In this document: in pieces, positions 1 to 32,246 of the stretch
Layout: each line of letters opens with the position of its first letter
How positions within the stretch are numbered: position 1 is the first letter of the stretch
Position numbers and translations under genes: made by a program
Virus record (IMG/VR): IMGVR_UViG_3300037189_014564
Coordinates: 1-32,246 of that record
Reading direction: 5' to 3' (one strand)
Origin: a virus
Length of the DNA stretch: 32,246 bases
Notes under the pieces: generated by a model
What the model saw: the letters and a program-made list of their open reading frames with translations, nothing else
Database searches by the model: none
What the model was told of the DNA's origin: nothing

Positions 1-102
1 CGCAAACGTGCGATTCCCCGAAAATAGGGATTCGAGCCAAAATCGGTGAGCCGGGTGCTAGTGGTAACTCGTTACGCGTGACACCGTAACGAAACTAAGT
101 TC
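1..102. other. non-coding leader at the left edge
   Basis: I find no convincing gene here. The stretch holds the first copy of the CGTGACAC motif (77-84), which ends 18 bases before the ATG at 103. No clear Shine-Dalgarno sequence precedes that ATG. An upstream gene or genome end may lie just outside the window. Confidence 0.5.
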
Positions 103-459
103 ATGGTCGAGATTCGGACGTGCGCTTGCGGTTGCGGTGAGGAAACTCCGCGCTCCGCGAAAACCGGTCGTCCGCGCATCTACGCTTCGGGCGCCTGTCG
201 AGTCCGAGCTCTTCGTCGCCGCCGTGCGCTTGCCGAGATTGAGGCGCTTCCGGACTACGTCCTCGAGTCTCCCGTCTCTTACCGTGCCGTCCCGACGGAC
301 GAGCAGGTAGCGCAAGCCATTTTGCAGACCCGCGCGGTCGGCTTCGCTCTCCAGCGTCTCGGAGTCGAAGCTAGGCCCGAACTAGCTTGGCGCTGTACGA
401 CCCTCGGCGACGCCATTATCGAATCCCTCCGCTCCACGTTCCCTGAAACTGAAAGGTAA
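103..459 (+). CDS. small protein with N-terminal Cys motif, possible DNA-binding zinc ribbon
   Basis: 118 aa, not firmly recognised. The N-terminus has a CxCGCG cluster (Cys7, Cys9, Cys11) and a further Cys near residue 33, followed by a run of arginines (about residues 35-42). This resembles the small zinc-ribbon pattern in which a YCSxAC-type segment is followed by Arg-rich sequence. The rest is helical and acidic. The start is the only in-frame ATG and sits at a fixed distance from the CGTGACAC motif with no obvious ribosome binding site. It precedes the ParB-like gene by only 4 bases, so it is probably cotranscribed with it. A DNA- or RNA-binding role is inference only. Confidence 0.6.
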   Translation: MVEIRTCACGCGEETPRSAKTGRPRIYASGACRVRALRRRRALAEIEALPDYVLESPVSYRAVPTDEQVAQAILQTRAVGFALQRLGVEARPELAWRCTTLGDAIIESLRSTFPETER

Positions 460-463
460 GCCC

Positions 464-985
464 ATGCCCGAATCCCTCTCCGTCCGCAAGGTCGCTCTAA
501 AGACCCTCGTCTCCGACCCGCAGAACGTCAGGACGCACGACGAGAAGAACCTCGAAGCTATCCGTCGATCGCTGACCGCGTTCGGGCAACGGAAGCCAAT
601 CGTCGTCGCTCCCTCGAACGACGGTCGTCTCGTCGTTATCGCCGGGAACGGAACGCTCGAAGCCGCCCGGTCGCTCGGCTGGACGGATATCGAGGTAACC
701 GAAGTCCCGAAGGATTGGGACGCGGACAAGGCCCGCGCTTACGCTATCGCCGACAACCGGACGGCGGAGCTCGCCGACTGGAACCAAATCGAACTCGCTT
801 CGGCGCTGCTCGACCTCGACGCGGTCGGTTGGTCGGCGCAGGACATGGGCTTCGAGCTTCCGGACTCGCCGGACTTCCAACCCGAAGACGAAGAGCAACC
901 CCGCCTCGACGAGAAGAACCCAACTACTTGCCCCGCTTGCGGTCACACCTGGACGACGGTCGGCGGGAAGGTCGTCGAGGTATGA
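464..985 (+). CDS. ParB-like nuclease (ParB/Srx fold) domain protein with C-terminal zinc ribbon
   Basis: 173 aa. Residues about 7-110 match the ParB/sulfiredoxin N-terminal domain: a VSDPQNVRTHDEKNLEAI segment, then FGQRKPIVV, then the GNGTLEAARSLG signature, then RAYAIADNRT. This domain binds CTP or phosphate in ParB relatives and occurs in many phage nuclease-like or modification-associated proteins. There is no centromere-binding helix-turn-helix domain, so it is not a full ParB. The C-terminus carries CPACGHTW, half of a zinc ribbon. A good ribosome binding site (AAAGGTAA) precedes the ATG. Its stop overlaps the Mom-like start as ATGA, and ParB-like/Mom pairs next to terminase genes are a known actinophage arrangement, suggesting a shared role in DNA modification or its targeting. 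Confidence 0.8.
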   Translation: MPESLSVRKVALKTLVSDPQNVRTHDEKNLEAIRRSLTAFGQRKPIVVAPSNDGRLVVIAGNGTLEAARSLGWTDIEVTEVPKDWDADKARAYAIADNRTAELADWNQIELASALLDLDAVGWSAQDMGFELPDSPDFQPEDEEQPRLDEKNPTTCPACGHTWTTVGGKVVEV

Positions 986-1644
986 CTCTCAAGGTCGCTC
1001 CGTGTAGCAACGACGCCGCGAAGTACGCCGTCGAGAACTGGCACTACTCCCGCATCCTCCCGACCGGGAAGATAGTCAAGCTCGGTGTCTGGGAGGACGG
1101 GAAGTTCATCGGCGTGGTTCTCTTCTCGCGCGGCGCTTCGCCGAACCTCGGAACGGCACTTGAGCTCGACCAGACGCAAGTCTGCGAACTGACTCGCGTC
1201 GCTCTAACGAAGCACACCGCTCCGGTCTCGCAAATCGTCGCGCTTGCTCTCTCGACGCTCAAGGAGACGAACCCCGGTCTCCGAGCCGTTATCTCTTTCG
1301 CTGACCCGCAACAGGGACACCACGGCGGAATCTACCAAGCGGGCAACTGGATATACACGGGCTCGTCGAACCCGGTTACCGAATACTTCATCGGCGGTCG
1401 CTGGCGTCACACTCGAGGCGCTTATCACGACCCGCGCCGGCCCACGGCTCCGAAGCGCGAAGCTCCCGGCAAGTACCGCTACATTTACCCTCTCGACAAA
1501 CCGATGCGCCGTACCGTAAATCTGCTACGCTTACCGTACCCCCACGCGGTCGAGGGCTCGGAGGAGAGCCGCGACGGTTCCACCGTCGAGGGGCAGGTTC
1601 GAACCCTGCCGACCGCTCCAATAGAAACTCCCGAGCATGGCTAA
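982..1644 (+). CDS. Mom-like DNA adenine modification protein (GNAT-like fold)
   Basis: 220 aa from the ATG that overlaps the upstream stop as ATGA; the reading frame stays open for 89 codons upstream but that part is a shadow of the ParB-like gene. Residues 15-150 show the phage Mom-like pattern: AVENWHYS, LGVWEDGKFIGVVLFSRGA, ELTRVAL, then FADPQQGHHGGIYQAGNW. In phage Mu, Mom carries out the acetyltransferase-fold modification of adenine that shields DNA from restriction. Conserved sequence appears to end near PYPHA (about residue 192). The last 30 or so codons lie inside a tRNA gene (1546-1620) read in the same direction, so the annotated C-terminus may be a tRNA-encoded tail. The stop overlaps the small terminase gene by 8 bases. 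Function is by family resemblance. Confidence 0.75.
   Translation: MTLKVAPCSNDAAKYAVENWHYSRILPTGKIVKLGVWEDGKFIGVVLFSRGASPNLGTALELDQTQVCELTRVALTKHTAPVSQIVALALSTLKETNPGLRAVISFADPQQGHHGGIYQAGNWIYTGSSNPVTEYFIGGRWRHTRGAYHDPRRPTAPKREAPGKYRYIYPLDKPMRRTVNLLRLPYPHAVEGSEESRDGSTVEGQVRTLPTAPIETPEHG
1546..1620 (+). tRNA. tRNA-Gly(TCC) with encoded CCA, embedded in the 3' end of the Mom-like gene
   Basis: Folded by eye. Acceptor stem GCGGTCG (1546-1552) pairs perfectly with CGACCGC (1610-1616). D arm GGCTC/GAGCC spans 1555-1570 with a six-base loop. Anticodon stem CGACG/CGTCG (1572-1588) has loop GTTCCAC with T33 and anticodon TCC at 1579-1581. T arm GCAGG/CCTGC encloses TTCGAAC (1593-1609). Discriminator is T1617, followed by CCA. 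Oddities are A instead of T at position 8 and a short D loop, as seen in divergent phage tRNAs. It would read GGA; in the RecT-like gene I counted GGA for about 7 of 21 glycines. It is in sense orientation inside a protein-coding frame. Confidence 0.85.
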
Positions 1645-2128
1645 GGGACGACCCGTCGATCCGACTCGCGCAAACCGGGGGACGGGCAACCGACCGAAGC
1701 CCGGAGAAGCGAAGAAGGTTCTCGCGCCGTCGCCTATCGCCGTGCCGGTTCCCGTCGACGCGTACCCGCCTACAGACCTCATCCCGGAGGACGTTCACGG
1801 CGTCTGGCGGGCAGTCGTCGCTGACCTCGGTAAAGCGAACAATATGCGGGAGTCGTATATCCCGGCGGTCGAAGCGTATTGCCTCGCGGTCTACACCCAC
1901 GCGCAAGCTTCGGCGAACATCAAGCAATTCGGCGTCCTGGTCAAAGGCCCGAACGGCCCGATAGCTAATCCGCTGCTCAAAGTCCAGAAGGACGCGTCCG
2001 CGTCGATGCTCCGCTTCGCCGAGACCCTCGGTCTTACTCCCGCCGCCCGTATCCGTCTCGGGCTCATGGAGATTACCGGTATGTCTCTCCTCTCCACGCT
2101 CAACGCATCTATCGACGGGAAGAACTAA
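1637..2128 (+). CDS. terS: terminase small subunit (P27 family)
   Basis: 163 aa. The C-terminal half has the P27-type pattern: a helical segment with AVEAYCLAVYTHAQA, then VKGPNGPIANPLLKVQKDASASMLRFAETLGLTPAAR, and a LGLM end helix. Small terminase binds the packaging site on phage DNA and regulates the large subunit during genome packaging. The N-terminal 40 residues are Pro- and basic-rich and probably disordered. It starts inside the last codons of the Mom-like frame (8-base overlap), 17 bases after the tRNA, and its stop overlaps the terL start as TAATG. Position directly before terL supports the call. Confidence 0.85.
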   Translation: MAKGRPVDPTRANRGTGNRPKPGEAKKVLAPSPIAVPVPVDAYPPTDLIPEDVHGVWRAVVADLGKANNMRESYIPAVEAYCLAVYTHAQASANIKQFGVLVKGPNGPIANPLLKVQKDASASMLRFAETLGLTPAARIRLGLMEITGMSLLSTLNASIDGKN

Positions 2129-3576
2129 TGCCTCGCTACACGCAGGTCGGACTTGCTCGAGCCGAAAGAGTCCGTCGGTTCTCCGAACTTCACGTCCGGC
2201 ATATGAAAGATCGGTGGGCCGGCAAACCCTTCGACCTCGAACCCTTCCAATGGGAGAACATGATTCTCCCGGTCTACGGCTCGACCCTAAAAGGCAAACG
2301 CAAGTACAAGCGAGCTCTCTTCGGTCTGCCCCGTTGGTCGGGCAAGTCGGAGATTACCGCCATGCTCCACCTTTACCACCTCTACGGGGAACCGGTCTAC
2401 GGCGGCGAGCAATACGCGTTCGCTACGACGCGCCAACAGGCGGCGATTATCTTCGACACCGCAAAACGAATGATCAACGCCGACCCGCTCCTCCGGTCTA
2501 TGACGAAGGTCTACCGCAACGTAATCGAAGTCGTCGAGACTGGCGCGACGTTCCGGGCGCTCCCGTTCGACGCCGACACCTCGCAAGGCTTCCACCCGAG
2601 CTTTGCTTCGGGCGACGAAGTCCACGTTATGAAAGACCTCTCCATGGTCGAGAGCATGGTCACGGGTATGGTCGGTCGCGAGGAGGGACTCTTCGTCGCT
2701 ATCAGTACGGCGGGCGCTAGGCCCGGTAACGGCGTCGATCTCCTCCGCGAACAATGGGCGACCGACCCGGCTTCGTACATCTATTGGCAGGGAGCGAAAG
2801 AGACCGACGACCCGCACGACCCGGCGACGTGGCGCAAGGCGAACCCGGCGTCCTGGATTACGCCGGAGATGCTCCAATCGCAATACAACGCCGTCCCTCT
2901 GCCGGTCTTCCAGCGCCTTCACCTGAACATCACTCCGACCGACGGCGACAACGCTCGAGCGTTCAACCCGAGAGCTTGGGAAGCTTGCGACGCCGACCCC
3001 GTTATCGACCTCGAACGTCCTTGCGTTATCGGCGTCGACGCTGCTCCCCGTCGAGACAAGACCGCCGTCGTCCTCGACCAACGCGACGCCGACGGATTCC
3101 ACAACGTCAAAGCGTGGTCGTTCGACGCTGACCCCGAAGCTGGACTCCTCGACTTCGACGAGCTCAAGCACCTGCTCCGCGAACTCCACCAGACGTACAA
3201 CGTCTCGCGAATCATCGTCGACCCGGCGCACCTCTTCGCGATTATGGACGAGCTCGCCCGCGAAGGACTCCCGGTCGAAGACTTCCCGCAGAACGCGTCC
3301 CGAATGATTCCCGCCTCGATGAACCTCTACGACCTAATCCAAATGGGACGTATCCGGCACGGCAACGATCCGATGCTGACGAAGCACGTCCTCAACGCCG
3401 GAGCGAAAGAAATCCCGCCGTCCGGTTGGCGACTAACGAAGGTCTCTCCGCAGGAGAACATCGACGCGGCGGTCTCGCTCGCTATGGCGGTTCATATCGC
3501 CGAGTCGGAATGGGCGCTCGGAGGCCCGTCGTTCGCTTCGACCGGCGGAGTCTATTCGCTCGACGTAAGTATCTAG
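2128..3576 (+). CDS. terL: terminase large subunit
   Basis: 482 aa, close to the usual length. The N-terminal ATPase has a Walker A variant GLPRWSGKS (residues 66-74), a Walker B-like FASGDE (159-164) and a coupling-type ISTAG segment near 192. The C-terminal RNase H-like nuclease shows the acidic set D304 (IGVDAAP), D365 (IIVDPAH) and D446 (ENIDAA). The enzyme packages DNA into the prohead and cuts the concatemer. It follows the small subunit with a one-base overlap. After the stop come a CGTGACAC motif copy and a 56-base gap to the portal gene. Confidence 0.95.
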   Translation: MPRYTQVGLARAERVRRFSELHVRHMKDRWAGKPFDLEPFQWENMILPVYGSTLKGKRKYKRALFGLPRWSGKSEITAMLHLYHLYGEPVYGGEQYAFATTRQQAAIIFDTAKRMINADPLLRSMTKVYRNVIEVVETGATFRALPFDADTSQGFHPSFASGDEVHVMKDLSMVESMVTGMVGREEGLFVAISTAGARPGNGVDLLREQWATDPASYIYWQGAKETDDPHDPATWRKANPASWITPEMLQSQYNAVPLPVFQRLHLNITPTDGDNARAFNPRAWEACDADPVIDLERPCVIGVDAAPRRDKTAVVLDQRDADGFHNVKAWSFDADPEAGLLDFDELKHLLRELHQTYNVSRIIVDPAHLFAIMDELAREGLPVEDFPQNASRMIPASMNLYDLIQMGRIRHGNDPMLTKHVLNAGAKEIPPSGWRLTKVSPQENIDAAVSLAMAVHIAESEWALGGPSFASTGGVYSLDVSI

Positions 3577-3632
3577 CGTGACACCTCGGCGAGACTCGAA
3601 ACGAAACTGAAACGGCAGAACGGAAAACGCCC

Positions 3633-5486
3633 GTGCAACTAAACCCCTTCGCCGCTCTGCGAGGTCGGAGCGAACAGCGTTCGCAAGACGCTATCGACGC
3701 TCTCGCTCAAGCGTTCTTCTACGGCGGAAACGTCTCCGCCTCCGGCGTGAGGGTAACTCCCGAGACCGCTCTCGCTTCCGTCGCCGTCGCTGCTTGCGTC
3801 GAAGTACGCGCCGAGACGTTCTCCGCTCTTCCTGGTGGAGTCTTCCGCAAGGAAGACCGTAAGCGCGTCCCGGTCTCCGACCACGACGTCTACCGTCTCC
3901 TCTTCGAACGCCCGAACGACCTTATGACCTCGGGCGAAGCACTGCGCTGGAAGCAGATTCGACAGGACGTGACCGGCAACGCCTACTTCCGCGTTATCTG
4001 GAAGCAGGGACGCCCGAGCGAGCTATGGCCCCTCTTCGGTACGAACCCGCAACTCCGCACCGCGAACGGCAAGGTCGCCTACCGCTACGAGGGAGACGAC
4101 GTAACCCCAAAGGGCGACTACTCCGCGCGAGACATTCTTCAGTTCAAAGGCCCGTTCCTAAAGAACCCGTTTGAAGCCGCGTCGCCAATCGACCTTATTC
4201 GCGACACTATCGGTCTCTCTATCGCGACCGAGCAGTTCTTCGGACGGTTCCTCAACAACGGTTCGCACTTCCCGACCTACCTCGAGACCGACAACACGCT
4301 AACCCCGGACGACGTCAAGGCGATTGCGAACTCGCTCTCGACGACCGCCGGAGTCCTTGGCGCGGGCAAGACCCGCATCTTCGACCGAGGAATCAAGGTC
4401 AAGCAGAACCAGATGAGCCTCAAGGACGCCGACCTTAGTGGACAGATGCGTTGGTATCTCGAGCAAATCTGTCGTATCTACCGCGTACCTCTTCCCCTGG
4501 TTCAGGACTGGACGCACGGAACCTACACGAACTCTGAACAGGCGGGACTCTGGTTCGCCCAGCACACGATTACGCCTATCGCCGTCGATACCGAGCGCGT
4601 CGTCCGCAAGCTCTTCATCTCCGGCGAAGAGAACCTCTACGTCAAATGGAACGTCGACGCGATTCTCCGAGGGGACTACACGGCTCGAACCGCCGGCTAT
4701 TCGACCCTTATCAACGCCGGCGTAATGAGCCCGAATGAGGCTCGCGCCTACGAAGACATGGACCCGTACGACGGCGGCGACGAATACCGCGTCCCGCTCA
4801 ACACGGCTCCGGCGGGCGAAGCTCTCGGCGGCGAAGCTCCGAAAGCCGCGAGCAACACGGTAAAAGCCGTCGAGGTCGACGCGCCCGCCGATCCGACAAT
4901 CGAGCCGGGAGATTCTGCCCAGCCTCGCTCGGTACTCCAACCCGTCATCGACGACGTCATCGACCGTATCCGTATTCGCGCGAAGCAGGACGCCGAACGT
5001 GGACGTCCCGCCGAGACTACCCGCGCGTGGGCTATCGAGCACGTTATCCCGCCGCTCGAGCGAGCTCTAACCCTCGCGGGCGAGACTGTCTCTGCGAGCG
5101 AGATTGTAGACGAAGCTCTCGGCGAGAACCGCGCGACCGGCTCGATTGACGTTCCTACCTATGTAAGCGAGAACGCTGCTCGCGGCGTAAAGCTCTACGA
5201 AGACGGTCGCGGAGGAGACGGACTCGTCGACGCGACTATCCGTGACGCCCGCGCTCTCGCTGACGGAAACGTGACCGAAGCGAAGGTTCGCAAGATAGGC
5301 CCGTGGATTGACCGTCACCTGGTCGACCTCGATGCGCCGAAGAATAGCGACCCTAAAGACCCCGGATATCCCGGAGCGGGCCTAGTCGCCATGCTCCTAT
5401 GGGGTGGCGGGTCAACTAAGGAATCGGCGACGCGAACCCGCGACTGGGCCTATGCCGAAGTCGAGCGCCTCGACAACGCAAACTAA
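3633..5486 (+). CDS. portal protein (HK97 type) with C-terminal extension
   Basis: 617 aa from a GTG start; HK97-type portals are usually 400-450 aa. Residues about 30-400 match the portal family: an ASVAVAACVEVRAETFSALP helix, LLFERPNDLMTSGEALRW, VTGNAYFRV, ILQFKGPFLKNPF, IGLSIATEQFF and the EQICRIYRVP helix followed by SEQAGLWF. The portal forms the dodecameric vertex through which DNA enters. After a low-complexity acidic linker (about 395-435) there is an extra domain of roughly 180 residues containing KNSDPKDPGYPGAGLVAMLLWGG near the C-terminus, a sequence type also seen attached to other phage head proteins. No strong ribosome binding site is visible before the GTG. Confidence 0.9.
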   Translation: MQLNPFAALRGRSEQRSQDAIDALAQAFFYGGNVSASGVRVTPETALASVAVAACVEVRAETFSALPGGVFRKEDRKRVPVSDHDVYRLLFERPNDLMTSGEALRWKQIRQDVTGNAYFRVIWKQGRPSELWPLFGTNPQLRTANGKVAYRYEGDDVTPKGDYSARDILQFKGPFLKNPFEAASPIDLIRDTIGLSIATEQFFGRFLNNGSHFPTYLETDNTLTPDDVKAIANSLSTTAGVLGAGKTRIFDRGIKVKQNQMSLKDADLSGQMRWYLEQICRIYRVPLPLVQDWTHGTYTNSEQAGLWFAQHTITPIAVDTERVVRKLFISGEENLYVKWNVDAILRGDYTARTAGYSTLINAGVMSPNEARAYEDMDPYDGGDEYRVPLNTAPAGEALGGEAPKAASNTVKAVEVDAPADPTIEPGDSAQPRSVLQPVIDDVIDRIRIRAKQDAERGRPAETTRAWAIEHVIPPLERALTLAGETVSASEIVDEALGENRATGSIDVPTYVSENAARGVKLYEDGRGGDGLVDATIRDARALADGNVTEAKVRKIGPWIDRHLVDLDAPKNSDPKDPGYPGAGLVAMLLWGGGSTKESATRTRDWAYAEVERLDNAN

Positions 5487-5512
5487 CGTGACACGAAAGA
5501 AACGATAGAGAT

Positions 5513-6832
5513 ATGAGCAAGGTCGAAATCCGCGCCGTAAGCGACGTAGCGTTCTCAATGGAGAACGGTCGTCCCCGTATCGACGCCCGCGCTATCCTCT
5601 TCGACTCGTGGAGCGTCGACCTCGGCGGCTTCCGCGAGCGCATCATGCCGGGAGCTGTGAATCTCGACGCCGACCTCGTCGCTCTATTCGACCACGACTC
5701 GAGCATGGTTCTCGGACGTGTGACCGCCGGAACTATGGACGTCCGACAGGACTCCTCCGGTGTCGCGTTTACGGCGTACCCGCCGGACACGACGTGGGCG
5801 AAAGACCTCTCCGTCTCAATGAAGCGCGGCGATATCCGAGGTTGTTCGTTCCGAATGATCGTCGACGAAGACGAGTGGTACACAAAGGACGGCTTCGTCT
5901 ACCGCGACGTAAAGTCCGCTCGCATCTCCGAGCTCACGATTACGTCCATGCCCGCCTACCCGGAGACGACCGCCGAAGCCCGTTCGAAGGTCGAGTCGGT
6001 TATCGAGAAGCGCGTCGGTCGCGTCCTCTCCGCATCGAACGAAAACGCTCTCCGCGAAGCTCTCGTCGCTCTCCAGAACGTCCTCTCACAGCTTGACCCC
6101 ACCGGAGCCGAGGAGGATTCGGCTAACCGCTCAACCTCTACCCCGAAGGTGGAACCTATGAAGTCCGAAACCCGCGCCGTCGCGCTCGAGCCCACAAGCA
6201 TCCCCGACCTGGTCGAAGAGCTGACCGAGACGTTCGCTGACGTCGTCTCCTTCTACCTTCGCGCACACGGAGCGCACTGGAACGTCGTAGGTCCGAACTT
6301 CTCCGAATACCACCAGCTCTTCGAAGAAATCTACGAAGACGTCTACAGCTCCGTCGATCCGCTCGCCGAGAACCTCCGCAAGCTTGGCTCGACCGCTCCG
6401 TTCCAGCTTCCCGCTCTCGTCGAGCTCCGCGACCTCACGGACGCGAACGTCGGACAGAACGCGACCGCTCTCGCACAGGACTTGTTTACCGCTAACGACG
6501 TCGTCATCGACTCGCTCGCCGACACGTTCGACTGCGCTATCGAAAACAACCAGCAGGGCCTTGCGAACTTCCTCGCCGAGCGCATCGATATGCACCAGAA
6601 ATGGAAGTGGCAACTCTCCGCCTCCCTCGGGTCTGAAGCCCTCGACCCGACCGTCGACCCAATGGACGCTAACGGCGTCGACCCGGACGACGCAGAAGAA
6701 AGCTCCGAACCGGAAAGCACAGGCGGCGCGCCCGTGAACATGGCTCGGTCATCGGTCGGCGCGACCGAAACCCCAACCCCGAAGCGCGGCTTCTCGCCAA
6801 TCTTCGGATTCATCCCTAACCGAAAGGACTAA
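5513..6832 (+). CDS. prohead protease (HK97/S78 type) fused to a Dps-like ferritin domain
   Basis: 439 aa. Residues about 1-165 are an HK97-type prohead protease: a DARAILFDSWS start, GFRERIMPGAV, catalytic His61 in ALFDHDSS, catalytic Ser112 in GCSFRM, and ELTITSMPAYPET. A linker follows, then from about residue 226 to 375 a Dps-like ferritin domain with HWNVVGPNF. The predicted ferroxidase residues H255, H267, D282 and E286 have spacing 12-15-4, the same as H51, H63, D78 and E82 in E. coli Dps. The C-terminal tail is acidic and Pro-rich. The protease cleaves the capsid delta domain during maturation. The position of the Dps domain is where a scaffold protein is often nested in lambda-like phages. 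Start preceded by CGTGACAC at fixed distance. Confidence 0.9.
   Translation: MSKVEIRAVSDVAFSMENGRPRIDARAILFDSWSVDLGGFRERIMPGAVNLDADLVALFDHDSSMVLGRVTAGTMDVRQDSSGVAFTAYPPDTTWAKDLSVSMKRGDIRGCSFRMIVDEDEWYTKDGFVYRDVKSARISELTITSMPAYPETTAEARSKVESVIEKRVGRVLSASNENALREALVALQNVLSQLDPTGAEEDSANRSTSTPKVEPMKSETRAVALEPTSIPDLVEELTETFADVVSFYLRAHGAHWNVVGPNFSEYHQLFEEIYEDVYSSVDPLAENLRKLGSTAPFQLPALVELRDLTDANVGQNATALAQDLFTANDVVIDSLADTFDCAIENNQQGLANFLAERIDMHQKWKWQLSASLGSEALDPTVDPMDANGVDPDDAEESSEPESTGGAPVNMARSSVGATETPTPKRGFSPIFGFIPNRKD
6158..6832 (+). CDS. possible nested Dps-like protein from an internal in-frame start
   Basis: An ATG at 6158 (Met216 of the fusion) is in frame and preceded by AAGGTGG ending 5 bases upstream, a usable ribosome binding site, exactly between protease and Dps domains. 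Initiation here would yield a free 224-residue Dps-like protein, parallel to the nested protease/scaffold arrangement of lambda C and Nu3. Dps proteins form 12-subunit shells that bind DNA and oxidise iron. Whether this start is used cannot be told from sequence alone. Confidence 0.45.
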   Translation: MKSETRAVALEPTSIPDLVEELTETFADVVSFYLRAHGAHWNVVGPNFSEYHQLFEEIYEDVYSSVDPLAENLRKLGSTAPFQLPALVELRDLTDANVGQNATALAQDLFTANDVVIDSLADTFDCAIENNQQGLANFLAERIDMHQKWKWQLSASLGSEALDPTVDPMDANGVDPDDAEESSEPESTGGAPVNMARSSVGATETPTPKRGFSPIFGFIPNRKD

Positions 6833-6836
6833 TGAC

Positions 6837-7979
6837 ATGGACTACCGTGCCATTGACCGTAAGGCAGAGGAGCTCCGCGCCGCCGGTGCCGAACTCGCTG
6901 CTAACACCGAGCTCGTTGCGGAAGACCGCGACAAGCTAATGAAGATCACGGGACAGCTCGAAGAGCTCGACCGTCTGCGTCTCGAGGCCCGCGACGCCGA
7001 GATCGCTGAAGCCCGCGCTATTGCCGAGGGTGGACGTGCTATCGGTGAGACGACCGAGGACGCTCGCGTATCGGACGCGTTCCGTTCATACATGAAGTCC
7101 GGCGCTGAAGACCGTGCCGTTCTCGCTATGACGGACGCAAACGGTGGCTACATCGTTCCCGAGCCCGTTCACGCTCCGCTGATTGAGAAGTTCCGCAAGG
7201 TCTCTCCTCTTCTCCAGAACGTGACCGTGTTCAACATGAGCGGCGACACCACCATGTACCTGCCCCGCAAGGACACGCACGGTGTTACCGCCAACGCAAC
7301 CGAGTCCGGTTCGCGTACCGAGCAGAGCGAGCCGACGTTCACCAACGCGTCGCTTCAGGCGTTCGACCTCTACACCGACCAGCGTTACAGCCAGCAGTTC
7401 CTGGACAGCGTCGACGGTGCAGAGACCATGGCTACCGAGTGGATTTATCAGGACTTCGCTGAGAAGTTCCAGAGCCAGCTCGCTCAGGGAGCCGGAACCG
7501 GTTCACAGCAGGCTGCTGGTATCTTCCTCGCTTCGTCCTCGTACAGCACCCAGCTTTCGGGCTCCGCTGCCGCGCTGACGAACACTTCGTTCCTGACCAC
7601 GTTCTTTGCGCTTCCGCAGAAGTTCCGTGCGACCGCGAAGTGGTACCTCTCGCCCGCAACCCTGTCGAGCATCATGGGATTCGCTTACCCGAACCTCAAC
7701 AACACCCCGCTCGTTCAGACCACCGCAGACGGTCACTTCACCATTCTTGGTAAGCCCGTTGTCGAGGTTGACGACGCTCCCGCTATCGGAGCTTCGAACT
7801 TCCCCGTCGCCTTCGGTGACCTGTCGCAGGGTTACGCCGCTGGAATCCACAAGAACGCCAGCATCCTGCGCGACCCCTACACCGCCGCTCCTCTGGTGCG
7901 TTACTACGGTCTCGCCCGCATGGGTGGAACCGTTTGGAACAAGGACGCAGTCATCCTGCTCAAGTCCAACAACGCCTAA
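6837..7979 (+). CDS. major capsid protein (HK97 fold)
   Basis: 380 aa. Residues about 1-75 are a charged coiled coil of the delta-domain type (runs of Ala/Glu/Arg), probably removed by the protease upstream. The mature part begins around MTDANGGYIVPEPV (about residue 98) and shows the HK97 capsid pattern: LIEKFRKVSPLLQNVTV, a TESGSRTEQSEPTF loop, then a C-terminal domain with YPNLNNTPLV, LGKPVVEVDDAP and VAFGDLSQGYAAGI. A strong ribosome binding site (GAAAGGA) precedes the ATG. Codon choice here leans more to CTG, GTT and GGT than its neighbours, as expected for a highly expressed gene. A long hairpin follows the stop. Confidence 0.95.
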   Translation: MDYRAIDRKAEELRAAGAELAANTELVAEDRDKLMKITGQLEELDRLRLEARDAEIAEARAIAEGGRAIGETTEDARVSDAFRSYMKSGAEDRAVLAMTDANGGYIVPEPVHAPLIEKFRKVSPLLQNVTVFNMSGDTTMYLPRKDTHGVTANATESGSRTEQSEPTFTNASLQAFDLYTDQRYSQQFLDSVDGAETMATEWIYQDFAEKFQSQLAQGAGTGSQQAAGIFLASSSYSTQLSGSAAALTNTSFLTTFFALPQKFRATAKWYLSPATLSSIMGFAYPNLNNTPLVQTTADGHFTILGKPVVEVDDAPAIGASNFPVAFGDLSQGYAAGIHKNASILRDPYTAAPLVRYYGLARMGGTVWNKDAVILLKSNNA

Positions 7980-7994
7980 CCCGGCAACCAAAGC

Positions 7995-8022
7995 GAAGGC
8001 CCGCCTTACAAGGCGGGCCTTC
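7995..8022 (+). terminator. hairpin after the capsid gene
   Basis: GAAGGCCCGCCTT pairs with AAGGCGGGCCTTC, giving a stem of about 12 base pairs with a very short loop. No T-tract follows, so it may be a weak terminator or an mRNA-stabilising hairpin that raises capsid expression relative to downstream genes. Confidence 0.6.
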
Positions 8023-8044
8023 GTGCTACCTTCGGGAGGGGAAT

Positions 8045-8242
8045 ATGAACACCGCGCTCGTCACAGCACTAAACGCAGAAGGCGGAGTCCTTCAGAAGCT
8101 CCGCATGATTGACGACCACCAGTCAATCTGGTCGACGATTATCGCTTGGCTCATGCTCGACGGAGTCGCGAAGCTGAAGATAGAGCGGTTCTCCGGCGAG
8201 GATATCTGCCAGCGGTGCTACGAAATCACGATGATCGACTAA
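8045..8242 (+). CDS. small hypothetical protein between capsid and connector genes
   Basis: 65 aa from the ATG preceded by GGGAGGGG, an excellent ribosome binding site; the frame stays open upstream into the capsid gene but that is a shadow. The protein is mostly helical with a hydrophobic centre (WSTIIAWLMLDG) and one CxxC (ICQRC). I do not recognise the family. It sits between the capsid hairpin and a strong terminator, so it is transcribed as a short isolated unit. A decoration or regulatory role would be speculation. Confidence 0.65.
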   Translation: MNTALVTALNAEGGVLQKLRMIDDHQSIWSTIIAWLMLDGVAKLKIERFSGEDICQRCYEITMID

Positions 8243-8264
8243 GCGGGGACTCGTCTCTTCCCTG

Positions 8265-8298
8265 GAAAGCCCGTCCGAACATGGCGGGCTTTCTTTTT
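8265..8298 (+). terminator. rho-independent terminator
   Basis: A nine-base-pair stem, GAAAGCCCG (8265-8273) with CGGGCTTTC (8285-8293), closes an 11-base loop and is followed by TTTTTG. The CGTGACAC motif begins only 4 bases after this T-tract, implying transcription restarts or is boosted there. Confidence 0.85.
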
Positions 8299-8345
8299 GT
8301 TCGTGACACCCGACCTAGTCTGAAGTCAACGAACTAGGAGGAACC

Positions 8346-8540
8346 TTGCGTATCCACTTCATCAGCTACGGCAACATTCAGACCGCGAGCGAAGACGGCG
8401 TAACCGCTTACGAATACGAGGCTGGCCTCACCGCTAACGTCCCCGAGGATATCGCCGCTCTCTTTATTGCGAACGGCGTCGCCGAACCCGCTAAGGCAGA
8501 ACGCGCCGTCAAGGACAAGGGCGAGACCGCTACAAAGTAA
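8346..8540 (+). CDS. small head-tail region protein, unknown function
   Basis: 64 aa from a TTG start with ribosome binding site TAGGAGG 5 bases upstream. The pattern of N-terminal beta strands, a helix PEDIAALFIANGVAEPAKAE and a charged Ala/Lys tail recalls the 74-aa protein at 9944, which has an equivalent VADLLISQGLATPKT helix and a tail. Both lie in the head-tail joining region, flanking the connector genes, and both follow a CGTGACAC motif. I cannot assign a function. Confidence 0.65.
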   Translation: MRIHFISYGNIQTASEDGVTAYEYEAGLTANVPEDIAALFIANGVAEPAKAERAVKDKGETATK

Positions 8541-8561
8541 CGACCCTCGGAAGGCGTAGCA

Positions 8562-9476
8562 ATGATTCGAGTCAAGCGTCAAGCAACGGGCTCATACACG
8601 TTCACGGAGAACGCCGTCGACGATGACGGTAACCTCGCGACCGTCGCCGGCCCGTTCACGGCGACCGTCTACGACGGCGCGGGAGTCCAGATTGCGACGC
8701 CTACCGCTACTTGTGCGAGCTCGGTCTTCTCCGCTACCGTCCCGGTCGCCACGCTGACGAAGCTCGACCAATACTCGATTGTCTGGCAGGGCAACGTCTC
8801 CGGCGTCGCTACCCAATGGACGACGACCGTCGACCTGGTCGGCGGCTACCTCTTCGAGATTGCCGACCTTCGCGCGTTCGACCGTGCCTTCTCGGACGCC
8901 GTAAAATACCCGACCGCGCAACTCCGCAAGATTCGGACGTGGGTCGAAGACGTTATCGAAGGCCCACGCGCTGCCCGCGTCGCGTTCGTCCCTCGAGGTC
9001 GTCGTCTTCTTATCGACGGTAACAGCCCCGATCTCACGCGCGGCTACAACCCGCTTATGTACGGCGCGGAGTATCGCGGACTTGTCGTCCCGAACTTCGA
9101 GCTCCGAACCGTGAACTCGGTAACGGTCAACGGAATCGACGTCGCTTCCGACCAGCTCGCGAATATCACGGTCGACGACAATATCATCTGGCGCTCGGCG
9201 GGCGTCCAATGGCCCGCTTGGCCCTTCGGTAAGAACAACATCAAGCTCCACTACGAACACGGTTACGACCGCGCTCCGGGAGCTATCACTCGCGCCGCTC
9301 TTCTCCTGGCTAGAGAGTACCTCGTCAAGTCCGATCTTCCCGGTCGCGCGACCGCGACTTCTATCGGCGACCAAATGTTCCGTCTGACTATCGCTGGACG
9401 CGACGGCGTGACCGGTATTCCGGACGTCGACGCCGCTATCGACCAGTTCGGACGCAAAGGCGTGGGAATCGGCTAA
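8562..9476 (+). CDS. head-to-tail adaptor with N-terminal Ig-like domain
   Basis: 304 aa. Residues about 1-95 look like a beta-sandwich (GSYTFTENAVDDDGN, VAGPFTATVYDGAG, WQGNVSG). Residues from about 100 carry the mostly helical connector pattern of gp6-like adaptors: AQLRKIRTWVEDVIE, then DGVTGIPDVDAAIDQFG at the end. The adaptor docks on the portal and forms the first ring of the neck. Position after the capsid gene supports this. The TAATG overlap with the next gene indicates coupling. The exact connector class is inferred. Confidence 0.7.
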   Translation: MIRVKRQATGSYTFTENAVDDDGNLATVAGPFTATVYDGAGVQIATPTATCASSVFSATVPVATLTKLDQYSIVWQGNVSGVATQWTTTVDLVGGYLFEIADLRAFDRAFSDAVKYPTAQLRKIRTWVEDVIEGPRAARVAFVPRGRRLLIDGNSPDLTRGYNPLMYGAEYRGLVVPNFELRTVNSVTVNGIDVASDQLANITVDDNIIWRSAGVQWPAWPFGKNNIKLHYEHGYDRAPGAITRAALLLAREYLVKSDLPGRATATSIGDQMFRLTIAGRDGVTGIPDVDAAIDQFGRKGVGIG

Positions 9477-9922
9477 TGAGCTTCGACACTAAAGCGTTCT
9501 CCGCGCAGGACGCGCTCGTCTCCGCTCTGCAAGCCAAGACCGAACTCTCGGCGTGGCGAATCGACTTCGGCATCCCGGCGGGCCGACCAGAGCCACAGCA
9601 CATCTGGGTAGACGAGCAAGTCTCGGACTGGACGCAGGACGCCTACACCACGGGTCTTGCGTCGAAGACGGAGACGTTCCGACTTGCGGTCTTCATCTAC
9701 GACAAGCAGACCGGTTCGACCGCGCAAGAAGTCCGCGACGAGATTCGAACCGCCGCCGGATATATCTCGACCGTTATCGGTTCGAACGCGTTTCTCGGAG
9801 GCGTCGTTCTCTTCGCGCAAATCGTCGCCGGAGACTACGAGGGAGCGTTCGCCGATCCCGAAGGTCGCGCTCGCGAGGGAGTTCTAAAGCTCACCGTCGA
9901 GTGCCAGTCGTTCCTCGCGTGA
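9476..9922 (+). CDS. tail terminator or neck protein
   Basis: 148 aa. The ends of the sequence follow the small neck/tail-terminator type: an N-terminal helix (QDALVSALQAKTEL), a strand FRLAVFIYDK, a helix with AQEVRDEIRTAAGYI and a final strand EGVLKLTVECQSFLA. Such proteins cap the tail tube or close the neck. Position between adaptor and major tail protein is the usual place. Its TGA stop lies in the next CGTGACAC motif. Confidence 0.65.
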   Translation: MSFDTKAFSAQDALVSALQAKTELSAWRIDFGIPAGRPEPQHIWVDEQVSDWTQDAYTTGLASKTETFRLAVFIYDKQTGSTAQEVRDEIRTAAGYISTVIGSNAFLGGVVLFAQIVAGDYEGAFADPEGRAREGVLKLTVECQSFLA

Positions 9923-9943
9923 CACTAAAAGGAGACTAGAGAT

Positions 9944-10168
9944 ATGGCAAATATCACCATTACCGAAGCCGTCCACGTAAGCATTACGGGAGCAGACGGC
10001 GAGCCCGCCGACCTTGACTTGAAGGCGGGAGACAACGACGTCGAGCAGGTCGTCGCTGACCTTCTCATCTCGCAGGGTCTGGCTACTCCTAAGACCTCCA
10101 AGGCTTCGGCAACGAAAGACGTTGTCGGCGACTCCAGCACACCAACCGAAACCCCGGAGGCTAAGTAA
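9944..10168 (+). CDS. small protein before the major tail gene, unknown function
   Basis: 74 aa. Strand-rich N-terminus (NITITEAVHVSITGADGEP), a helix VEQVVADLLISQGLA and a disordered Thr/Ser/Ala tail. It resembles the 64-aa protein at 8346 in layout. AAGGAG lies about 9 bases before the ATG, inside the spacer of a CGTGACAC motif. The stop overlaps the major tail start as TAATG, so a role in tail or head completion is possible. Confidence 0.65.
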   Translation: MANITITEAVHVSITGADGEPADLDLKAGDNDVEQVVADLLISQGLATPKTSKASATKDVVGDSSTPTETPEAK

Positions 10169-11145
10169 TGCCAATCCAAAAGATAACCGCTATCAGCGGA
10201 GTCGCGAAGCAGTCCGCTAAGGGAACTCTCGCTAGCCAACCGACTTTCGCTCACGGTCTCAAAGGCGGACGTCCCGTCTCGGTCGAGCCTTCGCAGAAGG
10301 CGCTCGACGTCACCGCTGGCAAGCGAGCCGCGTACAACGTCTACCGCGACAAGGCAGTAAACGGCGCAGACCTCCAGAGCCTCTCGTACATGAAGACCCT
10401 CGGTCTCTACCTGCTTGGCGCTCTCGGAACCGACACGGTTACCGGCACCGGGCCTTACGTCCACACCTTCGCGACCGGTGACCTACCCTACCTCTCGGTC
10501 TTCGCTAAGGGTCTCGACAGCACTATCGAAGCCGTCCGCGACTGTAAGGTCGACGAGCTCTCGCTCAAGTGGCAGAACTCCGACCCCGTCGAGCTTGGTG
10601 TAAAGGTTCTTGGAACCGTCTTCTCCTACCCGTCGACGTTTACTCCGACGAACGACGAGACCGGCTCCGAGTCGTTCCTCGTCCCCGTCGGTGGAACCTT
10701 CTCGGTCGACGTTCTCGGATCGACTCTCGTCTCGGCCCGCGTCGTCGGCGGCGAGCTCTCAATCAAGAACAACGTCGAAGCTATCGACCCGTCAGCGGCT
10801 ATCGAAGCGGACGACGTCTACGAGGGCGTTCAAGAGCACATGCTCAAGCTGACTATCGTCCCCGACGACCTTAGCCTCTTCCGTAAGACCGTCACGAACG
10901 GCGCATCGGGAACCTCGGTCGCGCTCGTCGCTCCGACCGGCTCGGTCTCGCTGACGTTCAAGGAGAACAACGGAACCGGACAGCTTGTCGTTACCGGTTC
11001 GAAGGTCGCGTTCTTGACCGCGTTCCCCGAGGCTGACCCGAAGGGTGGAGCTATCGAAATCGAGCTCTCCGGAATCGCAGTCATGCCCTCCGGTGGAACC
11101 GCTCCCCTGGTCTACGCGTTGACCAACGGACAGGCTACCTACTAA
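10168..11145 (+). CDS. major tail tube protein
   Basis: 325 aa, beta-rich and Gly/Thr/Ser-rich, with the tube-protein pattern in YLLGALGTDTVTGTGPYVHTFATGDLPYLSVFAKG and the C-terminal LSGIAVMPSGGTAPLVYALTNGQATY. Position directly before the frameshifted chaperone and tape measure genes is diagnostic for siphoviruses. It polymerises around the tape measure to make the tail tube. Confidence 0.85.
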   Translation: MPIQKITAISGVAKQSAKGTLASQPTFAHGLKGGRPVSVEPSQKALDVTAGKRAAYNVYRDKAVNGADLQSLSYMKTLGLYLLGALGTDTVTGTGPYVHTFATGDLPYLSVFAKGLDSTIEAVRDCKVDELSLKWQNSDPVELGVKVLGTVFSYPSTFTPTNDETGSESFLVPVGGTFSVDVLGSTLVSARVVGGELSIKNNVEAIDPSAAIEADDVYEGVQEHMLKLTIVPDDLSLFRKTVTNGASGTSVALVAPTGSVSLTFKENNGTGQLVVTGSKVAFLTAFPEADPKGGAIEIELSGIAVMPSGGTAPLVYALTNGQATY

Positions 11146-11172
11146 TCCAAAACACGAAAGAAGGTCGGGCAA

Positions 11173-11535
11173 GTGATCAAAGCAACAATCAACTTCCTTA
11201 GCGGAGTACCTAGCGTCGGCGTCACTATCGGCGTCGGTGAAGATATCAAGGCCCCGCGCGACTTGGCTGCTCTCGAAAAGCAAGGCTGGGTCGTCGACGA
11301 CGGCATGACAATTACCTACAAGGCGTGGCTCGCCGGTAAGCGTCAAGGCGATATCCAAAGCGACTCGAAGTTTGAGACGTGGATTGACGACGTCTCCGAG
11401 GTCGACGTGAAGCCTTCGCGTAAGCAAATCGAGCAAGCCGTCGCTCTCGGTTCTATGACCGCCGAGCAGGGCGAGGCTCTTCTTCAGATTATCGAGGACG
11501 AACCGGGGGAAGCCGACGCGCCGCCCGCCTTATAG
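11173..11535 (+). CDS. tail assembly chaperone, short (zero-frame) product
   Basis: 120 aa from a GTG start. The protein has an N-terminal strand region and an acidic helical C-terminus (KQIEQAVALGSMTAEQGEALLQIIEDE). Located between major tail and tape measure, it is the G-type chaperone that keeps the tape measure soluble during tail assembly. A weak AAGAAGG precedes the GTG. The zero frame stops at 11533-11535, just after a slippery site. Confidence 0.8.
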   Translation: MIKATINFLSGVPSVGVTIGVGEDIKAPRDLAALEKQGWVVDDGMTITYKAWLAGKRQGDIQSDSKFETWIDDVSEVDVKPSRKQIEQAVALGSMTAEQGEALLQIIEDEPGEADAPPAL

Positions 11536-11687
11536 CGCAGGTGGCGCTCGCGGCTGGCTTCGGTCTCGACCTCGAGCGTTGCGACCCGGAAGTCTTCGAT
11601 GCTCTCTATGAGCTCCTCGAAGAGCAGGGACGAGAACAGCAAAGGGCAAAGCTCGAGCAAGACCTAAGAGCAAAAATGGGACGGTAA
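11173..11687 (+). CDS. tail assembly chaperone, -1 frameshift (GT-type) product
   Basis: Reading shifts back one base at GGGGGAA and continues in the -1 frame to TAA at 11685-11687, adding 59 residues after residue 112 for about 171 in all. The added part (LIAQVALAAGFGLDLERC, then a Glu-rich helix ending AKMGR) is typical of the second chaperone segment, has no usable start of its own and fills an otherwise empty gap before the next gene. The ratio of short to long form matters for tail assembly in lambda. Confidence 0.8.
11505..11511 (+). promoter_or_regulatory. -1 ribosomal slippery site
   Basis: The heptamer GGGGGAA is read G GGG GAA in the zero frame (codons GGG 11506-11508, GAA 11509-11511). 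Re-pairing one base back allows GGG on GGG and partial pairing on GGA. It precedes the zero-frame stop by 22 bases. Confidence 0.75.
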
Positions 11688-11689
11688 CC

Positions 11690-12178
11690 ATGGCACGGCA
11701 AGGCACCAATATAGAAATCCGTGGTGTCAAAGAGACCATGGCGGCGCTAAAAGCGTTCGAGCCCGACCTGCTGAAGAGTCTTCGCAAAGATATCCGCCAC
11801 ACCCTCGAGAAGACGCGGGACGCGGCGCAAGGTAAGTATCCGAAAGGCGCTTACGGCGTCCGTATCTCGGCCCGTAAACTCCTTGGCTCCGTCGTCGCTA
11901 TGAGCGGCGGAGGGAGCGTCGCTTCCTCGTGGGAGAAGTCAGCTCCCGGCGTTCGAGCCGCTATCTTCGAGTTCGCCGGTAAAGTTCAGGGAGGAAAGAC
12001 TCCGCAAGCTTCGGGTCTTATCCGATCTCTAAACGCGCGTTACGGCTCTCCTGGACGCTTCCTCTGGTCGGCGTGGGACGAGCACGGTAAAGAGAGTCTC
12101 GAACATATCAAGGTATCGGTTCAGAACGCCGAGCGTGACCTCCAAGCTAAACTCGACTCGGCAGGAGAATCTTACTAA
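11690..12178 (+). CDS. tail completion-like protein (HK97 gp10-like)
   Basis: 162 aa. The N-terminal helical segment (GVKETMAALKAFEPDLLKSLRKDIRHTLEKTRDAAQ) followed by YPKGAYG, strand-rich middle and a GRFLWSAWDE segment resembles HK97 gp10-like tail-completion proteins. Those usually lie before the major tail gene; here it is between the chaperone and the tape measure, which is unusual but not unknown. It overlaps the tape measure start as TAATG. Moderate confidence. Confidence 0.55.
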   Translation: MARQGTNIEIRGVKETMAALKAFEPDLLKSLRKDIRHTLEKTRDAAQGKYPKGAYGVRISARKLLGSVVAMSGGGSVASSWEKSAPGVRAAIFEFAGKVQGGKTPQASGLIRSLNARYGSPGRFLWSAWDEHGKESLEHIKVSVQNAERDLQAKLDSAGESY

Positions 12179-14271
12179 TGGCAGTCAAAGTCACCGTTTA
12201 CGGCACCGCCGATATGCGTCAAATCGACCGCGCTCGGCAGACGCTAAACGGTCTCGAGAAGGAAGCTCGGCAGAACGCCACGGGATTCGGCGGAGCTATG
12301 GGCCGAGTCCAAAGCGCGGTCTCTTCGACCGGCGCGAAGATTGCTTCCTCGCTCGCTGCTCTCGGTCTCGGCTCGTACCTCAAGGAATCTCTCCACGCCG
12401 CCGCTATGGTCGAGACGTCGCAGGAACAGCTCAAGGCGGCGGTCGAAGCTGTCAGTCCTTACGTCCGTCAGTCCGAGGAGCATTGGAAGGACTACAACGA
12501 GACCGCGAAGGAAACGCTAAAGAAGACGTCCGACCTCTCCGCGTACTCGAAGGGACAGCTCCGCGACGCGCTCACCCAGCTAACGACGACGACCGGTAAA
12601 GCCGGTAAGTCCCTCGACCTCCTACAGGTAACAACCGACCTCGCTCGCCGTAAGAACCTCGACCTAAACCAAGCCGCCGTCCTGGTAGGTAAGGCGTATA
12701 ACGGCAACATTACGAGCCTCGCCCGTATCGGCGTCATGTTGCCAAAACACGCTTCCGGTCTTCAAGCTATCGACGCGCTCCAGAAGCGAGTCGCGGGATC
12801 GGCGGAAGCCTACGGTAATAGCGCCGCCGGTACGGAAGCAAAGTTCAACAACTCGCTAAAGGCTCTCCAAGTGACGATTGGTACGGCGCTCCTACCGGTC
12901 GCCGACAAGTTCATGACTTGGCTCACCGGAGTAATCAACGCGTTCCAGAATCTCCCCGGCCCGGTAAAGGACACCATTGTTGGAGTCGGCGCGGTCGCCG
13001 CTGCTGGTCTACTTCTCGCGCCGTTCCTCTCGTCGATCATCGCGGTCGGAAAAGCGTTTCAAATCGCGAAACTCGCGCAACTCGGTTGGAACGCCGCTCA
13101 ACTCGTCTTCAACGCTCTAGCGAACGCTAACCCTATCGGTCTGCTCATTACCGCTATCGGCGTCCTCGTGGTTGCCGTTACTTACTTCTTCACGAAGACG
13201 AAGCTCGGACAGCAAATCTGGCAGAACGTCGTAAACGCTATCGGCGCAGGGCTCAAATGGCTTGGCGACTTCTTCGGAAAAGTCTTCGGCGCTATCGGCA
13301 ACGCTATCGGCGCGGTCTTCCGTTGGGTCGGTCAAAACTGGCCCCTCATTCTCGGCATTATCACCGGCCCGATAGGGCTCGCAGTCGTCTTCATCGTTAC
13401 GCACTTCAAACAAGTGCAAGCGTTCCTCGCGACAGTATGGAACGCGATTGTCTCCGGAGTCCGAAACGCTATCGGCGCGGTCGTCGGATTCTTCCGCAAC
13501 CTCAACGAGACGATTCTCGGTCTCCTCGCCGGAGCCGGTAAATGGCTCCTCGACGTCGGACGTCAAATCGTCGCGGGACTATGGCAGGGAATCCAGAACG
13601 CCTGGAGCACGGTTACGAACGGCGTAAAGAACCTCGTCGACGGAGTCGTCGGCGGAGTAAAGAACATCCTCGGAATCCACTCGCCTTCGGCGGTCTTCGA
13701 CTCGATTGGTCAGAACACGGGCGCGGGTATGGCGAACGGTCTAAAGAAGTCGACTCCGAAGGTCGTCTCCGCTGCTAAGAAAATGGCAGACGAAACGACA
13801 AAGGCGCTCAAAGAAGCAACCGCTAACTTCGTCGGATCGTTCTCCCTCGGTCAGCTCGTAACGCCGGACGGCACCGTTACCGCGCAGTCGATGCTCGCTT
13901 CGGCGGGCTCGCAAGTAACCGCTATGCGTGACTTCGTCGCGCACGTCTCGTCGCTCCGCCGTAAAGGTCTCAACGGCGCGACTATCTCGGAGCTCCTCAA
14001 GGAAGGCCCGGTACAGGGTGGAGCTCAAGCGGCGGCTCTCGACTCTATGAGCGGTTCCGATCTCAAGACATTCAACGCGGACACGGCATCCGTAAACCGC
14101 TACGCCGGTCTCGCTGCTCAAATGACGGTCAACTCGAAGGCGACTCCGCACGTTACCGTCACTCCTGGAGCAGTCCAAGTAAATATCAACGGCAACGCCG
14201 ATAAGAACGACGTAAGCACGGCGGTCAATGACGCGCTTACGCAGTTCGCTAAAGAGTTGAGGTCGCAGTAA
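12178..14271 (+). CDS. tape measure protein
   Basis: 697 aa. N-terminal coiled coil (about 1-130), central segment with NFNNSLKALQVTIG-type pattern and long hydrophobic stretches (about residues 265-295, 320-345, 400-415), several repeated Ala/Gly-rich NAIGA units between 350 and 440, and a NILGIHSPSAVFDSIG motif near 495, typical of phage tape measures. It sets tail length; at about 0.15 nm per residue the tail would be near 100 nm. It is the longest gene in the window and overlaps both neighbours by a base. Confidence 0.9.
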   Translation: MAVKVTVYGTADMRQIDRARQTLNGLEKEARQNATGFGGAMGRVQSAVSSTGAKIASSLAALGLGSYLKESLHAAAMVETSQEQLKAAVEAVSPYVRQSEEHWKDYNETAKETLKKTSDLSAYSKGQLRDALTQLTTTTGKAGKSLDLLQVTTDLARRKNLDLNQAAVLVGKAYNGNITSLARIGVMLPKHASGLQAIDALQKRVAGSAEAYGNSAAGTEAKFNNSLKALQVTIGTALLPVADKFMTWLTGVINAFQNLPGPVKDTIVGVGAVAAAGLLLAPFLSSIIAVGKAFQIAKLAQLGWNAAQLVFNALANANPIGLLITAIGVLVVAVTYFFTKTKLGQQIWQNVVNAIGAGLKWLGDFFGKVFGAIGNAIGAVFRWVGQNWPLILGIITGPIGLAVVFIVTHFKQVQAFLATVWNAIVSGVRNAIGAVVGFFRNLNETILGLLAGAGKWLLDVGRQIVAGLWQGIQNAWSTVTNGVKNLVDGVVGGVKNILGIHSPSAVFDSIGQNTGAGMANGLKKSTPKVVSAAKKMADETTKALKEATANFVGSFSLGQLVTPDGTVTAQSMLASAGSQVTAMRDFVAHVSSLRRKGLNGATISELLKEGPVQGGAQAAALDSMSGSDLKTFNADTASVNRYAGLAAQMTVNSKATPHVTVTPGAVQVNINGNADKNDVSTAVNDALTQFAKELRSQ

Positions 14272-15881
14272 TGGGCTCTGTAGTTGTTCGCCCGTCCGTC
14301 GTTATGACGTCCGGCGCGTACCTGACCACGAACGCCGGTTCCACCGGTGTAGCGCAAGTGCTCGCCGCGCTCAATGACGCGAGCGACACGACCTACGTCT
14401 ACAACAACGCCAACCCGTCGTTGCCAATCTGGACGTTCCGCCTCGGTATTCCCTCGATTGGCGCAAACGACTTTGTCGCCCGCACGGGCTCCTCGTTTAG
14501 GTACACGCAAGCAGGAACCGGCTCTCTAAACCAAGTCTTCCTGAACGTGCGCCGTCCGACCGACGCGCAGAGCTTCTACGCGAGCCCGTGGCTGTCGCAG
14601 AACGCAAGCGCGACCCAGCTCGAGGTCGGTCTGGCTTCTTCTTCGTGGGCCGTTTCAGACCTTAGCGTTACCGGAATGTACCTCGACTTCCAGCCGTACC
14701 GAGGACAAGCGAACGTCGCCAACATTCTTGATATCTGGGCGACCTACTACACGTTGACCCGCGCTACGGCGACCGTTACCGCGACGACGATGACGACTTC
14801 GTCGACGCCAACAATCCCAATCACGGTGAACACCACTATCGACTGGGAAACGACCGCGTCGGACTCGAGCGGGCTACGCAAGCACACGGTCGAGGTGCGC
14901 GTCGAATCCGGCGGTTCGGGCGTCGGAACCGGAACGCTTGTCTCTTATGTCACGACGAACGTAAATATCGCCGGTAGCGGAGTGACCGCTCAAACCGTCA
15001 ACGCGGTTATGCCGGATGCGCTGCCGAACGGAAGCTACAACGTCTATGCCCGCGTAGTCCGTTACCGCGAAGGTCAAGCGTCTTACGTCAACTCGACGAA
15101 GACGACGAGCACGACAGGAACTAACGTCAACAACGACCAAATCGGAGCTTGGTCGTCGGTCGCCACGTTGACGATGAACAACCCGTTGCCGACTGTGCCG
15201 ACGGTCTCTATTACGAACGACCCATTGGTCGACCAGACTTACATCAACGTGACGCCTATTGCGACGAGCGGTCACAGTAACCCGACGGTGGACGTGCAAC
15301 GCTCGGTCGACAGCGGTAACACCTACACCGCCGTGCGTAATGCCACCGGCGTCGCGGTTACGTTCGGCGTACAAATGTTCGTTCGCGACGACGAATGCCC
15401 GCGCAATAATGGCGGCGTGCTTTACCGCGTTCGCGTGAACACGACCTACACCGGCGGCTTGCCTATGTCGTCACAGTGGTTCGCTACAACGGCTCCGGTC
15501 TTGCCAGCCGACACCTGGAACCTCAAAGTCCCCGAGAGCCAAAGCCTCAACATTATCGACGCGCAAATCGTCGGCGAGCTCGGCGAGTCCATTACGGAAG
15601 ACGTCGGCGTCTTCCGACCGCTAGATCGTCGTTATCCCGTCGTGGTAGCTGGTGCGCTTGGCGGTTGGGACGGCGACCTAACTATCGTGACGGTAACCGC
15701 TAACGAGTGGACATATCTCAAAGCGGTTCTCGAGGCGCAAAAAGTGATTCTGCTCGAGTCGCCGTTCGGTTGGTCCAAATACATTCGCATTACGTCTGGC
15801 GCGAAAGTCTCGACGATTGGTTCTGCGACCGCTCCTAAACGAACCGTTACGGTCTCCTACGTCGAAACTTCGGCCCCGTAA
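14271..15881 (+). CDS. minor tail protein, probable distal tail / tail-tip component
   Basis: 536 aa. Residues about 1-165 form a beta-rich module (GAYLTTNAGSTGVAQVLAAL and LEVGLASSSW), followed by Thr-rich fibronectin-like repeats (about 165-395). The C-terminal 130 residues (from about LPADTWNLKVPES) with RRYPVVVAGALGGWDGDLTI resemble a distal tail domain. It follows the tape measure, where distal tail and baseplate proteins are coded. Leu codons are more often TTG here than in neighbouring genes. Host-surface binding by the central repeats is plausible. Confidence 0.75.
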   Translation: MGSVVVRPSVVMTSGAYLTTNAGSTGVAQVLAALNDASDTTYVYNNANPSLPIWTFRLGIPSIGANDFVARTGSSFRYTQAGTGSLNQVFLNVRRPTDAQSFYASPWLSQNASATQLEVGLASSSWAVSDLSVTGMYLDFQPYRGQANVANILDIWATYYTLTRATATVTATTMTTSSTPTIPITVNTTIDWETTASDSSGLRKHTVEVRVESGGSGVGTGTLVSYVTTNVNIAGSGVTAQTVNAVMPDALPNGSYNVYARVVRYREGQASYVNSTKTTSTTGTNVNNDQIGAWSSVATLTMNNPLPTVPTVSITNDPLVDQTYINVTPIATSGHSNPTVDVQRSVDSGNTYTAVRNATGVAVTFGVQMFVRDDECPRNNGGVLYRVRVNTTYTGGLPMSSQWFATTAPVLPADTWNLKVPESQSLNIIDAQIVGELGESITEDVGVFRPLDRRYPVVVAGALGGWDGDLTIVTVTANEWTYLKAVLEAQKVILLESPFGWSKYIRITSGAKVSTIGSATAPKRTVTVSYVETSAP

Positions 15882-17197
15882 TGTATGCCGTCAGCACCGC
15901 GTTTCTGACGGCTCTGCGTTCCCCCTCGCAGACCGTCAGAGTCTCTGTTACCGCGTCCGACGGAACCGTCCTATCGGTACAAGACGGCTCGGTCTCTATG
16001 GACAGCCGTCGAGGAATCACACGGACGGCGTCCCTTGAGCTTTCGGCGACGCCGACACTTAGCACGGCGCAAGTCTTCGCTCTGGTAATGACTCCGGGCC
16101 TAGAGATAACGATTCGTCGCGGACTAAAGCTCGCCGACGGCTCAACCGAATACGTCCCGCTCGGAGTCTTCTCGACCGACTCGGCGACTATCAACCGTGC
16201 GACCGGAGGCACCGTCTCCTGGTCAGGCTCCGACCGTTCGAAGAAGATTAGTCGCGCGAAGTTCACCGACCCGTTCCAGCTCGCCGGCCCGATTACGGCG
16301 GCGGTCTCGACCGTTACCGGTTCGGGAACCGTCGTGACTTATACGACGAGCGCGGCGCACGGTTTCAGCGTCGGGCAGTACGTCACGATTACGGGCGTAA
16401 CTCCGACCGCCTATAACTTGACGAACGCTGTTATCGCTACGGTTCCGACGTCGACGACGTTTACGGTCGCGAACACGGCGACGGGAACCTATACGTCCGG
16501 CGGTTCGGCAGTCGCGTCTATCCCGCTGGCTGTCGCAGGGAACGCGATTCTTCAATCCCGTTGGTCTCTGGTCGCGACGAACTTCTCGAATGTAACCGAC
16601 AGCTTGACGGCGCAGGTCGTCTACGAGGCTGGCGACTCGAGCGACCCGTGGGCTTCAGCTCGTAAGCTCTTTAGTGATTACGGTTACGACCTCAACTTCG
16701 ACGGCAACGGAACGGCTCGAGCTGTTCCCGTCCCCGACCCTGCGACGGCGAGCGCGGTATTCGACTTCGGTGTCGGCGCGACGAACCTCGTCGTCGGTGC
16801 GGAGTCTTCGGGATCATTCGACGCGGTCTATAACGGCGTTATCGCGACGGGCGAAGGTACAGGGATTACGACCCCGACGCGTGGCGAGGTGTGGGATACC
16901 AACCCGGTATCACCGACCTACTACCTCGGCAACTACGGCAAAGTGCCGCTCTTCTACTCGTCGCCGCTCTTGACGACGACGGCTATCGCGCAGACCGCCG
17001 CGACGACGCTGCTTTCGAAGCTGAAAGGTCGAGCTTACGGTCTCTCCTGGACAGTCGTTACGAACCCGGCGCTCGAACCTCTCGACGTAATCACGATGAA
17101 CGTGAAGGGTACGCAATACACCGCCGTCATCGACTCGCTTACTATCCCGTTGAAAGCTTCCGACGCTTTGACGGCTAACGCTAGGCAGACCCAATGA
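15881..17197 (+). CDS. minor tail protein with an inserted beta domain
   Basis: 438 aa. N-terminal part resembles siphophage tail-tip proteins (VSVTASDGTVLSVQDGSVSMDSRRGI, then LEITIRRGLKLADG and YVPLGVFSTD). Residues about 145-210 are a separate beta module with AHGFSVGQYVTITG and YNLTNAVIATVPTSTTFTVAN, a unit found inserted in many phage structural proteins. The C-terminal part continues the first fold (PLDVITMNVKGTQYTAVIDSL). Likely part of the tail tip, with the insertion possibly exposed for host binding. Overlaps the next start as ATGA. Confidence 0.75.
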   Translation: MYAVSTAFLTALRSPSQTVRVSVTASDGTVLSVQDGSVSMDSRRGITRTASLELSATPTLSTAQVFALVMTPGLEITIRRGLKLADGSTEYVPLGVFSTDSATINRATGGTVSWSGSDRSKKISRAKFTDPFQLAGPITAAVSTVTGSGTVVTYTTSAAHGFSVGQYVTITGVTPTAYNLTNAVIATVPTSTTFTVANTATGTYTSGGSAVASIPLAVAGNAILQSRWSLVATNFSNVTDSLTAQVVYEAGDSSDPWASARKLFSDYGYDLNFDGNGTARAVPVPDPATASAVFDFGVGATNLVVGAESSGSFDAVYNGVIATGEGTGITTPTRGEVWDTNPVSPTYYLGNYGKVPLFYSSPLLTTTAIAQTAATTLLSKLKGRAYGLSWTVVTNPALEPLDVITMNVKGTQYTAVIDSLTIPLKASDALTANARQTQ

Positions 17198-17874
17198 ACG
17201 ATATGAGACAGCTCGTCGACGCTATGAAGTCGGCCCAGAATCCGGCTCCGCTCCGCCGCCGTATGGGTACGGTTGTCACTATCGGAGCAGACCAGACCCT
17301 AACCGTGACTATCGCGGGATCGACGACGAACATTACGGGCGTCCGTTACTTCTCGCACTACCCGCCGAAGGTCGGTTCGCAGGTCTGGCTCGATACGGAT
17401 GGTCGCGACTGGGTAGCGGTCGGAGCTATTGCGGGCCTAGGCGGGCAAGTCCCGTCCTGCCGTCTGTATCGCAACACGGCGTATAGCATCTCGTCAGGTG
17501 CGACCTACACGACGGTGGCGTGGGACGCGTCAGTCTTTGACCCGTGGGGAATGTGGCCCGGCGGTACGAGCGCCAATATCGTCGCGCCGATTACCGGCAC
17601 TTACCTGGTGAGCTACAACTACGGCTATAACGCCAACGCGACCGGGCAACGCTCCGGCTACGTTACGAGCTCCAGCGGCAGTCAAAACATCTACTCGAAC
17701 GTCGAAGCTCCTCCCGCCGGAAGCATTGCGAACGTACACGCGAGCGGAGTCATGCAACTAACGAAGGGTGACGTCGTTCAGTTGACGACTCGTCAAACCT
17801 CGGGCTCGTTGCTCGCCATGTACACGGGCAACCCTTACTCGACCGCAATAACCGTAACTTACTTAGGGGCTTGA
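17194..17874 (+). CDS. tail-tip protein with C-terminal C1q-like domain, candidate receptor binder
   Basis: 226 aa. Residues about 20-80 make a small beta barrel (MGTVVTIGADQTLTVTI, KVGSQVWLDTDGRDWVAVGAI). Residues from about 85 show the jelly-roll pattern of C1q/TNF-like phage domains: NTAYSISSGATYTTVAWD, IVAPITGTYLVSYNYGY, MQLTKGDVVQLTTRQ and a closing strand. Such domains trimerise and bind cell-surface glycans. It is the last tail gene before lysis, a common place for the receptor-binding protein. Binding is inferred. Confidence 0.7.
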   Translation: MNDMRQLVDAMKSAQNPAPLRRRMGTVVTIGADQTLTVTIAGSTTNITGVRYFSHYPPKVGSQVWLDTDGRDWVAVGAIAGLGGQVPSCRLYRNTAYSISSGATYTTVAWDASVFDPWGMWPGGTSANIVAPITGTYLVSYNYGYNANATGQRSGYVTSSSGSQNIYSNVEAPPAGSIANVHASGVMQLTKGDVVQLTTRQTSGSLLAMYTGNPYSTAITVTYLGA

Positions 17875-17876
17875 TT

Positions 17877-18083
17877 ATGGCTGAACGATCCGACGACGTT
17901 GTCACGTTCTGGTGCATGAACGCTTACCAGCCCGAGAAGCCGGTCGCGCTCGCAGACGTCCCGAACTGCGGGAACGTCGGCCCGACGTTCTACCTCGACC
18001 CCGAGCAATCTTGGTCGGGATACTACTGCGACGACTGCGCGAAACTCCTCGGCTGGGAGCCCGTGACACCTAGCGCAAGCTAG
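17877..18083 (+). CDS. small protein with Cys pairs, possible zinc binding
   Basis: 68 aa from the ATG at 17877, preceded by AGGGGC 6 bases upstream; a TTG two codons earlier is less likely. Four cysteines (WCMN, NCGN, YCDDC) could bind zinc. The last codons contain the CGTGACAC motif and half of a hairpin directly before the lysin start. Function unknown; position between tail and lysis genes. Confidence 0.6.
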   Translation: MAERSDDVVTFWCMNAYQPEKPVALADVPNCGNVGPTFYLDPEQSWSGYYCDDCAKLLGWEPVTPSAS

Positions 18084-18084
18084 G
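18069..18084 (+). promoter_or_regulatory. GCAA tetraloop hairpin before the lysin start
   Basis: CCTAGC-GCAA-GCTAGG makes a six-pair stem with a stable GNRA-type loop, ending 3 bases before the lysin ATG. No Shine-Dalgarno sequence is visible, so the hairpin could limit initiation unless the upstream gene is translated through it. Confidence 0.5.
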
Positions 18085-18087
18085 TCT

Positions 18088-18750
18088 ATGGCAGATAACT
18101 GGGGCGGCTACAAGAACGGGCAAATCCCGACCGGAGCGATGCTCGACGTCGAGGGAAACTACTTCAAGCCCGACGTAGGTCACGCGATTATCGCCGCGCT
18201 CGCGGAGTGCCGACAGGCTGGAATCAAAATCGGAATCAACGAGGGCTATAGGCCCCTCGGTATTCCCGCCGATCAGTTCGTCAAGGACGAGCACAAGACT
18301 TCGACGCGTCAGTCGAACCAATGGTTTCAGTATGGGCGCATGAAGCGCGGCGAGACCCCGACCGCTGCTTACCCCGGAGGAAGCATCCACGGCTGGGGCA
18401 AAGCCGCCGACGTCTCTAACGGAGCCAACCCGACCGTCAGGTCTATCTTCGCGAAGCACGGATTCGTTTTTGATATCGCTTCCGAATCCTGGCACACGCA
18501 CTTCATCGGAGTCCCCGCTCCTATCCCCGAGCCCAACGCGTTGCAGAAGCGAAACTGGAAGCTCCTTCAGGGATACCTCAAACAGTATTGGGGATACGCC
18601 GGAGCTATCGACGGCAAACCCGGCACCGGAACGTGGACGGCTACGCAGAAGTGGCTCGCCGCGCACTGGCTTTACAAGGGAGCTATCGACGGCGTCCCCG
18701 GCCCACAGACCTACGCCGCGCTCAAGCGAGCCGGTTCGAACCTCCGCTAA
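18088..18750 (+). CDS. endolysin, M15 peptidase with C-terminal peptidoglycan-binding domain
   Basis: 220 aa. Residues about 25-145 show the VanY/M15 zinc peptidase pattern: INEGYRPLG, SIHGWGKAADV with metal ligands H101 and D108, and ESWHTHF with E133 and H136. This class cuts L-Ala-D-Glu or D-Ala bonds in peptidoglycan stems. Residues about 150-215 carry two AIDGxPGxxT peptidoglycan-binding repeats. It begins the lysis cassette, directly followed by a holin gene. The start has no clear ribosome binding site and is preceded by a hairpin and the CGTGACAC motif. Confidence 0.9.
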   Translation: MADNWGGYKNGQIPTGAMLDVEGNYFKPDVGHAIIAALAECRQAGIKIGINEGYRPLGIPADQFVKDEHKTSTRQSNQWFQYGRMKRGETPTAAYPGGSIHGWGKAADVSNGANPTVRSIFAKHGFVFDIASESWHTHFIGVPAPIPEPNALQKRNWKLLQGYLKQYWGYAGAIDGKPGTGTWTATQKWLAAHWLYKGAIDGVPGPQTYAALKRAGSNLR

Positions 18751-18769
18751 TCGAAAGGACACTCCCAAA

Positions 18770-18994
18770 ATGACTCTTAGCCCTAAGCTTCGTAAGACCC
18801 TCTACAGCGTGACCGCTGGCGTGAACACTATTGCGCTCGCCGTCGTCCCGCTGCTCGTATCGTTCGGCATTATCGACTCGGACGTCGCCGGGAAGATTGT
18901 TCAGGCGGTCGGCGCTATCCTCGCTATCGTCTCGGGCGTCGTCGCCGTGAACCACGTTCCCGCTCCCGCACCCGCTCCCTCGAGCGACTCCTAA
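18770..18994 (+). CDS. holin
   Basis: 74 aa from the ATG with GAAAGGA upstream; the longer open frame upstream is a shadow of the lysin. Two membrane segments are visible (about residues 14-34 and 42-62) joined by a short acidic turn (DSDVAGK), with a Pro/Ala/Ser tail. Small two-segment proteins directly after an endolysin are holins, which perforate the membrane at the time of lysis. A terminator follows. Confidence 0.85.
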   Translation: MTLSPKLRKTLYSVTAGVNTIALAVVPLLVSFGIIDSDVAGKIVQAVGAILAIVSGVVAVNHVPAPAPAPSSDS

Positions 18995-19011
18995 CCAACC
19001 CGAACAACTAG

Positions 19012-19034
19012 AGACCTCCTCCGGGAGGTCTTTA
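19012..19034 (+). terminator. terminator after the holin
   Basis: AGACCTCC (19012-19019) pairs with GGAGGTCT (19024-19031) around a TCCG loop, followed by a short T-run (TTTAG). Stem of eight pairs; weak T-tract, so termination may be partial. Confidence 0.65.
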
Positions 19035-19058
19035 GTCGACCCTGCACGAAAGGAAGAA

Positions 19059-19142
19059 ATGAAAGACTCGCTCGACTCCGTCGGTGGCTACTCTTGCCCC
19101 GTCGATCCAATGGACGCGTTTCAATGCGACTCCTGCCAATAA
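19059..19142 (+). CDS. 27-residue Cys-containing peptide
   Basis: A short frame from ATG 19059 with AAGGAAG upstream to TAA 19142. The peptide has three cysteines in its second half (SCPVDPM then CDSC), enough for metal or redox chemistry. It lies between two terminators in the lysis cassette. The good ribosome binding site and clean framing argue for a real gene; function unknown. Confidence 0.5.
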   Translation: MKDSLDSVGGYSCPVDPMDAFQCDSCQ

Positions 19143-19154
19143 TGCGCTAGGCTG
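19143..19154 (+). promoter_or_regulatory. possible -10 element (TGCGCTAGGCTG), copy 1
   Basis: This 12-mer occurs identically at 22137-22148, also between genes. TAGGCT fits an actinobacterial -10 hexamer, but no good -35 box lies at the right distance. It is followed directly by a terminator, so a transcript from here would be short. Confidence 0.3.
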
Positions 19155-19166
19155 GAAGTCCCCCGG

Positions 19167-19208
19167 AATCCCCCTACACCGTTGAGGTCGGCGTAGGGGG
19201 ATTCTTTT
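19167..19208 (+). terminator. strong rho-independent terminator
   Basis: AATCCCCCTAC (19167-19177) pairs perfectly with GTAGGGGGATT (19193-19203), loop of 15 bases, then CTTTTG. The seventh CGTGACAC motif begins 5 bases later, repeating the terminator-then-motif layout seen at 8265-8309. Confidence 0.85.
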
Positions 19209-19261
19209 GTCTCGTGACACGTTCGTAAGACTAGGACGGTAAACGACACAGGAGGCATCGT

Positions 19262-19393
19262 ATGGACAAGCGACCCGCTGACGTCCACGGCCCCGACCCC
19301 GTCGAGACGTATAACGGCACACAGCCGGACGACGGAGAACAGAACGTCAGCCAATCCCCGGACGTCGACTACTCCCTCGGAGGTCAGCTCTAA
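19262..19393 (+). CDS. 43-residue acidic protein in the lysis cassette
   Basis: Starts at ATG 19262 after a near-perfect ribosome binding site (CAGGAGG) and ends in TAA overlapping the next ATG. Composition is acidic and polar (many Asp, Gln, Gly, Pro) with no membrane segment or recognisable domain. Its coupling to the CHAP hydrolase suggests a translational leader or partner. Function unknown. Confidence 0.6.
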   Translation: MDKRPADVHGPDPVETYNGTQPDDGEQNVSQSPDVDYSLGGQL

Positions 19394-19854
19394 TGCCTAC
19401 CTCGGTGCAAGTCCTCCGTCAGGCGCGGAAGCGTCTCGGTATCCAAGAGAACCCGCCAAAGTCGAACCGGACTTCTATCGGTCGCGAGTTCGGTTGGAAC
19501 GGCGTCCCGTGGTGCGCCGAGACCGTTTGCGTCTGCCTCCTGGACGCTGGCTTCCATATCCGTAAGACCGCGAGCGCACCCGGTCTCTATTCGGAACTCC
19601 GTTCGTATGCGTGGAAGGAAGCTACGTTCTCGACCGCGCGGGCCGGCGACGTCATCTTCTTCTCATGGCCCGGAACGTCCTCGACTATCGACCACACGGG
19701 CATCGTCGAAGGTCGCACGAAAGACGGTCGTCTTATCACTATCGAAGGGAACACGACTCTAGCTAACGGGAACGACGGCGTCGCTCGTCGAATCCGTGCT
19801 CGCTCTTGCGTCGCTAAGGTCGTTCGCCCACCGTACCGGAAGACTGCGAGCTAA
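19393..19854 (+). CDS. second cell-wall hydrolase, CHAP domain
   Basis: 153 aa. A CHAP (cysteine, histidine-dependent amidohydrolase/peptidase) domain fills the protein: catalytic Cys41 in VPWCAETV, His101 in DHTGIVEG, and the EGNT segment near 118-121. CHAP enzymes cut peptidoglycan as amidases or endopeptidases. No separate wall-binding domain or signal peptide is visible. The phage thus has two lytic enzymes, this and the M15 peptidase at 18088. It overlaps both neighbours by one base. Confidence 0.85.
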   Translation: MPTSVQVLRQARKRLGIQENPPKSNRTSIGREFGWNGVPWCAETVCVCLLDAGFHIRKTASAPGLYSELRSYAWKEATFSTARAGDVIFFSWPGTSSTIDHTGIVEGRTKDGRLITIEGNTTLANGNDGVARRIRARSCVAKVVRPPYRKTAS

Positions 19855-20273
19855 TGACTACAAGCGGTTGGACGATCTCGTCGTGGCAGGACGTCGCGAT
19901 TCTCGTCGGCGTCCTTGGAACTCTTTTCGCTCTCCTTGGCGGTGTCGTAACGACCGCTTACACCAACAGGAAGTCGAAGATTGAAAAGCAGTCCGCCGAC
20001 GACGCCGCTTCCGACCGTTTGCTCCGTCTCGTCGAGCAGGAGTCCGAGAAGAAGATAGAGATAGTCCGAACCGAGTTCCGTCTAATCATTGCGGATATGG
20101 AGCTCAAGCACCGAGACGAGCTGACCGCTATGCGTCTCGACTTCGAAGCACAGCTAAAGACTCTCCGGAAGGACAACGACACTTACCGTTGCGAACTCGC
20201 TCCGGTCTGTTCTTGGCGCAACAAGAAGACGCCGCCGCCTCCGGCGATTCGTCTTACCAAGACCGACGCGTAA
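19854..20273 (+). CDS. membrane-anchored coiled-coil protein, possible lysis accessory
   Basis: 139 aa. One membrane segment at about residues 13-35 (VAILVGVLGTLFALLGGVV), then a long charged coiled coil (about 38-110) and a short basic tail with a Pro run. The topology recalls spanins or accessory holins in actinophages. As last gene of the lysis cassette it may help disrupt the membrane, but no family can be named. Confidence 0.65.
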   Translation: MTTSGWTISSWQDVAILVGVLGTLFALLGGVVTTAYTNRKSKIEKQSADDAASDRLLRLVEQESEKKIEIVRTEFRLIIADMELKHRDELTAMRLDFEAQLKTLRKDNDTYRCELAPVCSWRNKKTPPPPAIRLTKTDA

Positions 20274-20289
20274 CCCCCGACGCGTCCAT

Positions 20290-20325
20290 GAGAGCCTCTC
20301 GCCACCCGACCGGCGGGAGGCTCTC
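20290..20325. terminator. hairpin, end of the late operon
   Basis: GAGAGCCTC...GCC pairs with GGC...GAGGCTCTC around an eight-base loop. It lies 17 bases after the last late gene. No long T-tract follows. Confidence 0.6.
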
Positions 20326-20336
20326 GCCTTACAAAC

Positions 20337-20368
20337 AGAGAAGGCCCCGGCGAACCGGAGCCTTCTCT
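20337..20368. terminator. long hairpin with CGAA tetraloop, likely bidirectional
   Basis: AGAGAAGGC pairs with GCCTTCTCT, with an inner CCGG/CCGG stem and CGAA loop; one mismatch interrupts 13 pairs. Together with the previous hairpin it separates the late operon from leftward integrase transcription. Confidence 0.65.
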
Positions 20369-20414
20369 TACGCTTACCACCTGAAAGCAAGCAAGTCTTA
20401 GCTTATCAGAATCC

Positions 20415-20432
20415 CTAACGCCCGCTAACGCC
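20415..20432. repeat. candidate integrase arm sites, left pair
   Basis: Two direct copies of CTAACGCC, at 20415-20422 and 20425-20432, ten bases apart (one helical turn). A matching pair lies on the other side of the attP core at 20646-20669. Arrangement fits arm-type binding sites of tyrosine integrases. Confidence 0.45.
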
Positions 20433-20484
20433 ACGCCGGGACTCTCGGGTAGGTAATGCTTCCGCATTATCCCTGCTAATCGTA

Positions 20485-20531
20485 TGGAGGCGGCGGTGGG
20501 AATCGAACCCACGATTGGGGTTTTGCAGACC
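20485..20531 (-). other. attP: attP core identical to a tRNA-Cys(GCA) 3' half
   Basis: On the minus strand this reads as a tRNA from the anticodon stem to CCA: anticodon loop CTGCAAA (20522-20528), T arm GTGGG-TTCGAAT-CCCAC (20496-20512), acceptor half CGCCGCC, T, CCA. The 5' half is absent: upstream sequence has no matching GGCGGCG, and an A-C mismatch in the anticodon stem marks where identity probably ends. Phages that integrate into tRNA genes carry exactly this 3' segment, restoring the host gene on integration. The adjacent integrase gene supports the call. Confidence 0.85.
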
Positions 20532-20564
20532 TCTAGGCCCGTCGCGGAGCTAGTCTCGGTTTAC

Positions 20565-20578
20565 GTTTCACGTGAAAC
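20565..20578. promoter_or_regulatory. parS: canonical bacterial parS palindrome
   Basis: GTTTCACGTGAAAC is a perfect 14-base palindrome identical to the core of the bacterial chromosomal centromere site parS; flanked C...A it matches 15 of 16 bases of the consensus TGTTTCACGTGAAACA. In bacteria this sequence loads ParB. It lies 33 bases from the attP core and 39 bases past the integrase stop. Confidence 0.75.
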
Positions 20579-20617
20579 ATTTACGAGAGCTACGTACGCG
20601 TTTACGCGAACGGGAGC

Positions 20618-21742
20618 TCACTTCGTCGCGTCGACGTCCCGCTCGCTAACGCCAACGCCTGATAACGCCAAGAGTTCACCGAAGGCGTCCGCTGCTTTAC
20701 GATCCGCCGAACGCTTCGGTCGGAGGTAATGCGTATCGGTTATCGCGACCGTCGAGTGACCGAGCCTTCGGGAGACGACGACGATATCGACTCCCGCTTC
20801 GAGGAGGAGCGTCGCGTGGGTATGCCGGAGGTCGCGGATAGGGACGTAGCGGAGTTTTGCTATTCGAAGATTCTTTCGATAGAGCCGCGCGACCTCGGTC
20901 GGTCTCGCGTGACCTTCTGCTCCGTCTCCTGGTACGAGTGGGCCGATACCGCGCACGGGACGGAGCGCGTCGACTGCCCAATCCGGGAGACTTACGGTTC
21001 GGCTGCTCCGCTTCGACTTCGGCGGCTCAAACCATGATTCGGACTTACGTTCGTGAAGTCCACGCCGGACTTGGACGGTCGCTTCGGCGAGGTTTACGTC
21101 TGACCAAGTAAGCGCGTAGAGCTCGCACGGTCGAAGCCCAGTCGAGGTCGCGACGATAATAAGCGGCTCGAGCTTATGCCCGCGAAATGTTTTGAGGTAG
21201 GAGACGACCTCTTTAGCCGAGAGCGTCTCGAAGTCTCGGACGTCCGCGCTGGGAGGTTCGACGGCGAGCAGGGGATTCGACGTAATGAACCGCCAACGCA
21301 CGGCGCGATTGAGAGCGGTCGAGAAGGCCCGGTAGACGTGTCGAGCGGAGAGACCGCTCATCTTCTCGAGGAGCTCGTCGCGCCACCGGTCGAGGACGTA
21401 GGGCTCGAGCGCCGAGAGTTTCGTCTCTCCGAGCTTCGGGACGACGTGCCGGTCGAGCTTCCCTTCGTAACCGATCCGTGTCGCTTTGCGGACGCGCGTC
21501 TCGAGGAATGGCTTATAGACGTCCTCGATGAACTCTCGGACGCTCATATTCTCGCCGTGAGGTATCTGCCCGACTTGGAGGAGTAAACGCGCGAGAGCGC
21601 GTTCTGCGTCCGTCTCCGTGCCATGTACGGTCTTCGATAGGCGTCGAGGTTTACCGGTTATCGGGTCTCGCCCGGACGATATCTCTACGCGGGCGACTCC
21701 TTCTCGGAGCCACCGTATCGAACCGACGGGTCGACGGCTCAT
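20618..21742 (-). CDS. int: tyrosine site-specific integrase
   Basis: 374 aa using the ATG at 21742, which overlaps the repressor stop as ATGA; an ATG ten codons earlier is less likely. Residues about 1-60 look like an arm-binding domain (GSIRWLREGVARVEISSGRDPITGKPRR), 65-165 the SAM-like core-binding domain, 170-365 the catalytic domain. Catalytic residues visible: R204 (TGLRPCE), K242 or K244, R306 (DLRHTHAT), H329 (LGHS) and nucleophile Y339. The usual first His of HxxR is Arg303 (RDLR). It inserts the phage at the host tRNA-Cys. Oriented leftward toward attP, downstream of the repressor in one transcript. Confidence 0.95.
   Translation of the reverse strand: MSRRPVGSIRWLREGVARVEISSGRDPITGKPRRLSKTVHGTETDAERALARLLLQVGQIPHGENMSVREFIEDVYKPFLETRVRKATRIGYEGKLDRHVVPKLGETKLSALEPYVLDRWRDELLEKMSGLSARHVYRAFSTALNRAVRWRFITSNPLLAVEPPSADVRDFETLSAKEVVSYLKTFRGHKLEPLIIVATSTGLRPCELYALTWSDVNLAEATVQVRRGLHERKSESWFEPPKSKRSSRTVSLPDWAVDALRPVRGIGPLVPGDGAEGHARPTEVARLYRKNLRIAKLRYVPIRDLRHTHATLLLEAGVDIVVVSRRLGHSTVAITDTHYLRPKRSADRKAADAFGELLALSGVGVSERDVDATK
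20646..20669. repeat. candidate integrase arm sites, right pair
   Basis: CTAACGCC (20646-20653) and ATAACGCC (20662-20669), inside the last codons of the integrase gene. They repeat, in the same orientation, the pair at 20415-20432 across the attP core. Confidence 0.4.
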
Positions 21743-22071
21743 CGTGGCGCTCTCGTAAGTATGTCTTGCCACACGTCATGTCTCACGGACGCGCTGAAAT
21801 AAGTGAAGTTGACTTCTAGCGCCGCCATGACGCCGAGCAAGAAGTCAATATGTGGCATCTGTTCGCCGCGCTCAATTGCATAGATTGTGCGGTCGCTCAC
21901 GTCGACGCCGTACCGCGAGCGCAGGACGTCCGTTAGCTGCCCGACTCGGTCGAATCCCATTAGAACGCGCTGGGCTCGAAGGCGACGCCCGAACGCGACC
22001 TTATCAACAATGTTGTGAGGAGCTAGGTCAGTTTCTACTGCCTCTTCCGTGTTATCGACTTCGTTTGCCAT
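21739..22071 (-). CDS. immunity repressor, Xre-type helix-turn-helix
   Basis: 110 aa. A helix-turn-helix of the Cro/C1 (Xre) type spans about residues 25-95: FGRRLRAQRVLMGFDRVGQLTDVL, then VSDRTIYAIERGEQMPHIDFLLGVMAALEV. The N-terminus is acidic and the C-terminus short, with no LexA-like cleavage domain. A good AGAGGAGA ribosome binding site precedes the ATG. It is divergent from the excisionase-like gene and cotranscribed with the integrase, the standard place for a lysogeny repressor. Confidence 0.85.
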   Translation of the reverse strand: MANEVDNTEEAVETDLAPHNIVDKVAFGRRLRAQRVLMGFDRVGQLTDVLRSRYGVDVSDRTIYAIERGEQMPHIDFLLGVMAALEVNFTYFSASVRHDVWQDILTRAPR

Positions 22072-22213
22072 TATTCTCCTCTCGCTGTAGACCTCCGCGC
22101 GTAGTAGACCATAAACGCGAATGGAAGTCGAGGAATTGCGCTAGGCTGACGCTTGACGTCCGTGGTATACCTACGGCGTAAACCGCTAACCACCAACGAA
22201 AAGGAGTCCGCTC
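22072..22213. promoter_or_regulatory. divergent lysogeny/early control region
   Basis: 142 bases between repressor and excisionase-like genes. It contains the TGCGCTAGGCTG 12-mer (22137-22148), TTGACG (22153-22158), an eight-base palindrome GGTATACC (22164-22171) that could be an operator half or centre, GTAAACCG (22178-22185) and the early leader motif ACCACCAACGAAAAGGAG. TTGAC-N19-GTAA(A)CCG recurs at 23830, so it may mark an early promoter. I cannot assign exact start points. Confidence 0.5.
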
Positions 22214-22414
22214 TTGGAGCATCTCATCTCGGCCCGCGAAGCCGCCGAACTGATCGGCGTCTCGCTGCCAACCGTCAAAGCATGGGTCTTCCGGAAGGAG
22301 AACCCGCTTCCGTCAATCCAAGTCGGAGAGTCCGGCAAGCACCGCCGCATCGTCCGCGACTCTATCGCACCTTGGCTCGAAGCGGAGGCGACCCGGACGG
22401 CTATCAGCTCGTGA
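22214..22414 (+). CDS. excisionase-like MerR/HTH DNA-binding protein
   Basis: 66 aa from a TTG start with AAAAGGAG 7 bases upstream. The sequence ISAREAAELIGVSLPTVKAWVFRKENPLPSIQVGESGKHRRIVRDSIAPWL is the excisionase/MerR-type winged helix-turn-helix that binds DNA near att sites. It is the first rightward gene beyond the repressor, consistent with an excisionase or early regulator. Its stop overlaps the next GTG start. Confidence 0.8.
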   Translation: MEHLISAREAAELIGVSLPTVKAWVFRKENPLPSIQVGESGKHRRIVRDSIAPWLEAEATRTAISS

Positions 22415-22926
22415 GCGTAAAGCACGTCGGTCTGATTCTCGACCACTTCGAAGCAAAGGCGTCTCTAAAGCTCGTCGCCATTATCCTGGCAGACCACGCG
22501 GACAGCGAAGGTCTCTGCTGGCCCAGCTACAAGAAGATAGCGGCGCGAGCAAATATGACGGAGCGTTCGGTCGCTCGACACGTCAAGGAGCTAATCGACC
22601 TCGGAATCGTCTCGAAGCTCCGTACCGGGCATCTCGTCAAGCAGGGAGAGAAGCTCCTTCGCATCTCGAACGCGTACCGGGTCAACGCTCACGTCATCGT
22701 CAACAGGAAGAAGTTATCCCCAAACAACCTGTTGATAAGTGCCGAGAATGTCCACCTAGAAGAAGACAAAAACGAACAGACTAGGTGGACAGGGGTGTCT
22801 ACCAAATCATCATTGAATCTTCAATCTAATCGTAAGTCTTCCGACTCTGGGGATAACTCCGATTCTCGCGACCCGGTAGCTCTCGACGAGCTCTTCGCTC
22901 AAATGCTCGGAGAGCGTACCGAATGA
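22411..22926 (+). CDS. winged-helix DNA-binding protein, candidate replication initiator
   Basis: 171 aa from the GTG overlapping the upstream stop (GTGA); the frame is open further upstream but that is a shadow. Residues about 5-75 match the helix-turn-helix domain common in phage replication proteins: ASLKLVAIILADHADSEGLCWPSYKKIAARANMTERSVARHVKELIDLGIV. The C-terminal half is polar, Ser/Asn-rich and ends in an acidic helix. No helicase motif is visible. It may bind an origin; no iterons were recognised. Confidence 0.65.
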   Translation: MSVKHVGLILDHFEAKASLKLVAIILADHADSEGLCWPSYKKIAARANMTERSVARHVKELIDLGIVSKLRTGHLVKQGEKLLRISNAYRVNAHVIVNRKKLSPNNLLISAENVHLEEDKNEQTRWTGVSTKSSLNLQSNRKSSDSGDNSDSRDPVALDELFAQMLGERTE

Positions 22927-23384
22927 CTCCTCGAGCTTGGAACACGGGAGAGCTGAAGGTTCTCCGAAGCTACGCGTCTCTCGGAGCTCGCGTCCTAGCG
23001 GAACTCCTAGAGCGATCCGTCGGTTCGGTCGAAGCGAAAGCGAAAGAGCTCCGCGTCTCTCTCGAGATAACCGGAGACGACGTGGACGTATCGACCGCCG
23101 GCCCACGAATCCTCGCTCGGATAAGCGCCGTCCCAGAACTGACCGTCTGCCCTCTCTGCGGTCTCCGGCTAGCGAATATGAAGTCGACCGGAATGTGCAG
23201 GGTCTGTCACCTGGAACAGCTCATCGAGTTACGAGAGACCCAGCTTGCGGAGCAGGTTCGAGAACGTCGTCTCGTAAAGCTCCGGCAGGACAAGCGCCGC
23301 CTTCGAGTCTGCGAACGCTGCGGTCGTCCCTACTTCCCTCGAGTCGGTTCCGGCATCGAGCTTTGCTCGGAGTGCGACTCGTAA
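22923..23384 (+). CDS. HTH plus double zinc-ribbon DNA-binding protein
   Basis: 153 aa. Residues about 5-45 resemble a Myb/SANT-like helix-turn-helix (WNTGELKVLRSYASLGARVLAELLERSVGSVEAKAKEL). Two zinc-binding segments follow: CPLCG with CRVCH (about 76-98) and CERCGRPYF with CSEC (about 131-152), separated by a basic helix. A regulator or accessory replication protein is likely. It overlaps neighbours by ATGA and TAATG. Confidence 0.6.
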   Translation: MTPRAWNTGELKVLRSYASLGARVLAELLERSVGSVEAKAKELRVSLEITGDDVDVSTAGPRILARISAVPELTVCPLCGLRLANMKSTGMCRVCHLEQLIELRETQLAEQVRERRLVKLRQDKRRLRVCERCGRPYFPRVGSGIELCSECDS

Positions 23385-23800
23385 TGCGTCCTAAGTCCTG
23401 CGTCGTTTGCGGTCGCCGTACTCCGGACGGCGCGGCGAGATGCCCACTCCACAAGGTCGGCGGAGCTCGACCTCGTCCATGCCTCGTCTGCTCTCGACCG
23501 TCGCAAGGGAACTTCTGTAACCTCCACCGGCCCGAGGAAGACGAACGAATCCGCAACGAACGGAACCCCTACCGTCGCGCGTACAAAGACCCGCAGTACG
23601 CGGCGGATCGACAGCACCGCTTCGAACGCGCTCGCGGTCGTTGCGAAATGTGCGGAACCGAGCTCCAGCCTGGAGCATGGCAATGCGACCACCTCATTCC
23701 GCTCTCCAAAGGCGGAACGAACCATATAGATAACCTCCGCGTCCTCTGCGTTCCTTGCCATAAACGCAAGACGGCGCACGACCGACGCACCAACTCGTAA
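23384..23800 (+). CDS. HNH endonuclease
   Basis: 138 aa from the ATG overlapping the previous stop. N-terminal half has Cys pairs (CVVCGRR, CPLH, CLVCSR, CNLH) that may bind two zinc ions. The HNH motif is CDHLIPLSKGGTNHIDNLRVLCVPCHKRKT (about residues 103-132) with a structural CEMCG before it. HNH nucleases are often homing or packaging-related; here it lies in the early region rather than beside terminase, so a role in recombination or host DNA breakdown is possible. Confidence 0.85.
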   Translation: MRPKSCVVCGRRTPDGAARCPLHKVGGARPRPCLVCSRPSQGNFCNLHRPEEDERIRNERNPYRRAYKDPQYAADRQHRFERARGRCEMCGTELQPGAWQCDHLIPLSKGGTNHIDNLRVLCVPCHKRKTAHDRRTNS

Positions 23801-23829
23801 TCCCTTCAATGTCGGAGCCCTCCGCTATA

Positions 23830-23861
23830 TTGACCCCAACGACTTACGCGAGACGTAACCG
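23830..23861 (+). promoter_or_regulatory. possible early promoter, TTGACC-N19-GTAACCG
   Basis: TTGACC followed after 19 bases by GTAACCG, the same arrangement as TTGACG-N19-GTAAACCG at 22153-22185. Both stand just before the leader motif of an early gene. Consensus to a standard -10 box is weak. Confidence 0.35.
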
Positions 23862-23901
23862 TCTTACGGAAGCCGCCTACCACCACCTAGAAAAGCAAAC
23901 G

Positions 23902-24342
23902 ATGAACGAAGAAGTCGAAGTCGTCCTCTACGGGACGCCGACCCCTAAAGGTCGACCGAGGTTCACCCGGACGGGACGAACCTACACGGACGCGAAGACC
24001 CGCGCGGCGGAGCAGTCGATCCTCTCGGCGTGGCTCGCGGTCGCGAAGAACCGTCTCCCGCACGACGGCCCGATAACGCTGCTCCTCGAAGCGACGTTCG
24101 TCCCGCCGCCGTCATGGCCCAAGTGGAAGCGGGAGCTCGCGCTCGCGGGCGACTACCCGCACACGACGAAGCCGGACTTCGACAACCTCGCGAAAGTCAT
24201 CGACGGGCTCAACGGTCGGGCATGGCTCGACGACTCGCAAATCTGCGACGCCCGAACCCTCAAGAAGTACGGCGAGACCGCCTCAACGCGCCTCGTCGTC
24301 ACGTTCCACCCCTCACCACCTGAAAGGAAACCCACAAAGTGA
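23902..24342 (+). CDS. rusA: RusA-like Holliday junction resolvase
   Basis: 146 aa from ATG 23902, chosen because ACCACCTAGAAAAG leader precedes it and the conserved domain begins at once; an in-frame ATG at 23809 would add 31 residues with no ribosome binding site and would overlap the candidate promoter. RusA signatures: VVLYGTPTPKGRPRF near the start, then KPDFDNLAKVIDGLNG and WLDDSQI with the acidic metal-binding residues. It resolves branched DNA, fitting with the recombination genes that follow. Confidence 0.85.
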   Translation: MNEEVEVVLYGTPTPKGRPRFTRTGRTYTDAKTRAAEQSILSAWLAVAKNRLPHDGPITLLLEATFVPPPSWPKWKRELALAGDYPHTTKPDFDNLAKVIDGLNGRAWLDDSQICDARTLKKYGETASTRLVVTFHPSPPERKPTK

Positions 24343-24656
24343 ACGCACAACCAATGTTCGACCTCTTCGAGCGCGACACGATACGCGCGAAGTTCGAAGA
24401 CTTCGACGCCGCCCACCCGGAGGTCTACCGAGCCCTCGTCCGACTCGCCCGCCAATGGGTGTCAGCCGGTCACGGCAAGCTAGGCATCGCGACCCTCTTC
24501 GAGCGTCTTCGCTGGGAGTGGCACATCGCCGGTCTAACCGACCGCGACGGTTACAAGCTGAACAACAACTATCGAAGCCACTACGCCCGAAAAATCATGG
24601 CGGAGAACTTCGACCTCGACGGTCTCTTCGAGACCCGTACCCTCACGAGTCTTTAG
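24339..24656 (+). CDS. conserved phage protein of unknown function
   Basis: 105 aa from a GTG start (GTGA overlap), with GAAAGGA about 9 bases upstream. The pattern FEDFDAAHPEVYRALVRLARQW, KLGIATLFERLRWEW, YKLNNNYRSHYARKIM and LDGLFETR is a small helical family found in many phages and prophages next to recombination genes. No catalytic motif is known to me. Context suggests a DNA-metabolism role. Confidence 0.7.
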   Translation: MNAQPMFDLFERDTIRAKFEDFDAAHPEVYRALVRLARQWVSAGHGKLGIATLFERLRWEWHIAGLTDRDGYKLNNNYRSHYARKIMAENFDLDGLFETRTLTSL

Positions 24657-24665
24657 GAGAGACCA

Positions 24666-25646
24666 ATGACCAAAGTAACCCCTACCGGAAACCTCATCCT
24701 CTCGGCAGACGCGCCGCGCGAAGCATGGCTCGAAGCCCGCAAGGACGGAATCACCGCCACTGATCTCCCGGCGATTCTCGGTCTGAACAAGTACAAGACC
24801 GCTATCGACGTCTGGACGGAGAAGCTCGGACACTCCGATAGCTCCTTCGAACCGGCGCTCGGTAAGCAGGAAGCCGCTCTCTGGGGCATCGCCCTCGAAG
24901 ACGTCGTCGCGAAAACGTGGGCCGAGCAGACCGGGCTCGGCGTCCGCCGTATCGGAATCATCGAACACGAAGAGACGCCGTGGATGCGCGCGTCCCTCGA
25001 CCGTCTCGTCACCGGCTGCCCAGACGGACGATGCGGGCTCGAAGTAAAGACCCGTTCGAGCCACGTCTCGAGCGAATGGTCGAAGGGAGTCCCGGAGGAC
25101 GTCCTCGCGCAGGTTCGCTGGCAACTCCTCGTCTCCGGGCTCGACCATATCCACGTTATTGCGCTCCTCGGAGGGCAACGCCTGGAACAGCACGTCGTCG
25201 AGAACGACGGCTTCGACCGTTCCGAACTGATTACTCCCGCCGCGACCGTCTGGGAATCCGTGAAGACCGGAGACGCTCCGAAGCTTCCCGAAGCCCTATG
25301 GACGGACGACTACCTCGAGCAACTCCACCCGGAGCGGGCCGGCGAAGTCGAAGTCGACGTCGATACGGCGGTTCTCGTCACCGAATACGAACGCGTCTCC
25401 GACGAAATCGGCAAGCTCGAAGACCGTAAGAAGGAACTCCGAACCCAACTCGTCGGAGCCCTCGGAGAGTACGAAGTCGCGACCGTCGACGGACGAACTC
25501 TCTACACCTACAAGTCCTCGAATACCCGCCGCCTGGATTCGAAGTCCCTCGAGAAGCTCTACCCGGACGCCGTCGCCGACGACCGCGTCTACTCGACTTC
25601 AACTACCCGCACGTTCCGAATCGCCACCAAGAAAGAGAGCAAGTAA
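24666..25646 (+). CDS. YqaJ-type recombination exonuclease
   Basis: 326 aa with AGGAGA ribosome binding site. The PD-(D/E)xK nuclease pattern: GITATDLPAILGLNKYKTAIDVW (about 28-50), GIALEDVVAKTW, ASLDRLV with the acidic residue, then GLEVKTRS (ExK), and AQVRWQLLVSG. YqaJ enzymes chew one strand of double-strand ends, giving tails for the annealing protein. The C-terminus has a coiled coil (ERVSDEIGKLEDRKKELRTQL) and a small end domain. Directly followed by RecT-like gene with TAATG. Confidence 0.9.
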   Translation: MTKVTPTGNLILSADAPREAWLEARKDGITATDLPAILGLNKYKTAIDVWTEKLGHSDSSFEPALGKQEAALWGIALEDVVAKTWAEQTGLGVRRIGIIEHEETPWMRASLDRLVTGCPDGRCGLEVKTRSSHVSSEWSKGVPEDVLAQVRWQLLVSGLDHIHVIALLGGQRLEQHVVENDGFDRSELITPAATVWESVKTGDAPKLPEALWTDDYLEQLHPERAGEVEVDVDTAVLVTEYERVSDEIGKLEDRKKELRTQLVGALGEYEVATVDGRTLYTYKSSNTRRLDSKSLEKLYPDAVADDRVYSTSTTRTFRIATKKESK

Positions 25647-26563
25647 TGACTAGCAACGTAACCTCGACGGGCTCCGCGCTCGCCGTCTCCGCAGGACAAG
25701 AGTTCTGGAGCTCCACCCAACTCGCCGCGCTAAAGCAAATCGGCGTCGAGAACGCTTCGAACGGCGACCTCGCCGTCTTCCTGAACTTCGCGCAACGCAC
25801 CGGGCTCGACCCGTTCGCTCGACAGATATACATGATTGGTCGCCGCCAGAAGTCCGGAGATCAGTGGACGACGAAGTGGACTATCCAAGCGTCAATCGAC
25901 GGACTCCGTATCGTCGCCGAACGCTCCGGCGACTACGCCGGTCAGGTAGGCCCGGAATACTGCGGAACCGACGGAGTCTGGCGCGACGTCTGGACGACGC
26001 CCGAAGCTCCGGTCGCGTCTCGAGTCGGCGTCCTCCGGACAGGCTTTAGCGTCCCGCTCTACGCCGTCGCCTACTACGACGAATACGTCCAGACCGACCG
26101 CGAGGGCAACCCGACCTCAATGTGGAAGTCGAAGCCGCTGCTCATGCTCGCGAAATGCGCCGAAGCCCTCGCGCTGCGCAAAGCGTTCCCGAACGACCTC
26201 GCCGGTCTTTACACCGCCGACGAAATGGGTCAAGTCGAGCACCGACCGGCACCGGTCGAGCACGTCGCGCAACCCGTCGTCGAAGTCGACCTCGAGACCG
26301 GCGAAGTCGCCGAGCCCGAACCGGAGACCGCGTCGAAGGCCCAGCTCGGAGCTATCGCCGCGATTCTAAAGAAGCTCGACGTAACCGACGCGCAGGAACG
26401 ACACAACGTCGCGACCCTCATCGTCGGACGCGTCGTCGAGTCCGCTAACGATCTCACGAAGGCGGAAGCGCACACGATTATCGACACGTTGAACCCGCTC
26501 GCGAAGTCCGACGAGCCGCTCAATCACTTCCACGCTTGGCTCGCCGAACGGACAGCAAAGTGA
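25646..26563 (+). CDS. RecT/Bet single-strand annealing protein
   Basis: 305 aa. Residues about 25-190 match the Bet/RecT family: LKQIGVENASNGDLAVFLNFAQRTGLDPFARQIYMIGR, TKWTIQASIDGLRIVAERSG, then WKSKPLLMLAKCAEALALRKAFP and LAGLYTADEMGQ. It anneals strands produced by the exonuclease during phage recombination. The C-terminal 80 residues hold an acidic Pro/Glu linker and a helical tail (ETASKAQLGAIAAILKKL). Probably partner of the SSB at 29485. Confidence 0.9.
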   Translation: MTSNVTSTGSALAVSAGQEFWSSTQLAALKQIGVENASNGDLAVFLNFAQRTGLDPFARQIYMIGRRQKSGDQWTTKWTIQASIDGLRIVAERSGDYAGQVGPEYCGTDGVWRDVWTTPEAPVASRVGVLRTGFSVPLYAVAYYDEYVQTDREGNPTSMWKSKPLLMLAKCAEALALRKAFPNDLAGLYTADEMGQVEHRPAPVEHVAQPVVEVDLETGEVAEPEPETASKAQLGAIAAILKKLDVTDAQERHNVATLIVGRVVESANDLTKAEAHTIIDTLNPLAKSDEPLNHFHAWLAERTAK

Positions 26564-26703
26564 CGTGGCTCTTCTGGCTCCTCCTCGGACTCTTCGCCGG
26601 AGCGTCCGTCGGTCTCCTGGTCAGCGCCATGCTGATTACGGCCCGACTCTCTGACGAAGCGAGCAAGCGCCGCTCGACGTACCGGGACGGACGCCACGAG
26701 TGA
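26560..26703 (+). CDS. 47-residue membrane protein
   Basis: GTG start overlapping the RecT stop, stop overlapping the methyltransferase GTG. One hydrophobic segment (about residues 2-27: LFWLLLGLFAGASVGLLVSAM) followed by a basic, charged tail. Tight coupling on both sides supports a real gene. Function unknown. Confidence 0.6.
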   Translation: MTWLFWLLLGLFAGASVGLLVSAMLITARLSDEASKRRSTYRDGRHE

Positions 26704-27260
26704 AGATAGGTTCGCTCTTCTCCGGTTACGGCGGTCTCGACCTCGCGGTCTCCGCCGTAACCGGAGCGTCCGTCGCGTGGCATTGCGAATGGGACGACGC
26801 GCCTTCGAAGATTCTCGAACGCAACTTCCCCGGAGTGCCGAACTACCGCGACGTAACCAAGGTCGACTTCGCGGCTGTCGAACCCGTCGACATTCTTACG
26901 GGAGGCTTCCCGTGCCAAGACCTATCCCTCGCCGGTAAACGTGCCGGACTCCGGGAGGGAACTCGAAGCGGACTCTGGTCGGAGTTCGCTCGAGCAATCG
27001 ACACTATCCGACCGAGATTGGTTGTTATCGAAAATGTACGCGGAATCCTTAGCGCGGGAGCCCATAGCGATATGGAACTCTGCCCGTGGTGTGTGGGAGA
27101 CGAGCCAACCCAACCTCCTCTGCGAGCACTCGGTGCCGTACTCGGAGACCTGGCAGACCTCGGGTATGACGCAAGGTGGACGGGCGTTCGCGCTGCTGAC
27201 GCCGGAGCTCCTCACAACCGGTTCCGAGTCTTCATTGTTGCGTTCCCCAAAAGCGAATGA
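26700..27260 (+). CDS. C5 cytosine DNA methyltransferase, catalytic part
   Basis: 186 aa from a GTG start. Motif I FSGYGGLDLA (AdoMet binding), motif IV GGFPCQDLS with the catalytic Cys in PCQ, motif VI ENVRG, and motif VIII RAADAGAPHNRFRVFIV are all present. The frame stops at FPKSE, before the target recognition domain and motifs IX-X, which lie in the overlapping +1 frame (27034-27948). Full-length enzymes have about 300-400 residues. It may act as a split enzyme with the next gene or be joined by a shift at CCCCAAAA (27246-27253). Protects phage DNA from restriction by family inference. Confidence 0.85.
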   Translation: MKIGSLFSGYGGLDLAVSAVTGASVAWHCEWDDAPSKILERNFPGVPNYRDVTKVDFAAVEPVDILTGGFPCQDLSLAGKRAGLREGTRSGLWSEFARAIDTIRPRLVVIENVRGILSAGAHSDMELCPWCVGDEPTQPPLRALGAVLGDLADLGYDARWTGVRAADAGAPHNRFRVFIVAFPKSE

Positions 27261-27948
27261 CGGAGCCCGAGGAGCATTAGGAGAGACGACGGCCCGCGAG
27301 CGCGGGAACTCGGTTCAAATCGGAGACCAAGTTATCGACCTTGCGGCGGCTAACGGCCTCAAGACTTCTCGCGCCGACCTCATTCCCCAAGCCGTGAACG
27401 ATCTCTTCCCGACGCCTATCGTCCGCGACTACAAAGACGGACAGTCGGAGGTTCTTCGAAACGGCGAAGTCCAGACCGACACGGTAGGACGCGCAGTAAT
27501 GAACTCCGGCGAAGTAACTCCGACTTCGTGGGGCAAGTTCGAGCCGGCAATTCGCCGCTGGGAACAAGTCCTCGGACGTCCGGCTCCGGCACCGACGAAG
27601 CCCGACGGGCAGGACGGAGCGCACCGACTCTCGTCTCTCTTTACGGAGTGGCTTATGGGCCTCGAGCCCGGTTGGATAACCGACGCCGGACTTACCCGCG
27701 CCGAAGAGCTCAAAGCTTGCGGGAACGGAGTCGTCCCGCAACAAGCAGAGTTCGCTCTCCGCATCCTCCTGGAAGGAATCCCGCTCGAGTCGCTCGCCGT
27801 ACCCGGAGTAAAGCTTCCGACGCCTATGGTCTCGGACGTCTTTACCGGGAACCTCCAATCGACGCAACAGAAGGAAGGCTCGATGCACTCCGTCACGCTT
27901 CCGCAAGCCGTAGCCATGCTCGGAGGTGACGACCGTGGAGAAGGTTAG
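27034..27948 (+). CDS. methyltransferase second part: target recognition and motif X region
   Basis: 304 aa if started at ATG 27034; GTG 26941 is possible and neither has a good ribosome binding site. The early part reads VWETSQPNLLCEH..PYSETWQTSGMTQGGRAFAL, a segment typical of cytosine methyltransferase companion proteins, and overlaps the catalytic frame for over 200 bases. Then come LLRSPKANDGARG-type repeats, PTPIVRDYKDG, AIRRWEQVLGRPAP, and SLFTEWLMGLEPGWITDAGLTRAEELKACGNGVVPQQAEFALRIL, which is the C-terminal C5 methyltransferase region with motif X. Ends inside the next gene. Confidence 0.75.
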   Translation: MYAESLAREPIAIWNSARGVWETSQPNLLCEHSVPYSETWQTSGMTQGGRAFALLTPELLTTGSESSLLRSPKANDGARGALGETTARERGNSVQIGDQVIDLAAANGLKTSRADLIPQAVNDLFPTPIVRDYKDGQSEVLRNGEVQTDTVGRAVMNSGEVTPTSWGKFEPAIRRWEQVLGRPAPAPTKPDGQDGAHRLSSLFTEWLMGLEPGWITDAGLTRAEELKACGNGVVPQQAEFALRILLEGIPLESLAVPGVKLPTPMVSDVFTGNLQSTQQKEGSMHSVTLPQAVAMLGGDDRGEG

Positions 27949-28228
27949 GGTCTCTATCGAGCTAACAGCGACCGAAGCGTGGCATCTCGCGGATCGAGCG
28001 GAAGCCGCCGGAGTCTCGACCTCCGAGTTCGTCCGTCTCGCGGTTATCGGTCACTTCGGAAAGTCCCTAACGACTCGAGAACGCGTCGCGCTGCTCCACC
28101 GCGCGGGTCTAACAGACGGAGAGATATCGACCCGGCTCAAGCAGACGCGCCAATGCGTCGCGATTCACCGTCGAAGCCTCGGTCTAGAGCCTCGAAAGAA
28201 GTCCGAAAAAAAGTTCCGTGAAATGTAG
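27935..28228 (+). CDS. ribbon-helix-helix plus HTH DNA-binding protein
   Basis: 97 aa from GTG 27935, favoured over GTG 27926 because GGAGGTGA lies 5 bases upstream. Residues about 3-45 look like a ribbon-helix-helix domain (VRVSIELTATEAWHLADRAEAAGVSTSEFVRLAVIGHF). Residues about 50-85 look like a helix-turn-helix (GLTDGEISTRLKQTRQCVAIHRRSLGL). A small early regulator; target unknown. Overlaps the methyltransferase end by 14 bases. Confidence 0.65.
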   Translation: MEKVRVSIELTATEAWHLADRAEAAGVSTSEFVRLAVIGHFGKSLTTRERVALLHRAGLTDGEISTRLKQTRQCVAIHRRSLGLEPRKKSEKKFREM

Positions 28229-28303
28229 AAATAAGCACTAAACGTCAACTACTATCAAAGTAACGGCAATAAGCCGACCACCTGGAAAAGAAAGAAGCAA
28301 GAA

Positions 28304-28570
28304 ATGACCAACATCTACGAACCCGTCAAGACCGAGACCGTTACCTTCAACTGGGAAGCTTGGGAAGACTACGAGTACCGCTACCTAAACACGCTCCTCG
28401 GTTGCAAGATTCTCTGGACGTCCAAGTGGGACGGAGCTCGCCGTATCGGAACCCTCGAGGAACTCCCGGAACTCTTCCTCTCGGCGGTTCCTCTCCGCGT
28501 CGTATTCGAAGACGGAACGTGGGCAATGCTCGACGAGACCTTCCAAATCGTAATGGCGGAGGTCGCCTAA
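28304..28570 (+). CDS. small hypothetical protein
   Basis: 88 aa. Trp/Tyr-rich mixed alpha-beta sequence (FNWEAWEDYEYRYLN, VVFEDGTWAMLDETFQI). The leader ACCACCTGGAAAAG (28277-28290) and AAGAAG precede the ATG. The relatively AT-rich gap at 28229-28303 may hold a promoter (TACTAT at 28250). Function unknown. Confidence 0.65.
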   Translation: MTNIYEPVKTETVTFNWEAWEDYEYRYLNTLLGCKILWTSKWDGARRIGTLEELPELFLSAVPLRVVFEDGTWAMLDETFQIVMAEVA

Positions 28571-28827
28571 TGTACGCGCTCATTATCGACGGCGGAGTCA
28601 CCGAAGACCGAGCAGTCCTCTTCGACTCGCCTATCGAAGCTTGGGAATGGGTCGAAGCCCACCCGCAAATCGAGCGCCGCGCCGACACGACGCTCCAGAT
28701 TGTCACGCGCGAGGCCCTCCTCGAGCTTTACCCGGACGAGACCGGACACGACGACGACTGCGAGTGCGACTCCTGCGTCTCCTGCGCCGACTGCGGACTC
28801 CCAGCCTGTAACTGCGGAGGTGACTAA
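28570..28827 (+). CDS. small protein with Cys-rich C-terminus
   Basis: 85 aa, start overlapping the previous stop (TAATG). The first 60 residues are an ordinary small fold. The last 23 hold seven cysteines in CEC, CVSC, ADC, PAC and NC units after an Asp run, a dense metal-binding tail. Zinc or iron binding is likely; role unknown. Confidence 0.65.
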   Translation: MYALIIDGGVTEDRAVLFDSPIEAWEWVEAHPQIERRADTTLQIVTREALLELYPDETGHDDDCECDSCVSCADCGLPACNCGGD

Positions 28828-28828
28828 C

Positions 28829-28999
28829 GTGGAGACCCTCTTCGGTATGCGCCTAACCGCTCGAGGACGCTTCGTCTTCGGGACACTACGCAACCTCGCG
28901 GCGCTCGTAATCCTGACTGTCGCCGTATTCGGCCCACTTCTGCTCGCTAGCTGGCTCGGCGACCTCGCCGCCGACTGGGCAAAGGCGGTGTTCGGCTAA
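28829..28999 (+). CDS. 56-residue membrane protein
   Basis: GTG start with GGAGGTGA 5 bases upstream; the longer open frame upstream is a shadow. One membrane segment (about residues 19-42, NLAALVILTVAVFGPLLLASWL), basic N-terminus, so N-in topology. Overlaps the next ATG by one base. Function unknown. Confidence 0.6.
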   Translation: METLFGMRLTARGRFVFGTLRNLAALVILTVAVFGPLLLASWLGDLAADWAKAVFG

Positions 29000-29187
29000 T
29001 GCTTACGAAGAAGGAAGCCCGGACGCTCTTCGAGCTCTTTACCGCGACGCAGTCCCTCGCATGGCAGGAAGGCTACAAAGCCCGACACGACCGCCACTCT
29101 ATGGCGCACAACCCCTACGGAGCGGTCACCGATCCGACGAACGAACTCCTCGAGGCTCTTCGGAACCTCGTCAAGGAGGCATCGTGA
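28999..29187 (+). CDS. small helical protein, unknown
   Basis: 62 aa. Helical with KKEARTLFELFTATQSLAWQEGYKARHDRHS and a C-terminal helix ELLEALRNLVKE. Such sequences are common early-region proteins of actinophages. Overlaps the next GTG by 4 bases. Confidence 0.6.
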   Translation: MLTKKEARTLFELFTATQSLAWQEGYKARHDRHSMAHNPYGAVTDPTNELLEALRNLVKEAS

Positions 29188-29306
29188 GCCGCTACATATG
29201 GACGTCGGAGTGCTCCGGATGCGACGCCTACTACGTCGACGGACGCGACTTCTGCTCGACCTGCCAAACCGGGCTCTGGATTACCTCTCGCCGCGAGGTG
29301 AAGTAA
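29184..29306 (+). CDS. 40-residue zinc-ribbon-like protein
   Basis: GTG start with AAGGAGG upstream. Two CxxC pairs (CSGC at about 10-13, CSTC at about 24-27) around YYVDGRDF, a minimal zinc ribbon. Overlaps the next ATG by one base. Function unknown. Confidence 0.6.
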   Translation: MSRYIWTSECSGCDAYYVDGRDFCSTCQTGLWITSRREVK

Positions 29307-29485
29307 TGGGCCGAATGAAAGACCTCGAGATTCGCCGCTCCGAATGGGTCTACGACCTCGAACAGAAGCTCGGCAAACCCCTTGTAATCGTCGAGACCCG
29401 AGACCCGCTCCTGTGGGTCGTCCTCACCTCCGACGGAAAGACCGTCACCAAAAAAGTAACCATAGAAGAAAGCGAGACCGCCTAA
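29306..29485 (+). CDS. small hypothetical protein before SSB
   Basis: 59 aa. Helical N-terminus (KDLEIRRSEWVYDLEQKLGKP) and a beta-rich C-terminus (VIVETRDPLLWVVLTSDGKTVTKKVTI). It overlaps both neighbours as TAATG. No family recognised. Confidence 0.6.
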   Translation: MGRMKDLEIRRSEWVYDLEQKLGKPLVIVETRDPLLWVVLTSDGKTVTKKVTIEESETA

Positions 29486-29943
29486 TGGCACTACCAACAA
29501 TCTCCCTTCAAGGGAACCTCACCGGAGACCCGGAGCTCCGAACGACGGCGTCCGGCAAATACGTCGTCTCGCTGCGCGTCGCCTGTAACGACCGTAAGAA
29601 AGACCAGACGACCGGCGAATGGGTCGACGGAGACACGCTCTACCTCGACGTCGTCTCCTGGAAGAACGCCGAAGCAATCAACAACACGCTCGGTCGCGGC
29701 GCGAAGGTTCTCATCGTCGGAACGCTAAAGCAACGAGAGTACGAAACGAAGGACGGGCAGAAGCGCACGGTCTACGAAGTAAACGCCGACCACGTCGCGC
29801 AAATCGTCGCCGACAAGTTCGGCGGGCCGGCAAGCATTACGAGCATCCCAGCTTCCGATCCGTGGGCGTCGACTCCCGTCGCCGAACCCGCTAACACGTC
29901 AAACCCCGACCCGTGGGGCAACGACCCGGACGTCCCGTTCTAA
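29485..29943 (+). CDS. ssb: single-stranded DNA-binding protein
   Basis: 152 aa. OB-fold SSB pattern: ISLQGNLTGDPELRTTASGKYVVSLRVACNDR, LYLDVVSWKNAEAINNTLGRGAKVLIVGTLKQREYETKDGQKRTVYEVNADHVAQI. The C-terminal tail is Pro/Asn-rich and ends DPDVPF, the acidic tip that recruits partner proteins. It coats single-stranded DNA in replication and recombination. Confidence 0.95.
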   Translation: MALPTISLQGNLTGDPELRTTASGKYVVSLRVACNDRKKDQTTGEWVDGDTLYLDVVSWKNAEAINNTLGRGAKVLIVGTLKQREYETKDGQKRTVYEVNADHVAQIVADKFGGPASITSIPASDPWASTPVAEPANTSNPDPWGNDPDVPF

Positions 29944-29952
29944 GGTAGAAGC

Positions 29953-30186
29953 ATGGGATTCTTAGACGACCTAACGCCGCCCGGCCCACCGGCGCGCACC
30001 TGCAAAGTCCGCACAATCGCAGACGAGCTAGACAAGACCGACCGCGAGAACCTCCACGCGGCGCTAGCGGACAAACGCTGGACGGATACCGGTCTCTCGA
30101 ACGAACTAACTACACGCGGTCTACCGATTAGCCGCGACTCCATAACCAAGCACAGGAAGAATCTCTGCTCATGCTCGACGACCTAA
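29953..30186 (+). CDS. small helix-turn-helix protein
   Basis: 77 aa with AAGGTAGAAG upstream. After FLDDLTPP and a basic CKVRTIADEL segment, residues about 40-68 look like a helix-turn-helix (KRWTDTGLSNELTTRGLPISRDSITKHRKNLC). Its N-terminus LDDLTPP is repeated at the start of the next protein. Overlaps that gene by 16 bases. Probably a small actinophage DNA-binding protein. Confidence 0.65.
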   Translation: MGFLDDLTPPGPPARTCKVRTIADELDKTDRENLHAALADKRWTDTGLSNELTTRGLPISRDSITKHRKNLCSCSTT

Positions 30187-31196
30187 CTCCACCGGAGCAA
30201 GAACCGGCGGACGTGAAGCTCCTCCGCTCCGCGCTCCGCCGGACACAGAAACAGCTGCTCGAAGCTAAAGACCGAACCGAGCACCTCGTCGAGGTAACTC
30301 GCTCCGCCGCGTTCGACGCTATGGTCGCGCTCGGAGGAGTAGAACCCGTCGCCGGCCCGCCCGTCGATCCGCGCAAGACCGGAGCAGAAGTCGCCCTCTG
30401 GGTAATGACCGACTGGCAAGGCGCAAAGAAGACCGTCTCCTACAACTCCGAGGTAATGCGCGAACGCGTCCTCCGGTTCGCGGAGAAGGCAGTCGCGATT
30501 ACCGATATCCAACGCTCGCACCACCCGGTAAAAGACGCCGTCCTAACCTTCGGCGGCGATATGGTCGAGGGACTCTTCAACTTCCCGACGCAAGCGTTCG
30601 AAATCGACGCAACTATCTTCGAGCAATACGTCAACGTCTCCCGCCTTATCGTCGACGTCGTCCGCTACGCGCTCGCGAACTACGAGAAGGTAACGGTCGT
30701 CGCCGAGTGGGGCAACCACGGACGTATCGGTTCGAAGCGAGACGCCGTCCCACGCTCGGACAACTTCGACCGCATGTGCTACGAGCTCGCCCGTCAGCTG
30801 CTCGCCGGAGAGAAGCGCCTAACCTGGCACGACTCTCCCGAAGACGTCCAACGAATCGAGATAGGCGCTTACCGAGCTCTCCTTATCCACGGCGACGAGG
30901 TCGGACGTAACGGATTCGCTTCGCCAATGACTATCGTCAACCACGTCAACCGCTGGCGCTCCGGCTCCTACCCGTGGGAGTTCCGCGACTGCTATATCGG
31001 TCACTACCACACCCACGCGGAATGGCCCATGGCGAACGGACAAGGCGCGGTCTATCAGACCGGCTCGACCGAGTCCGACAACCGCTACGCCGGAGTCATG
31101 CTCGCCGCTTCCGCCACGCCGTCGCAACGTCTTCACTTCATCGATCCGAAGAAGGGACGCGTAACCGCCGCCTACAAGGTCTGGCTCGATAGCTAG
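30171..31196 (+). CDS. metallophosphoesterase / DNA-repair exonuclease-like protein
   Basis: 341 aa. N-terminal LDDLTPP and a coiled coil (about 20-50), then a calcineurin-like phosphoesterase: TDWQGAK, FGGDMVEG, AEWGNHGRIG, LIHGDEVG and IGHYHTHAEW hold the metal-binding His/Asp/Asn set in order. Members include SbcD/Mre11-type nucleases and phosphatases; the context favours DNA processing. The RNA or DNA substrate cannot be told from sequence. Confidence 0.75.
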   Translation: MLDDLTPPEQEPADVKLLRSALRRTQKQLLEAKDRTEHLVEVTRSAAFDAMVALGGVEPVAGPPVDPRKTGAEVALWVMTDWQGAKKTVSYNSEVMRERVLRFAEKAVAITDIQRSHHPVKDAVLTFGGDMVEGLFNFPTQAFEIDATIFEQYVNVSRLIVDVVRYALANYEKVTVVAEWGNHGRIGSKRDAVPRSDNFDRMCYELARQLLAGEKRLTWHDSPEDVQRIEIGAYRALLIHGDEVGRNGFASPMTIVNHVNRWRSGSYPWEFRDCYIGHYHTHAEWPMANGQGAVYQTGSTESDNRYAGVMLAASATPSQRLHFIDPKKGRVTAAYKVWLDS

Positions 31197-31444
31197 TGAC
31201 CGAGCACAGCCGCGAGCTGACGCCCGACGTCGTCCTCTCCCTCGCTATCGAAGTCCTCAAGCAATGGGACAAAGCGACTCCCGGCTCGGACTGGATGCCG
31301 TCGACGCGAATGATGAACACCGTCCCGCACCTAATCGCGCTCCTCGAGCGAGCCCGCCTCGACCTCGACACTTACGCGCGGCTCGACGTCGTCGAAGAAG
31401 AAGTCGCGATAGCTCACGCGGTCGTCGGAGTAAAGCAATCGTGA
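31196..31444 (+). CDS. small hypothetical protein
   Basis: 82 aa from a GTG overlapping the previous TAG. All-helical with MNTVPHLIALLERARLDLDTYARLDVVEEEVAIAHAV. No ribosome binding site beyond coupling. Unknown function. Confidence 0.55.
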   Translation: MTEHSRELTPDVVLSLAIEVLKQWDKATPGSDWMPSTRMMNTVPHLIALLERARLDLDTYARLDVVEEEVAIAHAVVGVKQS

Positions 31445-31719
31445 ATACTCCGCCGCCTGGACAACCGGCTTGCGAAGGAGCCGACCCGCTGCTCTTCGAG
31501 TTCGACCTCTTCTACGACCAAGCAATGCAGATATGCGAAACGTGCCCCGTCCGCGCGTGGTGTCTCCGACAGGTCGACCCGGCCCGGCACACCTACTACG
31601 AAGGAGTCGCTGGCGGCTACCCGTGGCAGAACGGCTACCCGAACCTCCGCTATACGCAAGGCAAGTCGGAGACGCTAGACCCTATCCTCTCGAGCTACCT
31701 CTCTACCCGGAAGAAATGA
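31441..31719 (+). CDS. WhiB-family transcriptional regulator
   Basis: 92 aa from GTG 31441 (GTGA overlap). The four WhiB cysteines are visible: ACEG near residue 11, ICETC pair and WC at spacing CxxC-x5-C, which hold a 4Fe-4S cluster. GVAGGYPW is the G-rich turn that contacts the sigma factor. The basic C-terminus is short. WhiB proteins occur only in actinobacteria and their phages and can alter host transcription or superinfection. Confidence 0.85.
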   Translation: MNTPPPGQPACEGADPLLFEFDLFYDQAMQICETCPVRAWCLRQVDPARHTYYEGVAGGYPWQNGYPNLRYTQGKSETLDPILSSYLSTRKK

Positions 31720-31728
31720 ACCCACCTA

Positions 31729-32246
31729 ATGAACACCACCACGAAGCCGCTCCTCCGCCAGAACAGCGAACTGAAAGTCGACCGCATATGGAACTGGACT
31801 CTCCCAGCCTTCGCCGTCCGACTCTCCGACGGACGCACCCTAAACGTCTGCCCTAAAGCCGGAGCTTGCGCCAAGTTCTGCTACGCGCTAAACGGGACGT
31901 ACCTCTTCCGCAACGTACGATCCGCCCACGAACGTAACCTCGTAATGGTTCTCGACCGGCTCGACGAGTGGAAGGCGACGATGACCGCCGAGCTTCGACA
32001 CAAACGCTTCCGACCGAACGGCGTCGAACGCTTCCCGGAGTACGACCTTCAGCTCGACGAGTGGGCCGAAGAGTGGCGCAAGTCCGGCGGCGCGGCTATC
32101 CGAATCCACGACTCCGGGGACTTCTTCTCCGCCGACTACCTAAACGCGTGGCTCGATATCGCTCGAGAGCACCCGGACGTCCTCTTCTACGCCTACACGA
32201 AAGACGTCCGTATGTTCCGCGAACACGTCGTCGGCAAGGCACCGAC
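31729..32246 (+). CDS. GP88-like actinophage protein (3' end outside window)
   Basis: 172 codons visible, cut by the window end. VCPKAGACAKFCYALNGTYLF (about residues 41-61) with a C-x5-C-x3-C set, then SAHERNLVMVLD, AIRIHDSGDFFSADYLNAWLDIA and LFYAYTKDVRMF match the mycobacteriophage GP88 family. The Cys set and strand/helix order recall radical-SAM-like enzymes, but no function is established. No strong ribosome binding site before the ATG. Confidence 0.8.
   Translation, partial: MNTTTKPLLRQNSELKVDRIWNWTLPAFAVRLSDGRTLNVCPKAGACAKFCYALNGTYLFRNVRSAHERNLVMVLDRLDEWKATMTAELRHKRFRPNGVERFPEYDLQLDEWAEEWRKSGGAAIRIHDSGDFFSADYLNAWLDIAREHPDVLFYAYTKDVRMFREHVVGKAP

Follow-up and report, generated by a model that had tools for sequence, protein, structure and literature searches.

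A Dps-type miniferritin domain inserted in a phage prohead protease, and related fusions in other viral contigs

Known head proteases, phage Dps proteins and the fused ORF

The internal head proteins of T4 enter the prohead and the head protease then processes them, and lambda C-Nu3 supplies a nested in-frame protease-scaffold product. The locus described here is unlike these in that cargo and protease are one polypeptide, the cargo has a metalloenzyme fold, and the cleavage is a predicted one. The closest working analogy is offered by the ferritin-loaded encapsulins, which contain a ferritin-like cargo within an HK97-fold shell, but the present system lies outside that family: its cargo, a Dps rather than an encapsulated ferritin, is borne on the protease, in a phage that has a terminase, a portal and a protease. 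Membership of the encapsulin systems themselves was rejected on the context of the gene, a phage genome with a portal and a prohead protease.

Stand-alone Dps or ferritin proteins are encoded by gut phages (Benler 2021), Lactobacillus phages and Synechococcus phage S-SRM01. These share with the present case a phage-encoded protein of Dps type but are unfused, and the annotated neighbours in Aeromonas BUCT695, S-SRM01 and Bacteroides BS162P1 are not head genes. Protection of the infected cell has been the explanation given both for phage Dps (Benler 2021, PMC8008677) and for ferritin in freshwater phages (Kavagutti 2019, PMC6802176). Neither S78 proteases nor phage Dps proteins are new in kind, but their fusion is apparently undescribed: no account of a prohead protease-Dps fusion was found in the openly searchable literature. 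Four UniProt entries from uncultured Caudovirales phage (A0A6J5RFH1, A0A6J7WVS4, A0A6J7WPK9 and A0A6J5N5R9; 498-763 aa) match Dps and are probably fusions of the same kind; they carry only automatic names, either Dps or prohead protease.

The window (the whole stretch of viral DNA analysed, 32,246 nt, positions 1 to 32,246 of IMG/VR record IMGVR_UViG_3300037189_014564) includes the features listed in Table 1.

Table 1. Features of the fused protease ORF and its head-gene neighbours (positions are those of the window)
Feature	Position (nt)	Strand	Basis
TerL	2128..3576	+	gene order, relatives, reading of sequence; query for near relatives
Portal protein	3633..5486	+	Pfam PF04860
Portal C-terminal domain, residues 506-604, homologous to the X domain of other phages' fused proteases	5148..5444	+	homology
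HK97-family S78 prohead protease with Dps domain inserted in C-terminal tail, 439 aa (whole ORF)	5513..6832	+	open frame, Pfam, NCBIfam
Peptidase_S78 domain, residues 17-161	5561..5995	+	Pfam
Linker between protease and Dps, residues 194-229, low-confidence, probably disordered	6092..6199	+	full-length model
Shine-Dalgarno-like AAGGTGG, 5 nt before in-frame ATG 6158	6146..6152	+	sequence
Possible nested product M216-D439 (Dps and tail without protease)	6158..6832	+	inferred from start-site tests
Dps domain, residues 230-375, four helices and Dps-type short B-C loop helix	6200..6637	+	Pfam, structure searches, model
Ferroxidase ligand H255	6275..6277	+	alignments
Ferroxidase ligand H267	6311..6313	+	alignments
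E271, position of E. coli D67	6323..6325	+	alignment
Ferroxidase ligand D282	6356..6358	+	alignments
Ferroxidase ligand E286	6368..6370	+	alignments
Acidic linker after Dps, residues 376-411	6638..6745	+	alignment with other fusions
Native protease C-terminal tail, residues 412-439, RSSVGATETP...FGFIPNRKD	6746..6829	+	kept in Dps-less relatives
HK97-type major capsid protein	6837..7979	+	relatives, sequence

An earlier note on this DNA had described the ORF as a prohead protease fused to a Dps-like ferritin domain, and this is borne out by a single, stop-free frame of 439 residues and by the matches to Pfam, NCBIfam and solved Dps structures. The protease part matches Peptidase_S78 (PF04586; E = 2.5e-32, 112.7 bits against a gathering threshold of 21) and the HK97 prohead protease model TIGR01543 (69.5 bits, cut-off 59). 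His61 and Ser112, presumably its catalytic residues, are the same in all the near relatives aligned. The gene lies between those for the portal and an HK97-type capsid protein, and the order TerS-TerL-portal-protease-capsid is common to the relatives found with TerL. The first 93 or so residues of the capsid protein look delta-domain-like, ending in GAEDRAVLAMTDANGGYIVPE. Domain score, gene position and the N-terminal extension of the capsid protein are all as in the HK97 family; the difference lies in the Dps domain within the C-terminal tail, which the closest relatives do not have.

The last 100 or so residues of the portal protein (5148-5444) are homologous to a domain, here called X (phrog_2859), that other phages have at the N-terminus of their fused proteases, and this domain moves between portal and protease genes. 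A tRNA-Gly (anticodon tcc; 1546-1620) is located just 5' of terS and overlaps the end of an ORF called there. A putative integrase (20618-21772, minus strand) and a putative HTH regulator (21739-22071, minus strand), both read from sequence, suggest that the phage is temperate.

The Dps domain and its ferroxidase ligands

Ferritin similarity, on which the earlier note had made its reading depend, is evident from a Pfam match above gathering (PF00210, residues 235-373; E = 4.7e-15, 56.2 bits, threshold 24.5) and from a structure-sequence search that matched many solved Dps proteins, the best by sequence being Pseudomonas aeruginosa Dps PA0962 (8ff9; E = 8e-18). The cellular Dps equivalog cut-offs of NCBIfam were not reached (39 bits vs 170, 38 vs 114 and 35 vs 300). 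AlphaFold2, which the earlier note had proposed as a check, gave a complete Dps fold for the domain, with a mean pLDDT of 91.7 and the Dps helix pattern including the short B-C loop helix (helices at model residues 8-32, 38-53, 56-65, 74-80, 92-119 and 123-147). By VIA-align this model matched Listeria Dps with Z 20.4 and rmsd 1.9 over 148 residues, and its list of matches consisted almost wholly of Dps structures. In a full-length model the Dps part had a pLDDT of 93-98, flanked by low-confidence linkers (194-219 and 396-439); the S78 part, for which the alignment was shallow, mostly scored 35-69, and no claim made here rests on it.

The domain thus modelled resembles the Dps miniferritins of Listeria innocua, Bacillus brevis and P. 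aeruginosa (PA0962 / 8ff9) in fold, B-C loop helix and all four ferroxidase ligands. It differs in being fused to a phage protease, in belonging to a clade that occurs almost only in viral contigs, and in being strongly acidic (net charge -17) with no N-terminal lysine tail. Most fused relatives are alike in this respect, their Dps domains having net charges of -11 to -18 and no lysine-rich tail.

The 12-15-4 spacing of E. coli Dps, said in the earlier note to be reproduced by H255, H267, D282 and E286, is correct as read from the translation. No substitution of any of the four ligands occurs among 23 Dps domains (below 85% identity) or, wherever the position could be aligned, among 26 fused and 10 unfused ones (below 90%). 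In an 18-row alignment, 34 of 151 columns were invariant and included all four ligand columns, which had been set beforehand (chance p about 0.002). Because of this invariance across relatives, the spacing is taken to be more than a chance pattern. At the position of E. coli D67 the window and seven of ten unfused copies have an acidic residue, but most fused relatives have N, Q, L, A or G there, and their ferroxidase rate may therefore be reduced. Ferroxidase chemistry is likely to have been kept in the fused domains, and may have been tuned.

Relatives with and without the Dps domain

A search with TerL returned eight contigs at 71-83% TerL identity to the window. Six of these, among which some pairs are nearly identical, have a protease that matches that of the window and ends in the same C-terminal tail (RSSVGATETP...GFGFIPNRKE) but carries no Dps; where the start is clear, these proteins are 291-295 aa long. 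In a seventh (L094) a different ORF, ClpP-like by reading, takes the place of the protease, and the contig of the eighth (L093) ends short of that place. Alignment shows the Dps block as an insertion in the linker between protease and tail. Since near relatives have the same protease and tail without Dps, the domain is an insertion that is dispensable for assembly in those phages. Relocation of Dps in the relatives that lack it was considered and rejected, as a profile search found none elsewhere in eight records, possibly fragments (L087, L090, L092, L094, L131, L132, L159 and L161), four of them belonging to the TerL set. The GC3 of the insert (0.78-0.80) is close to that of the rest of the genome (0.72-0.77), whereas the Dps domains of relatives average 0.42, and the reading frame runs on unbroken across the insert and into the native tail. 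Both findings make an assembly chimera unlikely, and misassembly was rejected as the source of the fusion.

The fusion itself is not unique to this phage. A full-length single-sequence search (exact 8-mers) gave one unfused Dps only, and the relatives were found by alignment and by TerL and MCP searches. A profile of the Dps domain had at least 553 matching stretches in viral contigs, and 80 loci were kept; in most of these a portal gene is followed by an ORF with Dps at its N-terminus and S78 at its C-terminus, and then by a capsid gene. Across the fetched viral loci, some of which are pieces of one contig, 113 ORFs located between the portal and capsid genes contain both domains (26 distinct at under 90% identity). 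The 112 besides that of the window are mostly in the reverse, Dps-then-S78 order, and it is the S78-then-Dps order that is, among all fusions found, peculiar to the window record. Even so, DPMDANGVDPDDAEE in the post-Dps linker of the window matches DPVDAQGVDEDDAEE in that of other fusions, and a tree places the Dps domain of the window together with all fused domains (94/86), to the exclusion of the free phage Dps copies, although several outgroup branches are long and deep placement is unsure. Two domain orders with homologous Dps and post-Dps linker, joined in one tree, would be expected if attachment to the protease matters.

The bias of sampling by Dps was avoided by using the capsid protein as an anchor. 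This Dps-blind sample comprised 59 complete protease ORFs, of which 48 carried Dps (23 of 29 after removal of similar ones) and 11 did not. The fusions showed the architectures X-Dps-Z-S78, Dps-S78, X-Dps-S78 and Dps-Z-S78. In those Dps-less ORFs that were inspected (L131, 3399-4931; L130; L157, 719-2131; L147, 3035-4942; L158), the slot of Dps is filled by another conserved segment (LHSVMAADAAMDAAQ...), probably helical, which is covered by no Pfam or PHROG match. Hva1_TUDOR (PF11160) occurs within the prohead proteases of L023, L010, L131 and L147, between S78 and either Dps or the alternative domain. Two phages have a free Dps gene directly 3' of the portal gene (L002, 5953-6462; L078, 3274-3747), with an open frame of 1988 residues or more (6472-12435) coming next in L002 and a related large frame downstream in L078. 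Given the varied content of the slot, the homology of the X domain and the free Dps after the portal, the unit behaves as an exchangeable block.

Most relatives with a fused protease also have, 3' of the capsid gene, a conserved gene (IGMVNDGSIN...; 4161-4877 in L007) that is glycosyltransferase-like by reading. Among other Dps matches in the phage collection, L003 has no head genes beside its Dps ORF and L006 is unfused; L004 and L005 may be cellular sequence, to judge from a reading of their ORFs. When 84,980 bacterial and archaeal genomes were scanned with strict patterns, there were four matches. Three were MAG contigs (one showing the portal-fusion-capsid order, the other two short), and the fourth was a bacterial Dps at 36%. 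The Dps clade of the fusions looks essentially viral, at the resolution of patterns that would miss more distant cellular Dps.

Candidate internal starts and the proposed role of the fused domain

The earlier note had placed the domain where a scaffold is often nested. This gains some support from the Shine-Dalgarno sequence of M216 (ATG 6158), which ranks first of 92 internal in-frame ATGs in the main ORFs of the window and is stronger than those of most gene starts; as in lambda C/Nu3, a strong internal in-frame start would give a putative C-terminal product. In the relatives, the Met just before Dps is preceded by AAGGAG- or GAGGAG-like sites. Mean anti-SD energies were -9.7 kcal/mol for the pre-Dps Met and -7.4 kcal/mol for the Met before S78, both best-of-candidate values that favour the test groups. 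Gene starts averaged -7.2 and a further 633 internal ATGs -2.2. Synonymous recodings were used as a control because the acidic linkers encode purine-rich codons. Compared with these, the observed pre-Dps sites were stronger on average (mean z -1.7), though not in all groups, which is moderate support; the sequences are related and hence not independent. Three of 35 fusions have no pre-Dps Met. The amino acids encoded at the site vary (SEEGD, AKENN, PKETR, RKERN) while the ribosome-binding site is kept; the sites could be working nested starts or remnants of separate genes, and this conservation favours their use. With a strong ribosome-binding site and an in-frame ATG before Dps in most fusions, part-length products are likely. 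In the reverse-order fusions the pre-Dps start still yields Dps joined to S78.

The explanation favoured here, over scaffolding or DNA condensation, and given an even chance of being right, is that a ferroxidase-active Dps miniferritin enters the head on the prohead protease and stays there with the packaged DNA. The S78 part would co-assemble inside the prohead, perhaps by way of the conserved C-terminal tail, and the Dps part would assemble into, or join, a dodecameric shell inside it, probably together with free Dps subunits started at M216. When the protease fires it would remove the N-terminal domain of the capsid protein and cut its own linkers, and the folded shell, too large for the capsid pores, would remain with the DNA. 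By oxidising and storing Fe(II), using peroxide, it could limit Fenton damage to that DNA within the virion or shortly after ejection. Of the roles suggested in the earlier note, protection against iron and peroxide is the one that still stands, as a proposal. Delivery into the prohead is favoured by the steady association with the head protease, found in two domain orders, and the empty-site relatives fit a cargo rather than a scaffold. E-x-R-A-like motifs occur at the protease N-terminus, after the protease domain, before Dps and in the presumed cleavage region of the capsid protein, with E-T-R-A-V at residues 219-223 of the pre-Dps linker resembling E-D-R-A-V in the last of these. With such motifs the same protease could set Dps free, but this is a lead only, as so short a motif could occur by chance.

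A less probable though serious alternative is that Dps acts in the host cytoplasm, largely as free protein from the internal start, lowering Fenton damage there, and that the fusion serves mainly for late-gene expression. The start at 6158 would indeed give free Dps, and the unfused genes of other phages have been interpreted as host-cell protection (PMC8008677; for ferritin, PMC6802176). Left unexplained, however, are the repeated placement within the protease ORF in both orders and the free Dps genes right after the portal, and in the reverse-order fusions the internal start does not separate Dps from S78.

Rather unlikely is an assembly platform, in which Dps would serve as an oligomerisation core, fixing protease number or helping the prohead to assemble, and iron chemistry would be incidental. 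Dps does occupy the scaffold/protease slot, with a nested product reminiscent of lambda C/Nu3, and another small, probably helical domain fills that slot in Dps-less relatives. The ferroxidase ligands, however, are invariant while other positions vary, and the scaffold role proposed in the earlier note is disfavoured: the closest relatives assemble without Dps, the slot holds a different domain elsewhere, and the capsid proteins have their own helical N-terminal extension.

Some Dps proteins bind DNA, and PHROG 3636 is labelled 'DNA binding protein'. Binding and compaction of the packaged DNA, also raised in the earlier note, is nevertheless very improbable in view of the acidic charge and missing lysine tail of the window domain and most fused relatives (see above); one of the structural matches, an Agrobacterium Dps, is titled as protecting DNA without binding. 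An artefact or a decaying, functionless insertion is the least credible reading, for although the S78-Dps order is known from one record only, frame, GC3 and ligands are kept and the fetched loci contain the 112 further fused ORFs.

Head delivery of a ferroxidase-active Dps remains the preferred reading for the window, and the related fusions in many uncultured phages suggest that an iron- and peroxide-detoxifying shell may be loaded into their heads. More tentatively, and with somewhat less than an even chance, many uncultured tailed phages may carry a dodecameric, ferroxidase-active miniferritin in the virion, brought there by a modular head-protease polyprotein with exchanged payloads (Dps, the small alternative domain, Tudor-like and others) and detoxifying iron and peroxide. 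The occurrence of the same gene with and without Dps provides a natural comparison that makes the question testable. There is a real chance that the fusion will reveal iron chemistry borne by the virion. If Dps does ride on the head protease, then the object protected may be the DNA of the virion and not the infected cell, head proteases would be carriers of exchangeable internal enzymes, and these phages would possess a counterpart to the ferritin-loaded encapsulins, with the HK97 shell fold common to both.
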